NCBI RefSeq assembly: GCF_009903625.1
Contig: NZ_CP047569.1
Span: 826,001 to 890,000 of the forward strand
Length of the DNA stretch: 64,000 bases
Direction: 5' to 3'
Origin: Microbulbifer sp. ALW1
GTDB lineage: Bacteria; Pseudomonadota; Gammaproteobacteria; Pseudomonadales; Cellvibrionaceae
Positions 1-64,000 of this stretch are shown piece by piece (the stretch's first letter is position 1; every line of letters starts with the position of its first letter). The notes beneath the pieces were generated by a model. That model worked only from the letters and a program-made list of their open reading frames with translations, made no database searches and was not told the origin of the DNA. Position numbers and translations under genes: made by a program.

Positions 1-1
1 C

Positions 2-382
2 GCATCACCCGAATCCCTTTCAGCGCCAGACCCGGAAGCGGATCAGCGTCGTCGCGCCGCCGACTACCTGCCAGATGACGATGTGGTGAAACCGGCGGAC
101 GAGTACCTGCCGGAGGAAGAGGAAGAAGACGAGGATCTGGAAGATCCCGAATACCCCGAACACCTGCACGATCACGGCGAACCGGAATTCAATCCGCACC
201 ACCCGGATCATTTCAAGCACGAAGAGGATGAGGCCTGGGCGGAAGTGGATCGCCTGGATCCGGCAGAATCTTACAGCAGTGAAGGTGGCAGTAGTGATGG
301 GGGCAGCAAAGAGGGTGCTGCCAACACCGCAAGCCCCTCCCCCAGCGACAAGTCCACCGAGGCGGAAGACAAGCGTCAATGA
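2..382 (+). CDS. tatB: Sec-independent translocase subunit TatB, C-terminal part (5' end outside window)
   Basis: The reading frame is open from the first bases of the window and ends at a TGA that overlaps the tatC start (ATGA at 379-382). Only the C-terminal tail is present, about 126 residues. It is extremely acidic: a Glu/Asp run near residue 40, then proline and histidine-rich segments and a Ser/Gly tail. The membrane helix and amphipathic helix that define TatB lie upstream of the window. The identification rests on the translational coupling to tatC and on the fact that TatB tails are long, charged and poorly conserved. TatB helps TatC recognise folded twin-arginine substrates at the inner membrane. 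A fused or unrelated acidic protein cannot be excluded from the tail alone. Confidence 0.75.
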   Translation, partial: ASPESLSAPDPEADQRRRAADYLPDDDVVKPADEYLPEEEEEDEDLEDPEYPEHLHDHGEPEFNPHHPDHFKHEEDEAWAEVDRLDPAESYSSEGGSSDGGSKEGAANTASPSPSDKSTEAEDKRQ

Positions 383-1128
383 GTGAAAAAGACCAGCCGT
401 TTATCGAACACCTGATCGAGATGCGGGACCGCCTGCTGAAAACCCTGCTGGTGGTTATTGCCATCTTTGCCTGCATGGTGCCTTTTGCCAACGAAATCTA
501 TGACTTTGTTGCCGATCCGCTGCAGGCGCGCCTGACCGAAGGCGCCGGCATGATTGCCACCGAGGTCACCTCGCCCTTCCTGACGCCTTTTAAAACCACC
601 TTTGTGCTGGCGTTCTTCGTCGCCATTCCCTTTGTGCTCTATCAGTTCTGGGCGTTTATTGCTCCCGGCCTGTACAAGCACGAAAAGCGCCTGATCGCCC
701 CGCTGATGTTTTCCAGCATCTTTCTGTTTTACGCGGGCATGGCGTTTGCCTACTTTGTGGTGTTCCCGCTGATTTTTGATTTTTTCATCAGTTCTGCCGA
801 TGCCGATATCAAAGTAATGCCGGATATCCGCAGTTACCTGGACCTGGCGCTTAAGTTATTTTTCGCCTTCGGTTTTGCCTTTGAAATTCCCATCGCGACT
901 ATTCTTTTGATCTGGAGCGGCGCCATCTCCGCCAAGGATTTGGCCAAAAAACGCCCCTATGTCATCGTCGCCTGTTTTGCTGTGGGTATGCTGCTGACGC
1001 CGCCGGATGTCATTTCCCAGACACTGCTGGCGATTCCCATGTGGCTGCTGTTTGAGATTGGTGTCTTTTTTGGGCGCTGGATCAAGCGCGGCAAGCGCGA
1101 CGAAGAGGCGTCCGAACGCGAAGCCTAA
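379..1128 (+). CDS. tatC: Sec-independent protein translocase TatC
   Basis: The 249-residue protein has the usual TatC length and six hydrophobic segments. The N-terminal cytoplasmic motif with HLIEMRDRLL (residues 11-20) matches the conserved TatC signature, and Glu102 in the YKHEKR segment corresponds to the glutamate needed to bind twin-arginine signal peptides in E. coli. TatC is the receptor core of the Tat export complex in the inner membrane. Its start codon overlaps the tatB stop, so the two are translationally coupled in a tatABC operon whose first part is off the window. The tail is short and basic/acidic (RGKRDEEASEREA), as expected for the cytoplasmic C-terminus. Confidence 0.97.
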   Translation: MSEKDQPFIEHLIEMRDRLLKTLLVVIAIFACMVPFANEIYDFVADPLQARLTEGAGMIATEVTSPFLTPFKTTFVLAFFVAIPFVLYQFWAFIAPGLYKHEKRLIAPLMFSSIFLFYAGMAFAYFVVFPLIFDFFISSADADIKVMPDIRSYLDLALKLFFAFGFAFEIPIATILLIWSGAISAKDLAKKRPYVIVACFAVGMLLTPPDVISQTLLAIPMWLLFEIGVFFGRWIKRGKRDEEASEREA

Positions 1129-1175
1129 GCTGGCAAGGCTGCCGGGCCACTTCTGGGGCCTGGCACGGAGAGCAG

Positions 1176-2000
1176 ATGCAGGAGTCGAGGATACCGTCCG
1201 GGAAGTGCCTGAACTTTCCGACCTTTCCAACCTTAAGAGTCGCGCTAAGAGTCGCGCTGCTGCTGAGCCTGCTCGGCTTGCTGCCGGCAACTGTTAGCCA
1301 TGGGGCCAACACGAAGCCCCCCTGCGCGATATTGATCCACGGCATCACCAAGGATTCCTCCTCCATGGTCGCCATTGAAAAAGCCCTGGTCGATGCAGGC
1401 TTTTTTGCGATAAACCTCGACTACCCCTCACGAAAATTCCCGATCGAAACTCTGGCGGTAGAGACCATTCCCCGCGGCCTTGCAGCCTGTGAAAAAGCTA
1501 ATGCAGCACCGGTGTATATGGTTGCGCACTCCATGGGTGGTTTGCTGGTGCGGCAGTATTACGAAAGCCGCGACACCAGTCAGCTGGCTGGCGTCGTCAT
1601 GCTGGGCCCACCCAACCGGGGCAGCCGCCTGGGCAACTTCCTGTCCTGTATTCCCTGGATCAAAGACGTCAACGGTCCCGCGGGCAAGCAGATGGGGGTG
1701 GATGAGCGCAGTGTGCCCAGCCGCCTGGGCCCGGTGAAGTTCCCTCTGGGAGTTGTCGCCGGAACCCGCTCATTCAACCCGCTGTTCTCGGCGATCATCC
1801 ACGGCGACGACGACGGCATTGTGGGATTGCCGAGCACTTATGTGGAAGGTGTTTGTGCGCGGGTGCAGTACCCCGTTACCCACGACAACCTGACCGATGA
1901 CCCGCGTGTTATTGATCAGGTGGTGCACTACCTGCAATCCGGAACATTCGCCGGTGAGCAGGTGGAGTACTTCCGTTGCGGCAACGATACGTCGCGATAA
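1176..2000 (+). CDS. secreted alpha/beta hydrolase, lipase/esterase-like
   Basis: The 274-residue protein starts with a basic region and a hydrophobic stretch (about residues 21-44) that looks like a signal peptide. The mature part has an alpha/beta hydrolase core: an HG oxyanion motif at 55-56, the nucleophile elbow AHSMGG with Ser119, an acidic DDDG segment at 211-214 and His236 in PVTHDNL, in the order expected for the catalytic triad. This resembles triacylglycerol lipase/PGAP1-like esterases. Substrate is unknown. It lies 47 nt after tatC with a GGAGAG ribosome site and could be cotranscribed with the tat genes. Its 3' end runs into a 13-bp tandem repeat. Confidence 0.82.
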   Translation: MQESRIPSGKCLNFPTFPTLRVALRVALLLSLLGLLPATVSHGANTKPPCAILIHGITKDSSSMVAIEKALVDAGFFAINLDYPSRKFPIETLAVETIPRGLAACEKANAAPVYMVAHSMGGLLVRQYYESRDTSQLAGVVMLGPPNRGSRLGNFLSCIPWIKDVNGPAGKQMGVDERSVPSRLGPVKFPLGVVAGTRSFNPLFSAIIHGDDDGIVGLPSTYVEGVCARVQYPVTHDNLTDDPRVIDQVVHYLQSGTFAGEQVEYFRCGNDTSR

Positions 2001-2006
2001 AAAATT

Positions 2007-2045
2007 ACGACAAAAAGCCACGACAAAAAGCCACGACAAAAAGTC
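2007..2045. repeat. 13-bp direct tandem repeat, three units
   Basis: Three near-identical copies of the unit acgacaaaaagcc begin at 2007, 2020 and 2033 (the last ends in tc). The sequence gtcgcgata occurs on both sides, at 1991-1999 and 2043-2051, that is 52 bp or four units apart, so the array probably grew by slippage from the end of the upstream hydrolase gene. No coding function is seen. Confidence 0.8.
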
Positions 2046-2090
2046 GCGATATAAAGTGCGATGTGTAGGTGGGGTGAGGTGACAGGTGGG

Positions 2091-2324
2091 TCAGTGTGCA
2101 GTGAGGAACAGACACGCGGCGCAGAAAAACGCGACAGTCACGGCGATCAGCTCCCGATTGTGTGCACCTTGTGCCACTATGATGAGAAGTGCCAGTGGGG
2201 GCAGTGCAATGGCGAGCACGCCGAGTAGTGTGGAATCCCGGAACGCGAGCCGCATTAGATAAATCCACAGCACGACGCCCAATACCAGCGTGAAGATCAG
2301 TGAAACCGCCGCGACAGGTTGCAT
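2091..2324 (-). CDS. small predicted membrane protein, function unknown
   Basis: The 77-residue product (ATG at 2324) has three strongly hydrophobic segments and a short polar linker, as in small inner-membrane proteins. I do not recognise a family. The frame extends upstream to a GTG at 2378 (95 residues), but that extra part consists of a repeated phenylalanine-rich FGK pattern encoded in low-complexity DNA. The ATG lies in the same CATG as the possible start of the divergent aminopeptidase gene, so the two starts cannot both have normal upstream signals outside the other gene. It is supported only by hydrophobicity and an open frame, hence modest confidence. Confidence 0.45.
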   Translation of the reverse strand: MQPVAAVSLIFTLVLGVVLWIYLMRLAFRDSTLLGVLAIALPPLALLIIVAQGAHNRELIAVTVAFFCAACLFLTAH

Positions 2325-3591
2325 GGAAACTTTCCCAAATACTTTCTCGAACGCCTTCCCGAACACTCTCCAGAACACTTTACCGAATAAGTGCCTGGCA
2401 AAAATAAAGTTAGCTGTTTCTGGCGGGCGTGTATCCAGATGGCGTAAATCTGCCCTGAAGCATGGCGGGCTACTGTTGCTGCTGTTGCTGGCGCTGCTGG
2501 TTTCCGGGTGTGAAACCGTACACTTCTACTCGCAGGCGGCTACCGGACAGCTGAAAATTCTCGCCGGGCGCAAATCCATCGATGGACTGGTGGCGGATGA
2601 GCAGACAGATCCCAAGCTGAGAAAACAGCTGCAACTGGTGCAATCCATCCGCGCCTACGCCGCCGCCGAGCTGCACCTGCCGGTGGGAACCGCTTACAGC
2701 GAATTTACCCAGCTCAAAGACGAATACGCGTTGTGGAACCTGGTGGCGGCACCGGAGTTTTCCCTGTCGCCCAAACGCTGGTGCTACCCGATTGCCGGCT
2801 GTGCCAGTTACCGCGGCTATTTTGACAAGCAGGACGCCAGAAACCAGGCCGGGCGCATGCGCGCTGAAGGCTATGACGTTTACCTGGGGCCGGTACCGGC
2901 GTATAGCACCCTCGGTTGGTTCGATGATCCGGTGCTGTCCAGTTTCGTGAACTGGAAGCCGGAGCGGCTGGCGAGCCTGCTGTTTCACGAGCTGGCACAC
3001 CGGCGGGTGTACATCGGCGGGGATACTGCCTTCAACGAAAGTTTCGCCACCGCGGTATCGCAACTGGCGCTACCGGACTGGCGCCGGCGCCAGGGCATTC
3101 CTGCGCCCAAGGTAAAAAGTGTCGAACAGGCGAGGCGCGTCAATGGCCTGATGGTGGCCGCGCGCAAACAATTGCAGGCGCTGTACAGCTCGGACAAGAG
3201 CGATGCGGAAAAGCGCGTGCAAAAAGCGCAGACACTGCAGCAGCTGCGTAGTTGCTACCGGAAAATGTCCGAAGGTTGGGTGGAGGACAAGAAATTTTCC
3301 AGTCTGGTGGAGCAGACCAATAACGCTACATTGGCACTGGTGAGCGAGTATCAATCCAAGGTGCCGGCGTTTGTACAGCTGTTCAAAGACACCGGTAAAG
3401 ACTGGGATGCGTTTTATATGGCGGTGGAGCAACTGGGTGCGCGCCCGCAAGACGAGCGCAAGGCGCGGCTCGAGGCGTTGAGCCAGCGCGCTCAGGCTGC
3501 TGCCCGCCAAACGGCAAACAATCAGGCTTCCAGCAAAAAGGTCACGGGCCCGTCGTTGCAGAGCGACACCTGCATGTCGGCGGCAAACTGA
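2323..3591 (+). CDS. predicted aminopeptidase, zinc-dependent lipoprotein (COG4324-like)
   Basis: The protein of about 422 residues has a poly-leucine segment ending in a lipobox with Cys63 (LVSGC), so it is probably anchored to a membrane as a lipoprotein. An HELAH motif at about 222-226, followed by NESFAT with a third likely ligand Glu, identifies a gluzincin-type metalloprotease; the surrounding sequence resembles the predicted aminopeptidase family COG4324. The start is uncertain: GTG at 2290 and ATG at 2323 are the only normal starts upstream of the lipobox, and both leave an unusually long basic N-terminus encoded in repetitive DNA. The 3' end overlaps the convergent dtd gene by 70 nt. 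Substrate is unknown. Confidence 0.83.
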
Positions 3592-3968
3592 CCGCCGGCC
3601 ACGGGCAGTTCCTCGGGCAGCCTGGCGCGCGCCTGGGACAGGAAATATTCATACAGTGCCTCAGCCTGCTGCGGCGTGGCGCCGCGGCTGAAGCTGGGGC
3701 GCAGTCCCTTGGCGGTATCCGCCACCAGGGTGAACTGGCTCACCACCAGCAGGCCGCCACCCGCCTGCTGCACATTCAGGTTCATCTTGCCCTGGTCATC
3801 GCTGAAAATGCGGTAGTGCAATACCTTGTGTAGTAGCTTGTCCGCAGTCTCCGGAGAATCCGTTGCTTCCACACCCAGCAACAGCAGAATCCCGTGATCG
3901 ATGGCACCGACAGATTCACTGTCTACTTCCACTTTCGCGTGCTTTACCCGCTGAATCAGGCCTTTCAT
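3522..3968 (-). CDS. dtd: D-aminoacyl-tRNA deacylase
   Basis: The 148-residue protein carries both hallmark motifs of DTD, SQFTL at 77-81 and NDGPVTF at 138-144 near the C-terminus, and has the normal family length. The enzyme hydrolyses D-aminoacyl-tRNA (and glycine mischarged on tRNA-Ala) in the cytoplasm and so prevents misincorporation. It is transcribed divergently from the prolyl oligopeptidase gene and its last 70 nt overlap the end of the aminopeptidase gene tail to tail. Confidence 0.97.
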
Positions 3969-4064
3969 CGATAACCTCTTCTAAAATGCTACTAGTCGCT
4001 GGATGCCTGGCGGCGAATTCCCTAGATTAGCCCACTGATCGCCAATAAAAAACCGGAAACCCCC

Positions 4065-6191
4065 ATGAAGAAAACCGCCTTGGCCCTGATTGCCGTGGGT
4101 ATTGCTGCCGCTGCCGCGATTGCCGCCAACAGCGAACAGTCACCATCCAAGTACCCGGAGACCGCCAGCGTCCCGCAGACAGATGACTATTTCGGCACCA
4201 GTGTGAGCGACCCCTACCGCTGGCTGGAAGATCAGGGCTCCAAGCCGGTGAATGACTGGGTCAAGGCACAAAATGACTTCGCCCTGCCGAAACTGAAAGC
4301 ACTGCCGGGCTGGCAGAAAATCAACGACCGCCTCACCGAACTGTGGCAGTACCAACAGTACGGGGTGCCCTACAAAAAAGCCGGACAGGTTTTTTACGAG
4401 TACAACGACGGCAGTTGGGACCAGAGTGTGTTTTACAGCACCCGGGATATCCACAAGGAAGGCGGCGTGGTGCTCGACCCCCGCAGCCTGAGTAAGGACG
4501 GGACCATCGCCGCCAAGCGTTATTCGGTCAGCCCCAACGGCCGCTATCTGGCCTATGGCACTTCCGACGGCGGCACTGACTGGACCGACTACCAGGTGCG
4601 CGACCTGAAAACCCGCCGCCTGATTCCCGATCGCCTGACCGGCATCAAGTTTAGTGGCGCCAGCTGGGCCAAGGACGAATCCGGCTTTTACTACAGCCGT
4701 TATCCGTTTAACGCCGACGGCAGCGCGGACGACAGCAAACAGGTGGCGGTGTATTTCCACAAAATTGGCGAGCCCCAGAGCCGCGATCAGCTGGTGTACG
4801 AAATCACCGATCACGCAACCCGCAACCCGGAAGCGCAGGTCAGCGACGACGGCAACTACCTGGTTTTCGGTATTTTTGATGGCTACGACAGCAACGGGGT
4901 TTATTACCGGGACCTGCGCGATGACAAGGTGCCGCTAGTGAAATTGCTCGATAACTGGGATGGGCTCTACACCTATCTCGGCAACAGCGGAAAAACCTTT
5001 TATTTCGAGACCAATGCCGGTGCCGCCAACGGCAAGCTTGTTGCCATTGATCTGGACAAGCCGCAGAAATCCAACTGGAAAACCCTGGTGCCGGAACAGA
5101 AAGAGGCACTGCAAGGTGCCAGCTTGATCGGCGGACGTTTTGTGCTGCACTACCTGAAAGACGCCACCTCCAAAGTAGTGGTGACGGACCTGGATGGCAA
5201 ACAGCAGTACGAACTGAAACTGCCGGGCATGGGTACGGTGGAAGGCTTTTACGGTGAGCCGGGCGACAGCGAAACCTATTACGCTTTCAGTAATTTCCTG
5301 ACGCCGCCCAGCATCTACAAACTGGATGTTGCCAGCGGGAAAAGTGAAAAAGTAAAACAGCCAGATTACCCGGCGGATTTTTCTGATTACACCGTCAGCC
5401 AGCATTTTATTCCAAGCAAGGACGGCACCAAGGTGCCCATGTTCCTGGTGCATAAAAAAGGAATGAAAAATGACGGCAGCAACCCGACCCTGCTTTACGG
5501 TTACGGCGGCTTCAACGCCGCCCAGTTGCCCCAGTTCTACACCCGTTTTGCCGGTTGGTTGGATATGGGGGGCACCTTCGCGATGGTGAACCTGCGCGGC
5601 GGTAGCGAGTACGGTGGTGACTGGCACAAGGCCGGTACCAAGCTCCAGAAGCAGAATGTGTTCGACGATTTTATCGGCGCGGCCGAGTGGCTGATCGGAA
5701 AAAAAGTCACCTCACCGGAAAAGCTCGGCATTATGGGGCGCTCCAACGGCGGCCTGCTGGTGGGGGCCACCGAGGTACAGCGCCCGGAGCTGTTCAAGGT
5801 TGCCCTGCCCATCGTCGGCGTACTGGATATGTTGCGCTACCACACCGCTTCCGCCAACGCGCGTCAGTGGTCCAGTGACTACGGCCTGTCGGAAAACAAG
5901 GAAGAGTTCGCAGCGCTCTACGCCTACTCGCCAGTGCACAACACCAAGAAAGGCCGCTGCTACCCCGCTACCCTGATCACCACGGCCGATCGCGATGACC
6001 GCGTGGTGCCCTGGCACAGCTACAAGTTCGCCGCAGTACTGCAGCGGGATCAGGGGTGTGACAATCCCATCTATCTCGCGGTGGAAACCCGCGCGGGTCA
6101 CGGCGCCGGCAAGCCTGTGTGGATGCAGGTGGAAGATTTCACCAACCAGTATGCGTTCCTGGCCAATGAACTGGGGCTGGAAATTCGGTAG
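4065..6191 (+). CDS. prolyl oligopeptidase, S9A family, exported
   Basis: The 708-residue protein has an N-terminal signal peptide (about residues 1-21, alanine-rich) and then the two-part architecture of prolyl oligopeptidases: a beta-propeller region to about residue 420 and a C-terminal alpha/beta hydrolase domain. The catalytic residues are visible: Ser560 in GRSNGG, Asp645 in DRDDRVVP and His679 in RAGHGAG. The enzyme cleaves short peptides after proline; the signal peptide places it in the periplasm or outside. A single gene with its own upstream region, divergent from dtd. Confidence 0.95.
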   Translation: MKKTALALIAVGIAAAAAIAANSEQSPSKYPETASVPQTDDYFGTSVSDPYRWLEDQGSKPVNDWVKAQNDFALPKLKALPGWQKINDRLTELWQYQQYGVPYKKAGQVFYEYNDGSWDQSVFYSTRDIHKEGGVVLDPRSLSKDGTIAAKRYSVSPNGRYLAYGTSDGGTDWTDYQVRDLKTRRLIPDRLTGIKFSGASWAKDESGFYYSRYPFNADGSADDSKQVAVYFHKIGEPQSRDQLVYEITDHATRNPEAQVSDDGNYLVFGIFDGYDSNGVYYRDLRDDKVPLVKLLDNWDGLYTYLGNSGKTFYFETNAGAANGKLVAIDLDKPQKSNWKTLVPEQKEALQGASLIGGRFVLHYLKDATSKVVVTDLDGKQQYELKLPGMGTVEGFYGEPGDSETYYAFSNFLTPPSIYKLDVASGKSEKVKQPDYPADFSDYTVSQHFIPSKDGTKVPMFLVHKKGMKNDGSNPTLLYGYGGFNAAQLPQFYTRFAGWLDMGGTFAMVNLRGGSEYGGDWHKAGTKLQKQNVFDDFIGAAEWLIGKKVTSPEKLGIMGRSNGGLLVGATEVQRPELFKVALPIVGVLDMLRYHTASANARQWSSDYGLSENKEEFAALYAYSPVHNTKKGRCYPATLITTADRDDRVVPWHSYKFAAVLQRDQGCDNPIYLAVETRAGHGAGKPVWMQVEDFTNQYAFLANELGLEIR

Positions 6192-6238
6192 TCTGGGTGT
6201 TTTAGGGCGGCTTGTGCCGCCCGGTTAATGGGGGTGAT

Positions 6239-7288
6239 ATGCACGCTTTTGTAACCGGCGGTACCGGCTTTCTCGGTGCCAATCTGATTGAGCAACTGAT
6301 TGCCGATGGCTGGCAGGTAACCGCCATGCATCGCCCAGGCTCCAATATCCAGCGGCTGCAGGCCCTGGGAGCGACCCCGGTCGAGGCCTCGCTGGATGAT
6401 GTGGCTTCCCTGCAGCGCGCCATGACTGCGAATGTGGATAAAAAGGTCGATGCGATTTTTCACCTGGCCGCCAATACCAGCATGTGGCGCGGTGGTGACA
6501 GGCAGCAGTGGCAGGACAATGTGGTGGGCGCGGGCAATATTGCCCGGGTTGCGCGCCAGCAGTTTGCCAGCCAGGGCGCGCCCGGACGCCTGATTGTCAC
6601 CAGCTCTATTTCCGCCTATGGCTACCACACCAGCCCCATCGATGAAGAAAGTGCGAAGCTGGCGGACGATCCGAAGCACCATTACCACTACAGCAAAAAG
6701 CGTGCGGAGCTTGCTGTGCGTGAGGAGATTGCGCAGGGACTGGATGCGGTATTCCTGAACCCCTGTGGCATTGTCGGCAAGTACGATGTGTCCAGCTGGG
6801 CGCAGACCTTCTTTATGATTCAGCAGGATCGGCTACCGGGTGTGCCGCCGGGCTCCGGTTCTTTCTGCCACGCCGGTGCGGTGGCGCGCGCCCATATCGA
6901 TGCTTTCCATAAAGGCCGGTGTGGCGAAAACTATATTCTCGCCGGAACTGATGCCAGCTTCCTGGAATTCTTCGGGAAAATTGCCGAGCTGGTGGGCAAG
7001 CCGGCCCCCACCAGCACTACGCCGGCACTTTTGATTCGTGCCATGGCACAGCTGCAGGATCTTGCGGCGCGCTTGAGCGGCCGTGAACCGGCGCTAACCC
7101 CGCAAAAGGCCGCGATGATCACCCGGCGGGTGGTGGCCAGCAGTGACAAGGCCAAGCGCGAGCTGGGCTACCGCGACACGGTGAGTCTCGACGAAATGCT
7201 GCGGGAATCCCGGGACTGGCTGGTGGCTGAGGGGCTGCTCAAGCTGTCCGGCTCCCGGTCGGACGAGCTGGGCGCAAGCGGGGGATAA
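6239..7288 (+). CDS. NAD-dependent epimerase/reductase, extended SDR family
   Basis: The protein of 349 residues begins with the Rossmann fingerprint GGTGFLG (residues 7-13) and has a tyrosine-lysine pair in HYHYSKKR of the SDR type, preceded by a TSSISAYG segment. It resembles dihydroflavonol 4-reductase-like and NAD-dependent epimerase/dehydratase proteins; the substrate is not evident. I chose the ATG at 6239, which follows a purine-rich GGGGGTG site and starts right before the first strand, over an in-frame upstream GTG at 6212. The downstream 29-codon frame begins one base after the stop. Confidence 0.85.
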   Translation: MHAFVTGGTGFLGANLIEQLIADGWQVTAMHRPGSNIQRLQALGATPVEASLDDVASLQRAMTANVDKKVDAIFHLAANTSMWRGGDRQQWQDNVVGAGNIARVARQQFASQGAPGRLIVTSSISAYGYHTSPIDEESAKLADDPKHHYHYSKKRAELAVREEIAQGLDAVFLNPCGIVGKYDVSSWAQTFFMIQQDRLPGVPPGSGSFCHAGAVARAHIDAFHKGRCGENYILAGTDASFLEFFGKIAELVGKPAPTSTTPALLIRAMAQLQDLAARLSGREPALTPQKAAMITRRVVASSDKAKRELGYRDTVSLDEMLRESRDWLVAEGLLKLSGSRSDELGASGG

Positions 7289-7289
7289 G

Positions 7290-7379
7290 GTGAATCGGCG
7301 CAATCTGGTCTTTATTCTGGTGATGACGCTGCTGGTGCTGCAGTTGATCCAGCACTATTTCTTTTCCGGCCCGGCCTGA
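7290..7379 (+). CDS. candidate small membrane peptide, 29 residues
   Basis: A GTG one base after the epimerase stop opens a 29-codon frame ending in TGA at 7377-7379. The product has a basic start (NRR) followed by about 20 hydrophobic residues rich in Leu, Val, Ile and Phe, a typical single membrane helix. A purine-rich GGGGGATAA precedes the start. It is too short to assign to a family. It could be a real small protein translated by coupling with the epimerase, or chance. Confidence 0.35.
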   Translation: MNRRNLVFILVMTLLVLQLIQHYFFSGPA

Positions 7380-7554
7380 CGGGTTCCACCAAAACCCGGA
7401 ACCAACTGGCATTTTTGGCATTCCGCTAAACAGGATTGTCGGTCGCGGAGGCCTGGCGCACTAGTGTGCTGGCCCTGGCCGCTGCCCTTGTCATATTCTT
7501 GCGTCCTACTGTCATAAATTCCGTCAAATAAATTCACGCACAGGAGATGTATTC

Positions 7555-8409
7555 GTGGAAGGACTCAAAGCACAGCTCGAGGAACTCTGGCCGGTAGTGA
7601 TGGACGTCGGGCTGAATGTGCTCTGGGCGATACTGGCACTCGTCATCACCTGGGTTGCCGCCAAACTGGTGTCGCGAGCGGTCAACCGCCTGACCGAGCG
7701 CGGAATTGACGAAACCCTGGTGCCGGTGCTTGAAACCCTCGCCGTGTGGGGCACCTACGTGGTGGGCGGCCTGGTGGTGCTGGACATCTTTGGTGCGAAT
7801 ACCACTTCGCTGGTGGCGCTGCTGGGTGCTGCCGGCCTCGCCATCGGCCTCGCGCTGAAAGACACCCTGCAGAGTATTGCCGCGGGCTTTGTGCTGTTGG
7901 GTCTGCGCCCCTTTCGTGTGGGTGAGACCATTCAGTTCGGCAGCATTATTGGCACCGTGCGCAAGATTGGCCTGTTCACCACCGAGCTGGACACCCCGGA
8001 CGGCCTGCGCATCTCGGCCCCCAACGACAAGGTCTGGGGCGAGACCCTGACCAACTTCACCCGCAACGCCAGCCGCCGAATCGAGATCATTGCCAGCATT
8101 GCCTACGGTGACGATATCGAAACCGGCATGAATGTACTGCGAAAACTGGTGGCGGACGAGCCGCGGGTTCTCGCGGACCCTGAACCCGCCTATGCGGTGC
8201 GGGCGCTGGCGGACAGTTCGGTGAACCTGCACCTGAGGGCCTGGGTAAAAACCGATGAATACTGGGATGTGTACTGGGCGCTGATGAAAAAGCTCAAGCC
8301 GGCGCTGGAAGCCGAGGGGCTGACAATCCCCTTCCCGCAGCGGGATCTGCACATCATCACCGGAACCGAGAAAAAAATGGTCGGGGCCGATGCCCTGGAA
8401 CAGGAATGA
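7555..8409 (+). CDS. small-conductance mechanosensitive channel, MscS family
   Basis: The 284-residue protein has the MscS layout: two or three N-terminal membrane helices, a glycine/alanine-rich pore helix (LLGAAGLAIGLALKDTLQS, about residues 88-107), then the beta domain starting with PFRVGE and a cytoplasmic alpha/beta vestibule. It opens on membrane tension to release solutes at hypo-osmotic shock. The GTG start at 7555 follows a strong AGGAGAT ribosome site at 7542-7548. Length matches E. coli MscS (286). It stands as a single gene. Confidence 0.95.
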   Translation: MEGLKAQLEELWPVVMDVGLNVLWAILALVITWVAAKLVSRAVNRLTERGIDETLVPVLETLAVWGTYVVGGLVVLDIFGANTTSLVALLGAAGLAIGLALKDTLQSIAAGFVLLGLRPFRVGETIQFGSIIGTVRKIGLFTTELDTPDGLRISAPNDKVWGETLTNFTRNASRRIEIIASIAYGDDIETGMNVLRKLVADEPRVLADPEPAYAVRALADSSVNLHLRAWVKTDEYWDVYWALMKKLKPALEAEGLTIPFPQRDLHIITGTEKKMVGADALEQE

Positions 8410-8490
8410 ATTCGGCTTTGTATCAAAGCTGGTTGTTTAATAACGCGTTCATAAACGTATTTTCTTTAAAACAGTAAAGAGGCGAAAGCT

Positions 8491-10386
8491 ATGCGCAAAG
8501 CGCTCCTGAGTCTGGTTATCGCGTCGGTGGTTGCCGGCTGCCAGAAAGCAGAAGAACCCAAGCAGCAGAATACACAGGTAGATGCCGGTGCGGCGCAGGT
8601 CGAGCAGCAGGTTTCAGAAACCGCATCGGCCAGTGCGGAGCAGGAAGCGGAAACCAAGCGCTTGGGCGAATGGTTCGACAGCAAATACGAAGAAGAGCTG
8701 CAGTTCAGCCCGATCCAGCTCAGCTACCTGGGTCGCAAGGAGCAGTACGACAAAATCGACGATATGACCAAGGCCGCCGATGAGCGCGAGCTGGCCTGGA
8801 AAAAAGCCACCGTCGAGGAAATGAAAAGCCAGTTCGACTACGACAAGCTGACCACCGAAGGCAAGGAATCCTACGACCTGTGGATCCTGCAGTATGAACA
8901 GGAAAAGGCCAACCAGCCCTTCTCCGACTACGGCTACTTCGCCAGCGAGCTGGGTGGCCCAGAGGCCCAGTTCCCCACCTTCCTGATCAACCAGCACAAA
9001 GTGGATACCGAGCAGGATATGCGGGATTACATCACCCGTATCGGCGGTATCAGCGTCGCCCTCGGCCAGCTGCTGGAGCGCGCCCAGGGTTCCGCCAAGA
9101 AAGGCATTCGCCCGCCGCAGTTCGCCTACGATCTGGCGATCGAGCGCGCGCAGAAGGTGACCACTGGCCAGCCGTTTGGCGAGGGCGATGACGCGCCGCT
9201 GATGGCCGATGCCAAGAAAAAAATTGCCGCCCTGAAAGACGGCGGCAAGATCGACGAAGCCACCGCCAAAGACCTGCAGGCGCAGGTGGAAAAAGCCCTC
9301 ACCGGTGACCTGAAATCTTCCTACGATGGCTATATCGCCTGGCTGCAGGAAGACCGTGTCAACGCCGATAAAGAGCCCAAGGGTGTTTCCAACCTGCCGG
9401 ACGGCGACAGCTTCTATACCAACCGCCTGGCCAACTACACCACCCTGCCGCTGACCGCCGATGACGTGCACCAGATCGGTCTCGACGAAGTGGCGCGTAT
9501 CCGCAAGGAAATGGAAGGTATCAAGGATCAGGTAGGTTTTGACGGCGATCTGCCGGCGTTCTTCAAGTTTATCCGCACCGACAAGCAGTTCTACTACCCC
9601 AACACCGATGAGGGCCGCGAGAAGTATCTGGAAGAAACCCGCAGCTACCTCGCCGATGTACAGAAAAAACTGCCGGAGTATTTCGGCATCCTGCCGAAAG
9701 CGGATCTGGTGGTTAAGCGCGTTGAGGCCTTCCGCGAAGTGCCCGGTGGCGCCCAGCACTATGTGCCCGGTACCCCGGACGGCGCCCGTCCCGGCACTTA
9801 CTATGTACACATGTCGGACATGAGTGCGCTGTCGACTACCGATATGGAAACGGTGACCTACCACGAAGGTAACCCCGGTCACCACATGCAGATCTCCATT
9901 GCCCAGGAGCTGGAAAATATTCCGCAGTTCCGCACCCAGGCGCATTTCACCCCTTACGTGGAAGGCTGGGCGCTCTACTCGGAAAAACTCTCCAAGGAAA
10001 TGGGCCAGTTCCGCGACCCCTACCGGGACTTCGGACGTCTGACCGCGGAAATGTGGCGCGCCATCCGCCTGGTGGTGGATACCGGTATGCATTCCAAGGG
10101 CTGGAGCCAGGAGCAGGCGGTACAGTACTTCCTGGATAACTCCGCGATCCCGGAAGGCGCGGTGCGTTCCGAGGTGCGCCGTTACCTCACGGTTCCCGGC
10201 CAGGCCACTGCGTACAAGATCGGCATGCTGAAGATCGAAGAATTGCGCGGCAACGCCGAAGAGGCACTGGGCGACCAGTTCGACATCCGCAGCTTCCACG
10301 ACACCGTACTGGGTGGTGGTGCACTGCCGTTGCCACTGCTGGAGAAGCGTGTGAATAATTGGGTCGACAGCGTAAAAAACGGATGA
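8491..10386 (+). CDS. DUF885 family lipoprotein, putative metallopeptidase
   Basis: The 631-residue protein has a lipoprotein signal peptide ending in VVAGC (Cys17) and a low-complexity Gln/Glu/Ala linker to about residue 55. The main body matches DUF885, whose signature HEGNPGHH is seen at about residues 458-465 in the metal-binding region. DUF885 proteins are regarded as zincin-like peptidases, so a role in envelope peptide breakdown is likely but the substrate is unknown. A clear terminator follows at 10412, so it is a single transcription unit. The start has a good AGAGGCGAAAG site. Confidence 0.9.
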   Translation: MRKALLSLVIASVVAGCQKAEEPKQQNTQVDAGAAQVEQQVSETASASAEQEAETKRLGEWFDSKYEEELQFSPIQLSYLGRKEQYDKIDDMTKAADERELAWKKATVEEMKSQFDYDKLTTEGKESYDLWILQYEQEKANQPFSDYGYFASELGGPEAQFPTFLINQHKVDTEQDMRDYITRIGGISVALGQLLERAQGSAKKGIRPPQFAYDLAIERAQKVTTGQPFGEGDDAPLMADAKKKIAALKDGGKIDEATAKDLQAQVEKALTGDLKSSYDGYIAWLQEDRVNADKEPKGVSNLPDGDSFYTNRLANYTTLPLTADDVHQIGLDEVARIRKEMEGIKDQVGFDGDLPAFFKFIRTDKQFYYPNTDEGREKYLEETRSYLADVQKKLPEYFGILPKADLVVKRVEAFREVPGGAQHYVPGTPDGARPGTYYVHMSDMSALSTTDMETVTYHEGNPGHHMQISIAQELENIPQFRTQAHFTPYVEGWALYSEKLSKEMGQFRDPYRDFGRLTAEMWRAIRLVVDTGMHSKGWSQEQAVQYFLDNSAIPEGAVRSEVRRYLTVPGQATAYKIGMLKIEELRGNAEEALGDQFDIRSFHDTVLGGGALPLPLLEKRVNNWVDSVKNG

Positions 10387-10411
10387 CCTGAGACGTTAAA
10401 AGAGACGAAGA

Positions 10412-10440
10412 AAATAGCGGGCAATGCCCGCTATTTTTTT
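10412..10440 (+). terminator. intrinsic terminator after the DUF885 gene
   Basis: A hairpin with stem aatagcgggc and gcccgctatt around a three-base loop is followed directly by a run of seven T. Confidence 0.93.
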
Positions 10441-10989
10441 GCCTGCAAAAACCCGGCGTGACCAAGCGCAGGGAGTGAAAACTCAGATGAGCTGAATTAC
10501 GCCAAATCTTGAAAGCGGCGAAAAAGGGGCGCGTATAACAACGGCGGGTGAAAAAATGTAATCCGATTCGAGTGGCAGACCGTAACTTAGCATGTACCCA
10601 ATCACCAACAGGGATGAGTCATTTTTCCCGAAACCAGACGTTGCTGGCACTTCAAGCCTTGAGAGCATTCTTCTGTCGAATCCCGGGTTGAACAAGGTCG
10701 GGACGCCTTGTCCAATCCAATGCCTTCATCTGGGGGCGCAGTTTCCTGCGTACCTCTGAGTTGCCCCGCTTTGCCGCCTTCCAGGCGGCTTTTCTTTTCC
10801 CGGGTTTTCACTGCGCGGGCGAGTTCACCCTGCTCCATTCCGAAATGGCCAGCTGCTAGATTGAAGAGGTGGTTTCAAAGAAATTCCGATGCCGCTGTCG
10901 CCTGTTGATACGGCGTGTGCGCTGAACATCGGAAATTGATTAAGCAAAATTTTTATGACGTATCCAGCATCTCGAGAGGCGGGGCACTG
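10441..10989. other. intergenic region, no protein gene supported
   Basis: About 550 bases separate the DUF885 terminator from the ppk2 start. Open frames here are short, lack ribosome sites and resemble nothing I know. The one structured segment is the three-hairpin stretch ending in a T-rich run at 10693-10799, listed separately. Confidence 0.6.
10693..10799 (+). ncRNA. candidate small RNA with its own terminator
   Basis: Three hairpins follow one another: caagg/ccttg at 10693-10710, gcgcag/ctgcgt with a four-base loop at 10736-10751, and a strong gccgcct/aggcggc at 10773-10789 followed by a T-rich tail, a normal intrinsic terminator. No gene on the plus strand ends just before it: the upstream gene already has its own terminator 350 bases earlier. 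The simplest reading is a short independent transcript starting around 10650-10690. No promoter could be assigned with confidence, and I do not recognise an RNA family. Confidence 0.4.
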
Positions 10990-11853
10990 ATGGACTATTT
11001 TGACGAATTCAGAGTGAAGCCCGGCAGCAAGGTTCGATTGGAAAAAATTGATGCATCCTTTCACGGTGAACAACATGATGAAGAATCTTCATATCCGCTG
11101 ATCGAGGAATACAAGAAAAGACTGCGCGAGCTTCAGTACCTGATGTATGCAGAGCGCAAACGCTCGCTGTTGATCTGCCTGCAGGGACGCGACGCCGCCG
11201 GCAAGGATGGGGCCATCAATCATGTGCTTGGAGCCATGAACCCCCAGGGTTGCACCGTAACCGGGTTCAAGCAGCCATCCACTGCGGAGCGCGAGCACGA
11301 TTTTTTATGGCGCTGTCACAAGGTGACACCGCGGCGCGGGCATGTTGCCATCTTCAACCGCTCGCACTATGAAGATGTGTTGATCCAGCGGGTACACAAA
11401 ATGGTGCCGAAAAAAATCTGGTCCGGGCGCTACCAGCACATCAACAATTTTGAAAAGCTGCTCGCCGATAACGACACTACGGTACTCAAGTTTTATCTGC
11501 ACATAGATCCTGAGGAGCAATTGGCGCGTTTCAAAAAGCGCATCGACGACCCGGCGCGGCACTGGAAAATCAGCGATAGTGACTATTCCGAGGCGCACTA
11601 CTGGGACGACTACACCGCTGCCTTCGAGGATGTGCTGAAGAAATGCAGCACCGAGCACGCGCCCTGGTTTGTTATTCCCGCCAACCACAAATGGTTCCGC
11701 AACCTTGCCATCTCCCACATAGTGGTGCGCGCACTGGAGTCACTGAAAATGAAGTTCCCCGCACCTTCGGTGGATATCGACGAGATCCGGAAAAAATACC
11801 ATTCACTGAGCAAGGCGACCGAAGCCGACGATGACAACAAAAAGAAGAGATAG
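10990..11853 (+). CDS. ppk2: polyphosphate kinase 2 family nucleotide phosphotransferase
   Basis: The 287-residue protein has the PPK2 fold signatures: Walker A GRDAAGKDG at about residues 66-74, the HDFLWR segment and the Walker B/lid region with FNRSHYEDVL. These enzymes transfer phosphate between inorganic polyphosphate and nucleotides; the sequence looks like the TIGR03709 type, which acts on nucleoside mono- or diphosphates. The ATG at 10990 after a GAGAGGCGG site gives the normal PPK2 start; an upstream in-frame start at 10915 would add residues without homology. The C-terminus ends in a charged KKKR tail. Confidence 0.93.
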   Translation: MDYFDEFRVKPGSKVRLEKIDASFHGEQHDEESSYPLIEEYKKRLRELQYLMYAERKRSLLICLQGRDAAGKDGAINHVLGAMNPQGCTVTGFKQPSTAEREHDFLWRCHKVTPRRGHVAIFNRSHYEDVLIQRVHKMVPKKIWSGRYQHINNFEKLLADNDTTVLKFYLHIDPEEQLARFKKRIDDPARHWKISDSDYSEAHYWDDYTAAFEDVLKKCSTEHAPWFVIPANHKWFRNLAISHIVVRALESLKMKFPAPSVDIDEIRKKYHSLSKATEADDDNKKKR

Positions 11854-12030
11854 TCGGTCATTATCACCGGAAAAACGGAAGTGGCCTGTTTGGTACGGCC
11901 GCGGGATTCTTTCACAAAACTCCGGTTCTTAGCCCCGGACTAAGCCTCGACGTGTTTCATCAGAGGATTCCGGCGCGGCCGGCGCCGCTGATGGTGCCCT
12001 AGGTATATACACTGGTGATCCGGATCCAAA

Positions 12031-12061
12031 TAAAAAACCCATGCGATTGCATGGGTTTTTT
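12031..12061. terminator. bidirectional terminator between ppk2 and maeA
   Basis: A symmetric hairpin (aaaaaacccatgc, four-base loop, gcatggg and a T run) carries an A tract on the left and a T tract on the right, so it can end transcripts from both converging genes. Confidence 0.88.
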
Positions 12062-12089
12062 ATGTCTGGCTAAGAGATTGGCCGGCGAA

Positions 12090-13769
12090 TCAAAAAGCCA
12101 CTCGCCGGTAGCGCCGGTAATTGGGCGACCAAAAATTCTTCTCGATATTTTTTTCCAGTTTCTCCCGGGTGATGCCCGGTGCCACGCCGTCTTCCTGTGC
12201 CTGCAGGCCCACCGCCATGGCGATCGCCTTACCCACTTCACGGATATCGGACAGCGATGGCAATAGTGCACCGCTGCCTTTCTGCACCACCGGTGCGTGT
12301 TCCGCCAGTGCATTGGAGGCCGCCATCAGCATATTCTCGGTCACCCGGTTGGCGTTGGCGGCAATCACACCGAGGCCGATGCCCGGGAAGATATACACAT
12401 TGTTGCACTGGGCGATGGGGTATTTTTTGTCGTTCAGCTCCACCGGTTCAAACGGGCTGCCGGTGGCCACCATGGCTTCGCCCTGGGTCCACTCCAGTAC
12501 TTCCTGGGGTGTCGCTTCCGCGCGGGAGGTGGGGTTGGACAGCGGCATCACCAGCGGGCGCTTGCAGCCCTTGTGCAGGGCCTCGATCACCGGCTGGGTA
12601 AACAGGCCGCCCTGGCCGGATACGCCGATCAGGATGGTCGGTTTCACCTGCTCAATCAGGGTCTGCAGATCCCACTCCGGGGATTGCGGGTATTTGTCGG
12701 TGCTCTGCGCCAGCTTTTCCTGAAAATCGTGCAGGCCTTTCATATCGCTGGTGACCAGGCCGTAGCGGTCGAACATGAAAATACGCTCGCGGGCCTTGGC
12801 GTCGCTCAGGCCGTCATTGACCATGGCCGAAACCACCTGCTCGGCAATGCCGCAGCCGGCGGAGCCGGCGCCAACCACGAGCACTTTCTGTTTGCTGAGT
12901 TTCTCTTCTTTCGCCTTGCACGCGGCGAGCATGGTGCCCAGTGCCACGGACGCGGTGCCCTGGATATCGTCGTTGAAGCAGCACACCTCGTCGCGGTAGC
13001 GATTGAGAATCGGCATGGCGTTGGTCTGGGCGAAATCCTCGAACTGAATCAGCACCTTGGGCCAGCGGCGTTTGACCGCGGCGATGAACTCCTCGACAAA
13101 TTCGTCGTATTCCTCCTGGGAAACGCGCTCGTTGCGCCAGCCCATATACATGGGGTCGTTCAGCAGGGTGCGGTTGTTGGTGCCCACATCCAGGGTCACC
13201 GGCAGGGTGTAGGCCGGGCTAATGCCGCCACAGGCGGTGTACAGGGACAGCTTGCCGATGGGGATGCCCATGCCGCCGATGCCCTGGTCGCCCAGTCCCA
13301 GAATGCGCTCGCCATCGGTGACCACGATCACTTTCACATTCTCTTTTGTGGCGCTGCGCAGAATATCGTCCATGTGCTTGCGGTCCGGGTAGGACACAAA
13401 CAGCCCGCGGTGGTTGCGGTAGATATTGGAGAACTCTTCACAGGCGGCACCCACGGTGGGGGTGTAGATGATCGGCAGCATCTCTTCGATATGCTGCTCG
13501 ATCAGGCGGAAAAACAGGGTTTCGTTGTCGTCCTGAATCGCCCGCAGGTAGATGTGGCGCTCCAGGTCCGTGCGGCACTGCTGGTACTGGTGATAGGCGC
13601 GGCGCACCTGTTCACTGATGGATTCCACATTGTTCGGCAGCAGGCCGATCAGGTTGAATTCGATGCGCTCCTGCAGGGAGAAGGCGCTGCCCTTGTTGAG
13701 CAGGGGAATCTCCAGCAGGGAGGGACCGGCGTGGGGAATGTACAGGGGACGTTTGTCTTTCTGGCTCAT
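12090..13769 (-). CDS. maeA: NAD-dependent malic enzyme
   Basis: The 559-residue protein matches the long SfcA/MaeA type of malic enzyme in length and sequence: the N-terminal domain with YTPTVG, the catalytic Lys/Asp region around FEDFAQ and [11 protein letters not shown], then a Rossmann domain with GAGSAGCG binding NAD. It oxidatively decarboxylates malate to pyruvate and links the TCA cycle to pyruvate supply; together with pckA in this window it is part of the gluconeogenic/anaplerotic node. It is a single gene ending at a bidirectional terminator shared with ppk2. Confidence 0.97.
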
Positions 13770-14050
13770 AAAACAAAAACTGGAAACGGTTTGGGGCTGT
13801 GTACGACATTGTACGAGTGCGATGTGTATCGGCTGGCTTTGCAGTGACAGGCGATACGGTCAGCAGCGCTACAGGAAGCGTAGCGGATCAGGGTGCGGCA
13901 TTTTACGCCGGCTTGACCGCAGATGTCTTTTGAATTGGCAAAAGTGCCCGGATATTCGGCGCGAGTGTCGGCCCAAGTGGCCGAAAACCCGCAACGCTGG
14001 TTAAATGCTCCAGGTACACACAAGCCAGAACAATGAATCCGAGGAGTTGT

Positions 14051-14440
14051 ATGTTCACCTATCAGGTCGAGCCCCGCTTTAGCGAAACCGATGCCCTGGG
14101 GCACATTAACAATACCGTGGTACCCGTGTGGTTCGAGCAGGGACGCACGCCTATTTTCCAGCTGTTCAACCCGGACTTGAGCCTGAACAAATGGAATCTG
14201 ATCCTGAAGAAAATGGATGTGGATTTCGTCGCCCAGATCTACCTGTATTCACCGGTGGAGATCCGCACCAGCCTGAGCGCGGTGGGTAACACCTCGATGA
14301 CCATTCACCAGGAGGTATGGCAGAAGGGCCAGCTGGTGGCCCAGGGGGACTGCGTGATGGTGCATTTTGACTACGAGCAGCAGGCCAAGGCGCCGATTCC
14401 GCCCGAGGTCAAAGAGAAGTTATTGCAGCACCTCGCCTGA
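14051..14440 (+). CDS. acyl-CoA thioesterase, hotdog fold (4HBT family)
   Basis: The 129-residue protein has the hotdog thioesterase signature near its start, SETDALGHINN followed by VWFEQGR, where the Asp and the Asn pair form the active region of the YbgC/4-hydroxybenzoyl-CoA thioesterase family. It hydrolyses acyl-CoA thioesters in the cytoplasm; chain-length preference cannot be seen. The ATG at 14051 sits five bases after GAGGAG and is preferred over an in-frame ATG at 14033. Confidence 0.9.
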   Translation: MFTYQVEPRFSETDALGHINNTVVPVWFEQGRTPIFQLFNPDLSLNKWNLILKKMDVDFVAQIYLYSPVEIRTSLSAVGNTSMTIHQEVWQKGQLVAQGDCVMVHFDYEQQAKAPIPPEVKEKLLQHLA

Positions 14441-14492
14441 TCCAGGGGGTGGGCCAGGTTTAGCGACAGGCGGGCGCTAATCTGCGCCTGTC

Positions 14493-15593
14493 TCAGTCGC
14501 AGACAACCTGGTTGCGTCCGGCATCCTTGGCCCGGTACATGCGGGAGTCCGCCTGGGTCAGCATCTGGTTCTGGCCGTCCTGGCCGGAGCCGCCCTCGGC
14601 GACGCCGAAGCTGATGGAGATATTCACGTCTTCCTGATACTGCGCGGTGAGCGCTTCCACCTTGCGGCGCAGCTTTTCCGCCAGCACGCCGGCACCTTCC
14701 ACATCGGTGTTCGGCAGCAGGATCAAAAATTCCTCCCCGCCCCAGCGCGCCACCACATCGTCGGCGCGGGTATTGTTGCGCAGCACCTCGGCGACATCCT
14801 GCAGCACCCGGTCGCCAAAGCTGTGGCCGAAGGTATCGTTGATCGCCTTGAAACTGTCCAGGTCACCAATCAACACCGAATAGCGCCCGGCCAGATCGCG
14901 GTTGCGCCGCTCCAGCTCGCTGATGGCCTTGTAGGCCTCGCGGCGGTTGGCGAGACCGGTGAGGGCATCGGTGCAGGCGTGGCTTTCCAGTTCCGCAGTC
15001 AGTTTGTGCAGCATCTGCTGGGTCTGGTGGCGGCTGCTGTCGAGGATCGCGGTGAGTGCCGTCAGCGCGCCGAACACGGCGATAAAGCGCGCCCGGTGGG
15101 CGGTATCGTACTGTGCCAGCAGGCCGGGGAATTCGGGGTAAAACAGGATCAGTGCGGTGATGGCGCCGACGCCAGCGAGGGTGACCGTGCCCCACTTGTA
15201 GCCATAGAGGTTGATGAATCCGGGCACCAGCATCACCGCCCACATCAGGCCGGTATTGTTTACGCCGCCGGACAGCAGTAGATAGAAATACAGCACCAGC
15301 AGCAGTGCGCCGACGAGTACCGGTGTCTTGCGGCTGGAGCCGGCAATATTGACACCCACATAGGCCAGCAGGATCACCCCGGCAACGCTGAACAGGGTGC
15401 CGGCCAGGAACAGATCCGCGGCCATCAGCGCGATCACACCCATGGCGCCGGTAATGGCGAGGGCAAAGATCAGCATATAGCCCGAGGCCTGGATACGGCG
15501 GCGCAGATCCAGGTTGCGCGCCTGGGCGACCGGATCGGCGATTTCGGTGCCGCGATAGCCGGCGGTGTGATTGTGTTCTGCTGTGATGTCCAT
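14493..15593 (-). CDS. membrane-bound diguanylate cyclase (GGDEF)
   Basis: The 366-residue protein has a hydrophobic N-terminal half with about five to six membrane helices and a C-terminal GGDEF domain with the active-site sequence RWGGEEF. An I-site (RADD) lies five residues upstream, so product inhibition by cyclic di-GMP is likely. It synthesises cyclic di-GMP from two GTP and would act on biofilm or motility decisions. The open frame extends upstream to 15839, but ATG 15593 follows AGAGAAG and starts the conserved part; the longer version would overlap the divergent macrodomain gene. Confidence 0.93.
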   Translation of the reverse strand: MDITAEHNHTAGYRGTEIADPVAQARNLDLRRRIQASGYMLIFALAITGAMGVIALMAADLFLAGTLFSVAGVILLAYVGVNIAGSSRKTPVLVGALLLVLYFYLLLSGGVNNTGLMWAVMLVPGFINLYGYKWGTVTLAGVGAITALILFYPEFPGLLAQYDTAHRARFIAVFGALTALTAILDSSRHQTQQMLHKLTAELESHACTDALTGLANRREAYKAISELERRNRDLAGRYSVLIGDLDSFKAINDTFGHSFGDRVLQDVAEVLRNNTRADDVVARWGGEEFLILLPNTDVEGAGVLAEKLRRKVEALTAQYQEDVNISISFGVAEGGSGQDGQNQMLTQADSRMYRAKDAGRNQVVCD

Positions 15594-15761
15594 CTTCTCT
15601 ATGTCGTTAGAGATTGTCGTTGCGACCGCGTCCCTCGGCCGTATTTCTCCCGGGCGGCGAAGCTTTGTCCGCGACCACGGGCGCCTCAATCCACGGTTTC
15701 CCAGTGCACTGGAGGCGAGCGAACTATAGTAATGGCGAACAGCTTTGGCGCGGAGACCTGC

Positions 15762-16292
15762 ATGGGGCAACTGCAACTGATTTGTGACAACGTTCTCACA
15801 ATTGAGGCCGATGCACTGGTGTGCCCGGCTCACAAACACCTGATCCGGGGGCGCGGGCTGTCGGCACAGGTCTACGATCGCGCCGGGGAGGCGCTGGTCA
15901 GTGAGTGCTCACAGCTGCCCGAGTGCGCCGTGGGCGAGGCTCGTATCACCAGCGCACCCAACCTGCCGGTGCACTATCTGCTGCATACGGTGACCCCGCA
16001 ATGGAGCAGTGGCGACCAGTGGGGCGCCAGGGCGGTGGTCGAATTGCGCCAGTGCTACCAGAGCGTACTGGCGCTGGCAAAAACACGGCAATTGCAGCGC
16101 TTGCTGTTCCCCGCCCTGGGGGCCGGCACCAACCGCTTTCCCCACGAGATCGCCGCCCATCAGGGGCTGGAAGTACTGCGCGGCGCGCTCGACGACTTTG
16201 CACTGCTGACCGTGTGCCTGCACTCACCGGCGGCATTGGCGGAGTGGCGCAAGGTGGACGCGCGCTTTTTCGGCCGGCAACAGCAACCGTGA
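15762..16292 (+). CDS. macrodomain protein, ADP-ribose binding
   Basis: The product of about 176 residues begins with the first strand of a macrodomain and shows its conserved features: a DALVCPAH segment in place of the usual DAIVNAAN, a GxG-rich binding loop and, later, FPALGAGTNRFP, which corresponds to the phosphate-binding loop. Macrodomains bind or hydrolyse ADP-ribose and its derivatives. The Asn of the canonical NAAN is replaced by Cys/Pro/His here, so catalytic activity is uncertain. ATG 15762 after GGAGA is preferred; an ATG at 15732 adds 10 residues. The next gene follows seven bases later, suggesting cotranscription. Confidence 0.82.
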   Translation: MGQLQLICDNVLTIEADALVCPAHKHLIRGRGLSAQVYDRAGEALVSECSQLPECAVGEARITSAPNLPVHYLLHTVTPQWSSGDQWGARAVVELRQCYQSVLALAKTRQLQRLLFPALGAGTNRFPHEIAAHQGLEVLRGALDDFALLTVCLHSPAALAEWRKVDARFFGRQQQP

Positions 16293-16299
16293 GGTTTTC

Positions 16300-17055
16300 G
16301 TGAAAGCCTCCAGGCGCCGACAGTTACAGCGCGAACACCGACCGGAAAATATCGCGCGCCGCCTCGCGAAAACACCCAGGCCCCAGCGGCTGTCCGATAT
16401 GGTGCTGGGGGCCATCGACGGCTGCGTTACTACTTTTGCGATCGCTTCCGGCGCCTTTGGCGCGGGCTTTTCGCCGCTGGTGGTGTTGGCCATGGGCATG
16501 GCGAACCTGCTGGCAGACGGCATCAGCATGGCGGTCAGTAACTACGAGGCGGTGAATGCGCAGCAGCGGTTTGCCGAGAACGCCCGCCGCACGGAAGAAG
16601 AGCATATTCACCTGGTGCCCGAAGGCGAGCGCGAGGAGATCCGGCAGATTTTTGCCAACAAGGGCTTCAGCGGAGAGAACCTGGAGCATATCGTCGAAAC
16701 GGTTACCGCCAATCGCGGCCTGTGGATCGACACCATGCTGATCGAGGAATACGGCCTCAGCGGTAGCGCCCCCAACCCCCTTGCCTCTGCCTGGTGGACG
16801 TTTATCGCGTTTATTGTGGTGGGCGTGATTCCCCTACTGCCCTTTCTTGTTCCTGTGCTCGACTTTTCCCGGCAGTTTATTGCCAGCAGTCTACTGGCGG
16901 CACTGGTGTTTTTTACCATCGGCCTGCTGAAAGGCTGGGTTTACGACAGCTCCCCCCTGCGTGCGGGCATGACCACACTCTTGCTTGGCAGCTGTGCCGC
17001 ATCTGTTGCCTATTTCGTCGGTCAGGCCGCGGAGCGTCTGTTTGGCAACATTTAA
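16300..17055 (+). CDS. VIT1/CCC1 family membrane transporter
   Basis: The 251-residue protein starts with a basic region, then has two helices with the family's conserved acidic and glycine positions (LGAIDGCVTTFAIASGAFGAGFS and NLLADGISMAVSNYEA), a charged cytoplasmic loop rich in Glu (about residues 95-150) and three C-terminal helices. This is the pattern of VIT1/CCC1 iron/manganese transporters; the Glu-rich loop is where these proteins bind metal. Export of Fe2+ or Mn2+ from the cytoplasm is the likely role. The GTG start lies seven bases after the macrodomain stop. Confidence 0.88.
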   Translation: MKASRRRQLQREHRPENIARRLAKTPRPQRLSDMVLGAIDGCVTTFAIASGAFGAGFSPLVVLAMGMANLLADGISMAVSNYEAVNAQQRFAENARRTEEEHIHLVPEGEREEIRQIFANKGFSGENLEHIVETVTANRGLWIDTMLIEEYGLSGSAPNPLASAWWTFIAFIVVGVIPLLPFLVPVLDFSRQFIASSLLAALVFFTIGLLKGWVYDSSPLRAGMTTLLLGSCAASVAYFVGQAAERLFGNI

Positions 17056-17198
17056 ATAATGACAGTGATTCAGTGATGGCAGTGATTCAGTAACGCTGAG
17101 CATTGCAAGCGCGTTTTATTTGCCGAAGCAGTACCTTTTCGCCATGATCTATCTCCCGTCCCCGGGATTGTGCATCAACGAAAAGGATCAACCGTAAC

Positions 17199-17759
17199 AT
17201 GAAGCTATTTGGCAGTTTTACTTCCCCTTACGTGCGCCATTGCCGTATCGCCCTGATGCAATCCGGGCTCGATTGGGAAATGGTGGAGCTGGATATCCAT
17301 ACCAGCAAGGACCCCGGCACGCCCACCCTGCGCGTGCCCTTCCTTGAAGACGGTGCATTCAAGCTGACCGACTCAACCCCGATCGTGAAATATGTGCGCG
17401 AGAAGTCCGGTGACGTGTTTATTCCCGATGCGGTAGATCTCGACCGCTACTGCCTGGCGAATACTTTGCTGGATGCGGCGATCAATCTGTTCCTGCTGGA
17501 GCGCAGTGGCCTGGATATCGACACCAATGTGTACACCCGCCGCCAGCAACAGCGTATCGAGCTGGTGCTCAAGGAGCTCGACTCCGCCCCGCTGCCCGAA
17601 TCCGGACAGCTGGGTGATGCGGACTACCGCGTGGCCGTTGGTGTCGCCTGGGGGCAGTTCCGTAACCGCTTCTCCATCGACGCGCACCCCAATCTGCAAC
17701 AGCTGCTGCAGATTGCTGGAGACGATGCCACTTTCTTGGCGACGGCACCGCCGGCGTAA
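17199..17759 (+). CDS. glutathione S-transferase family protein
   Basis: The 186-residue protein has the thioredoxin-like N-terminal domain of GSTs: MKLFGSFTSPYVRHCRIAL with the Ser/Cys active region, then RVPFLEDG and the glutathione-binding DSTPIVKYV, followed by a helical C-terminal domain. It is slightly shorter than typical GSTs (about 200-210). The substrate cannot be told. It has its own upstream region and is followed 66 bases later by a membrane protein gene. Confidence 0.9.
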   Translation: MKLFGSFTSPYVRHCRIALMQSGLDWEMVELDIHTSKDPGTPTLRVPFLEDGAFKLTDSTPIVKYVREKSGDVFIPDAVDLDRYCLANTLLDAAINLFLLERSGLDIDTNVYTRRQQQRIELVLKELDSAPLPESGQLGDADYRVAVGVAWGQFRNRFSIDAHPNLQQLLQIAGDDATFLATAPPA

Positions 17760-17825
17760 GTGAAGGTTATGGCAGGGGTGAGTGCCAATTGAATTACTAT
17801 CAGAAAAATAAAAAGGAAGCCAAGC

Positions 17826-18434
17826 ATGACCAGTGATATTTATCAGGCGCCGGAAGCCGACCTGCGGCAGGACACCGACCAGGGGCAGGCGGTTGCCGCA
17901 GAAGACCGGGAATTTTATGTGGTATCGGGGCGCAAATTCCTGGTATTGATGATCGGTACCTTTGGTCTTTACGAGCTGTACTGGGCCTATCGCCACTGGA
18001 AAAACTACAGCGACAGCCATCGGGCAGCCATGTGGCCGGTAATGCGCGCTATTTTTTTCCTGTTCTTTGCGCACTCCCTGTGCAGCAAAATTGATGCAAG
18101 CCTGCTGTCGACACACAAAAAACACAGCTGGTCACCGACGCTGGTGGCAACACTGTATGTGGTGTTTAGCCTGGTCAGCAGTATCGGAGACCGGTTGTCC
18201 GGTATGGATGGCGTGTCTATCTGGGTAAGCTTTGTCGCGTTCGGTGTTTTCCCGGTGCTCATCTGGTGTTTGTACCGGATTCAGGTCGCTGCGAATATTG
18301 CGTGCGATGACCCGCAGGCAAGCAGCAATGCAAGTTTTACCCCGGCAAACTTTATCTGGCTGGCCATCGGCTTTGCGATCTGGGCGGCGCTGTTGTTTGG
18401 CCTTTATGCCGCTTATGTTGGGCTTCCCTATTGA
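17826..18434 (+). CDS. predicted inner-membrane protein, function unknown
   Basis: The 202-residue protein has a short N-terminus with the YQAPEADL-type motif often seen at the start of small gammaproteobacterial membrane proteins, then about four to five hydrophobic segments (residues 37-55, 70-85, 103-120, 130-150, 170-195). An aromatic WAYRHWKNY segment follows the first helix, as in DUF4234-like membrane proteins, but I cannot assign a family firmly. It ends at a strong terminator at 18461. Confidence 0.75.
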   Translation: MTSDIYQAPEADLRQDTDQGQAVAAEDREFYVVSGRKFLVLMIGTFGLYELYWAYRHWKNYSDSHRAAMWPVMRAIFFLFFAHSLCSKIDASLLSTHKKHSWSPTLVATLYVVFSLVSSIGDRLSGMDGVSIWVSFVAFGVFPVLIWCLYRIQVAANIACDDPQASSNASFTPANFIWLAIGFAIWAALLFGLYAAYVGLPY

Positions 18435-18460
18435 TCGTGTATTGATGTAAAGCTAATGGC

Positions 18461-18490
18461 AAAAAACGGGCTTTTAAAGCCCGTTTTTTT
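18461..18490 (+). terminator. intrinsic terminator
   Basis: A hairpin with stem aaaacgggctt and the matching arm ending in seven T lies just after the membrane protein gene. The A tract on the left side would also allow it to work on the minus strand, but no gene ends there. Confidence 0.92.
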
Positions 18491-18630
18491 ATGCGCAAGG
18501 AATTAACGTGGTTGTCTTCGGGTGATTACGAGGTGTTCCCCAAAAATGCCTAAAAAGGGCTATAGAGATCCGATAGCCTGAACGGTATAAGACATATTTA
18601 CACTCGTAGATGGCATTTTCAGGGGTAGGT

Positions 18631-20103
18631 ATGCGAACAAAATTTTTACGTCGGGCGCTGGTCTGTGGCTTGTCGGGGGCGCTATTGGCCTGCGGTGGTG
18701 GGGGCGGGAGTGACAGCGACGGCGGCAATAATGTCAATAACGGCAATAATAGTAGTGGTGGGAATGATGGCGGTGGCAGCGCCGGCCAATGGGAGTTCCC
18801 GCTACAGCCGCGAGCTTCACTGATCGTTGATGTGAATAATGATGGGCTGAACGATTTAATTGTTGATACCGATGATTCAGAGTCGGATACGCGGGACCTG
18901 CTGCTGATCAACCAGGGCAATCTGAACTTTGAGCCACACCCGGATGCGCTGCCACTGCGTTTTACTGGCCAGAGTGACCTTGCAGAGGAAGGCACCACAG
19001 TAGCGATGGAAAGTGGCGACTTCAACGGTGATGGCAATGTCGATATTCTGGCAATAGCCGTCTCAGCGGGTTATGAAGAAAGTAAGATCCAGCTTTTCTT
19101 CGGTGACGGTAACGGCAGTTTTTCGGATGCAAGCGCCGGTGTTTCTCCAAACCAGTTTTCCGGCTGGCCGGAACGGGCGAGAGTGGCTGACTTCGATAAC
19201 AACGGCTACGATGATTTCATCCTGTCTACTTCTGGTCCCTGTGAAGATATCTGCGGAAGGATTTATTTGAACGATGCGGAGGGTAACCTGACTCCAGCTA
19301 CGATCACCTTCACCGATGTAAATGATACCTTTACCGCAGACATTCTCACCTGGGATGACCGAGGTAATGTCGTTCGCGAACCGTTAAGCCGACCTACGCC
19401 CCACGGTGGAGATATTCTGGTCGGTGATCTGGATCAGGATGGGATGCCCGATCTCCTGTACCCGGCGCTGGACTACATGTATATGCCGAGTTTTATCAAT
19501 ACCAGCACGCCGGGCAATCTGAGTTTTACGATCAAGTATACAGAGGGAATTCCTTACGATGTTCAGGAGAGCCTTGGCTATCCTGAGATTCACAACGCAA
19601 TCCTTGCTGACATCAATGGGGATACTTTTCCGGACCTTATCGGGTCGAAGGCAATCTCCTACGATGTGACTACGGTACCCGTACACACCTATTTAAACGA
19701 CGGCAGTGGTACTTTCATTCTGGAGCACGATCGCTCTGCTGCCGGTGTGGGCGTCGTTCATGCGCGGGAGTGGCATGCAGTCGATGTTGACGGCAACGGT
19801 AGTGAAGAGGTTGTTATTGCGGATCACGGTTACGATCAGCAACCTTTCCCTGGCGCACCGAATTTATTGCTGTTCTACACTGCAGAAGGTCTGTTGGAAA
19901 ATAGAGCGAGCACCGCGCTGAGTGCTGTGAATAGCTTTTCCCATGGCGCAAGTGTGGGAGATCTGAATGGCGATGGTGCCGTGGATATTTTCTTTAATAA
20001 CGCATGGAGTGACGGTCTGGATGCGGCATCGGAAGAACGCTTCTGGATCAACAAGGCGGATGGCTCTGGCGAGTTTGAGGCAGTAGAGCCTACGTTTAAT
20101 TGA
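18631..20103 (+). CDS. FG-GAP/VCBS repeat lipoprotein
   Basis: The protein of 490 residues has a lipoprotein signal ending in LLACG, then a Gly/Ser/Asn/Asp linker, then at least seven calcium-loop repeats of the FG-GAP/VCBS type, recognisable as D-x-N/D-x-D-G-x-x-D/E: DVNNDGLNDL, DFNGDGNVDI, DFDNNGYDDF, DLDQDGMPDL, DINGDTFPDL, DVDGNGSEEV and DLNGDGAVDI. Such repeats form a beta-propeller that binds calcium. It is likely a surface-exposed outer-membrane lipoprotein; a ligand is not evident. ATG 18631 follows AGGGGTAGGT; an ATG at 18610 is the alternative. Confidence 0.87.
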   Translation: MRTKFLRRALVCGLSGALLACGGGGGSDSDGGNNVNNGNNSSGGNDGGGSAGQWEFPLQPRASLIVDVNNDGLNDLIVDTDDSESDTRDLLLINQGNLNFEPHPDALPLRFTGQSDLAEEGTTVAMESGDFNGDGNVDILAIAVSAGYEESKIQLFFGDGNGSFSDASAGVSPNQFSGWPERARVADFDNNGYDDFILSTSGPCEDICGRIYLNDAEGNLTPATITFTDVNDTFTADILTWDDRGNVVREPLSRPTPHGGDILVGDLDQDGMPDLLYPALDYMYMPSFINTSTPGNLSFTIKYTEGIPYDVQESLGYPEIHNAILADINGDTFPDLIGSKAISYDVTTVPVHTYLNDGSGTFILEHDRSAAGVGVVHAREWHAVDVDGNGSEEVVIADHGYDQQPFPGAPNLLLFYTAEGLLENRASTALSAVNSFSHGASVGDLNGDGAVDIFFNNAWSDGLDAASEERFWINKADGSGEFEAVEPTFN

Positions 20104-20177
20104 TAGCCGGGTAAGGGTTGATCGGATTAAATCTCCGTCGCGAGCTTTTGATCTGAATTCTCGATGTTTACCAGCAA

Positions 20178-20206
20178 TAAAAAACGGGCCGATAGGCCCG
20201 TTTTTT
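20178..20206 (+). terminator. intrinsic terminator after the FG-GAP gene
   Basis: A hairpin aaaaaacgggcc / ggcccgtttttt with a four-base loop and a T tail lies 75 bases after the stop. Confidence 0.9.
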
Positions 20207-20256
20207 ATTTTTGTGAAGAATTACTTCTTCGCGCGCTTCTACCTACTTTTCTGCAG
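20201..20256 (-). repeat. degenerate copy of the typA 3' end
   Basis: The 18 bases at 20215-20232 are identical to 23113-23130, the last codons and stop of typA (minus strand), and similarity continues on both sides: the T-rich terminator tail before it and a cgctt...ttttctgcag block after it. Read on the minus strand it would encode a C-terminus resembling LQ...KRAKK of TypA, but with an in-frame stop. It is thus a short typA relic in the same orientation as typA, on the far side of the TonB receptor gene. Confidence 0.6.
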
Positions 20257-20515
20257 CATCATTCCTGTTGTGATTGGCCTTCCAAGCTGTCTTTTGTTGC
20301 TTTCTTGTCTCTGGTGTTTTTTCGGGATCTACTGATTTTATCGCGAAGTCCACATGGAGCCTTTCGGTAGACTTCATCGCGTGAATGCATTCCAATAATT
20401 CCGCTCGCAACAGAATTTTTTAGCTCTTTGTGATCATTGCGAAAATTTCATTCATCCTTATACGTTAAATGAAATTTCGCGCCAAAAAATAATAAATACT
20501 CATTGGAGAGAAACC

Positions 20516-23050
20516 ATGAAGGTCCAACAAATAGTGACTTCGCTTTCCCTGGTGGCGCTGGCCGGCAGCCTGGGAATGCCTGCATTTGCGCAGACCAGTG
20601 GCGATGCCCAGGAAGTGATTGAAGAAGTAGTTACCGTGGGTTCCAGAACCAAACCCCGTTCCGTGACCGAATCACCGGTACCGGTGGATGTGCTCAACGC
20701 GAATGACCTGGCCAAATCAGGCAGCAGCGATATGCTTGACCTGCTGAAAGGCTCAGTCCCTTCCTTCAACGTACACGACCAACCGATTAGCGATGCTGCC
20801 TCAATGATTCGCCCGGTCAATATGCGCGGATTGTCATCGGATTCCACCCTGATTCTGGTGAACGGCAAGCGCCGTCATCGCGCCTCTGTCATTGCCTTCC
20901 AGGGTGGAGGTCTGAACGATGGCGCCCAGGGTCCTGATATTTCCGTGATCCCGAGCATCGCGCTCAAGCAGGTTGAAGTGCTGCGCGACGGCGCGGCGGC
21001 CCAGTACGGTTCCGACGCCATTGCCGGGGTGATGAACTTCGTGCTGAAAGACGATGCCGAGGGCGGCTCCCTGGAAATCAAAAGCGGCGAGTTTTTTGAA
21101 GGGGACGGCCAGACCACGACCATGTCGGGCAACTACGGCATGCCCATGACCGACTCCGGTTTCCTGAATTTGAGCTTCCAGTTGAAGAATGCCGACGATA
21201 CCTCGCGTTCGGTGCAGCGCCCGGATGCGCAGGCAATGATCGACGCCGGTAATACCGCAGTGCCGGAGCCGGCGCAAATCTGGGGTTCGCCGAAGGTCGA
21301 AGATGACCTGACCCTGTTTGGTAATTTCGGTATCGACCTGAAAGACGGCAGCGAAATCTATGCGTTTGCCAACTATTCCAACCGCATGGTCGACGGTGGA
21401 TTTTATTACCGCAACCCGAACGGCCGTGAAGGTGTATATACCGACGGTGACGGGGTGCGACTTGTGGGTGCTCTGGATGGCAATGCGGCGAGCTGCGATG
21501 CCTACCGCACCATCCCCGTGGCTGATGGTTCCGACATGGTGGTTTCTGGGCTGACGGCCGATGACAACTGCTTTGTCTTCAACAAAATGATCCCCGGCGG
21601 TTATACCCCGCGCTTTGTCGGCGACATTACCGACACCTCGATTACCGCGGGTCGCCGCGGTGACTTTGGTGATGGCTTTATGCAGGGTTGGGGTTATGAC
21701 GTCAGCGCGTCCGTCGGTCGCAACGAGGCGAATTTTGGTCTGAACAACACCATCAACCCGTCGTTTGGTCCAGACAGCAAGCGCGACTTCGATACCGGCG
21801 CCTACATCCAGCTGGAAAAGACCCTGAACCTCGACCTGCAAAAGCAGTTCGATACCCTGAGCCTGGCCATGGGTACCGAGTGGCGTGAAGAATCCTTCCA
21901 GATTATTGCCGGTGAGGGTATGTCCTGGCAGGTGGGACCGCTGGCAGAGCAGGGCTTCAATATTGGTTCCCACGGTTTTGCCGGTTTCTCGATTGACTCC
22001 GCGGGCACCGCCGAGCGCAGTAACTACGCGCTGTACATGGACGTTGAAAACCAGGTTACCGATGACCTGTTGCTGGGCGGGGCCGTACGCTACGAGAATT
22101 TCGATACCTTCGGCGATACCGCCAATTACAAACTGGCGTTTAACTGGCAGTTGACCGATAACGTCGCCTGGCGTGGTTCCCACAGCACCGGTTTCCGCGC
22201 ACCGACCATGGGCCAGGCCTCTGTGGTGAATACCCAGACCTCCATCGTAGGCGGCCAGTTGACCCAGGCGCAGACCCTGCCGGCTACCAAGCTGGGTGAG
22301 GCCGAGTTGATGCCGGAAGAGTCCGTCAACTTCGCTACGGGTCTGGTGATGTCCGCAGGTGCTGTCGATGTGACCATCGATGCGTTTTACATCGAGGTGG
22401 AAGATCGCATTGCGCTGACCGATAACGCCGCTCCCACCGATGCCCAGCGCACGGCAATGGCGTTAGCCGGCGTGCCCAATCCGGAGCTGATCGGACAGAT
22501 CAACTACTTTGCCAATGACTTCGATACCGAAACCACCGGTGTCGATGTCGTGGCAACCTACGGTGCGGAGCTGATGGGTGGTGCCACGGACTTCAGCCTG
22601 GCCTACAACTGGACCAAGACCGAGGTCAATGGCGGTGACGCCACCTGTGGTGGGGCCTTTTTGAATAATCAGGGCGAGATCTGTAAAGCGGTGCGTCTGG
22701 AGCGCGGGCTGCCTGAGCATCGGGCTTCCTTCACCATGGCGCAAAACTGGGACAAGCTCAGCGCCTTCGTGCGTGCAAACTTTTATGGCGAGTATGTCGG
22801 TGTACACGCCGACTGGTTTGGTGAGCAGCTGGGTTCCGCGTTTACCCTGGATATGGAAGCTTCCTACCGGGCAACCGAATCCATTTTCCTGACCGCCGGT
22901 GCATCCAACCTGCTGGATGAGAAAGGCGGAAAGATCGATGGCTCCATTGTCGGTGAGGCGAACAATGTACTGGGTGGCCAGTACTACGAAACTTCGCCCT
23001 ACGGTATTGGCGGTGGCTTCTACTACCTGAAAGCCGGTTATGAGTTCTAA
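20516..23050 (+). CDS. TonB-dependent outer-membrane receptor
   Basis: The 844-residue protein has a signal peptide cut near residue 25 (AFAQ), a TonB-box-like segment EEVVTVGSR, a plug domain (about 45-165, with NMRGLSSDSTLILVNGKRR and VEVLRDGAAAQYGSDAIAGV) and a C-terminal 22-strand barrel that ends in an aromatic residue (YEF), as required for barrel insertion. It imports a bulky substrate across the outer membrane using TonB energy; the substrate is unknown. No biosynthetic or uptake partner lies beside it. It sits between a relic of the typA 3' end and typA itself. Confidence 0.95.
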   Translation: MKVQQIVTSLSLVALAGSLGMPAFAQTSGDAQEVIEEVVTVGSRTKPRSVTESPVPVDVLNANDLAKSGSSDMLDLLKGSVPSFNVHDQPISDAASMIRPVNMRGLSSDSTLILVNGKRRHRASVIAFQGGGLNDGAQGPDISVIPSIALKQVEVLRDGAAAQYGSDAIAGVMNFVLKDDAEGGSLEIKSGEFFEGDGQTTTMSGNYGMPMTDSGFLNLSFQLKNADDTSRSVQRPDAQAMIDAGNTAVPEPAQIWGSPKVEDDLTLFGNFGIDLKDGSEIYAFANYSNRMVDGGFYYRNPNGREGVYTDGDGVRLVGALDGNAASCDAYRTIPVADGSDMVVSGLTADDNCFVFNKMIPGGYTPRFVGDITDTSITAGRRGDFGDGFMQGWGYDVSASVGRNEANFGLNNTINPSFGPDSKRDFDTGAYIQLEKTLNLDLQKQFDTLSLAMGTEWREESFQIIAGEGMSWQVGPLAEQGFNIGSHGFAGFSIDSAGTAERSNYALYMDVENQVTDDLLLGGAVRYENFDTFGDTANYKLAFNWQLTDNVAWRGSHSTGFRAPTMGQASVVNTQTSIVGGQLTQAQTLPATKLGEAELMPEESVNFATGLVMSAGAVDVTIDAFYIEVEDRIALTDNAAPTDAQRTAMALAGVPNPELIGQINYFANDFDTETTGVDVVATYGAELMGGATDFSLAYNWTKTEVNGGDATCGGAFLNNQGEICKAVRLERGLPEHRASFTMAQNWDKLSAFVRANFYGEYVGVHADWFGEQLGSAFTLDMEASYRATESIFLTAGASNLLDEKGGKIDGSIVGEANNVLGGQYYETSPYGIGGGFYYLKAGYEF

Positions 23051-23073
23051 AACCGTTCGCCGTTTTGGAGGTT

Positions 23074-23109
23074 AAAAAAAAAGCGCCCCATGGGGCGCTT
23101 TTTTATTTT
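23074..23109. terminator. bidirectional terminator between the TonB receptor and typA
   Basis: A perfect hairpin of aagcgcccca/tggggcgctt is flanked by an A tract on the left and a T tract on the right, serving both converging genes. Confidence 0.93.
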
Positions 23110-23118
23110 CCCGAAGAA

Positions 23119-24927
23119 TTACTTCTTCGCACGCTTGCGCATGTTTTCCTGCAGGATTTTTTTGCGAACCCGGATGCTTTCCGGAGTCACTTCCACCAGT
23201 TCGTCATCTTCGATGAATTCCAGTGCCTGCTCCAGGGTGTGACGGATGGGCGGTGACAGGGTCAGCGCGTCGTCGGTACCGGAAGCGCGCACGTTGGTGA
23301 GCTGCTTGGCTTTGGTCGGGTTCACCACCAGGTCGTTACCGCGGGAGTGAATACCGATCACCTGGCCTTCGTAGACTTCTTCACCGTGGCCCAGGAACAG
23401 GCGGCCGCGGTCTTGCAGTGCGAACAGGCCGTAGGCCAGGGTCTTGCCTTTGGTCATGGACACCAGCACACCGTTGATGCGCTTGGCTACGTCACCCATC
23501 TTCACCGGACCGTAGTGGTCGAAGATGCTGGTCATGATGCCGGAGCCACTGGTGATGGTCAGGAACTGGTTGCGGAAACCGATCATGCCGCGAGACGGCA
23601 CGATGAAGGTCAGGCGCACGCGGCCCTTGCCGTCCGGTTCCATGTTGGTCAGGTCGGCCTTGCGCAGACCCAGCTCTTCCATAATCGGACCCTGGTGCTG
23701 CTCTTCTACGTCGATCACCACCTGCTCGTAGGGTTCCTGTACTTCGCCGTCGACGACTTTCTGTACTACTTCCGGGCGGGAAACACCCAGTTCGAAACCT
23801 TCGCGGCGCATGGATTCGATCAGTACCGACAGGTGCAGCTCACCACGGCCGGATACCTTGAATTTGTCCGGGGAGTCGCCCTGCTCTACACGCAGTGCCA
23901 CGTTGTGGATCAGTTCCTGGTCCAGGCGATCCTTGATATTGCGCGAGGTCACGAACTTGCCTTCTTTACCGGCAAACGGCGAGTCGTTCACCTGAAAGGT
24001 CATGCTTACGGTGGGCTCGTCGACCGACAGCGGCGGCAGTGCTTCCGGGTGCTCTGGATTACACAGGGTGTCGGAAATGTTCAGCTCGCCCACACCAGTG
24101 ATACACACGATGTCGCCGGCGCTGGCCTGTTCCACTTCCACGCGCTCCAGGCCCAGGTAACCCATCACCTGCAGGACCTTGGCTTTGCGCTTGTTCTCTT
24201 CGCGGTCGAGGATCACGACCTGCTGGTTCGGCTTCAGGGTGCCGCGGGTGATGCGGCCAACGCCGATCACGCCCACGTAGCTGTTGTAGTCCAGTGCGGA
24301 AACCTGCATCTGGAAGGGGCCGTTGCTGTCTACCTGCGGCGGCTGCACCTTGTCGACGATCATCTGGAACAGCGGGGTCATGTCGTCCGCCATATCGGTT
24401 TCGTCGAGACCGGCGATGCCGTTCAGGGCGGAAGCGTAGATGACCGGGAAGTCCAGCTGCTCTTCGGTAGCGCCGAGGCTGTCGAACAGGTCGAACACCT
24501 GGTCCATTACCCAGTCAGGGCGCGCGCCCGGGCGGTCGATCTTGTTGATCACCACGATCGGGTTCAGGCCCTGCTCGAAGGCCTTGGAGGTCACAAAGCG
24601 GGTTTGCGGCATGGGGCCGTCCACTGCGTCGACCAAGAGCAGTACCGAGTCCACCATGGACAGTACGCGCTCTACCTCGCCGCCGAAGTCGGCGTGCCCG
24701 GGGGTGTCGACGATGTTGATGCGGTAGTCGTTCCAACGGATCGCAGTGTTCTTGGCGAGGATGGTAATACCGCGCTCTTTTTCCTGGTCGTTGGAGTCCA
24801 TCACGCGCTCGGAGTCGGCGCTGCGGCGGTCCAGGGTACCGGACTGCTGCAGCAGCTTGTCCACCAGGGTGGTCTTGCCGTGGTCAACGTGGGCGATGAT
24901 CGCGATATTGCGAAGATTGTCTATCAC
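23119..24927 (-). CDS. typA: ribosome-associated GTPase TypA/BipA
   Basis: The 602-residue protein begins [20 protein letters not shown], nearly identical to the start of E. coli BipA, with G1 AHVDHGKT, G2/switch RGITI, G3 DTPGHADF and G4 NKIDRP, followed by EF-G-like domains and the BipA-specific C-terminal domain ending KRAKK. It is a translational GTPase that aids 50S assembly and growth under cold or stress. I chose the GTG at 24927 because it aligns with the family start and follows AGAGG; an upstream in-frame ATG at 24984 would add 19 residues. In Pseudomonas typA lies next to thiI; here about 18.7 kb separate them. Confidence 0.97.
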
Positions 24928-25333
24928 TGGGGGCCTCTGGGCGTATTGCGTGATTGGGTGTGGCACTAGGTTAAGCGTGGTCACACCTGGGAAATTGGGT
25001 CAGGCGGGGGCTGGGCTGAGGGGTAAAACAGCGGCTATCCGGCCAAGGCGCGCGCATTATAGAGGTGAAGTGTGGCAATTGGGAGTCGGATTGGCGGAAA
25101 TTTGTGCGTTTGCGGCCTGTAGCCCTGATTCCATCGGCTCTGCAGCTGCTGCGACTGGCGAGTTTCGGTTAGCGCCGGCGCGCTTGCTACAAACTGTTAC
25201 AGTCGGTCCCCCGGTCACGTCTTAAGGCGCGGTACAGTCTCCTGTGGCTGAAAACTGGCCAAAAAAATAATGACCGGGTCCGCGGCTGCGGGCCACAAAG
25301 TAACGCCCCACCAAGTAACTCCGTGGTACCGAA
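24928..25333. other. divergent intergenic region between typA and the TIGR03032 gene
   Basis: About 400 bases hold the promoters of both divergent genes. The only motif I can name is an RstA-box-like site at 25188-25201, listed separately. No small gene or RNA is supported. Confidence 0.6.
25188..25201 (+). promoter_or_regulatory. RstA-box-like operator upstream of the TIGR03032 gene
   Basis: The sequence TACAAACTGTTACA fits the E. coli RstA box as I recall it (TACATNTNGTTACA) except for one position in the spacer, and contains two TTACA-type half sites one helical turn apart, as OmpR-family regulators bind. It lies 133 bases before the TIGR03032 start. The identical 14-mer recurs at 30538. 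Confidence 0.6.
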
Positions 25334-26575
25334 ATGAGTGAAGTAGACGCAACCGCCGAGGCGCAAATGCCGGCGGTAGATCAGGCAGAAAGCCAGCCAG
25401 AGAAAAGCTCAGAGACGAGTGCAGAGGCAAGCCAAGGGAACACCGCGGCGCAGGGACAGCAGCCACAAGAGATCACCGAACCGACCGCCGGCGAGCAGCA
25501 GGCGGCCAAGCCCGAGCCAGTGCGCAAATCCTGTTCCGCCGGCCTGGCCCAGTGGATGCACCAGCGCCAGCTGTCCATTGCCTTCACCTCTTACCAGTCC
25601 GGCCGCGTTTACATGGTGGGTGCTGAGCCCGGCGGCAAGCTGTCTTTCCACGAGCGCATCTTCCAGCGCGCTATGGGTATTGTGGGCAACCGCAACCGTA
25701 TTTACATGGGTGGCCTCTACCAGATCTGGCGCTTCGAGAACGTACTGCAGCCGGGGCAGGTGGCGAACAAGATCTTTGACGCCTGCTATGTGCCGCGCAA
25801 CGCGCAGTTCACCGGCGAGGTGGATATCCACGAGCTGGGCATCCAGAAGAACGGCAAGATTGTGTTTGTGAATACCAAGTACAACTGCCTGGCAGAGCCG
25901 AGCCTGACCCACAGTTTCCGCGTGCTCTGGAAACCGGAATTCATCAGCAAAATCGTGCCGGAAGACCGCTGCCACCTGAACGGCCTGGCGATGGTGGATG
26001 GCAGGCCAAAATATGTCACCGCGGTGTGCAAGTCCGACACCATCGATGGCTGGCGCGAGCGCCGCGATAACGGCGGCATCATCATCGATATCGAAAGCAA
26101 CGAGATCGTGTGTGAAGGCCTGTCCATGCCGCACTCGCCGCGCTGGGTGAATGGCAAGCTGTGGGTATTGAACAGCGGCACCGGCTACCTGGGTTACGTG
26201 GATTTCGAGAACAAATCCTTCGTACCACACACCTTCTGCCCGGGCTTTGCCCGCGGCCTGGCCATGCACGGCAACTACGCCATCGTCGGTCTGTCCAAGC
26301 CGCGCTACGAGCGCTTCGAGGGCCTGCAGCTGGACCAGAACCTGGCGGACAAGGACTCGGAGGCCTGGTGCGGGGTGCAGTTCATCAACCTGACCAACGG
26401 CAATGTGGAACACTGGATCCGCCTCGATGGGCCGGTCAGCGAACTGTTTGACCTCACGGTACTTGCCGGTACCCGCTGCCCCATGGGCATCGGCCAGCAG
26501 AGCAGGGAAAACCTCACCATGGTGACCTTTGAAGACGCCACCGGTGCGGCGGCCAGCGCGCAAGCCAACGGCTGA
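25334..26575 (+). CDS. TIGR03032 family protein
   Basis: The 413-residue protein has an N-terminal low-complexity stretch of Ala, Glu and Gln (about residues 1-72) and then a domain of about 330 residues matching the TIGR03032 family (starting around SAGLAQWMHQRQLSIAFTSYQ, with the conserved HLNGLAMVDGRPKYVTA and MPHSPRWVNGKLWVLNSG segments). The family looks like a beta-propeller and has no established function. The downstream gene starts two bases after its stop, so the two are cotranscribed. An RstA-box-like site upstream suggests control by the two-component system 3 kb away. Confidence 0.85.
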   Translation: MSEVDATAEAQMPAVDQAESQPEKSSETSAEASQGNTAAQGQQPQEITEPTAGEQQAAKPEPVRKSCSAGLAQWMHQRQLSIAFTSYQSGRVYMVGAEPGGKLSFHERIFQRAMGIVGNRNRIYMGGLYQIWRFENVLQPGQVANKIFDACYVPRNAQFTGEVDIHELGIQKNGKIVFVNTKYNCLAEPSLTHSFRVLWKPEFISKIVPEDRCHLNGLAMVDGRPKYVTAVCKSDTIDGWRERRDNGGIIIDIESNEIVCEGLSMPHSPRWVNGKLWVLNSGTGYLGYVDFENKSFVPHTFCPGFARGLAMHGNYAIVGLSKPRYERFEGLQLDQNLADKDSEAWCGVQFINLTNGNVEHWIRLDGPVSELFDLTVLAGTRCPMGIGQQSRENLTMVTFEDATGAAASAQANG

Positions 26576-26577
26576 AT

Positions 26578-27159
26578 ATGCAGGGCAATTATCCGCGCCT
26601 GGCGGAGTGCGACGGCGTTGAGTTGCTGGATGTCTACCGCAAGCTGACACCAGCGGATATCAATGCCGTCATCGACTTCTGGCTGCGTAACAGGTCGCTG
26701 CCAGCGGGCCTGACGTTAATGGAATTGCGTCGTCGGGCAAACGAGGTGGTGGTAGCGGTGTTGCGTGAAGGCGCCATCGTCGCCCTCAGCTCGGCGCATG
26801 TCGACTTCGCCCCGCACGATGGCCAGCAGTACTACTTCTACCGCGCCTTTTTCGGGCCGGGCGGCGAGACCGATTCCGCAACCGACTCAGTGTGGCGGGC
26901 GTTACTGACGCAGAGTTACACCATTCTCAAGGCCTGGGAGCCCAGGTACCTGCCGCGCAAGCCGTTCGGTGTGCTTGTTTCGCCGCAAGGTGCGGATGTG
27001 CTTGCGGACAGTGAGTTGCAGGCGGGCAGCGAGATCGGCTTCTTTATTCTCGGCCTGCGCCCCGGCGGCGCTCCGGTTGTCGGGCGCAAGTTTGATGAAT
27101 CGGTCACCGAACATCAGATCTCTCCGGGTGCCAGTCTGCCAGTCAATTCCGACGTTTAA
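26578..27159 (+). CDS. hypothetical protein coupled to the TIGR03032 gene
   Basis: The 193-residue protein has no signal peptide or membrane segment. Its mid part (MELRRRANEVVVAVLREGAIVALSSAHV and later YYFYRAFFGPGG) has an alternating strand/helix pattern that could be a GNAT-like acyltransferase fold, with RxxxxRPFG-type segments, but the acetyl-CoA motif is not clear, so I do not assign it. The start lies two bases after the previous stop, which implies translational coupling and a shared task with the TIGR03032 protein. Confidence 0.75.
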   Translation: MQGNYPRLAECDGVELLDVYRKLTPADINAVIDFWLRNRSLPAGLTLMELRRRANEVVVAVLREGAIVALSSAHVDFAPHDGQQYYFYRAFFGPGGETDSATDSVWRALLTQSYTILKAWEPRYLPRKPFGVLVSPQGADVLADSELQAGSEIGFFILGLRPGGAPVVGRKFDESVTEHQISPGASLPVNSDV

Positions 27160-27258
27160 TAACAGTACCGACATCTGGCAATACCGACACCCGAGCAGCG
27201 CGGCGCTTGCTTCTATCCGTGATCCGGGCCGTGGTCCGGCCCGCGATCAGGCCCGCGA

Positions 27259-28440
27259 TCAGGACCGGTTGGGCCAGCGCAAGGTGGCGCGGGTACCGCC
27301 GAGGCTGGGGGACTGGTCCAGGCGCAGCTCGCCCTCGTGCCACATCATTACTTTCTTGACGATATACAGGCCGAGTCCGTAGCCCTGGTCGTCGGTCGCC
27401 GAGCGGGTAAAGGCATCGGTCAGTTCCAGCGCGTCACCGCCGAGGCCGGGACCGTTGTCTTCCACCGCAAGATGGCAGAAACCACCCTCGTGCGCGAAAC
27501 GGATATCCACACGGTCGCGCGCGTATTTGCCGGCATTCACTACCAGGTTCTGAATCGCGATGGTCAGCGAGTCCGGCTCCAGCCAGGCATCGCCATCGGG
27601 AAAGTAGTAGGCAATTTCCAGTTGTGGACACTGGACTTCCAGGTGTGAAGCCAGGTCGGTAAAAAAGGTTTCCAGGGCGACGGCCTTGCGCGCGAGAAAC
27701 TGCTCGTGCACTTCCACCTGGGCAAAGCTCAGATACTTGTCCACCAGCTCTTCGATATCGCGGGTAGCCCTGTCGATGACCCGGCGGCTTTCCGAGTCGC
27801 TGTCGGTCAGTGCCTGCTGAAACTTGATCCGTGCCAGCGGCATGCGCACCTCGTGGGCGATGGTGCGCGCCAGGTCCTGGTTCATCTGGAAATGGCCGGT
27901 AACGATATTGGCCATGCGGCGGAAGGTTTCCGCCAGCGGGTAAATGGTGGAGCGACGGCTGAACTGGCCGGGAATATGGAAAGGCTTTTTGCTGAAGCGA
28001 ATGGCCTGGTTTTGCAGCCGACTGAGGTCACTGAACATGGGCCAGATCAATAGCAGCAGCACCACCAGCATGGCGCCGATAAACAGCAGTCGCCACTGGG
28101 TAACGCTCTGCGCCGGCTCGTGGGGAAAGGGGCCGATTTCCAGTACGGTATTGCCGTTGCGGTGGTAAAACAGGATCTGTCCGTCGCCGGCATCAAGGCC
28201 CACTACCTCGCCATTGTCCAGGCGCTGGCGCAGGGCACCGGAAAAGTGGATGGCGTCGGCGGAGTAACTCTGGGCCAGGGGCGCATCGCCGCGCTCCAGC
28301 GCTCGCGCCAGCTGTTCGGCGCTGATGGTGTACTCGTGGGGCGCGGTGGAGTAGAGGTTGAACAGCGCCGCCACCGATGAGTAAACCACCACTAAAGCCA
28401 GCGCCAGTACGCTGACCATACGCAACATCTGCAGGCGCAT
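27259..28440 (-). CDS. sensor histidine kinase, RstB-like
   Basis: The 393-residue protein has a membrane helix at about 9-28, a periplasmic sensor of about 85 residues, a second helix at 117-135, a HAMP-like linker, the dimerisation box TIAHEVRMPLARIKF with the phospho-acceptor His196, and an ATPase domain with N box (QNLVVNAGKYA), G1 (VEDNGPGLG) and G2 (GYGLGLYIV). The short periplasmic domain and overall form resemble RstB. Its start overlaps the stop of the response regulator gene (TGATG at 28438-28442), so the pair is translationally coupled and forms the end of a four-gene operon with mipA first. Confidence 0.93.
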   Translation of the reverse strand: MRLQMLRMVSVLALALVVVYSSVAALFNLYSTAPHEYTISAEQLARALERGDAPLAQSYSADAIHFSGALRQRLDNGEVVGLDAGDGQILFYHRNGNTVLEIGPFPHEPAQSVTQWRLLFIGAMLVVLLLLIWPMFSDLSRLQNQAIRFSKKPFHIPGQFSRRSTIYPLAETFRRMANIVTGHFQMNQDLARTIAHEVRMPLARIKFQQALTDSDSESRRVIDRATRDIEELVDKYLSFAQVEVHEQFLARKAVALETFFTDLASHLEVQCPQLEIAYYFPDGDAWLEPDSLTIAIQNLVVNAGKYARDRVDIRFAHEGGFCHLAVEDNGPGLGGDALELTDAFTRSATDDQGYGLGLYIVKKVMMWHEGELRLDQSPSLGGTRATLRWPNRS

Positions 28441-29207
28441 CAGGAGTGACTGTGCACGGTGTTGAGGGAGTAACCGCGGCCGCGGATGGACTGAATGGCA
28501 ACGCCGTCGGCAATGGCTTCCAGCTTTTTGCGCAGGCGGCTCACGCGCATATCGATTACCCGATCCAAGCCGTCAAACTCGCGGCCGATCACCCGACGGA
28601 ACAGATACTCGCGGCTCAGCAGGCGCGCCGGTTGTTCGGCAAAAATCTGCAGCAGATCGAATTCATTGGTGGTGAGCGGCAGTGGCTGCTCGTGTACCTG
28701 GGCCTGACGACTCACGAGGTTTATTTGAAGCGGGCCAAAGGTAATGGCGTCGCCGGAGGACGCCTGACTGCTGGCAGTGCGCAGGTGCGCCTGAATTTTT
28801 GCCCACAGCAGGTGGGGGTCCACCGGTTTAACCAGATAGTCATGGGCGCCCAGGCGCAGGCCGGCGACCTGATCATCGACGGAGCTGAGTGCGCTGAGGA
28901 AAATCAGCGGGCAGCTCAACTGGCTGCGGAATTGCTCCAGTAACTGGAAGCCACTGGCATCCGGCAGCACCACATCGGCGATGATCAGGTCGTATTCGCG
29001 GTGGTGCACCGCGCGCATAAATTCGCTGCCATTGGCCGCGTAGGTGACGTCGCAATCCCGATCGGACAGGAAGCGCACGATTAGTTCCGCCAATTGCTGG
29101 TCGTCTTCCAGCAGTAAAATCCGGTATTTACCCGAAACGCCTTCGGTTTCTGGATGGGCGTTATCAGCTTGGAATGCGATATTGGCAGGGCTCGACATGG
29201 CGTTCAT
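28440..29207 (-). CDS. OmpR-family response regulator, RstA-like
   Basis: The 255-residue protein has a receiver domain with acidic pocket LLEDD, phospho-acceptor Asp78 in IIADVVLPD and the conserved Lys in YLVKP, then a winged-helix DNA-binding domain with LTTNEFDLLQIFAEQP and VIDMRVSRLRKKLE. It begins with about 25 extra residues before the receiver. Its start overlaps the stop of the DUF3019 gene (TAATG) and its stop overlaps the kinase start. The RstA-box-like sites at 25188, 30538 and 30731 are its most likely targets, including its own operon. Confidence 0.93.
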   Translation of the reverse strand: MNAMSSPANIAFQADNAHPETEGVSGKYRILLLEDDQQLAELIVRFLSDRDCDVTYAANGSEFMRAVHHREYDLIIADVVLPDASGFQLLEQFRSQLSCPLIFLSALSSVDDQVAGLRLGAHDYLVKPVDPHLLWAKIQAHLRTASSQASSGDAITFGPLQINLVSRQAQVHEQPLPLTTNEFDLLQIFAEQPARLLSREYLFRRVIGREFDGLDRVIDMRVSRLRKKLEAIADGVAIQSIRGRGYSLNTVHSHS

Positions 29208-29571
29208 TACAGCAGCCCCCAGCCGTAGCGGCGGCGGTGGCGTTTTGGTTGATATTGCGCGACCTTGAGAATGGCCGCGGCCACCCCCTCCCCGCTCTCA
29301 CCGGAAGTCACCTGAAAGCGAAGATCGCCGGGGCTATTGACGTATACCTTCAGCTCTTCGGCGTCGCCCCAGAAGCAGCGCACCAGCCCGCGGCCGGCAA
29401 TGGACAGGCAATAGCGGGCGTTATCGTCCGCATCGAAATCGATTTTGACCGACACGTTGCAGCTGCTCTCCCCTTCATCCACCGCGCAAACGCTGGGGTG
29501 AGGCGCAATTCCGCGGCTTTCACCAGCGCGGGCGCGATTGCCATGAGGAGCAAAAAGAATTGCCGCTTCAT
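29207..29571 (-). pseudogene. DUF3019 family protein, apparently frameshifted
   Basis: The gene starts at ATG 29571, two bases after the mipA stop, and encodes a signal peptide (MKRQFFLLLMAIAPALVKAA) followed by ELRLTP. At about 29496-29500, in a run of four C on the coding strand, the frame shifts: the rest of the family sequence (SVCAVDEGESSC..., then YCLSIAGRGLVRCFW...) continues in another frame to a TAA that overlaps the response regulator start. Restoring one base gives a 121-residue protein with a signal peptide and the cysteines typical of DUF3019. The well-kept downstream sequence suggests a recent mutation or a sequencing error in the homopolymer. DUF3019 proteins sit with mipA and a two-component system in other marine gammaproteobacteria. 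Confidence 0.75.
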
Positions 29572-29573
29572 GT

Positions 29574-30449
29574 TCAGTGCCCGCTACCGAACGCGTACTG
29601 CAGGCCCGCAAACCAGCTGAGGGTATGGGGCTTGTCGATAAAGCGCGCATTTCTGCCTGCCTCATCGAAGTCGTTGTAGCGCGCCGCCAGGCGCAGAGAC
29701 AGGTGCTTGCCCAGCGGGTAGGAAAAATGCACGCGTGCGTAGGTGTCGGTGGCATCGTCCGCAGGGTGAGCGGCGAGGTAACGGTTGTAGAAAATGTCCG
29801 CTTCCTGCTCGCTGAACTGGTAGTAGTAACTCACCAGGTCTGCGTCTTTCTGGATGGCGCCAATACCGAAGCCGATGGCGCCGGCAAACAGGGGATACTG
29901 CTTGTCGAAACTCAGGTGGGCTTCACTGCCGTGGTGCACATTGCTCAGGTCGTGAAACCAGGAAAAGGAAACGTCTACCCAGTCCGAAACCAGGGTCACA
30001 CTGGGGCCGCCGACAACGGAAACCTTGCGCTCTACATCTTCCGGATTGGGAGCCTGGAAGTGCGTAAACCAGTTTGTCACCAGGCCATCGGCAGCTTTGT
30101 TCTTGTCCAGTTGGAAATAAAGCCCGTCTTCATTGGGGCGTGCGACCAGATCCAGATAAACGTTTTTGTTTTCCAGCAGGCTATAGCCGACCGTCAGGTC
30201 GCTGACAAAGAAACGTTTTCCGTAGTAACTGAAGGAAGGTAGCAAATAGGTTTCGCTATCCCGTTTTCCGGCGATGGGATTTTCCAGGTAGCCATAGCCG
30301 CTGGCGATACTGATTTCCCAAGTGGAGGTGGAAACCTCGGACAGACTGGTAGTGCGCGCCGGCTTGGGCTGTACGGCTGCATGGGAAGTCGCCACGGCGG
30401 AAAAAACGCCGAGGAAAGTCAGCAGGAATCTGGGGGTAAGTCTGGTCAT
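29574..30449 (-). CDS. mipA: MipA/OmpV family outer-membrane protein
   Basis: The 291-residue protein has a signal peptide (cut near HAA, residue 25) and a series of amphipathic strands with alternating aromatic residues typical of a 12-14 strand beta-barrel. The pattern (GYLENPIAGKRDSETYLLPSFSYYG-type start, later GAIGFGIGAI and YARVHFSYPLG) fits the MipA/OmpV family, linked in E. coli to MltA/PBP1B scaffolding and in vibrios to envelope response. It is the first gene of the mipA-DUF3019-regulator-kinase operon. An RstA-box-like site lies 89 bases upstream, pointing to autoregulation. Confidence 0.87.
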   Translation of the reverse strand: MTRLTPRFLLTFLGVFSAVATSHAAVQPKPARTTSLSEVSTSTWEISIASGYGYLENPIAGKRDSETYLLPSFSYYGKRFFVSDLTVGYSLLENKNVYLDLVARPNEDGLYFQLDKNKAADGLVTNWFTHFQAPNPEDVERKVSVVGGPSVTLVSDWVDVSFSWFHDLSNVHHGSEAHLSFDKQYPLFAGAIGFGIGAIQKDADLVSYYYQFSEQEADIFYNRYLAAHPADDATDTYARVHFSYPLGKHLSLRLAARYNDFDEAGRNARFIDKPHTLSWFAGLQYAFGSGH

Positions 30450-30537
30450 CTAGGCAGCGCGTGAACAGTGTTCTGGTTGTATTTTGATCGTTTGTATCAC
30501 AGCGTAACTGGCCGCTCCATAGCCTCTACCGAATCCT

Positions 30538-30551
30538 TACAAACTGTTACA
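30538..30551 (+). promoter_or_regulatory. RstA-box-like operator upstream of mipA
   Basis: TACAAACTGTTACA is an exact copy of the site at 25188. It ends 89 bases upstream of the mipA start, on the proximal side of the intergenic region. Confidence 0.6.
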
Positions 30552-30730
30552 AAGCGCAGGTTTGTGAGGAAAAATCTCCTAGAAACGGACGATAGTCCAA
30601 CTAATTATCTGTACAAAAAATGACTGACTTTCCGGTCTGATTCTCCCGCCGATTTTCAATATTGAACGACCGTACGGAATTGCCCGCTGATGGTGCATTT
30701 CCCCTGTTGCGCGCGCCACACCGGTGCGCT

Positions 30731-30744
30731 GACAAACTGTTACG
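30731..30744 (+). promoter_or_regulatory. RstA-box-like operator upstream of the autotransporter gene
   Basis: GACAAACTGTTACG matches the other two sites in 12 of 14 positions, differing only at the two ends. It ends 104 bases before the autotransporter start. Confidence 0.5.
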
Positions 30745-30847
30745 TGAAAGCCTTGGAGACCTTGATTCCGCCCGTGGTTTTATCCGCTGCTCAGAAACTT
30801 CCGATAACAGCGCACGATCGCAACCATTCACATTGGGGAGAGAATCT

Positions 30848-33800
30848 ATGGCCGATAACAAAGGCTTTCCCAGTTCCCAGAGTCAGCTGACCTCCGCGGT
30901 CCGCAAGGCTCTGTTCACGTCCGCGGCGGTAACCGCCATCGCCATGGGTGCCCCGGGCTACGCTGCCGCGGCAGAAATTGCCTGCGCACCGGGTCAGCTG
31001 GGCACACCGGCAGCCGGCGACACCGTCAATTGCAGCGGCGTATTCGATGAATCCATCAACTACGACGTGGTCGATGCGACGGTCATCGATCCGGAAACCG
31101 CGGCCGAGAGCATTCTCCCCGGCGACATCAATGTGGTGGTTGCCGAAGGCAGCAGCGCCAGCGGCATTACCGTTACCTCGGTTACCACGGCCATTGTCGA
31201 CACCGAGGCCACTGGCTCCATAGTGATCGAGAACCACGGTGATATCGCCCAAGACGGCGACGCTGGTATCGAGGTTCCGGACGGGGTCGAGCAGACCCGT
31301 TATGACATGGGTATCCGTGTCGGCAGTGCAAACTCCAATGACGGCGGCCATTTCTTTGACAGCTATGTCCAGCTGGATGAAAACGGTGACCCCACCGGTG
31401 AGCGTATCCTGTTTAGCGACGCCGAAGGTAACCCGATCAAGGTCGGCGCTGACGAACTCGGTAGCTACCTGGGGGTGGACCCCAACAGTGCCGACTACGG
31501 CAAGTGGGTTAAGAATGGCCCCGAAGACAAAATCACTTTCCTGGTGGCCGATGAAGGCACCTTCGAGGGTGGCGTGAGTGCGCTGGTTAGCGCGGAAACC
31601 GAAGCGGGCAGTATTTCTATCTCCAACACCGGTGACATCAGTGTCGGCGGCGGCCAGTCCGTCACCTATTACTCCGCGTTCACCGAGATACACGAGAACA
31701 CTTACGACGAGCTGGTGAAACGGGGGGAAGACCCATTCAGCCGTATCAATGCCGTCGATGTCGATGGCGACGGCGTCGACGATATCAGCGTGTTTACGGG
31801 TGAAGACACCATTTTCGTTGATCCGCTCAACGTTCACACCGCCACCGTATTCGCCGGTGGCATCAGCGCCAGCAGCACCACTGGCAATATTGCGATTGAA
31901 AACGCCGGCGCTATCAGCGCGGGTGATATTTCCAAGGGCATCAACGTCTTTACCGAGAGTGGTGACATCGCCATCAGCAACAGCGGCGATATCGCTACTG
32001 GTGATGCCTCTTACGGCATCAGCGCGGGCAGCGCAGTGCAGGCTGTGGATTCCGGTATTTCTTACAGCTATAACACCCAGGATAGCGGTACTGCCTACGC
32101 CGTTGAGCACACCCCGGGGCGCTTGAGCTTTTTTGGTGGCTTCCAGAACCCGAGCTACACCCATTTCTACCGCGAATACACCGTCGGCTCGAAAATCGTC
32201 GACAGCACCGACAGCGTTATCGAGATCGGCAATACCGGTAGCATTTCCGTGGGTGAGGCGGGTGTCGCCATTCATGCGAAAAACCCCTCCGGTGCGGGCA
32301 TTACCATCGTCAACTCCGGTGATATCGAAGTCGCCGACGGCGTTGGCGGTGCTGGTATCTACGCCTCCACCTCCGCCGGCCTGAGCGCCAAGAAAGAACA
32401 GGCAGAAGTTGCAGCCTGCAATCCGTTTTTCGATGTCTGCACGGGAGATGACGCTTTCACTGTGGCAGTGGGCGAGGCCAATGAACTGAACGTGGCCTAC
32501 GGCCTGAGCGATCGCGAAGACAACATCTACAGCCACAATGCCAACGGTGAGTACTACACCCACCTGGTGCCGGAACTGAACTTTATCGGCCGCCCAACAG
32601 GCAACTACACCGAAGAAGTCACCCAGCACTACGTGGACGTTGTGCAGTGGAACGCCACCGGCTATTTCGACGACCGCGGTGATATTGCCATCGCCAACAG
32701 CGGCTCTATCGACCTGTCCGGTACCTACCGCGCCTCCGGCATTACTGCTGTAGGCCACGGTGCCAAGACCATCCTCAATACCGGTGATATTGAAGCCGGT
32801 GCGCTGGGTACGGGCATCGCCACCCGCGGCGTCGGCGAGACCGTGATCGACAACCAGGGCAACATTTACCTGAACGGTGCCGGCAGTGCGGCGATCCAGG
32901 TGACGGCCTCTCCATTCGATATGGACAGTGTTGAGCAGTCCGGCGCCGGTATTGACGAAGCCACCGTGGAAGCATTTGGCGGCTTTGAGAATGGCGACGT
33001 GATTATTGCCAGCTCCGGTTCCATCACTGGTGCTGACACCAGCCATCTGGCCTCTTACAACGAAAACGGCGCGCTGGAATCCTTTGCCACTACCAGTTTT
33101 GGTATCAATGTTTCTGCGCTGGGCTCAAACCGGGTTGGCAGCGCCAACAAGTGGACCCAGTACGGTCAGGCGAGTGTGGACAAGGTTAATGCCGCGAATT
33201 ACGCCCGCGCCCAGGCGGATATGGAGTCGTATCTCGCCGGTGAAATCACCATCGATGAGGTGTACGAGTACAGCAAAATCGAGATCGATGACAGCATCGA
33301 GCTGACCACCACCAGCATCCTGAATACCGGTGATATCGCCCTGTCCGACATGGCCCGCGGTATCAATGTCTCGGCGAAATACGGCGACGTAGTGGTGGAA
33401 AACCAGGGTACCGTCTCCGTTGGTAACGGCGTGCATGGCCGGGCGCCGGAGACCTACGGTGCGGTCGCAATCAAAGCCAGCGCCATCAACGTCAGCAACT
33501 TCGGTATCGAAGGTCTGGCGAATCATTACGTGGTCAACAGCGGTGATGTGATTGCCGGCGACTTGGCCAATGGTATCCGTTCCGAAAGCTGGCACGGTTC
33601 CAGCTCCGTCATCAACGAAGGCAATGTCACCGTTGGCAGCGGCAACCTGCTGGAGGCGACTGAGAGCAATGGTGCCCACGGTTCCGTCGCCAATGGTATT
33701 TCCTCCGTGGTTGCCGGTGGTAACGATGCCTACGCCCTGGCCCATAACAGCGGCAATGTGACCACTGGTGATCGCGCCTTTGGCATGGTTTCTTCCAACG

Positions 33801-36130
33801 TGTTCACCACTGGTGCCTTCCTGAGTGAAGAGTTTGCGCACAACTACACCGCGGCGGCGATCAACACCGGCGTGATCAGTACCGGCGACTACTCCACCGG
33901 TATGGGCGTGAACGGTTATATGTCGCTGGGCTACAACAGCGGCAGTATCAGTATCGGCACCGGCCCGATGCAAAACCTGGGCGATGTCGAAATCGCTGCA
34001 GGTATGCGCACCCTCACCGATAGCGGTCTGACCGCGACCCTGCTGAACACCGGCGACATTAATGGTGGCGACGAAGTGGCTGGCATGTTCGCCGAAGCCT
34101 TCTTCGCGCGCAGTGTGCAGAGCGACACCGGCAGCATCATCGTCGGCGACAATGCTGCGGGCCTGGTAGCGCGCGGCCAGACCCAGGCGATCGCCGAGAA
34201 CGCCGGCGTTATCGAAACCGGCGATGGTTCCACCGGCATCCAGGCCATGGGCACCAACTTCAATTACGGCGCCAACTACGCCACTGCGATCAACACCGGT
34301 TCGATAACCGTGGGTAACGAGTCCCTGGGTATCCAGGCTTTCGGTAGCCTGGCGCAGGTGGTGAATACCGGCACCGTGACGGTCGGTGATGACGCCGTGG
34401 GTGTGCAGCTGTCTTCCGCGATTCTTAATGCGATTGACGCGGAAACCGGTGAAGAGTTCGTGCGCGCGGGTACCGTACTGAACCAGGGCACTATCCTCGC
34501 CAGCGGCGAAGGCAGCTTTGCGATCCAGTCTACCGAAGACTTTGCGGCGAACATCGTTAACCGCGGTCTGATTGAAGGCTCCGTGTCCATGGGCGCGGGC
34601 GACGACTTTATCCTCAACGGTTTCCGCTACGACGCCGACGGCTATATCGTGGGCGTGGGCAAGTTCATCCTCGATGATGCCAGCATCGACATGGGTGCCG
34701 GTGCCAACAATTTCAGCAACCAGTCTGGTGACATCGTCTTCTCCGGCGACAGCCGCATCGACGTGGGTGCCAAGGGCACCATGGTCAACCAGTCCTACCG
34801 CGGCAGCTACGTCACCATCTCCAGTGTGAACGACGAGATCGGCGATAAGCTGACCATTCGCGGCGATGTGGAATTCACCAGCTTCCAGGGCCAGAACACC
34901 CTGCTGCTGGCCGACATCGGCTCCCGCGGCAGCGACCGCATCGTGATTCACGGCGACGTGACCGCGAACGAAATCCTCGACGTCGAAGCGGGCACCACCC
35001 AGTCCTCCAACCTGCGCCTGGCACTGAACGTGACCGACCAGGGCAAGGGCCGCATCGTGTCCGGCCCGGTGCTGGTGATCAACGGTGAGCAGGATATGGA
35101 CAGCGTCCAGCTGGCCAACATCGGCGGCGACTTTGCCGACACCATCCTCAGCGCCGAACTGCGCCAGGACGGCGGCGGCAACTGGGTAGTGGATTACACC
35201 GCGGGTCTGTCTGATCTGGGCACCGCGGCCAGCTCCATTTCCCACCTGGCGGAAAGCTTCTGGCTGCGTTCTTCCTCTGCCTTCTTCGACGGCGAGCGCT
35301 CTGCCAACGGCAGCGAGACTGGTCGTATCGAAGGCCTGCAGGCCTGGTCCAGCATGTTCACCACCAACAGCGATGTGGCCGCCCTCGGCGCGCTGGCGGC
35401 GCAGGACCTGACCTTCAGTCAGTCCCTGGGTGGCCAGGTTGCCGGTGCGACTTACTCCACCAAGCTAGGCGACAGCTGGCTGTCCATCAGCCCGATGGTG
35501 GGCCTGGGTACCGCCGACGGCAGCCAGCTGGAGCAATCCGCCAACGCCAAACTGGATACCAAAACCTACGCCCTGACCGGTAGCTGGAGCATGCGCGACT
35601 TCTACGCGAATGCCATGTACCAGGTGGTGGGCTTCGACGCCAGCGTGCGTGCGCACGATTCCGCCGCGGCCACTTCCGGTAAAGCCGACGGTGTCAGCGT
35701 GGAAGCGGGCTGGACCTACCTGGCGGATTCCGGCATGGCCGTGACCCCGTTCGCGCAGTGGGACAACGTCGGTGTCGACGTCGATTCCTTCAGCACCGCG
35801 GATGGCAACTTCGATTACGACTACGCACTGAACAGCAGCAAGCGCGCGCGCCTGGGCCTGAACATGCGCAAGTCGTTCAAGTTGAGCGAAGGCTTCGCCA
35901 TGCCTTACGCCACCTTCAGTGTATCTGAGCGTCGCAACGCCGATATCCACAACCTGCACGCCAACGGTATCGCTTTCGAAAGCGATGTGTCCGGCACTGG
36001 CTTCAATGTGGACTTCGGTATCGACGGCAAATACCAGCTGTGGACCTTCAAATCTGGACTGGGCGTACACAGCGGTGACGTGGACAAGAATGGCATCAGC
36101 GGCCACCTGTCCATCTCCCGCAGCCTGTAA
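30848..36130 (+). CDS. large autotransporter (type V secretion), repeat-rich passenger
   Basis: The 1760-residue protein has a signal peptide of about 40 residues with an extended basic N-region (ending AAAAEIAC), a passenger of about 1400 residues and a C-terminal barrel of about 280 residues starting near SHLAESFWLRSS. The passenger repeats a theme of about 20-30 residues containing N-S/T-G-D/S-I, often followed by GD...GI, roughly twenty times, the pattern of a right-handed beta-helix. It lacks a visible protease triad, so adhesion or another surface role is likely. The chain ends in Leu (SRSL) rather than the usual Phe/Trp. ATG 30848 follows GGGGAGAG. An RstA-box-like site lies upstream. 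Confidence 0.9.
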   Translation: MADNKGFPSSQSQLTSAVRKALFTSAAVTAIAMGAPGYAAAAEIACAPGQLGTPAAGDTVNCSGVFDESINYDVVDATVIDPETAAESILPGDINVVVAEGSSASGITVTSVTTAIVDTEATGSIVIENHGDIAQDGDAGIEVPDGVEQTRYDMGIRVGSANSNDGGHFFDSYVQLDENGDPTGERILFSDAEGNPIKVGADELGSYLGVDPNSADYGKWVKNGPEDKITFLVADEGTFEGGVSALVSAETEAGSISISNTGDISVGGGQSVTYYSAFTEIHENTYDELVKRGEDPFSRINAVDVDGDGVDDISVFTGEDTIFVDPLNVHTATVFAGGISASSTTGNIAIENAGAISAGDISKGINVFTESGDIAISNSGDIATGDASYGISAGSAVQAVDSGISYSYNTQDSGTAYAVEHTPGRLSFFGGFQNPSYTHFYREYTVGSKIVDSTDSVIEIGNTGSISVGEAGVAIHAKNPSGAGITIVNSGDIEVADGVGGAGIYASTSAGLSAKKEQAEVAACNPFFDVCTGDDAFTVAVGEANELNVAYGLSDREDNIYSHNANGEYYTHLVPELNFIGRPTGNYTEEVTQHYVDVVQWNATGYFDDRGDIAIANSGSIDLSGTYRASGITAVGHGAKTILNTGDIEAGALGTGIATRGVGETVIDNQGNIYLNGAGSAAIQVTASPFDMDSVEQSGAGIDEATVEAFGGFENGDVIIASSGSITGADTSHLASYNENGALESFATTSFGINVSALGSNRVGSANKWTQYGQASVDKVNAANYARAQADMESYLAGEITIDEVYEYSKIEIDDSIELTTTSILNTGDIALSDMARGINVSAKYGDVVVENQGTVSVGNGVHGRAPETYGAVAIKASAINVSNFGIEGLANHYVVNSGDVIAGDLANGIRSESWHGSSSVINEGNVTVGSGNLLEATESNGAHGSVANGISSVVAGGNDAYALAHNSGNVTTGDRAFGMVSSNVFTTGAFLSEEFAHNYTAAAINTGVISTGDYSTGMGVNGYMSLGYNSGSISIGTGPMQNLGDVEIAAGMRTLTDSGLTATLLNTGDINGGDEVAGMFAEAFFARSVQSDTGSIIVGDNAAGLVARGQTQAIAENAGVIETGDGSTGIQAMGTNFNYGANYATAINTGSITVGNESLGIQAFGSLAQVVNTGTVTVGDDAVGVQLSSAILNAIDAETGEEFVRAGTVLNQGTILASGEGSFAIQSTEDFAANIVNRGLIEGSVSMGAGDDFILNGFRYDADGYIVGVGKFILDDASIDMGAGANNFSNQSGDIVFSGDSRIDVGAKGTMVNQSYRGSYVTISSVNDEIGDKLTIRGDVEFTSFQGQNTLLLADIGSRGSDRIVIHGDVTANEILDVEAGTTQSSNLRLALNVTDQGKGRIVSGPVLVINGEQDMDSVQLANIGGDFADTILSAELRQDGGGNWVVDYTAGLSDLGTAASSISHLAESFWLRSSSAFFDGERSANGSETGRIEGLQAWSSMFTTNSDVAALGALAAQDLTFSQSLGGQVAGATYSTKLGDSWLSISPMVGLGTADGSQLEQSANAKLDTKTYALTGSWSMRDFYANAMYQVVGFDASVRAHDSAAATSGKADGVSVEAGWTYLADSGMAVTPFAQWDNVGVDVDSFSTADGNFDYDYALNSSKRARLGLNMRKSFKLSEGFAMPYATFSVSERRNADIHNLHANGIAFESDVSGTGFNVDFGIDGKYQLWTFKSGLGVHSGDVDKNGISGHLSISRSL

Positions 36131-36224
36131 CGGCTGATCCGTTCGTCCTGGCCCTGGGGGTGCACTGCACCCCCGGTTTAAGAATTAAAAATTTCAGATG
36201 GGTGTACGCCCACGGGAATTGACC

Positions 36225-36254
36225 ATGTTTGAAAAAACAATGTTTGAAAAAAAG
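36225..36254 (+). repeat. 15-bp tandem duplication at the start of the TonB receptor gene
   Basis: The sequence atgtttgaaaaaa plus two variable bases occurs twice in direct succession, so the protein can start with MFEKT-MFEKK or with MFEKK alone. Confidence 0.8.
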
Positions 36255-39029
36255 AAACTCTCGCTCTGCGTAGCGCTGGTACTGGGTGTTTCTGCGGCAA
36301 TGCCGCTGTCGGCACAAGAGAGCAGCGAAGCGCAGGAAATCGAAAAAACCGAACTGCAGGAAACGCTTGTTTCCGAAAAAGTAACCAAGAAGGTTGCTAA
36401 ATCCGAAGACGGACTGGTGGTGCGTTCCGCCGAAACCATGGAAAACGTGGTGGTGACCGGCTCCCTGATTCCGCGCAGCACCTTCGACGGCCCCGATCCC
36501 ATGACCGTGATCGGCGAAGAAGACATGAAGGCGCGCGGCCTGAACACCGTTGCCGATGTGATCGACTCGCTGGCGGCGAACACCGGCTACCGCGAAGGCG
36601 AAGCGGGCAACCTGCTGTCCGGCTTTACCGTGGGCGCTTCCGAAGCCAACCTGCGCGGCATGGGTGCCGGCCGCACCCTGGTGCTAGTCAACGGCCGCCG
36701 AATCGCCGACTATCCGCTGCCCTTCGGCGGTGAACAGAACGGCGCGGACCTGGGTACTATTCCCGCTACTTCTATCTCCCGCGTTGAAATTCTGAATGGC
36801 AGTGCCTCCGCCATTTACGGTTCCGATGCCGTGGGTGGTGTGATCAACGTGATCACCAAGCGCGATATGGAGCAGACCATTGTCACTGCCGATGTCGGCG
36901 CTTACGAAGACGGCTACGGCCTGACCAAGAACACCTCCTTCATTACCGGTAAGGTGTTCGATCGCGGTTCCGTGACCTTCAGCTTGGAGCAGCGTTCTTC
37001 CGACGCCATCTACGCCGATGACATTGAATTCCTGAACGACCGCAAATACCTGACCACCGGTGTTGGCGTTACCCTGACCGATCTGAACGCGGGCACCCAG
37101 GGCCCGGTTTCTCCGATGGGTTACGACTGTGAAGCGGCTGGCCTGGTGACCACCGAGACCTACGGTGAAGACGGCAAGACCGTGTGTAACTTCGACGCCT
37201 CCGGTGGCATTGCCATGCAGCCGGAAATGGAACGCACCTCTACCTTCGTGGACGGTCGCTACCAGTTCAGCGACAACATTTCCGGTTTTGCCACTTTCCT
37301 CGGCTCCAAGCAGGACGTTTCCAGCTCCGCGCCGGCGGCCAACTGGAATGGCACCATCATCAGTGCCGACGGCAGCCGCGCAGTGAATGTTGCGCGCTCT
37401 TTTGTGCACGACCTGGGTTACACCACTTCCGGCTACGACCAGGAAATGTGGACGCTGATGCTGGGCCTCGAAGGTGAAACCGTACTCGGCGACACCACCT
37501 GGAACTGGGACCTGGGTTACTCCAAAGCGCGCTACAACATGGTGCAGAAGTACGGTGCCATCCGTGAAGACGCGCTGCGCGACTGGATTCTCGACGGCGC
37601 CCAGTACTCCCAGGAGCTGTCGAACAACGTCTACGTGGTGAATAACAGCTTCTTCGACAACCAGCTGGTGAACAATATCTTCCGCGATGCCTCCGGTGAT
37701 ATCGATGAACTGATGGGTATGGCCACCACCTATGCCAGCTCCAGTGCCGACAGCATCAGCGCCAAAGCGGTGGGTGAGCTGAGCGATTTCGGCTTCCTGT
37801 ACAACCCGGTTACCGTGGCGGTGATTGCCGACTGGGCGACCCAGTCCAGCCAGATCAGTCCGGACGAGCGCTCCCTGAACCTGGACGGCAACGGCTGGTT
37901 GAACCTGGGTGCCATCGAAGCCGGCGGCAGCCGCGATCGCACCGCCATTGGTGCCGAATTCCTGATTCCGGTAGTGGAAGACCTGGAGCTGACCTTCGCC
38001 ACCCGTATGGATCGCTACGACGATTCCACCGCGATCGGTGGCCGCAACACGTCCTCGCTGAAGTTCCTGTACAGCCCGATGGACATGCTGAAGTTCCGCG
38101 GCAGCGTGGCGCAGACTTTCCGCGCCCCGGACATGTTCAACATTTACGGTGAGTCCACCGGTTTCACCGTGGTCGCCGACCTGGTTGGCAACAACTGCTA
38201 CCTGGACGAAGACACCAGCGACTGTGCGGTTTACAACGTGGTTTCCACCCGTCGTGGCAGCCAGGACCTGGAAGAGGAAAAAGGTAAGGATGTCGGCTTC
38301 GGCTTTGTCTTCACCCCGACCAATGACATCAGCCTCGCGGTTGACTGGTACAACGTGCGCCTGGAAGACCTGGTGGTAACCGAGAGTGCCGCCGGCCTGA
38401 TGCGCAACGAATGGCAGTGTGCCACCGGCGTTTACGCCAGCGGCAGCAACTTTTGTCAGGACGTGAACAACCGCGTGATTCGCGATGCGTCCGGTGCCGT
38501 TGAGCGCATCATCATCGAGCCGCAGAACCACGAATACACCGATATGGAAGGTGTCGATGTGACCCTGGCCGGCCAGTTTGATTCTGCCCGCTTCGGTAAC
38601 TTTGGCGCCCAGTTCAAGTACGTGAACATCCTGTCCTACGAGTGGCTGCAGTTTGCGGGCGACGAGCCGGTGGAAATGCGCAATGGCCTGCCCGGCCAGG
38701 CGACCCCGGCCAATAACAGCAACCTGACCCTGACCTGGGACAACCCGCTGGCCGGTTTCCGTTCCGTGGGGGCGTCCCTGTTCATTCAGCGCCAGGGCAG
38801 TGTCAGAAACTTCGCCAGCACCGAGCGGATGGATCCCTACTACACCGCCAACCTGTCTGCGAACTATCGCCCGAACGCACGTATGAACCTGGGCCTCACC
38901 ATCAGAAACCTGACCGATGAAATGCCCAATAACGACACGACCAACCGCTGGCCCTACTACTGGAGCTACCTGCAGCAGCCCTACGGTCGCAGCGTAAACC
39001 TGTCGTTCAGCTACTTCCTGAGCGAATAA
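36225..39029 (+). CDS. TonB-dependent outer-membrane receptor
   Basis: The protein of 934 residues has a signal peptide (cut near LSAQ), an acidic/lysine-rich N-terminal segment, a TonB-box-like ENVVVTGS, a plug with NLRGMGAGRTLVLVNGRR and VEILNGSASAIYGSDAVGGV, and a large barrel. It ends in FLSE, so the usual terminal Phe is three residues before the end. The first 30 bases are a tandem duplication of 15 bp with two ATG codons (36225 and 36240); the ribosome site GGAATT better suits the first. It is followed 70 bases later by an exported S9 peptidase and a TonB-like protein, suggesting uptake and breakdown of a peptide substrate. Confidence 0.93.
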   Translation: MFEKTMFEKKKLSLCVALVLGVSAAMPLSAQESSEAQEIEKTELQETLVSEKVTKKVAKSEDGLVVRSAETMENVVVTGSLIPRSTFDGPDPMTVIGEEDMKARGLNTVADVIDSLAANTGYREGEAGNLLSGFTVGASEANLRGMGAGRTLVLVNGRRIADYPLPFGGEQNGADLGTIPATSISRVEILNGSASAIYGSDAVGGVINVITKRDMEQTIVTADVGAYEDGYGLTKNTSFITGKVFDRGSVTFSLEQRSSDAIYADDIEFLNDRKYLTTGVGVTLTDLNAGTQGPVSPMGYDCEAAGLVTTETYGEDGKTVCNFDASGGIAMQPEMERTSTFVDGRYQFSDNISGFATFLGSKQDVSSSAPAANWNGTIISADGSRAVNVARSFVHDLGYTTSGYDQEMWTLMLGLEGETVLGDTTWNWDLGYSKARYNMVQKYGAIREDALRDWILDGAQYSQELSNNVYVVNNSFFDNQLVNNIFRDASGDIDELMGMATTYASSSADSISAKAVGELSDFGFLYNPVTVAVIADWATQSSQISPDERSLNLDGNGWLNLGAIEAGGSRDRTAIGAEFLIPVVEDLELTFATRMDRYDDSTAIGGRNTSSLKFLYSPMDMLKFRGSVAQTFRAPDMFNIYGESTGFTVVADLVGNNCYLDEDTSDCAVYNVVSTRRGSQDLEEEKGKDVGFGFVFTPTNDISLAVDWYNVRLEDLVVTESAAGLMRNEWQCATGVYASGSNFCQDVNNRVIRDASGAVERIIIEPQNHEYTDMEGVDVTLAGQFDSARFGNFGAQFKYVNILSYEWLQFAGDEPVEMRNGLPGQATPANNSNLTLTWDNPLAGFRSVGASLFIQRQGSVRNFASTERMDPYYTANLSANYRPNARMNLGLTIRNLTDEMPNNDTTNRWPYYWSYLQQPYGRSVNLSFSYFLSE

Positions 39030-39099
39030 CCGAGATCCTGCTGATGTGTCGGTCGGTGCCTGACTTTTTTGCCGGGCGCCGGCCACAGGAGAGAAAACA

Positions 39100-41181
39100 A
39101 TGAAAATAGTATCAATGCTGAGCGCCGCGGTGGTTACCGGGGCGATTGCGGCGATGAGCCTGCTGCCGGCGCCGGCAGTGGCAAAAGAATCTGTGGCAAA
39201 AAAATCAGCGGCAAAGCCTTTCGCCAGCCTGGGTGAGATGCCGGTGCCGTTTGAGGACCTGTTCCGCCCGGTGGCCTACACCAATATCCGCATTTCTCCG
39301 GACGGCAAATACTTCGCCGCCGGCCGCATGCGTGAAGACGGCATGACCGATGGCCTGATCATCGACCGCCGCACCATGGAAGTGAAATCCACCCTGCAAA
39401 TGTCCGGTGACGTGGGTGTCAGCGGCATCCGCTGGGCCAACAAAGAGCGTGTTCTGTTCAGCTTCACCATGAAGTCCGCGGTGGCGGAAGATGCGAGCAC
39501 CTCGCAGATCGCCGGTATGAACATCGACGGTTCGCGCAAGGAAATCGTGTTCCGCGGCACCAGCGATTACGACGGTGCGGAAGGCGCGCAGCTGCTGGGC
39601 AAGATCGATGACGATCACTACCGCATCGCCGTGTACCCCTCCGGCTCCGCGATGAGCTTCCCGCTGCAGTACATCTACAAGCTGAATATCTACACCGGCA
39701 AAACCACCCGTATCGCCCGTTCGCCGATCCGCATGCCGAATGCGATCTTCAATAAGGAAGGCGAAATTACCCACTGGGTCGGCAAACTGCCGGACGACTT
39801 CGATGCGACCGTGGTGGCCAGCCGCAATGCTGCCGGTGACTGGGACGAAACCGTGTTCCACAACAAAGACGGTGTCTTCGCACCGCTGGCGTGGACCAAA
39901 GACGAAGACTGGATGTGGTATTCCGACACTGTGGAAGCGCCGACCAAGGGTCTCTACAGGGTGAATGTGAAAACCGGTGAGAAAAAGCTCGTCTACCGTC
40001 ACCCGAAGGTCGACTACGACAAGATTTTCTACGATGAAGACGGCAACCCCTGGGGCGCGATGATCAATTACGATTATCCGCAGATGGTCTACATCGATGA
40101 AAACAACCACTACGCCAAGACCCACAAGCGTTTGCAGGGTACCTTCGCCAACAAGCACATCCAGATCCTCAATCGTACCAGCGACGGTAACGAGTGGGTG
40201 GTGCACGTGGGCGACGACCGTCACCCGGGCAGCTACTACGTGTACAACCAGTTCGACGGTGCGCTGAAGTTCCTCGCCAACCAGGCGGAGTGGATCGACC
40301 CGGCCAATATCCCGGCGACCCATCCGGTGCGCTTCACCGCGCGCGACGGTCTCGAGATCAATGGCTACCTTACCCTGCCGGTGAACAAGGAAGCGAAAGA
40401 CCTGCCGCTGATCATCTTGCCGCACGGTGGTCCCCACGGTCCGCGCGACTACTGGGGTTACAACAAGGAGCGCATCGTATTCGCCAACGCTGGATACGCC
40501 GTGATGCACGTGAACTACCGTGGCTCCGGCGGCTATGGTCGCGACTTCCTGTTCGACTGGTACGGCCACTGGGGTATGGAAATGCAGGACGACTTGACTG
40601 ACGCCACTCACTGGGCGATTCAGGCGGGTATCGCCGATGCGGATCGTATCTGTATCTACGGTGCTTCCTACGGTGGTTACGCGGCCATGCAGGGCGTTAC
40701 CAAAGAGCCGGATCTGTATCAGTGTGGTATCGGCTACGTGGGTGTATACGACATGGAAATTTTCAGTACCCACGGCGATATCCGTCTGCGTAAAGCGGGC
40801 CGCAAGTACCTGGCGGAAGCCACCGGTACCGATCCGGAAGTGCATCGCCAGCGCTCCCCGGCGCGCAACGCCGAGCGCATCAAGGCACCGGTCTTCCTGG
40901 TGCAGGGTGCCCGCGACGTGCGCGTACCCATCGAGCACTACTGGGCCATGCGCGATGCCCTGGAGAAACAGGACCACGCACTGGAAACTTTGGTCGCCCC
41001 GCGCGCTTTCCACGGCGCCCGCGAGAAGGACAGCCAGAAAGAAATCTATTGCCGCATGATCGATTTCTTCAATCGCCACATTGGCGACGGCAAGGCCACC
41101 GACGCGCCCGCCGCTGATTGTGTACCGCAAGGTGCACGCGGCCTCGACTACACCTTCTACGATGAGGTGAAGCGTGGTTAA
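39100..41181 (+). CDS. exported S9 family peptidase
   Basis: The 693-residue protein has a signal peptide (cut near VAK, residue 27), a beta-propeller region and a C-terminal alpha/beta hydrolase of the S9C/dipeptidyl-peptidase type: HGGPHGP oxyanion loop, nucleophile in YGASYGGYAAM, an Asp in QGARDVRVP and a His in RAFHGARE. It would release di- or oligopeptides in the periplasm. It lies 70 bases after the TonB receptor gene and overlaps the next gene by 8 nt, so the three form one unit. The combination receptor plus S9 peptidase points to use of an imported peptide. Confidence 0.93.
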   Translation: MKIVSMLSAAVVTGAIAAMSLLPAPAVAKESVAKKSAAKPFASLGEMPVPFEDLFRPVAYTNIRISPDGKYFAAGRMREDGMTDGLIIDRRTMEVKSTLQMSGDVGVSGIRWANKERVLFSFTMKSAVAEDASTSQIAGMNIDGSRKEIVFRGTSDYDGAEGAQLLGKIDDDHYRIAVYPSGSAMSFPLQYIYKLNIYTGKTTRIARSPIRMPNAIFNKEGEITHWVGKLPDDFDATVVASRNAAGDWDETVFHNKDGVFAPLAWTKDEDWMWYSDTVEAPTKGLYRVNVKTGEKKLVYRHPKVDYDKIFYDEDGNPWGAMINYDYPQMVYIDENNHYAKTHKRLQGTFANKHIQILNRTSDGNEWVVHVGDDRHPGSYYVYNQFDGALKFLANQAEWIDPANIPATHPVRFTARDGLEINGYLTLPVNKEAKDLPLIILPHGGPHGPRDYWGYNKERIVFANAGYAVMHVNYRGSGGYGRDFLFDWYGHWGMEMQDDLTDATHWAIQAGIADADRICIYGASYGGYAAMQGVTKEPDLYQCGIGYVGVYDMEIFSTHGDIRLRKAGRKYLAEATGTDPEVHRQRSPARNAERIKAPVFLVQGARDVRVPIEHYWAMRDALEKQDHALETLVAPRAFHGAREKDSQKEIYCRMIDFFNRHIGDGKATDAPAADCVPQGARGLDYTFYDEVKRG

Positions 41182-41698
41182 GCGAGTATTGATCGTGGCT
41201 TCCATGCTGTTCGCCAGCCAGGCTTTCAGCCTGGACTGGCAGCGCCCGGACTGCTCCGCCTACGAAAGTTTCAGCGAGTGCCGCAACGCGGAAAAAAATG
41301 CTTACCGCCAGAGCAAGCAGCAGGAATTTCGCGAAAAGGGGCTTTCCTTCTGGTATTACGAGCGCCCGGACTTTTCTGAAAATGAAGCGGTTGAAAAAGC
41401 GTTGGAAGACAAGGTCGAGGGTGCCCTCTTCTTTTCTTTCGACGTGGAAAAAAATGGTTCGGTGTCGGGTTTGACACTCAAGCACAAAACCAGCGAGGAA
41501 GTGGCGGTATACGCGGCGCCCTTGCTGGCGGCGATCAAGAACTGGCAGTTTGTGCCTGCGGAAACCTCCTGGAAAGGATTGGAGTGGCGCTACCAGTTTT
41601 ATTTTGAGCCGAAGGCGTGCGACGGCGAAGAGCCGGCGACAGCCTGTGAAGACAAAGCCGAAGGAAATACTGAAGAAAACACCGAAAGCGAAAGCTGA
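41174..41698 (+). CDS. TonB C-terminal-domain-like exported protein
   Basis: The 174-residue protein has a signal peptide (residues 1-18), a cysteine-containing polar stretch, and then a sequence that looks like the C-terminal domain of TonB proteins (FFSFDVEKNGSVSGLTL...AAPLLAAIKNWQFVPA), ending with an acidic Glu/Thr tail. It lacks the uncleaved membrane anchor and the proline-rich spacer of a normal TonB, so it is probably periplasmic or processed and not an energy transducer by itself. The GTG start lies inside the last codons of the S9 peptidase (overlap 8 nt), indicating translational coupling. Confidence 0.75.
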   Translation: MVKRVLIVASMLFASQAFSLDWQRPDCSAYESFSECRNAEKNAYRQSKQQEFREKGLSFWYYERPDFSENEAVEKALEDKVEGALFFSFDVEKNGSVSGLTLKHKTSEEVAVYAAPLLAAIKNWQFVPAETSWKGLEWRYQFYFEPKACDGEEPATACEDKAEGNTEENTESES

Positions 41699-41753
41699 AA
41701 AAATTCTCTTGGTCGAGATCCCGGTAGCGGTAGGCTGCCGGACCCCCAGTTTA

Positions 41754-41778
41754 GCCCGGGCATTGCCCGGGCTTTTTT
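41754..41778 (+). terminator. intrinsic terminator of the receptor-peptidase operon
   Basis: Hairpin agcccgggc / gcccgggct with a three-base loop and a run of T, 56 bases after the TonB-like gene. Confidence 0.92.
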
Positions 41779-41813
41779 GTGTCTGGAAATGGTCGTTAGC
41801 GGCGTGTCATTGG

Positions 41814-42974
41814 TCAGCTGGCGGGAACCGCAAAAACGGTAATAAAAGCGAGGGCCGCGGCTACAGTGGCAAATAGTGTGCGCTGCCCAGCGGATTGACT
41901 GACGCTGATCGCGACCAGGCATTGCAGCAGGTAGTAAAAGGCAAATGCCCGCGAAGCCAGCGCCACTATTTCGAGGGTGTCCGCGGACCAGGTCAGTGCG
42001 ATGGCACCAGCGCCGACCAGCAGTGTGGCGAAGCGCAGTTTGAGCTGGTGATGGGTCACTTCCTCGAGATTGCCGGTGGCCGCGAGGGTATCCGCCACCG
42101 CAGCGGAGAACTGGCTCATGGCCGCGGCAATGACCAGCGGTGCCACCAGTACGGAAGAGGCTGCGGCGGCGAGATGAATCAGGCTGTTGTCGCCGTACTT
42201 GCCGTTCAAGGTATGCACCAGCGGCAGTGCCACCGCAATAAATACGAGGTAGACGCCGGTGGAAATAAGCTGTGACCAGCGCGACGCGCGAATACGGGTG
42301 TCGGCCTGGAAGCTGTCCCCCAGATAGCGGGTGGTCTCGAACCCCTGCACCACGATCAGGGTGCCGGCAACAATGGTGAGTATTTCCCACAGGCTGTGGG
42401 GTTTGGGATGGAAAAGCGTCAGCCCCGCCGGCGACCGCCAGGCGTGCAGGTCGTAGAGCGCGAAGCCGCCGATCAACAGCACGATAATCACCAGGGTGAC
42501 CGCCAGCGCGATTCCCTCCAGTGCCGCAAGGCTTTTCAGCCCCCGGGTCACTCCGATCACTGTGATAAATACGATGACGGCGGTGGTGAGAGCATCCTCG
42601 TTGACCCCGGTATCCAGATGCAGGCTGCCAAGTACAAACGCGGAGAGGATATGCAGGTAGAGACAGACCGAGATCACATAGGCCATGACCAGCGCGAGGT
42701 CTGAGCTGCGCTCAAACGCCAGGGTGGATTCCTTGGGGCTTGCCGCGAGCGCGGGTTCCGCGTGGCGAATGTTGAAGCGGATAACACTACCCACACAAAA
42801 CGCCAGCGCGCATACCAGCGCCATGGCCAATACGGCATAGGTTCCAACTGCTCCGGCGAGAATGGGTACCATAACCAGAAAGCCGCTGCCGAAGATCGAT
42901 GCCAGTGGCGTGCAGGTTGCCCGCACAAGCGCCCGTGGGTTGCCGCGGTGATTGATGGCGGGTTTGCGCTGCAT
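41814..42974 (-). CDS. predicted inner-membrane transporter, APC-superfamily-like
   Basis: The 386-residue protein has about 10-11 hydrophobic segments and little else. The N-terminal half with GSGFLVMVPILAGAVGTYAVLAMALVCALAF and later GTLIVVQGFETTRYLGDSF resembles amino-acid/polyamine permeases of the APC superfamily (a broken-helix GSGxL motif and a GFExxR segment). The substrate is unknown. It is transcribed toward the receptor-peptidase operon, whose terminator separates them. No neighbour suggests a pathway. Confidence 0.75.
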   Translation of the reverse strand: MQRKPAINHRGNPRALVRATCTPLASIFGSGFLVMVPILAGAVGTYAVLAMALVCALAFCVGSVIRFNIRHAEPALAASPKESTLAFERSSDLALVMAYVISVCLYLHILSAFVLGSLHLDTGVNEDALTTAVIVFITVIGVTRGLKSLAALEGIALAVTLVIIVLLIGGFALYDLHAWRSPAGLTLFHPKPHSLWEILTIVAGTLIVVQGFETTRYLGDSFQADTRIRASRWSQLISTGVYLVFIAVALPLVHTLNGKYGDNSLIHLAAAASSVLVAPLVIAAAMSQFSAAVADTLAATGNLEEVTHHQLKLRFATLLVGAGAIALTWSADTLEIVALASRAFAFYYLLQCLVAISVSQSAGQRTLFATVAAALAFITVFAVPAS

Positions 42975-43037
42975 GCTTTCCCCTGTTCAGAACACAAGCT
43001 AACCAGTCCTCAGCATAGCGGGTTGCCGCAGGCACAA

Positions 43038-43067
43038 AAAAAGCCCGGCGAGCTGGCCGGGCTTTTT
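43038..43067. terminator. terminator between the permease and the VOC gene
   Basis: Hairpin gcccggc / gccgggc with A tract on the left and T tract on the right. It lies downstream of the minus-strand VOC gene and can end its transcript. Confidence 0.85.
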
Positions 43068-43112
43068 ATGATGTGTCAGTGACTTACACCTGTATGGCTG
43101 AGAGCCTTGCGA

Positions 43113-43496
43113 TCAGGCTTCCATACGGCGCAGCGCGCAGATCTTGTTGCCGGATGGATCGCGCAGGTAAGCCAGGTACAGCTTCATGCCACCGCCCTCG
43201 CGTACCCCCGGTGGTTCTTCACAGGTGCTGCCGCCATTGGCAACGCCGGTGGCATGCCACAGGTCGGCCTGCTCCGGGCTCGCGACAGAAAAACCGATGG
43301 TGCTGCCGTTACCGCAACTCGCCGCCTCTCCATCGATGGGTTTGGTGAGGGCAAAAACGCCGCTGTCGGTAAAATAGAAGCAGCGGCCTTTGGCATCGAT
43401 GACGCCGGGCTTGTGGCCCAGTACGCCGAGAATCGCATCGTAAAATGCCTTGGATTCCTGAATGTCGTTGGCACCGAGCATGATGTGGCTGAACAT
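43113..43496 (-). CDS. VOC (glyoxalase/dioxygenase superfamily) protein
   Basis: The 127-residue protein shows the vicinal-oxygen-chelate fold: MFSHIMLGANDIQESKAFYDAILGVLG at the start with a His metal ligand and, near the end, YLRDPSGNKICAL. Such proteins bind a divalent metal; the role ranges from glyoxalase to antibiotic resistance and cannot be told here. ATG 43496 follows AGAAGGAA and is preferred over an in-frame start at 43538. Confidence 0.88.
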   Translation of the reverse strand: MFSHIMLGANDIQESKAFYDAILGVLGHKPGVIDAKGRCFYFTDSGVFALTKPIDGEAASCGNGSTIGFSVASPEQADLWHATGVANGGSTCEEPPGVREGGGMKLYLAYLRDPSGNKICALRRMEA

Positions 43497-43606
43497 CGTG
43501 ATTCCTTCTGAGTATGGAAGTGGGGGACCAGTGTACACCGGTATCCGGTGCCGGTTACTAGACGAAAGTGTCCAGCAACATTTGCGGTTTCGTCGTCCCT
43601 GAAAGA

Positions 43607-43633
43607 AAAGCCCCGGCTGCGACCGGGGCTTTT
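43607..43633 (-). terminator. intrinsic terminator of thiI
   Basis: Hairpin aaaagccccgg / ccggggctttt lies 33 bases after the thiI stop in its direction of transcription; the T-rich tail continues on the minus strand. Confidence 0.85.
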
Positions 43634-43665
43634 GGACGTGCGATTTAACCTTGGTTCAGGGGCGT

Positions 43666-45147
43666 TTAGTGCTTGGGCTTTACCGGGCGGTACACACCGA
43701 CATTCCGGTAGCCCTCGTCCAGCAAATGCGACGCGTGCAGCTGGCTCATCACCCCGCGCGCGCAGTACAGCAGGTACTGCTTGTCTTTATCCAGTTTCTG
43801 GAAGGCGGTGCTCAAACGGTAGAAGGGGATGGTTTCCACTGTAGCGTTGTCCAGCTCCAGCGGGTTCACCTCTTCTTCCGTGGGGTGGCGAATGTCGATG
43901 ACGATGGCTTCGCCCGGCTCGGCCACGATATTCACCGGCGGGGTGTCCTCCCCCAGGTCCTGCATTACTTCGTCGATATTCTGGATCACCCGGTTGCCGA
44001 TAGCGCGATCGAGTACGGTGAAGTCGAAGCGGGTTTCCTCGTGTACGACTTTTTCCATTTTCGCGCGGGTGGTGGGTTTTACCGAGATCACCCCGCAGTA
44101 CTCCGGCATGTTCGCCGCAAAATCTTCGGTGCCGATGGCGCGGGCGGTGCGGATGATGTCGGTTTTGTCCGAAGCGATCAGCGGGCGCAGCACCAGGGTA
44201 TCGGTCACGCTGTCGATTACCGCCAGGTTTTTCAGCGTCTGGCTGGAGACCTGGGCGATGGCCTCACCGGTGACCACGGCATCCACTTCCAGCTCCTTGG
44301 CGATGGCGGAGGCCGCGCGCAGCATCATGCGCTTCAGGGTGACCCCCATGTAGGAGTCGTCGACCTGCTCAAGAATCTCCGCGACCACTTCATCAAATGG
44401 CACAGTGACAAAACGCACCCGGTGCGACGCGCCGTACTTGTCCCACAAATAAAAGGCGACTTCTTTTACCCCCAGCTCGTGCTGGCGGCCGCCCAGGTTG
44501 AAGAACAGGAAGTGGGTGCGGATACCGCGCTTCATGGTCAGGTAACTGGCCACGGTGGAGTCGAAGCCGCCGGAGACCAGCGACAGCACCGGGTCCTGGG
44601 TGCCCAGCGGGAAACCGCCGAGGCCCTGGTGCAGCTGCTCGATCACATTCAGTTTGTCGTGGCGGATTTCCAGCTTGACGGTGATCTCCGGATTTTTCAG
44701 TTTTACCCCGGCAGCGTCGGTGTTCTGATTCAGGCCGCCGCCGACGTACTGTTCCACATCCAGGGACTGGAAATCGTGCTTGCCGGTACGCTTTACCCGT
44801 ACACAGAAGGTTTTGCCGGCCAGTTGCGGGCCCCAGATGGCGAGGGTCTTCTGGTAAATGTCGTCCAGATCACCCAGCGGGAACTGCTGCACCCGGGCAA
44901 AGTTGGCAATACCGGGAGTGTGCGCCAATACCTCTTCTATTCGCTCGGAAAGATGGGATACTGCGTCTGGCGCGTGTGCTTCATCGAAGGTGACATCAAT
45001 TTTTTCCCAGTCTTTACGCACCTGGATACGGTCGTCTAACTGGCGCATCAGTTTGCGCAGGTTGTCCGCGAGCTGGCGCGACATGCGCTTGCGCACCGGA
45101 TTGCTTTTGATGGTGATCTCTGGGAAAAATTTGACGACGAAGTGCAT
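43666..45147 (-). CDS. thiI: tRNA sulfurtransferase ThiI with rhodanese domain
   Basis: The 493-residue protein has the three parts of long ThiI: an N-terminal ferredoxin-like/THUMP region, the PP-loop ATPase with SGGFDST (about residue 185) and a C-terminal rhodanese domain whose active Cys lies in YCARGVMSQL. It adds sulfur to uridine 8 of tRNA (4-thiouridine) and can supply sulfur for thiazole in thiamine synthesis. Length and rhodanese fusion match E. coli and Pseudomonas ThiI. It is divergent from glnA, the same arrangement as in Pseudomonas. Confidence 0.97.
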   Translation of the reverse strand: MHFVVKFFPEITIKSNPVRKRMSRQLADNLRKLMRQLDDRIQVRKDWEKIDVTFDEAHAPDAVSHLSERIEEVLAHTPGIANFARVQQFPLGDLDDIYQKTLAIWGPQLAGKTFCVRVKRTGKHDFQSLDVEQYVGGGLNQNTDAAGVKLKNPEITVKLEIRHDKLNVIEQLHQGLGGFPLGTQDPVLSLVSGGFDSTVASYLTMKRGIRTHFLFFNLGGRQHELGVKEVAFYLWDKYGASHRVRFVTVPFDEVVAEILEQVDDSYMGVTLKRMMLRAASAIAKELEVDAVVTGEAIAQVSSQTLKNLAVIDSVTDTLVLRPLIASDKTDIIRTARAIGTEDFAANMPEYCGVISVKPTTRAKMEKVVHEETRFDFTVLDRAIGNRVIQNIDEVMQDLGEDTPPVNIVAEPGEAIVIDIRHPTEEEVNPLELDNATVETIPFYRLSTAFQKLDKDKQYLLYCARGVMSQLHASHLLDEGYRNVGVYRPVKPKH

Positions 45148-45296
45148 AGAAGGTGCCGGATACCGCGGTTAGGGGTGTTTGGGGTTGCTGGGTCTGGTCA
45201 ATCGTGCTTCGTTGGACGAGAAGATTGCAAAGGTGGCGAATTATAAACTCGCCGCCGGCAATTTGCTTGTGAGGTCGGCGGCGCGCCTGATACGTC

Positions 45297-45313
45297 AGCA
45301 CCAAAGTGGTGCT
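45297..45313 (+). promoter_or_regulatory. NtrC box 1 (perfect consensus)
   Basis: AGCACCAAAGTGGTGCT fits GCAC-N5-TGGTGC exactly and is a 7-3-7 palindrome. It is the strongest of a series of four. Confidence 0.88.
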
Positions 45314-45327
45314 TTGCGTGACTGGCA

Positions 45328-45344
45328 AGCCCAATAATGGTGCA
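45328..45344 (+). promoter_or_regulatory. NtrC box 2
   Basis: GCCC-N5-TGGTGC differs from consensus at one position and lies 31 bp after box 1. Confidence 0.75.
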
Positions 45345-45359
45345 AAATGGGGTTTGGGA

Positions 45360-45374
45360 GCACCATTTTTGGGA
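45360..45374 (+). promoter_or_regulatory. NtrC box 3 (one strong half)
   Basis: The left half GCACCA is perfect and the right half is degenerate (TTGGGA). It starts 31 bp after box 2. Confidence 0.55.
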
Positions 45375-45390
45375 CTAGCGTGGGCCTGCG

Positions 45391-45407
45391 TTGCCAGCAA
45401 TGGTGCT
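45391..45407 (+). promoter_or_regulatory. NtrC box 4 (one strong half)
   Basis: The right half TGGTGC is perfect and the left half is degenerate. It continues the 31-32 bp spacing and its centre is about 120 bp before the predicted glnA transcription start. Confidence 0.6.
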
Positions 45408-45490
45408 GAATCAGGCTTCGCGTTTGGTTTTTTTCGCCTCTGGCGGCCTGTTCCGCGCATCGGATTCAATTAGCGGCCAGTTTGCCCCAA

Positions 45491-45508
45491 TTTGGCACAC
45501 TCCTTGCT
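45491..45508 (+). promoter_or_regulatory. sigma-54 promoter of glnA
   Basis: TTGGCACACTCCTTGCT has the invariant GG (45494-45495) and GC (45506-45507) ten bases apart and matches the full TGGCAC-N5-TTGCW consensus. Transcription should start at about 45519. Confidence 0.93.
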
Positions 45509-45574
45509 TTGTCTGTTGCCACAAGATAAAGCGAATTGGCGCGATACATAAATTTTCATTCTTGGAGGACTGCA

Positions 45575-46981
45575 ATGTCAGCGAAAACGCTCGGACTCAT
45601 CAAAGAGAGCGAAGCAAAATGGGTAGACCTGCGCTTCACCGATACCAAAGGTAAGGAACAACACGTTTCCATTCCGTCTAAGGAAGTTGGCGGCGAGTTC
45701 TTCGAAGAAGGCAAAATGTTCGATGGTTCTTCCATCGCTGGTTGGAAGGGCATCAACGAATCCGACATGATTCTGATGCCGGACGACGAAACTTCTTTCC
45801 TGGACCCCTTCACCGATGAAGCGACTGTCATCATTCGCTGTAACATCGTTGACCCGATCACCGGCCAGGGCTACGAGCGCGACCCGCGTTCCATCGCGCT
45901 GCGCGCCGAGGAATACCTGAAGTCCACCGGCCTGGGTGACACCGTGCTGATGGGTCCGGAGCCCGAGTTCTTCGTATTCGACGACATCACCTGGGGTGCC
46001 GAAATGGGCGGCGCCTTCTACAAAATCAATTCTGAAGAAGCGGCCTGGTCTTCCGGCGCCAGCTACACCGATGGCAACATGGGCCACCGCCCGGGCGTGA
46101 AAGGCGGCTACTTCCCGGTTCCGCCGGTCGATTCCCTGCACGACATCCGCGCCGCCATGTGTTCCGCCATGGAAGCCATGGGCCTGGAAATCGAAGTGCA
46201 CCACCACGAAGTGGGCACCGCTGGCCAGTGTGAAATCGGCGTTGGTGCCAACACCCTGACCAAAAAAGCGGACGAAGTTCAGATCCTGAAGTACGCGGTA
46301 CACAACGTAGCGCACGCTTACGGCAAAACCGCCACCTTCATGCCGAAGCCGCTGGTAGGTGACAACGGTTCCGGTATGCACGTGCACCACTCCTTCAGCA
46401 AAGACGGTGTAAACCAGTTCGCCGGTGACGCCTACGCTGGCCTGTCTGAAACTGCCCTGTTCTACATCGGCGGTATCATCAAGCACGCGCGCGCCCTGAA
46501 TGCCATCTGTAACCCGTCCACCAACTCCTACAAGCGTCTGGTGCCGGGCTTCGAGGCGCCGGTAATCCTGGCCTACTCTGCGCGCAACCGCTCCGCATCC
46601 ATCCGCATCCCGTTCGTGGCGAGCCCGAAAGGCAAGCGCGTCGAGACCCGCTTCCCGGATCCGACCGCCAACCCTTACCTGGCCTTCGCAGCGCTGCTGA
46701 TGGCTGGCCTCGACGGCGTGAAGAACAAGATCCACCCTGGCGACCCTGCAGACAAAGACCTGTACGACCTGCCGGCGGAAGAGCTGGCCGAGTACCCGAC
46801 CGTTGCCTCCAGCCTGGAACAGGCCCTGGACGCACTGGATCAGGACCGCGCCTTCCTGACCGAAGGTGGCGTATTCACCGACGACGCCATCGACGCCTTC
46901 ATCTCCCTGAAGCGCGAAGAAGTACAACGTGTCAACATGACCACTCACCCGGTTGAGTTTGAACTGTACTACTCCTGCTAA
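45575..46981 (+). CDS. glnA: glutamine synthetase, type I
   Basis: The 468-residue protein has the length and motifs of GSI-beta: the early DGSS loop, [11 protein letters not shown], the [14 protein letters not shown] metal site, [16 protein letters not shown] and NRSASIRIP. Tyr397 in DLYDLP is the adenylylation site, so control by GlnE is expected. It forms glutamine from glutamate and ammonia. ATG 45575 follows TTGGAGGA; an upstream in-frame start at 45536 is not used. Expression is set by the sigma-54 promoter and NtrC boxes upstream, and ntrBC lies downstream after a DUF4124 gene. Confidence 0.98.
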
Positions 46982-47047
46982 GTAGCAGGTATCATCAGCG
47001 TGCCGCCGCCGGATTTGTTCTGGTGAGAACGGTGCAAAGATGACGAG

Positions 47048-47080
47048 AAAGCCTACACCTTCACGGTGTGGGCTTTTTTT
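47048..47080 (+). terminator. intrinsic terminator after glnA
   Basis: Hairpin agcctacacc / ggtgtgggct with a short loop and seven T. It separates glnA transcription from the downstream genes. Confidence 0.9.
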
Positions 47081-47145
47081 ATGCCGGTCGGGCGTGTCGG
47101 AGTACACTAGCCTTAAATAAACGCGAGAAAGAGGCGGGAAAGCCC

Positions 47146-47862
47146 ATGAACAAACGGATTTCGCTGTCAGCGCTCTGTTCACTGCTGGCGCTGCTGATCG
47201 CGCTGCCGCTGATGGCGCAGCAGGAAAAGGCCGACGATTCTGACGCTAAAGGCGCGAAACAGTCCTCCGGCAACAGCGTCTACAAAATTGTCGGCCCGGA
47301 CGGCAAGGTGACCTTCAGTGACAGCCCGCCGGCGGGCCAGAAGGCCGAGAAAATTCAGATAGGCCCCACCAATGTTCAGCCCATAGCGCCGCCACTGCCC
47401 ATGCCCACGCGCAAGCTGTCGCCGCGGGAGATCGAGGGCGGCGGCTATGACGAGGAAGATCGCAGGGAATACGAGCAGGGACCGGCCAACATCACCATCC
47501 TCAGCCCGGCAAATGGCGCCACCATCCCCCCCGGACAGCGTTTTATCGTGCTGCAGGTGGCGGTGAATCCAATGCCCAGGGATGGTTATCAGTTCTTTGC
47601 GGTGATCGATGGTCAGCGCTGGTCCGGTACTTCCTCCGGTAGCAGCCTGGATATTTCCGCACTGGAGCGCGGTACCCACACGGTGCAGGCCGTGTTGCTC
47701 AGCGCCAGCGGCCAGCCCCTGGCGCAGTCGCAGGCGATCCAGATCTTTGTAAAGCGCCCCGGAGGCCAGCTGCCGGACTTCCCCGCGGAACAGGCGCCAC
47801 AGATGCCGCAAATGCCCCAGGCACCGGGCGTGGCCAAGCCACCGAAACCCCAGCCGCGCTGA
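47146..47862 (+). CDS. DUF4124 domain-containing exported protein
   Basis: The 238-residue protein has a signal peptide (cut near LMAQ, residue 25), then the DUF4124 segment VYKIVGPDGKVTFSDSPP (about residues 45-65), a proline-rich stretch, a beta-rich domain resembling bacterial Ig-like folds (ITILSPANGATIPPG...), and a Pro/Gln-rich tail. DUF4124 proteins are periplasmic and of unknown function. A gene of this type often lies between glnA and ntrB in Pseudomonas-like genomes. The frame also starts upstream at 47068, but that part runs through the glnA terminator; ATG 47146 precedes the signal peptide. Confidence 0.85.
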   Translation: MNKRISLSALCSLLALLIALPLMAQQEKADDSDAKGAKQSSGNSVYKIVGPDGKVTFSDSPPAGQKAEKIQIGPTNVQPIAPPLPMPTRKLSPREIEGGGYDEEDRREYEQGPANITILSPANGATIPPGQRFIVLQVAVNPMPRDGYQFFAVIDGQRWSGTSSGSSLDISALERGTHTVQAVLLSASGQPLAQSQAIQIFVKRPGGQLPDFPAEQAPQMPQMPQAPGVAKPPKPQPR

Positions 47863-48025
47863 GCCTGGCCTGCGTGGCCACCTGCTCGCCGGGGCCCAGC
47901 GCCCCGGCCGGCGCTTTCCCCATCGTCTCTTTTTCGCCGCTCCTGCTTCTACGTCTGCTCCAGCCCCTGCCCCAGAATTGACCCGGCGCCCTCTTGTGAA
48001 TCCTAACTCTGGCTATTTTTTGCTC

Positions 48026-48046
48026 TGCGCACCATAATGGTGCGCA
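48026..48046 (+). promoter_or_regulatory. NtrC box upstream of ntrB (perfect palindrome)
   Basis: Two arms of nine bases (TGCGCACCA and its complement) flank TAA, and the core fits GCAC-N5-TGGTGC exactly. Its centre is about 100 bp before the predicted sigma-54 start, a normal enhancer distance. Confidence 0.88.
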
Positions 48047-48111
48047 TGCCTGTGGCCTTCGCCGCCGCTGCCGGTGAAAACTTCGTAATTGCCCGGTTTT
48101 CTGCGCCATTT

Positions 48112-48127
48112 TGGTTTGCTTTTTGCA
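48112..48127 (+). promoter_or_regulatory. sigma-54 promoter of ntrB
   Basis: TTGGTTTGCTTTTTGCA has GG at 48113-48114 and GC at 48125-48126 with the required ten-base gap, and a consensus -12 TTGCA; the -24 element is weaker (TTGG then TT). The upstream edge overlaps a second weak NtrC-like site at 48103-48116. Transcription should start near 48138. Confidence 0.7.
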
Positions 48128-48187
48128 CCGCCAATAGGCGAACCGGAGATGTGAACAGAATTGGAACGCTCAACCTCGGAAGCCTCA

Positions 48188-49270
48188 ATGCTCAATGACC
48201 GCCAGTTACGCCTGCTGCTGGACAACCTGACGTCTGCTGTATTGGTGCTGGATGAAAACCTGTCGCTCTGTTACCTGAATTCCGCCGCGGAAGATCTGGT
48301 GGCTGCGTCCAGTGCCCGCTCCATCGGCCTGCCGCTGGAGGAGGTGGTGCGCGAGTCCCGTTCCGCCGAGCAGGCGCTGCGCGGGGCCCTGGCCAGTGGC
48401 GAGAAGTACACCGTACGCCGCGCACTGTGGTTCCTGCACAACCTGGAAGAATGCACTGTCGATTACTCGGTCACGCCGCTGACAGAACTGGGACTGTTGT
48501 TGCTGGAAGTGCAGTCCATGGACCGCCTGTTGCGCATCGCCCGCGAAGACGCATTGATTTCCGCCCAGGAAACCACCCGCAACCTGGTGCGCGGTATGGC
48601 CCACGAAGTGAAAAATCCCCTGGGCGGTATTCGCGGTGCGGCACAGTTGCTGCAAAGAGAGTTGAAAGAGCTGGAGCAGCCCGAGGGAGAGGATCTGGCG
48701 GAGTACACCCAGATCATCATCGAAGAGGCGGATCGCCTGCGCAACCTGGTGGACCGCATGCTGGGGCCGCGCAAGCCGGTGAAATTACAGCCGGTAAATG
48801 TACACACCATTACCGAGCGGGTGGCACAGCTGATCGAGGCCGAGTGCGACGGCGCGCTGGTGATCAAGCGCGATTACGACCCCTCGATTCCGGATATTCC
48901 GGCAGACAGCGAGCAGCTGATTCAGGCCGTGCTGAATATTGCCCGCAATGCCATGCAGGCCATTGGGGAGAATATCGGCCTCGCCGAAGGCGATCTGACC
49001 ATCCGCACCCGGGTCCAGCGCCAGTTCACCATCGGTCGCCGTCACTGCGCACTGGTGTGCCGTATCGATATTGTCGACAACGGCCCGGGAATTCCGGAAG
49101 AGATTCGCGAGCGAATTTTTTACCCGATGATTTCCGGGCGCGCCGAGGGTTCGGGGCTGGGGCTTTCCATTTCCCAGCACATCATCAATCAGCACCGCGG
49201 GCTGATTAAGTGTGAAAGTGAACCCGGGCAGACGGAGTTTCAGATTTATTTGCCACTGGCAACGGATTAA
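48188..49270 (+). CDS. glnL: nitrogen regulation sensor kinase NtrB (GlnL)
   Basis: The 360-residue protein has an N-terminal PAS domain, no membrane segments and a kinase core with the NtrB-type H box RGMAHEVKNPLGGIRGAAQLL (phospho-acceptor His139), an N box (LNIARNAMQA), G1 (VDNGPGIP) and G2 (GSGLGLSI). It phosphorylates NtrC at low nitrogen and acts as a phosphatase when bound by PII. ATG 48188 follows CGGAAG; a TTG at 48161 is an alternative start. ntrC begins 107 bases later. Confidence 0.97.
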   Translation: MLNDRQLRLLLDNLTSAVLVLDENLSLCYLNSAAEDLVAASSARSIGLPLEEVVRESRSAEQALRGALASGEKYTVRRALWFLHNLEECTVDYSVTPLTELGLLLLEVQSMDRLLRIAREDALISAQETTRNLVRGMAHEVKNPLGGIRGAAQLLQRELKELEQPEGEDLAEYTQIIIEEADRLRNLVDRMLGPRKPVKLQPVNVHTITERVAQLIEAECDGALVIKRDYDPSIPDIPADSEQLIQAVLNIARNAMQAIGENIGLAEGDLTIRTRVQRQFTIGRRHCALVCRIDIVDNGPGIPEEIRERIFYPMISGRAEGSGLGLSISQHIINQHRGLIKCESEPGQTEFQIYLPLATD

Positions 49271-49377
49271 AAAGTTGCACCATTGGGACGGTCAACGACA
49301 GGAAGCCAAGGCAGGGAAGAGAACCAAGAATATTCAACAAAACTATTAAAAAGTAATCGCAGAGCCGGACAATTATT

Positions 49378-50790
49378 ATGAACAATCGCGTTTGGATCAT
49401 TGATGACGACCGCTCCATCCGCTGGGTGCTGGAGCGTGCACTTTCCCGCGCCGGGATAGATACCACCTGCTACGAAAATGGCGATCGCGCCCTCGACGAT
49501 TTTTACAGCGAATCACCAGATGTGGTGATCAGCGATATCCGCATGCCGGGTTCCGACGGCTTCAAGCTGCTGCAGCGCTTTCAGGCGGAACGCCCGGCAC
49601 TGCCGATCATCATCATGACCGCGCACTCGGACCTCGACAGTGCGGTAGCGGCCTACCAGGGCGGTGCATTTGAATATCTGCCAAAACCCTTTGATGTGGA
49701 CGAGGCGGTAGCGGTTACCCGCCGTGCCCTGGCCCACGCCAATGAGCAGCAGCCGGAAGAGCCGGTGGTGATTGAAAACGGCACCGGCAACAAGGAAATC
49801 ATCGGCGAAGCGCCGGCAATGCAGGAAGTTTTCCGCGCGATCGGCCGCCTCTCCCACTCCAATATCACCGTGCTGATCAACGGTGAATCCGGTACTGGTA
49901 AGGAACTGGTGGCGCAGGCGCTGCACAACCACAGCCCGCGCAAAAACCAGCCGTTTATCGCCCTGAATATGGCGGCGATCCCCAAGGATCTGATGGAGTC
50001 GGAGCTGTTCGGCCACGAGAAAGGGGCTTTCACCGGTGCCAGCAGCCAGCGCGCCGGCCGCTTTGAGCAGGCCAATGGCGGCACCCTGTTTCTGGATGAA
50101 ATCGGGGATATGCCCGCAGAGACGCAGACCCGTCTGCTGAGGGTGCTGGCAGACGGGGAGTTTTATCGGGTCGGTGGCCACACCCCGGTAAAAGTCGACG
50201 TGCGTATCATCGCTGCAACCCACCAGGATCTGGAGCGCCTGGTCGAAGAACACAAATTCCGCGAAGACCTTTTCCACCGCCTCAACGTTATCCGCATTCA
50301 CATCCCCCGCCTCGCCGATCGCCGCGAAGACATCCCCCGCCTGGTGCGCCACTTCTTCAACAGTGCCGCCAAGGACCTCGGGGTCGAACCCAAAATCCTG
50401 CTGAAAGAATCCGAGGAATACCTCTCTGGCCTCGACTGGCCCGGCAACGTGCGCCAGCTGGAAAATACCTGTCGCTGGATCACGGTCATGGGCTCGGGGC
50501 GTGAAGTGCATATCGACGACCTGCCGCCGGAACTGCACCAGCAGAGCGCGACCAGCGAAGCACCCCAGGACTGGCAGCGCGCCCTGCGCCTGTGGGCGGA
50601 CCAGGCGCTGGCCACCGGCCAGCGGGAAATTCTCAGTGAAGCGGTACCCGCGTTCGAGCGCGCGCTCATCGAAATTGCGCTCAAGCACACCGCCGGCCGC
50701 AAACGCGACGCCGCCGAATTGCTGGGTTGGGGGCGCAATACCCTGACCCGCAAGCTCAAGGAGCTGGGGATGAATGGCGGCGAGGATTGA
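49378..50790 (+). CDS. glnG: nitrogen regulation response regulator NtrC (GlnG)
   Basis: The 470-residue protein has the complete NtrC layout: receiver with phospho-acceptor Asp53, AAA+ domain with Walker A GESGTGKE (169-176), the sigma-54 contact loop GAFTGA (216-221) and Walker B GGTLFLDE, and a C-terminal Fis-type helix-turn-helix (KRDAAELLGWGRNTLTRKLKELG). It activates sigma-54 promoters such as those of glnA and ntrB seen here. The 107-base gap to ntrB contains a half NtrC site (GCACCA at 49278). A strong terminator follows. Confidence 0.98.
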   Translation: MNNRVWIIDDDRSIRWVLERALSRAGIDTTCYENGDRALDDFYSESPDVVISDIRMPGSDGFKLLQRFQAERPALPIIIMTAHSDLDSAVAAYQGGAFEYLPKPFDVDEAVAVTRRALAHANEQQPEEPVVIENGTGNKEIIGEAPAMQEVFRAIGRLSHSNITVLINGESGTGKELVAQALHNHSPRKNQPFIALNMAAIPKDLMESELFGHEKGAFTGASSQRAGRFEQANGGTLFLDEIGDMPAETQTRLLRVLADGEFYRVGGHTPVKVDVRIIAATHQDLERLVEEHKFREDLFHRLNVIRIHIPRLADRREDIPRLVRHFFNSAAKDLGVEPKILLKESEEYLSGLDWPGNVRQLENTCRWITVMGSGREVHIDDLPPELHQQSATSEAPQDWQRALRLWADQALATGQREILSEAVPAFERALIEIALKHTAGRKRDAAELLGWGRNTLTRKLKELGMNGGED

Positions 50791-50811
50791 TACCCGTCGT
50801 CAAGGAATGTT

Positions 50812-50842
50812 GAAAACGGGCACCTTCGGGTGCCCGTTTTCG
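50812..50842 (+). terminator. intrinsic terminator of ntrBC
   Basis: Hairpin gaaaacgggcacc / ggtgcccgttttc with a TTCG tetraloop, directly after ntrC. Confidence 0.94.
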
Positions 50843-50955
50843 TTATAGTGCGCGCACATTCGGCAACTGGCACGTCGGCGTAGTGTCCGCTTCTGCTTTA
50901 CTGCCAGTATTCCCCGTAATAACTAATATCTGTGACCGTTATCCGAGAAAGTCCC

Positions 50956-51291
50956 ATGAGTGAACTTCCAAATTGCCCCAAGTGCCAGTCCGCCTACACC
51001 TATGAAGACCGCGATCTGTTCGTATGCCCCGAGTGCGGCAACGAATGGACTGCCGGAGAATCGGCAGAAGACGAGGGCTTGAACATCAAGGATGCCAACG
51101 GCAATCCGCTGGCCGATGGCGATACGGTGACGGTGATCAAGGACCTGAAAGTGAAAGGCTCCTCGCTGGTGGTGAAGGTGGGTACCAAGGTCAAGAATAT
51201 TCGCCTGGTGGAAGGCGATCACGACATCGACTGCAAGATCGACGGCATCGGTCCGATGAAATTGAAGTCGGAATTTGTAAAGAAAGCCTGA
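50956..51291 (+). CDS. yjdM: zinc-ribbon protein YjdM (PhnA family)
   Basis: The 111-residue protein has the usual length and layout: an N-terminal zinc ribbon with CPKC and CPEC (residues about 7-30), an acidic hinge, and a C-terminal beta domain ([25 protein letters not shown]) ending in KA. The family, once named PhnA, has no firm function. ATG 50956 gives the family start; an upstream start at 50932 adds eight residues. Confidence 0.93.
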
Positions 51292-51376
51292 TTGTGCCGC
51301 GCTCGAGAGGCGGAAGTTGCGTCAATGATCCAGACTGGAAGGTGATTTTCGTTTTCGCAGCAAGATTCGAGCGCGG

Positions 51377-52165
51377 ATGTTCAAGATCTTTAATGGCATT
51401 TCCCTACTGGGTGTTTACCTGAGCGCGATCCTGTTGGTGCTGCTGGCGCTGGCATTTGGTTATCTCATTGGTCGATACATGCGGCGCCACCACAGCAGGG
51501 GTGATGATGCCTCTCTGGGCAGTGCGGTAGCGGCCACCCTCGGGCTGCTGGCGTTTATGCTCGCGTTAACCTTCAATATGACCGCCGAGCGCTTCGCACA
51601 TCGCAAAGCGCTGCTGTTAGAGGAGGTGAACGCGATAGGTACCACTTTCTTACGCGCGGACTTTTTGCAGGAAAAAGCCCGGCAGCAGGCGCATGCATTG
51701 CTGGTCGAGTATGCGACATTGCGCAGTCACGATCCGGCCACGATTACCGCTGAAGACTTCCGGGTGGCTATGGCGCGCAGTGATGAAATCCACAGTGCAC
51801 TGTGGCAACTGGTCGAGCAGGGGTTGCAGGATAATGACAGTGAGCTGCGTCTCAAGGCGTTTTACGAGCCATTGAACCAGGTCATAGACCTGCACACCAT
51901 GCGGCTTCAGGTCGGTGCCGAGTACCAAATTCCCACGCCAATCTGGATGGCGCTCTATACGATCACTGCCCTCGCGGTATTTGGTATTGGTGTGCAGCTG
52001 GGCCTCAATGCCAGGGGCTCGATTCCGGTGGCCTTGAGTATGTCGCTGGCATTTGCACTGGTGATTCTGATGATCGCGGATTTGGATCGCGCCAATGAAG
52101 GACTGCTGCTGGTGGACCAGGGACCCATGCAGGCACTGGCAGAGAAACTGCGCGCCTCAGATTAG
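51377..52165 (+). CDS. membrane protein, bestrophin-like/DUF4239 type, copy 1
   Basis: The 262-residue protein has a first helix (about 9-33), a second hydrophobic stretch LGSAVAATLGLLAFMLALTFNMT (47-70), a long charged helical part (70-180) and two C-terminal helices (about 190-235). The segment GSAVAATLGLLAFMLAFTFNMTA followed by RKALLLEEVNAIGT is a family hallmark of DUF4239-like proteins, distantly related to bestrophin channels. Function is unknown. The next gene is a clear paralogue 35 bases downstream. Confidence 0.82.
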   Translation: MFKIFNGISLLGVYLSAILLVLLALAFGYLIGRYMRRHHSRGDDASLGSAVAATLGLLAFMLALTFNMTAERFAHRKALLLEEVNAIGTTFLRADFLQEKARQQAHALLVEYATLRSHDPATITAEDFRVAMARSDEIHSALWQLVEQGLQDNDSELRLKAFYEPLNQVIDLHTMRLQVGAEYQIPTPIWMALYTITALAVFGIGVQLGLNARGSIPVALSMSLAFALVILMIADLDRANEGLLLVDQGPMQALAEKLRASD

Positions 52166-52200
52166 GTGAGGGTGTCGAGAAACGGGCCAGGGAGCGGCTG

Positions 52201-53016
52201 ATGTTTGCAGACGATTTTTTCCACTCGATTCCACTGGCAGCGGTGTATTTTTTTACCGTGATCATGGTGATTGCCACCATGGGTTTTGGCCTGCTGCTGG
52301 GGCGTCGTTATATGCGTCTGCTGGGCTCGGAAAAGGAGCCTTCCATTGGCAGTGCGGTAACCGCAACTCTGGGGTTATTGGCCTTTCTACTGGCGTTTAC
52401 GTTCAACATGACCGCGGCGCGTTACGACAAGCGCAAGGCCCTCCTGTTGGATGAGGTCAATGCCATTCACACCGCCTACCTGCACGCCGACTTTCTCGAA
52501 CCCGCAGCGGCGCGCAAAGCGCAGCTTTTGTTGCTGGATTATGCGGAGCTGCGTTTTTTCCATCCACGCAAAGATGAAATTACCCCGGAGGGGCTGGCCA
52601 AGAGTGTCGCCATCCAGGATCAGTTGTGGGCGATGGTGCAGCAGCATGTGGTCCAGGACTACGAGCCGGGCTACCTGCGCCAGTTTGTGGAGCCGGTGAC
52701 CGCTATCATCAACTCACACAATTCGCGCATTGTAATCGGGCTGGAATACCGGATTCCCGGGCCTATCTGGATAGCGCTGTATTTTCTTACCGGCCTGGCG
52801 ATGCTGGCGATCGGGTTTCAATTTGGGGTGAGCAAGGGCGGTTCGGGCCAGCTGGCGGTTACCTTGGGACTGACGTTTGCCACGGTGATTTTACTGATTG
52901 CGGACCTGGACCGTGCCACGGAGGGGGTGATTATTGTGGACCAGACGCCGATGGCCGAAATGGGCCTGATTCTCGAGGAGGCTGAGCGACAAAAAATACG
53001 CTCGCCAGCGCCGTGA
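52201..53016 (+). CDS. membrane protein, bestrophin-like/DUF4239 type, copy 2
   Basis: The 271-residue protein is a paralogue of the preceding one over its whole length: GSAVTATLGLLAFLLAFTFNMTAARYDKRKALLLDEVNAIHTAYL, IPGPIWIALYFLTGLAMLAIG, and the C-terminal VILLIADLDRATEGVIIVDQ align closely with copy 1. It has the same membrane pattern. The pair arose by tandem duplication; the proteins may form a heteromer. The second gene lies 35 bases after the first and is likely in one operon. Confidence 0.82.
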   Translation: MFADDFFHSIPLAAVYFFTVIMVIATMGFGLLLGRRYMRLLGSEKEPSIGSAVTATLGLLAFLLAFTFNMTAARYDKRKALLLDEVNAIHTAYLHADFLEPAAARKAQLLLLDYAELRFFHPRKDEITPEGLAKSVAIQDQLWAMVQQHVVQDYEPGYLRQFVEPVTAIINSHNSRIVIGLEYRIPGPIWIALYFLTGLAMLAIGFQFGVSKGGSGQLAVTLGLTFATVILLIADLDRATEGVIIVDQTPMAEMGLILEEAERQKIRSPAP

Positions 53017-53042
53017 GACTCTGTATTACTTGATGGCCTGGC

Positions 53043-53582
53043 TTACTTAATGATGGTGAGCTGAATTTCACCCACATTAAATCCCCATTTGGTCAATTTT
53101 GATTCTGCCAGCAGAATATTCGGCGCGATCAGAAACATCTGGTCATCCACGTTCACATTTATGGTTCGGCCTTTGTATGGAACTTCCAGTACATATCGCA
53201 TGAACACGGCATTGCCGGCCACCGACATGGTCGAGTTGCCAACCACGTCGCCTGCCGTGGCGACATACTGGCGGGGCGAAATATCCTTCTGTGAGGCGGG
53301 TACCAGCTGCCAGTTTCGATATTGGATTTCTCCGTCGTCGAACTCGAATTTTTCGCGCAATAAACCGCGTCCATCTTCCCAGCTTCCGTCCAGTTCCGCG
53401 ATGAACTTTCTTGTGACCTTGCCACTGCGGTCTTTCACCACGCCATAGGCCTTCATCGGGCCAGAGAAAAACTCTTCCGCCACGAATCTCGGTGATTTGT
53501 CCGCATAATTTTCGATGCTGGGGCCGCTGCAACCAGTACAGATGACTGCGGTTACTAGTAATAAGGAGAAAAGCTTGTTCAT
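53043..53582 (-). CDS. DUF3833 family lipoprotein
   Basis: The 179-residue protein has a lipoprotein signal with Cys17 in VICTGC, then a domain matching DUF3833 (SPRFVAEEFFSGPMKAYGVVKDRSGKVTRKF, later DDQMFLIAPNILLAESKLTKWGF). The family is found in envelopes of gammaproteobacteria with no known role. ATG 53582 precedes the lipoprotein signal; an upstream in-frame ATG at 53618 adds 12 residues. It converges with the DUF4239 pair. Confidence 0.85.
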   Translation of the reverse strand: MNKLFSLLLVTAVICTGCSGPSIENYADKSPRFVAEEFFSGPMKAYGVVKDRSGKVTRKFIAELDGSWEDGRGLLREKFEFDDGEIQYRNWQLVPASQKDISPRQYVATAGDVVGNSTMSVAGNAVFMRYVLEVPYKGRTINVNVDDQMFLIAPNILLAESKLTKWGFNVGEIQLTIIK

Positions 53583-53752
53583 GGCCGCGACTCTCGAGCC
53601 TGTAAGTGCACTGAGCAATATCCTACGGAAGCAGCGCGCTATCGGATGAGTCAGGGGAGAAATTAGTTGTGGGTTGATTGGGATGAAATGGCCCGCTGTG
53701 ACAGCGGGCCAGGGAGGCCATTGAAGGAAATGTTGCCAGAAAGCCGGGGTTG

Positions 53753-54913
53753 TCAGTTGCTGCTGGATGTTGGCGCCTTGGCGCCTTTCATACGTTCCGG
53801 AGCTTCCAGGCCCTCCAACTCATCGAGCGGCGATTCTTGCGGTGGTGGGATCAAAGGTTCTCCCTCGGCGATAAACTCGCGCATAAAAATTTCCCAGAAC
53901 GCCATAAACAGCGCGGCCAGCAGTGGCCCTATGGCAAATCCGCTGATGCCGAACATCAGCAAACCGCCGACAGTGGAAAACAGCACGATATAGTCCGGGA
54001 GTTTGGTATCCCGGCCGACCAGGATCGGGCGCAGGATATTGTCCACCAGACTGATCACCGCCACACCGTAAATCATCAGCACCGTGGCCTTTACCGAGTC
54101 CCCGGTGGCGTAGAGGTAGAGACCCGCGGGAAACCAGATAATCGCCGCGCCCACTGCGGGCAGCAGTGACAGTACCGTCATCACCACACCCCACAGCAGC
54201 GGCGCGGGCAATCCCAGTACCCAGAAAATCAAACCGCCCAGGGTGCCCTGGGTAACGGCGACTACCAGGTTGCCCTTGATGGTGGCGCGGGTGACTTCGG
54301 CGAACTTTGCCAGTAACAGCTTTTCGCGCTCGTCACCCAGAGGCAGGGCGCGGATCAGCAGTGCCACCAGCGCGTTGCCATCGCGGATTAGGAAGAAGGT
54401 CAGATACAGCATCAGACCGAGGCTGACAAAAAAGTTCAGGGTGTTCTGGCCCAGCGCCAGGGCATTTTTGGCAATCAGACTGCCGGCGGTCATCAGGCCG
54501 CCCAGCAGGCGCTCCTTCAGGCCGTCGAAGTCCATCCCGATACGCTCAAGTGCGGCGTTAATCCCGGGGAATGCGGCGCGCACCTGTTCTACCTTGGCGC
54601 CCAGGTTGATCTCACCGGACTGCACTTTTTGATACAGGTTCGCCACTTCGCTGATAAAGGAGCTGGCCACCAGCAAAACTGGAATCACCACCACGACGAT
54701 GCACAGTACCAGGGTCAGTAGCGCGGTAAGATTGCGCCACTTGGGAAAGCGGTTCAGCAGGTAGCGGTACAGCGGATGGAATATCAGCGCGACGGCGCAG
54801 GCCCAGAAGATGGCGGTAAAGAAGGGTTGTAGCAACAGGCCGAAGGCCACAGTGACCAGCAGCAGAGTAAAAATAAACGAGCGTCTTTCCAGTCTTTCCT
54901 GCACCGGGAACAT
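53753..54913 (-). CDS. AI-2E/PerM family permease
   Basis: The 386-residue protein starts with RSFIFTLLLVTVAFGLLLQPFFTAIFWACAVALIFHPLY, the conserved first helices of the AI-2E transporter family, has a charged periplasmic loop (about 95-150), then the typical GTLGGLIFWVLGLPAPLLWGVVMTVLSLLPAVGAAIIWFPAG run and a final helix region, with a polar Pro/Glu tail. Members export AI-2 or act as Na+/H+ antiporters; which applies here is unknown. Confidence 0.9.
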   Translation of the reverse strand: MFPVQERLERRSFIFTLLLVTVAFGLLLQPFFTAIFWACAVALIFHPLYRYLLNRFPKWRNLTALLTLVLCIVVVVIPVLLVASSFISEVANLYQKVQSGEINLGAKVEQVRAAFPGINAALERIGMDFDGLKERLLGGLMTAGSLIAKNALALGQNTLNFFVSLGLMLYLTFFLIRDGNALVALLIRALPLGDEREKLLLAKFAEVTRATIKGNLVVAVTQGTLGGLIFWVLGLPAPLLWGVVMTVLSLLPAVGAAIIWFPAGLYLYATGDSVKATVLMIYGVAVISLVDNILRPILVGRDTKLPDYIVLFSTVGGLLMFGISGFAIGPLLAALFMAFWEIFMREFIAEGEPLIPPPQESPLDELEGLEAPERMKGAKAPTSSSN

Positions 54914-55018
54914 CCTTGCTAGCTTTTATGGGTTTTATACGGGTGGGAATTTTATTCGGGTTTAACCGAACTTTATGCCCGTATCAGGTGCAGCTAATGT
55001 ACCCAGATAGACCGGTGG

Positions 55019-55750
55019 TTACCAGCGCCGGAAACCGCAGGTATCTATGTGGAAACGTACCCCGCTGTAAATGCCGAGGCCGATATTGCGCTTGCGCCCG
55101 TAACGCTGGTGGATTTTGCGCAATTTGGGTAGTAACTCGCCGCGGGTGAAGTCGGCTTCCGGAATCAGGTCCACACCGCAAAAGTGCAGGTGTTTACTGG
55201 AGCGGGCGCCGCCGGCTTTGGCGTTGTAGCCCGGGGTGCGCCAGCCGGAGAGTACGGTCACCTGACCCAGCTCGGGAATGATGTGATCGCGTATTACCCG
55301 CAGGGTTGCGACCATGGTTTTCCAGTCTTTCCGGGGAGGGATCGCAAATGGCTGTTCGCCGATTTCCTGCCAGTCGGTGCCCTGGCGCATCAATTCAAAA
55401 ATCGGGACCACATCGCCGACATTGTTGACCTCCAGGAACTGCTTGAGCTCGTCGAATTGCTCGCGGTTGTTGCCGCTATCGAGGAACTTGTCAAAAGCGC
55501 TGGAAGAGGCGGCGGAGTAGCCCTTGATCTTGAAAATCAGCGGCAGGTCCGGGGCTTTGGGCAGGGGCGGCGGCTCCGGAATAAATTCCACCGGGCTGAC
55601 CACGCGCTCGGCCAGCTCGCGGGTTTTTTCCACCGTCAGCACCACCAGCGCAAGGAGGCTGATCAGAACCAGGGCGACGATCCAGATAACGCGGCGGCGC
55701 TCAATATGGATGTCGATAAACTCGTGATCCGGGGTCTCTTTGATATCCAT
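55019..55750 (-). CDS. membrane-anchored M15-type peptidase, copy 2
   Basis: The 243-residue protein has one N-terminal membrane helix (about 24-42), a proline-rich linker and a C-terminal domain of the M15/YcbK (DUF882) type. The zinc site is readable: SKHLHFCGVD with His and Asp, and RFHIDTCGFRRW with the second His; the Arg/Tyr of SGWRTPGYN precede them. It is probably a periplasmic carboxypeptidase acting on peptidoglycan peptides. The preceding gene is a paralogue that keeps the two cysteines next to the metal ligands and the terminal CGFRRW. Confidence 0.8.
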   Translation of the reverse strand: MDIKETPDHEFIDIHIERRRVIWIVALVLISLLALVVLTVEKTRELAERVVSPVEFIPEPPPLPKAPDLPLIFKIKGYSAASSSAFDKFLDSGNNREQFDELKQFLEVNNVGDVVPIFELMRQGTDWQEIGEQPFAIPPRKDWKTMVATLRVIRDHIIPELGQVTVLSGWRTPGYNAKAGGARSSKHLHFCGVDLIPEADFTRGELLPKLRKIHQRYGRKRNIGLGIYSGVRFHIDTCGFRRW

Positions 55751-55778
55751 CGCTGACTACTGCCTGACTGCTTGCTGT

Positions 55779-56459
55779 TTACCAGCGGCGAAAACCACAG
55801 GTATCGACGTGAAACCGCACACCGCTGTAGATCCCGAGCCCCATATGGCTGTCGGGGCCGAGGCGCGCATGCAGGTTGCGCAATTCCTCCACCAGCTCCT
55901 TGCGGCTGATATTGGATCTCGGTACCAGGTCCACACCGCAAAAGGTCTTGTGCTTGCTTTTGCTGGATCCCCCGGCCTTGCGGTTGTACTGGTCGGTGCG
56001 GAAGGCGGAGACAATATCCACCGGGCCAATGGTCGGTTCCAGTTCATCGCGGATCAGCTTCAGGGTGGGCACCATGTTGGCCCACACAGCCTGCGGTGGA
56101 ATGGCAAAGGGCGGCTCCTTGAGATCCAGCCAGTCTGAGCCTTGCCGCAGCAGGTTTTCCGGCTCGGTGGTGCCCGCTACCCCGGCCTCCTTGAGAAAGC
56201 GCGCCAGCTGTCCGAACTCGCGCCGGTGGTTGCCCTGGCGCAGAAACTGGTTAAGGCTGGCGTGAGTGGCCACGCGGTAGCCCTTGAGTTCGTAGTAGGG
56301 CTTTTCTGCCGCTTTGTACTGCAGGTAGAGCCACAGCCCCAGCAGTAGCAACAGCAATAGCAGCACCACGCCCACCAACACCCACCAGTTGGCCTGCTGA
56401 TTCGGGGGCAGGTGATTGAAGTGGCGCTTCGCCTTGGAAATGGGGTTGCCCGCCGGCAT
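55779..56459 (-). CDS. membrane-anchored M15-type peptidase, copy 1
   Basis: The 226-residue protein has one membrane helix rich in leucine (about 26-45), then a domain with the same M15/YcbK layout as its neighbour: SAFRTDQYNRKAGG, SKHKTFCGVD and RFHVDTCGFRRW. Both proteins share a middle region with PFAIPP and a segment before it that is not part of the peptidase core (KGYRVATHASLNQFL / KGYSAASSSAFDKFL). The two genes lie 28 bases apart and arose by tandem duplication. Confidence 0.8.
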   Translation of the reverse strand: MPAGNPISKAKRHFNHLPPNQQANWWVLVGVVLLLLLLLLGLWLYLQYKAAEKPYYELKGYRVATHASLNQFLRQGNHRREFGQLARFLKEAGVAGTTEPENLLRQGSDWLDLKEPPFAIPPQAVWANMVPTLKLIRDELEPTIGPVDIVSAFRTDQYNRKAGGSSKSKHKTFCGVDLVPRSNISRKELVEELRNLHARLGPDSHMGLGIYSGVRFHVDTCGFRRW

Positions 56460-56622
56460 GCCTACAGCCTGGTTACCTGGGTTGGTTTGCTGAATTCCGC
56501 GCTCCGTTTTCCCCGGGTACTGCTGATCGCGTCAGGGGGAAAACAGGCACTCTAATGACTATAGCTGTCTGGTGTCAGCTGGCTGGTTTCGGCGCGCTGT
56601 GGCCAGGGTATGGCGGGCACAA

Positions 56623-56652
56623 AAAAAGGCGGCCCGGGTGGGCCGCCTTTTC
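56623..56652. terminator. terminator of pckA
   Basis: Hairpin aaaaggcggccc / gggccgcctttt with A and T tracts on both sides, 40 bases after the pckA stop in its direction. Confidence 0.9.
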
Positions 56653-56691
56653 GTTCTCGGTTCGAGTTTCTTGCCGGAAGCAAGAAATCCG

Positions 56692-58239
56692 TCAGGCCTG
56701 AGGGCCTGCGGCTTTGATCTCGTCAGAGACAGAGAACTTCTCGATGTTTTCCGCGAACAGGCCTGCGAGCTTTTTCGCCGCTGCATCGTAAGCGCTGGCG
56801 TCGGCCCAGGCGTTGCGTGGGTTCAGGTAGGACTTGTCCACACCTTCGACCGCTACCGGGATGTCCAGGTTCATGGCTTCCAGGTGTTCGGTCTCGGCAC
56901 TTTCCAAAGCACCACTCTGGATCGCCGCGATCACCGCGCGGGTCACCGGGATCGGGAAACGTTTGCCCTGCTCGCCAGAACCACCGGTCCAGCCGGTGTT
57001 GACCAGGTACACTTTCGAGTCGAAGTCCTCGATGCGCTTCATCAGCAGGTCGGCGTATTCGCGCGGGGCGCGCGGCATGAAGGGCGCACCGAAGCAGGTG
57101 GAGAAGGTCGGGTGAATACCCGCTTCTGCGCCCAGCTCGGTGGAACCCACACGGGCGGTGTAACCGGACAGGAAGTGGTAAGCCGCGGCTTCCTTGGACA
57201 GGATGGAAACCGGAGGCAGTACACCGGTAACGTCGCAGGTCAGGAAGATCACGTTCTTCGGCTCGCCGGCACGGTTCTCCAGCTGGCGCATTTCCACGTG
57301 CTCCAGCGGGTAGGAGCAGCGGCCGTTTTCGGTCAGGCTGGTGTCGTCGTAATCCGGCTTGCCGGCGTCGTCGGTGACCACGTTCTCTACGATGGCGCCA
57401 AAGCGAATGGCGTCCCAGATCACCGGCTCGTTCTTCTGGCTCAGGTTGATGGTCTTGGCGTAGCAGCCGCCTTCCATATTGAACACGCCGCCCTTGGCCC
57501 AGCCGTGCTCATCGTCGCCGATCAGGTAGCGCGCCGGGTCGGCAGACAGGGTGGTCTTGCCGGTGCCGGACAGGCCGAAGAACAGGCACACATCGCCGTC
57601 TTCACCCACGTTGGCCGCACAGTGCATCGGCATCACGTCTTTTTCCGGCAGCAGGAAGTTCTGCACGGAGAACATGGCTTTCTTCATCTCACCGGCGTAA
57701 CGCATACCCGCCAGCAGCACCTTGCGCTGGGCGAAGTTGATGATCACGCAGCCTTCGGAGTTGGTGCCGTCACGGGACGGATCGCACTCGAAGTTGGCGG
57801 CGTGCAGGATGCGCCACTCTTCCTTGCCTTTCGGGTTGTACTTTTCGGCGCGGATAAACATGTTGCGGCCGAACAGGTTGTGCCAGGCGGTCTGGGTGGT
57901 GACTTTCACCGGGATATAGTGGTCTTCGTCCTGGCCCACGTGCAGCTGCTGTACAAAGCTGTCGTGACTGGCGACGAAGTCTTCAACGCGGCTCCAGAGG
58001 GCGTCGAACTTGTCGGCAGGGAAAGGACGGTTCACGCCGCCCCACTCGATGCTGTCGGCGGTGGAGGGCTCTTCAACCACAAAACGGTCTGCGGGAGAGC
58101 GGCCGGTGCGGGCGCCGGTCACGGCCAAGAGAGCACCGGTATGGGTGAGGTGACCTTCACCGCGCTTCAGTGCCTGCTCTACCAGTTGAGCGGGCGCCAG
58201 GTTGGACAATACCTGCACCGTGTCGTCTTGCTGTGCCAT
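56692..58239 (-). CDS. pckA: phosphoenolpyruvate carboxykinase (ATP)
   Basis: The 515-residue protein matches ATP-dependent PEPCK in length and motifs: [15 protein letters not shown] (P loop), the kinase-1a/2 regions with LIGDDEHGW and the metal site around NMEGGCYAK, and [13 protein letters not shown] near the N-terminus. It converts oxaloacetate to phosphoenolpyruvate, the entry step of gluconeogenesis. The frame extends upstream to 58356, but MAQQDD at 58239 is the sensible start. It stands in the hslO-hslR-yrfG neighbourhood known from E. coli and Pseudomonas. Confidence 0.97.
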
Positions 58240-58496
58240 TCGTTTATTACCCGTGAAAGTTGTATCAGTGAAATAAATAGTAGGGGGTGCCACCCGATAC
58301 TGCGAACGAATGCCGCGACTCGGGCGGGCTGGCGCGCGCATTATGGCAAACTTCAATTTGCGATCACAGAAAAACTGAATAAATTTTGATCTAAGACAGC
58401 GTTGTCAGGATGGTTTTTAGAAAGTTTTTTGCATTTTTTTATTCAAAATGATGATGTAGTTTTTTTACTTCATAATTTTGGGAAATATTGGCTGTT

Positions 58497-58514
58497 CTGT
58501 AATTTTTACTACAG
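58497..58514. promoter_or_regulatory. HexR-like palindrome upstream of pckA
   Basis: CTGTAATTTTTACTACAG reads nearly the same on both strands at its ends (CTGTA/TACAG). HexR controls gluconeogenic genes, including pckA in Shewanella, so the site fits its neighbour, but the spacing differs from consensus by one base and it lies about 260 bp before the start. Confidence 0.35.
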
Positions 58515-58558
58515 TCAGTTTTGAGCGGTGAGAATGCGCTGGTGGCAGCGGGTGGAGA

Positions 58559-58588
58559 CAAAAAAAGCGCGCCCGGGGGCGCGCTTTG
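58559..58588 (-). terminator. terminator of hslO
   Basis: Hairpin aaagcgcgccc / ggcgcgcttt, with the T tract (A run on the plus strand) on the side expected for hslO. Confidence 0.88.
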
Positions 58589-58629
58589 GTGAATGGGTAT
58601 TCACGATGGTTACCCATCGATGGATGCAT

Positions 58630-59508
58630 TCAGTGAAGGGTGTGCGGCGGGGCGTTGAACAGGTCTTCGATCTTGTCGCGATCGAAGCGGTAGGTGCGGT
58701 TGCAGAACTGGCAGTCCGCGGTGATTTCACCGCCCTGCTCCTCCAGCAACTGGTAAACGTCTTCCGGGCCCATGGCGATCAGCGCGCGGGCGCTGCGTTC
58801 GGGGGAGCAGCTGCACTTGAAGCGGATATTGGCGGTGCCCAGGCTCGCCGGCTCCAGCTGGTGGAACAGGCGCACCAGCAGCTCGTCGTGGGGCAGGCTG
58901 TGCAGCTCCTCGGCGGTGACGGTGGAAGCCAGGTGCACCCCGGTTTCCCAGGCATCTTCGTTTTCCTCCGGGCTGGCGGCGTTATTGCCCGGTAGTACCT
59001 GCAGCATGATACCGCCCACGGTATCCGGGCTGGATTCGATCCAGAAGCGGGTTTGCAGCTGCTCGGACTGGGTAAAGTAATCTTCCAGGCATTCCGCCAG
59101 GGTGTCTTTCTCCAGCGGCACTATGCCCTGGTAGCGCTCGCCCTCCTGGGGGTCCACGGTAATCACCAGTGCGCCGCGGTTGCCCACCAGCTCCCGCAGG
59201 GTGGCGCCCTCCTTGATCTCGGCCCCTTCCGCGACCCGCGCCAGGCCGCGCACATCGCTGTGGTGGGTGCACTCCGCCACCAGCAAGGGCACATCGCCCT
59301 CACCGCGGGCCTGCAGCATCAGGATGCCTTCAAATTTGAGAGTGGTGGAAAGCAGGCAGGCGGCGGCGAGAAATTCACCCAGCAGACGCTGAACCGGCAT
59401 TGGTAACTGGTTGTGCTCGAGTACTTCCCGATAGGCATCGGTGAGAGTGACCAATTGGCCGCGGACATCGTGCTTGGAAAAGATAAAGCGTTCCAACTGA
59501 TCCGACAT
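58630..59508 (-). CDS. hslO: redox-regulated chaperone Hsp33
   Basis: The 292-residue protein has the Hsp33 length and layout with the redox-sensing zinc site at the C-terminus: CSC in FKCSCSPERS and CQFC about 30 residues later. It binds unfolding proteins when oxidation releases the zinc. In E. coli it stands between hslR and pckA; here a DUF4124 gene and a protease gene are inserted between hslO and hslR. Confidence 0.97.
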   Translation of the reverse strand: MSDQLERFIFSKHDVRGQLVTLTDAYREVLEHNQLPMPVQRLLGEFLAAACLLSTTLKFEGILMLQARGEGDVPLLVAECTHHSDVRGLARVAEGAEIKEGATLRELVGNRGALVITVDPQEGERYQGIVPLEKDTLAECLEDYFTQSEQLQTRFWIESSPDTVGGIMLQVLPGNNAASPEENEDAWETGVHLASTVTAEELHSLPHDELLVRLFHQLEPASLGTANIRFKCSCSPERSARALIAMGPEDVYQLLEEQGGEITADCQFCNRTYRFDRDKIEDLFNAPPHTLH

Positions 59509-59648
59509 AGCAAAGCGCCTCGCTGAAATTTGAGGGTGGCGATTTTAGGGCTTGTGGACGCTAAATTCGATGCCCGCGAGGCTGTTTATGATAGGCGCTG
59601 CGGCTGGGAGATGGTTGCGGCCTGTGACCGTCGAGTGTTGGGAGCGCC

Positions 59649-60125
59649 TCAACCGCAGTGCTGGCGAACCCGGTCTTCCAGCTTCTTGGCTTCTATCTGC
59701 CGCTGGCGCTCGCTGATGGTTGAGCGCTCGCCGTTTTCATCCACGAAATAGACCGGGCCCTTGAGGATTTGCAGCTGTCGGCGGGCCTGGGCGCAGGCCT
59801 GCTGTTGCTGGCGCCAGGCTTCTGCCTGTTGCGATTGGGTGCGCTGGGCGTATTCGCGCTCGATATCCTCGGCGCGTTTGGGGTCGGGATAGTCTTCCCG
59901 GCGGGTGGGGGTGGCGCCGTTGACCGGCTTCAGCTTGCCGTCCAGGGATTCCACCTTGGCTTCAAGTGGTGGCCGGTCGCCAAAGTGTACCTTGCCGTCC
60001 GCGTCTACCCAGCGGTAGAGCCCGTCGGCGCTGGAAGCGCTGGTGCTGAAGACCAGCACGAACCCCGCCAGCAACCGGGCGAGCAACAGGAAGGTATAGC
60101 GTGTCGTGGATATCGCGGCAGCCAT
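59649..60125 (-). CDS. DUF4124 domain-containing exported protein
   Basis: The 158-residue protein has a signal peptide (cut near SSA, about residue 33), the DUF4124 strand-rich segment LYRWVDADGKVHFGDRPP directly after it, then a long Gln/Glu/Arg-rich coiled-coil-like region with two cysteines (CAQARRQLQ and the C-terminal CG). The second DUF4124 protein in this window (the first is between glnA and ntrB) has a different tail. It lies 41 bases after the protease gene and may be cotranscribed with it. Confidence 0.87.
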   Translation of the reverse strand: MAAAISTTRYTFLLLARLLAGFVLVFSTSASSADGLYRWVDADGKVHFGDRPPLEAKVESLDGKLKPVNGATPTRREDYPDPKRAEDIEREYAQRTQSQQAEAWRQQQQACAQARRQLQILKGPVYFVDENGERSTISERQRQIEAKKLEDRVRQHCG

Positions 60126-60166
60126 TCCCAGTCTCCCGTTGAGCTATCTAGAGGGTGATTACACGC

Positions 60167-61696
60167 CTAATTTACCTGAACCTGCCCGAGATCCGCATCC
60201 TGGTTGTCGCTATCGGCCAGGGTGCTGAACAGACCTTGTGAGTGGCGCTCGGGAATCTGGTAGGTCTGCAGAATGAAGGGCTGTTGCTCCAGTGCAGCGG
60301 CGGAGTCCAGCACCATACGGTAACCGGAGCTGTCTTTCAGCTCGACAAAGCCCTGTTCATTGGACTCCATCAGCTGTGAGAACTGCTGAAAGTCGCGAAT
60401 CTTCTCGCCGTTGACGGACTCAATGATCCAGTTTTTCCAGTCGTGGTAACCGAGGTTCACCGGCGCCGGCAATACCTTGAGCGCCACCACCAGCTCGCGC
60501 TGCTCCGGGGCGGACCACTGGTTGCGCGCATAGAGGTACTCGATGGGCGCTTTGGAGTGCCAGTTGTTACCCCAGCGCTTGATCAGGTTCATGTTCAGGG
60601 GCACGAACACCACACCGCCGTAGATGTAGTAGCGCGGGCGCTGGTCGAACTTTTCGCCCTGTACCAGGGAGCGCGAGGGTGGGGTCGCGGCCAGGGTGAT
60701 CTTGGCGTTGTGGATCTCGCCATCGCGGGAGAAGCGCACCGGCAACTGGTCGCCCACGTGGTAGTGATCCACCGCATAGTGGTAGTTGGTGCGCTGGTTT
60801 TCACGCCACTCGATGGTGCGGTCCGCGGCCACGTCAAAGCCATCCACCTGCAACAGCACGTCGCCGGCCTGCAGCACCTGGGCGGCGGGCGCATCCTCAA
60901 ATACCTGCACGATCAGCGCACCTTCCTGATCTTCGGTAAGACCGGCGGCGGCTTTCATGGACGGGCTCTCCAGGCTCTGGGTAACCGCGCCCAGCTCGGG
61001 GAAGCCCTGGTGCACGCCGTCTTTGGCATCTTCCAGTACGTGGCTGATGACGCTCGGGGGCACGAAGTAACCCAGGTTTTCGGCACCGTTGCTGTTGTTG
61101 GTCTGCATGGCGACACCAACGATCTTGCCGTTGGAAATCACCGGCCCACCGCTGTTACCGGGGTTGATGGCGGCATCAATCTGGCCGGCCATCAGGTAGC
61201 TTTCGGCGTGGGCGTAGTACTGGTGTTCCACCCGGGAGAGGACGCCGCGGGTAATGGAGAGGGATTTGCCGCCGATGGGGTAGCCGTAGACGGTGACCTC
61301 TTCCTGCAGCTCGGGGAGTTTGCCGAAGGCCAGTGGCTGGGTGTCGTCAAAGAATTCTTCGTCGTCGACGGTAAGCAGGGCGAGGTCGGCATCGTGGGAG
61401 ACGAATTTGACCCGCGCGCGGAATTTCTGCGCGTCGCCGTGGCGCTGTACCTGGATAAAGCTGCCGTTGGCAACGACGTGGGCGTTGGTGAGTATTTGCT
61501 GACCTTTGATGACGGCGCCGGAGCCGGACAGTTGCTGGGCGTTGAGCAGGGCCCAGGGGTTGAAGTAGTCGGGGGCGGCGGCGGTGGTGTAGATCTTGAT
61601 GATCGAGCGCTTGAGCTGCTCCCGCTCGCGGTTGTCGGCATTGGCGGCTTGCGAGAAGCACAGGATCAGCAGGCAGAAGGTCAGCAGTTGTTTCAT
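60167..61696 (-). CDS. periplasmic trypsin-like serine protease, Deg-like
   Basis: The 509-residue protein has a signal peptide (cut near ANA, residue 20) and an S1C/HtrA-like protease domain with the triad His73 (TNAHVV), Asp104 (DADLALL) and Ser182 (GNSGGP). A PDZ-like region follows (about 265-320) and a second one near 400-450, without the classic Deg length. It probably degrades or processes envelope proteins. It is inserted between hslO and hslR relative to E. coli. Element A (61845-61943) lies upstream of it. Confidence 0.9.
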   Translation of the reverse strand: MKQLLTFCLLILCFSQAANADNREREQLKRSIIKIYTTAAAPDYFNPWALLNAQQLSGSGAVIKGQQILTNAHVVANGSFIQVQRHGDAQKFRARVKFVSHDADLALLTVDDEEFFDDTQPLAFGKLPELQEEVTVYGYPIGGKSLSITRGVLSRVEHQYYAHAESYLMAGQIDAAINPGNSGGPVISNGKIVGVAMQTNNSNGAENLGYFVPPSVISHVLEDAKDGVHQGFPELGAVTQSLESPSMKAAAGLTEDQEGALIVQVFEDAPAAQVLQAGDVLLQVDGFDVAADRTIEWRENQRTNYHYAVDHYHVGDQLPVRFSRDGEIHNAKITLAATPPSRSLVQGEKFDQRPRYYIYGGVVFVPLNMNLIKRWGNNWHSKAPIEYLYARNQWSAPEQRELVVALKVLPAPVNLGYHDWKNWIIESVNGEKIRDFQQFSQLMESNEQGFVELKDSSGYRMVLDSAAALEQQPFILQTYQIPERHSQGLFSTLADSDNQDADLGQVQVN

Positions 61697-62046
61697 TGCG
61701 GCGTCGTGTTTATTCGTTGGTTTGGGGGCAGTTTAGCACTTTGGCTTTTGTTTGCTCTTTTGGGGCCCGGTTCAGAGGGCGCTCTGTTTTGCCTTTTGAG
61801 GCGGCCGGGTTGCGCTTACTTAACTCTCACAGTGGCGGCATCGCTACCGGGTGCGGTCTTGCGAGACACGCCGTAAACCCATCCATGGGGGCTCGTCTGC
61901 GGCCGTCCTGGCCGCAGACGGTCTCGCAAGACCGCACCCGGTATCGATGCCTTCTCCCATGGTTGTGCCGCTCAAATCCAAGAGCACAAGGCATTCGGCC
62001 TTCATTTCTGACTTTCGTGCTTTGTAAGTTGGAAGAACGCGAGTCC
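61697..62046. other. intergenic region with hairpin element A
   Basis: About 350 bases separate the protease start from the hslR stop. The only structured part is element A at 61845-61943. No open frame is supported. Confidence 0.65.
61845..61943 (-). repeat. hairpin element A (long stem, two GGA loops)
   Basis: The ends (61845-61867 and 61921-61943) are perfect 23-base complements. Between them, read on the minus strand, lie an 11-bp hairpin with loop AGGAC (cgtctgcggcc / ggccgcagacg) and a small CCCA-TGGA-TGGG hairpin. Element B (62488-62576) has the same layout with different arms. It may be a structured RNA or a dispersed palindromic repeat. Confidence 0.75.
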
Positions 62047-62427
62047 TCAATCCTGAGATTCACGGATAAATCTGTGAATCTGCCGGCGTTGCTTCTTGTT
62101 CGGGCGCTCGTTGGTTATGACCGCATTATTGGCCTTGCGATCCGCGGTGAACTGCTCCCGTTTTGCAACACTGTCTTCGGTTTCCCGGTAGAGCGTCTGC
62201 GCAATGTCGGCGCCGCGGCGCTGGTCGGAAAGCGCGATGACTTCAACCACTTTTTCATCCCAACCCTGGCGAATGGTTAGCAGGGTACCGGTGGTGATTT
62301 CTTTACTGGCTTTCACCCGCTGGCCTTCGGCGTGCACCTTGCCGCCTTCGATGGCCTGTTTGGCGATGCTGCGAGTTTTGAAAAAACGGGCGGCCCAGAG
62401 CCACTTATCAATACGTACTTTTTCCAT
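62047..62427 (-). CDS. hslR: ribosome-associated heat shock protein Hsp15
   Basis: The 126-residue protein begins MEKVRIDKWLWAARFFKTRS, the conserved start of Hsp15, and has an S4-type RNA-binding domain followed by a basic tail (NKKQRRQIHRF). It binds 50S subunits that carry nascent chains and helps recycle them after heat shock. The ATG at 62427 gives the family start; a start at 62445 adds six residues. It is flanked by the two hairpin elements A and B. Confidence 0.96.
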   Translation of the reverse strand: MEKVRIDKWLWAARFFKTRSIAKQAIEGGKVHAEGQRVKASKEITTGTLLTIRQGWDEKVVEVIALSDQRRGADIAQTLYRETEDSVAKREQFTADRKANNAVITNERPNKKQRRQIHRFIRESQD

Positions 62428-62487
62428 CAAAAAATTCAGAACCACTAAAGCTACGAAGCGAAAAACTTAATGCGAAGGCTGGGCGGC

Positions 62488-62576
62488 GGGTAAGGGTTTT
62501 CAGGAGCGTCGCAAACAGGATGTTTGCGCCGAAGCGCCCAGGGATGGGTTCACAGCGGTCCTGAAAACCCTTACCC
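62488..62576 (+). repeat. hairpin element B (long stem, two GGA loops)
   Basis: The ends gggtaagggttttcagga (62488-62505) and its complement (62559-62576) form a perfect 18-bp stem. Inside, on the plus strand, are gcaaac-AGGAT-gtttgc (62511-62527) and ccca-GGGA-tggg (62537-62548). It lies in the gap between yrfG and hslR, in the opposite orientation to element A. Confidence 0.75.
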
Positions 62577-62623
62577 GGTGCCCGGCCGCCACTGACGGTA
62601 AGACCGGAGCACGAGCTGAGAAA

Positions 62624-63280
62624 CTACGGAGACCAGAGTATCTCGTCAAAGTCGTGAATCGCCGGAAATTCGGTAATCTCACGGGCAGGGTTTTTGCTGT
62701 CCGGCTGGCGAATACACAGTAGATTTGCGATGCCGTAATCCCGCGCCGCACCGAGTACATGCAGGTTGTCATCCACAAACAGTGTGCGCTCGGGATCAAA
62801 CGGTTGGCGCTCCTGCAGGGAATGCCAGAAGAGGCTGCTCTCCTTGGCGTGGCCCAGGTCGTGGGAGGACACTATCTCGTCCAGCCACTGGTCGATGCCG
62901 GTGATTTCCAGCTTGTGATTCAAACCGTCCGGGTGGGCATTGGTCACCAGCAGTGCGCGCTTTTGCATAGTGCGCAGGCTGCGCAAGAAATTATCCGTGT
63001 GCGGGCGCAACGCGATGCGATCTTCGATCTCGCGGTAAATCGCGGGCACATCCAGCTTCAGGGCATCCGACCAGTAGTGCAGGCAGTACCAGTCCAGAGT
63101 GCCACGCAACTCATCGGTCATGCGGATCACCAGCGCCTGCGCCTCCGGCACCGAAATGCCATTGGCCTCCGCATAGCGCAGCGGCAGGTGCTCCATCCAG
63201 AAATGGTTGTCGTAGTGCAGATCCAACAGGGTGCCGTCCATATCCAGCAGCACCGTATCAATCCGGCTCCAGTCCAGCAT
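62624..63280 (-). CDS. yrfG: HAD hydrolase YrfG, GMP/IMP nucleotidase-like
   Basis: The 218-residue protein has HAD motif I DMDGTLLDL near residue 14, the long YrfG-type cap, motif II-like VTNAHPD and motifs III/IV around the Lys (HAKESSLFW) and FVDDNLHV. YrfG of E. coli acts on purine mononucleotides. It stands next to hslR as in E. coli and Pseudomonas. It is followed after element B by hslR in the same direction. Confidence 0.93.
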   Translation of the reverse strand: MLDWSRIDTVLLDMDGTLLDLHYDNHFWMEHLPLRYAEANGISVPEAQALVIRMTDELRGTLDWYCLHYWSDALKLDVPAIYREIEDRIALRPHTDNFLRSLRTMQKRALLVTNAHPDGLNHKLEITGIDQWLDEIVSSHDLGHAKESSLFWHSLQERQPFDPERTLFVDDNLHVLGAARDYGIANLLCIRQPDSKNPAREITEFPAIHDFDEILWSP

Positions 63281-63363
63281 GTTTACCTCTGACTTACCCT
63301 TGAGGGCGCGCGCGGCCGCACTGCACGGCCGGGTTGCACAAAAATTGGCCGGTCATTATGCCC

Positions 63364-63999
63364 TCAAGCCGCCCGCGCCGCCAATTCTGCGCGGATCAGG
63401 CCGCAAACCAGCAGTGCCTGGGCCAGATAATAGGTCAGCATGATCCAGGTGCCTGCCAGGGCCACCGGCTCGACAAAACGGTTGATCGCGATCAGCGCGT
63501 CCGACGCCATAAACGTCAGGGCGCCGCCGAACAGCAGCGAAGAGCCACCGCGGTAGGCGGCGGCGCACAATGCCATGGTCACAATGGCCACTATGTAGAA
63601 GCTCACCGGCAGTGCCAGGTCGCCGGCGGCGGGTACTACCTGTGCCGCGAGCATGCCCGCCGCCACCAGAATCGCAAAGGCGCGCCCGGCCAGGCACAGA
63701 CTGAAATGCGCCCGGCGGCCAAAGGTGACCGCGTAGGTCAGTTGCGCCAGCAGAAAGGCGCCGAGACCGAAGATAAAGTGGTTGGGAAAATCGATGGCCA
63801 GCAAGACATCCCCGGTCGCGGAAAAGCCCAGTGCCACCAGGGCCAGGGTGCGGCCAGTGCCCACGAGGGAGCTGGCGGCCAGCCACAACAGGGTAGCGAT
63901 GGGCACTATCTTGAGTGCGGCCATCCACAGTCCCTCGGCATTCGCAGCATCCAGCAGCATGTAGAGGGCACCGCTGAGGGCGAAGATGATCAGTGCCGG
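63364..63999 (-). CDS. lysoplasmalogenase, YhhN/TMEM86 family (5' end outside window)
   Basis: The frame remains open to the window edge, so the N-terminus is missing. The visible 210 residues contain seven hydrophobic segments with the family's conserved ALGFSATGDVLLAID, FIFGLGAFLLAQLTYAVTF and SDALIAINRF segments. YhhN proteins hydrolyse lysoplasmalogens or act in related lipid metabolism. An internal ATG at 63960 is unlikely to be the start because conserved membrane sequence continues upstream. Confidence 0.88.
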   Translation of the reverse strand, partial: PALIIFALSGALYMLLDAANAEGLWMAALKIVPIATLLWLAASSLVGTGRTLALVALGFSATGDVLLAIDFPNHFIFGLGAFLLAQLTYAVTFGRRAHFSLCLAGRAFAILVAAGMLAAQVVPAAGDLALPVSFYIVAIVTMALCAAAYRGGSSLLFGGALTFMASDALIAINRFVEPVALAGTWIMLTYYLAQALLVCGLIRAELAARAA

Positions 64000-64000
64000 G

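Follow-up and report, generated by a model that had tools for sequence, protein, structure and literature searches.

The two hairpin elements that flank an hslR-like gene in the analysed DNA (a stretch of 64,000 nucleotides, hereafter the window), designated A and B, are probably copies of a dispersed RNA that is related to TwoAYGGAY and acts as a dual-site CsrA ligand, sink or tether. The fold, covariation, strand-specific wobble, SELEX-type loops, copy number, position at gene ends and kinship were all obtained by computation; transcription, CsrA binding and titration are what we infer. An earlier reading of the sequence alone had described two hairpins with a common layout on either side of hslR, and both are found, with the following coordinates, arms and neighbours:

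61837..61951, minus strand (GGA strand): element A, whole, with outer arms 61837-61867 and 61921-61951
61894..61920, minus strand: inner hairpin 1 of element A, an 11-bp stem with the loop AGGAC on the minus strand
61878..61889, minus strand: hairpin 2 of element A, CCCA-TGGA-TGGG read on the minus strand
62477..62587, plus strand (GGA strand): element B, whole, with outer arms 62477-62508 and 62556-62587
62507..62531, plus strand: inner hairpin 1 of element B, AAACA-GGA-TGTTT
62537..62548, plus strand: hairpin 2 of element B, CCCA-GGGA-TGGG, followed by TTCACAGCG
62047..62427, minus strand: hslR/Hsp15-like gene between A and B (131.9 bits, below the model cut-off of 148)
62624..63280, minus strand: gene for a GMP/IMP nucleotidase of the HAD family, whose stop is separated from hslR by B
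60167..61696, minus strand: gene for an HtrA/Do-like serine protease, downstream of A (137.1 bits with the best model, which is less than the cut-off of that model)

Along the minus strand the order is HAD nucleotidase, B, hslR-like gene, A and HtrA-like protease. Because the called neighbouring genes are all on the minus strand, A is sense and B antisense to its neighbours, and since the GGA strand is minus in A and plus in B, the two elements are inverted relative to each other. The arms of A are 31 nt long and 97% complementary, and contain the perfect 23 bp that the sequence-only reading had reported; those of B are 32 nt long and 88% complementary, with 19 perfect bp where 18 had been counted before. 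In the MFE folds of both elements a long outer stem surrounds two hairpins with GGA in both loops, and the predicted probability of being unpaired is 1.0 for the GGA in both hairpins of A and of B.

For searches beyond A and B we used a covariance model (R1) built from an alignment (A1) of 94 copies from many genera. Copies were selected for A1 by a core pattern with at most one mismatch together with a detected stem, 44 of 156 being dropped for a weak ungapped stem, and the alignment holds 92 of 100 eligible picks plus A and B. R1 scores 92.8 bits on A (61852-61936) and 68 bits on B (62491-62573), and these two, both in its building set, are its only matches in the window at E<=0.1. No Rfam family reaches its cut-off within the window, and the miRNA-like Rfam matches seen there at E<=10 were dismissed as generic long-hairpin scores. 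A plasmid or phage origin was also set aside, blastn having returned no match of B in plasmids and none of A in phages (one collection each).

The elements are members of a large family. Allowing up to three mismatches, a search of the genome (4.68 Mb) locates the 21-nt core pattern at 67 places, of which 33 are forward and 34 reverse, and the reversed pattern, used as a control, at one, which rules out chance hairpins. An outer stem of 12-40 positions is present at all 67 places, although the pattern lies outside the stem; this count comes from a stem search run without a shuffled control. R1 finds at least 120 matches at E<=0.01 in the same genome, 114 of them at E<1e-7, and because the scoring covered 150 of 1440 candidates, 120 copies is a lower bound. 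A typical copy has an outer stem of about 30 bp, an inner hairpin usually with a GGA loop, and a CCCA-NGGA-TGGG or TACA-NGGA-TGTA hairpin. In a sample of the genus, R1 matches 38 of 40 genomes at E<=0.001 and copy numbers range from 0 to at least 113, and in a sample of the phylum 17 of 200 genomes have a match, all 17 in the same class, Gammaproteobacteria; counts per genome are limited to the candidates scored, which were 113 for the genus, 22 for the phylum and 11 for the class survey with TwoAYGGAY described below. A core scan of named genomes gave at least 119 stretches, and all but two carry titles of organisms that we take to be Gammaproteobacteria, the exceptions among the 119 stretches listed being one Bacillus record and one unspecified Pseudomonadota. 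Microbulbifer, Halomonas, Marinobacter, Stenotrophomonas, Xanthomonas, Shewanella, Rheinheimera and Methylotuvimicrobium are among the genera in the matches listed. The suggestion of the sequence-only reading that A and B could be a dispersed palindromic repeat of gammaproteobacteria is thereby borne out, by at least 120 copies in the genome and by many relatives, and the covariance-model search that it had proposed returns many matches in both, with covarying stems. In the open-licence PMC literature we recognised no publication describing this dispersed family, six 16-nt core strings have no occurrence in open-licence PMC papers, and the excerpted text of PMC9788540, on Alcanivorax CsrR1/CsrR2, describes no dispersed repeat of this kind.

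Of the known families, TwoAYGGAY (Rfam RF01731), listed in Weinberg 2010 (PMC2864571), comes closest. In the excerpted text of PMC4333381 it is proposed on motif grounds to bind CsrA, and that motif-based proposal is the only statement on function there, with no tested function described. Five places in the genome match the TwoAYGGAY model at E<=1. Each of them lies on an element, and the best scores 31.5 bits, below the gathering cut-off of 43 bits. This best match spans the whole model (1-168) and keeps the GGA; the end-to-end alignment comes from one copy, and the base before GGA is often G rather than the Y of AYGGAY. The model gives no match to A and B even at E<=10, and none at the cut-off in 18 loci from relatives. 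When 229 genomes of the class were surveyed, the TwoAYGGAY model matched 18 of them at E<=0.01 and 11 above the cut-off, often with several copies per genome. When 11 above-cut-off TwoAYGGAY loci were rescanned, R1 matched three strongly at the same place (L338, L341 and L342) and was weak or absent at the other eight, so that it is through these three loci that the elements are continuous with accepted TwoAYGGAY members. TwoAYGGAY belongs to the same Rfam clan as CsrB (CL00106), and R1 has no match to E. coli csrB. Because of the five matches below the cut-off, the overlap with R1 and the shared clan, we call the elements TwoAYGGAY-like, and not members by the curated cut-off.

Like TwoAYGGAY, the elements combine a long outer stem with two adjacent GGA-loop hairpins and are multi-copy in some Gammaproteobacteria. 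They differ in that their matches in the genome stay below the cut-off, in their loops (ANGGA, compared with AYGGA in TwoAYGGAY), in having at least 100 copies per genome, located at gene ends and with optional inserted modules, and in usually carrying a GGGTTYACRGCG or TGTATTCACAGCG tail. Our reading is that the family is a TwoAYGGAY-like RNA with two putative CsrA sites, present in many copies and not annotated so far. With CsrB, CsrC and RsmXYZ the elements share GGA hairpin loops that fit CsrA, but those are single-locus sRNAs with many hairpins, whereas the family has two hairpins per copy in 120 scattered copies. ERIC repeats, intergenic palindromes of about 125 bp in Gammaproteobacteria, are similar in location and host class, but probably differ in sequence.

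In the loops of the family, the GGA is largely kept. Hairpin 2 keeps NGGA in 117 of 120 copies in the genome, the other three being unparsed, although its stem varies between CCCA/TGGG, TACA/TGTA or CGTA, TTCA/TGAA and CACA/CGTG; the region of hairpin 1, which falls into several sequence classes, holds GGA in 118 of 120. The 12-nt SELEX consensus of CsrA is RUACARGGAUGU, as given in the excerpted text of PMC7652899. It is present exactly in 37 of 120 copies, and ACARGGAUGU in 50 of 120, and both are absent from the 385,137 bases that were examined outside the elements in the same genome; since the copies are related, these counts are not independent events. The mean predicted probability that the GGA is unpaired is 0.99 for hairpin 1 (n=116, best GGA of the region) and 0.84 for hairpin 2 (n=120), compared with 0.16 for a background of 1075 GGA, and it is above 0.8 for hairpin 2 in 97 of 120 copies and for both hairpins in 93 of 120. 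Based on the motif, the predicted accessibility of the loops and the kinship with TwoAYGGAY, binding of CsrA by the elements is well supported. The CsrA-type GGA loops pointed out by the sequence-only reading have thus gained the SELEX fit, the accessibility and the kinship, and the binding itself we infer.

A CsrA family match was found in 35 of 40 genomes of the genus, and four further genomes of the genus gave none; the nearest relative at the hslR locus (G015, 89%) has a 65-residue CsrA. Most relatives have one or two matches, and eight (G003, G004, G006, G009, G010, G014, G043 and G050) have 5 to 19. These eight, with at least five CsrA genes each, carry 1, 1, 2, 3, 3, 6, 12 and 73 elements, compared with a median of 70 in the 27 genomes with one or two CsrA genes (p=0.005, ignoring phylogeny and leaving out genomes without a CsrA match). 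With the exception of G006, the genomes with many CsrA genes carry few elements, and this may reflect a link or simply one clade.

As for the stems, 90.8% of cells pair in A1 compared with 58.8% in shuffled alignments, two-sided changes occur in 842 cells compared with 262, and the covariation score is 0.754 compared with 0.191 for shuffled and at most 0.167 for slid controls; because A1 was picked by core and stem, this covariation leans to paired copies, and hairpin 2 is kept constant in A1 by that selection. The number of pairs in A1 with a two-sided change, 25 of 28, shows no excess over the shuffles (24.5). A less biased type of evidence is strand asymmetry, since G·T and A·C mismatches should be equally frequent without strand-specific selection. 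Read on the GGA strand, the stems of 119 of the 120 model-picked copies contain 190 G·T, 9 A·C and 165 other mismatches next to 3358 Watson-Crick pairs, and in the 67 core-picked copies the corresponding mismatch counts are 77, 6 and 66, many of the wobbles and other mismatches being common to whole classes of copies. In the inner 19 bp, with the class-wide position 2 left out, there are 23 G·T and 4 A·C. The excess over the whole stem is found in three orientations relative to genes (G·T/A·C 77/2 in sense, 59/5 in antisense and 52/2 in convergent copies); when antisense copies are taken by themselves, their inner 19 bp contain 9 G·T and 3 A·C, which is not a significant difference (p=0.15). 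Because G·T outnumbers A·C by 190 to 9, folding of the GGA strand appears to be under selection, with the qualification that in a hairpin of single-stranded DNA, too, G·T would be somewhat better tolerated than A·C. Selection on structure, which the sequence-only reading had favoured, is supported by both the covariation and the strand bias, and a base-pair covariation check of the type it had put forward gives a score well above both types of control.

Copy-to-copy divergence may nevertheless be due partly to the exchange of whole elements, and not to stepwise compensation. R1 matches the loci of relatives at 13 of 29 A-sites and 19 of 29 B-sites, including one weak match at each (E 0.005 and E 0.009, respectively), and the copies there usually have different arms and often another inner class. 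The B-site of G015 holds a chimera with mismatched arms, which counts against perfect maintenance. Two relatives, G021 and G038, were compared over a 400-kb block of which 320 kb align at 87% identity. Here, 69 elements are found, with 26 sites in common, three of these inverted; ten elements have no counterpart, and six of G021 and one of G038 could not be placed. In spite of flanks that are 84-98% identical, class, arms or modules are usually not the same in the elements at the common sites, and exchange of whole elements therefore probably contributes to turnover. Taken further, these differences, the three inversions and the G015 chimera would suit an origin of the covariation mostly in gene conversion or template switching, of the whole element or of one arm onto the other, in place of structural selection. 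We regard this as very improbable: conversion makes no distinction between the strands, but G·T exceeds A·C by 190 to 9; the GGA loops persist as stems change; and at site 209921 the sole difference inside the element, read by eye as were the terminators and remnants below, is a compensated A-T to G-C change. At the B-sites of G023 and G047 and the A-site of G052, REP/REPIN-like or CCGGCAT-type palindromes are seen by eye instead, as if the gene junctions of A and B were hot spots for palindromic repeats.

With home-made heuristics for ORF calling and terminator scanning, all 120 copies are intergenic and 117 adjoin the 3' end of a gene. The median distance to the stop codon is 48 nt on the sense side (79 gene ends) and 38 nt on the antisense side (65 gene ends), and some distances exceed 180 nt. 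Relative to genes, 52 copies are sense, 38 antisense (p=0.17), 27 convergent and three divergent. With an orientation so close to random, a role that is collective or linked to mobility is favoured over a tag on the upstream mRNA. The proposal of the sequence-only reading that the elements might mark mRNAs is doubtful for this reason and because B, antisense to both neighbours, argues against a simple tag there. Intrinsic terminators accompany 13 of 116 gene ends with an element and 31 of 114 without (p=0.0024), the bulk of the difference coming from convergent ends (5 of 36 compared with 13 of 26, p=0.004); at co-directional ends (8 of 80 compared with 18 of 88) it is not significant (p=0.09).

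Together with the location of 117 of 120 copies, these terminator counts are what would be expected if the elements were primarily 3'-end structures, in which a long hairpin ends or trims transcripts in both directions, as an RNase III substrate, a substitute terminator or an exonuclease block, and the GGA loops play a secondary part. The length of the duplex suffices for RNase III, and two of the ten sites in the sister species that have no element show a canonical terminator, as judged by eye. On the other hand, the 3' flank profile of the GGA strand in 67 copies contains no T-run after the stem, so that the GC stem directly followed by a T-run of an intrinsic terminator is absent from that strand; tolerance of insertions at gene ends predicts the same location; and neither the conserved loops nor the wobble bias of antisense copies (59 to 5) is explained. 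We therefore consider a role confined to the 3' end unlikely, although the terminator data keep such a role alive and it could be compatible with CsrA binding.

Similarities are also noted with REP, BIME and REPIN sequences, which are dispersed palindromes at gene 3' ends, in both orientations and in inverted pairs. The elements have the same distribution, and their 19 neighbour pairs within 450 nt are all in opposite orientation. This, the patchy occurrence within the genus (0 to at least 113 copies) and the other palindromic repeats seen by eye at some orthologous sites agree with a REP- or MITE-like DNA repeat that is selfish, is mobilised in hairpin form by a transposase and is paired for mobility rather than for RNA function. 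However, unlike REP sequences, the elements are about 110 nt long, with a three-way junction and GGA loops, and no Y1/RAYT gene was found next to them: the genome has just two Y1-transposase matches at E<=0.001, of which one is interrupted by stops and the other, the sole uninterrupted frame, scores 26.9 bits, with about 21 kb between it and the closest of the 120 elements. The ten absent sites of the G021/G038 comparison, examined by eye, comprise two canonical terminators, four element remnants and four without a readable interval, and no clean empty site was recognised among them. Loops with the CsrA consensus are likewise not predicted by a DNA hairpin, and a purely selfish repeat is in our judgement an improbable explanation.

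For a dual-site CsrA ligand, the following mechanism can be envisaged. On the GGA strand, the outer stem of about 30 bp would close a three-way junction with two adjacent GGA-loop hairpins, which would suit both RNA sites of one CsrA dimer. Copies near gene 3' ends would be transcribed by read-through or from the other side, and those with a transcribed GGA strand could jointly form a CsrA sink distributed over the genome, or could hold CsrA on single transcripts; the bound protein might then affect local stability or processing, or be titrated by the sum of the copies. A more far-reaching version is entertained only tentatively, namely that a scattered, fast-evolving repeat buffers a global RNA-binding regulator. 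In this version the dual CsrA sites at gene 3' ends, more than 100 in number, would also serve as terminators or take their place and would titrate CsrA in step with the overall read-through of transcription, and the copies would go on exchanging sequence, class and modules with selection acting on fold and loops alone. With more than 100 copies in one genome, a defined strand and loops of the SELEX type, the proposal linking TwoAYGGAY to CsrA becomes directly testable. If CsrA binds, a class of repeats usually regarded as inert would act at gene ends as a sink for a regulator across the whole genome, and titration models for CsrA that are based on a few sRNAs would need revision. The family is in addition a clear case of fast sequence turnover combined with strict RNA structure.

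Several minor features of individual copies and records were noted. The Bacillus record, titled Bacillus subtilis SK7B5 (L167), has an element like one of Stenotrophomonas maltophilia (L079), perhaps owing to contamination or a mislabelled contig. Two IMG/VR viral contigs (L213 and L214) have three core copies between them, two of which are nearly identical. At positions 1288-2652 of L280 (G244), a 227-bp unit is repeated six times head-to-tail with one element per unit, each located near a REP-like GTAGGAGCGGCTTCAGCCGCGA hairpin. In the genome of the window, the left flanks of the elements have a weakly conserved GCGAAGG, often with TACGAAG further out, and the right flanks a weakly conserved CCGCCAC, often with GCTNCGAAGC further out; these words reach past the stem and are able to form small palindromes, and GTAG is present inside many right arms. 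Two modules recur. In several copies a module of about 16 nt, GGGGGCGCCTAGCTCG, takes the place of the CRGCG end of the core, for example at G000:C1:1459629, 4401107 and 4470303 in the same genome and at the A-site of G015, and might provide an alternative pairing with GAGC. The second, GGCCGAAGGCGCCGCG...GCGGCCGGG, lies within the loop of hairpin 1, where it interrupts the GGA, as in G000:C1:2006996, L195, the B-sites of G038 and G051, and the A-site of G040.
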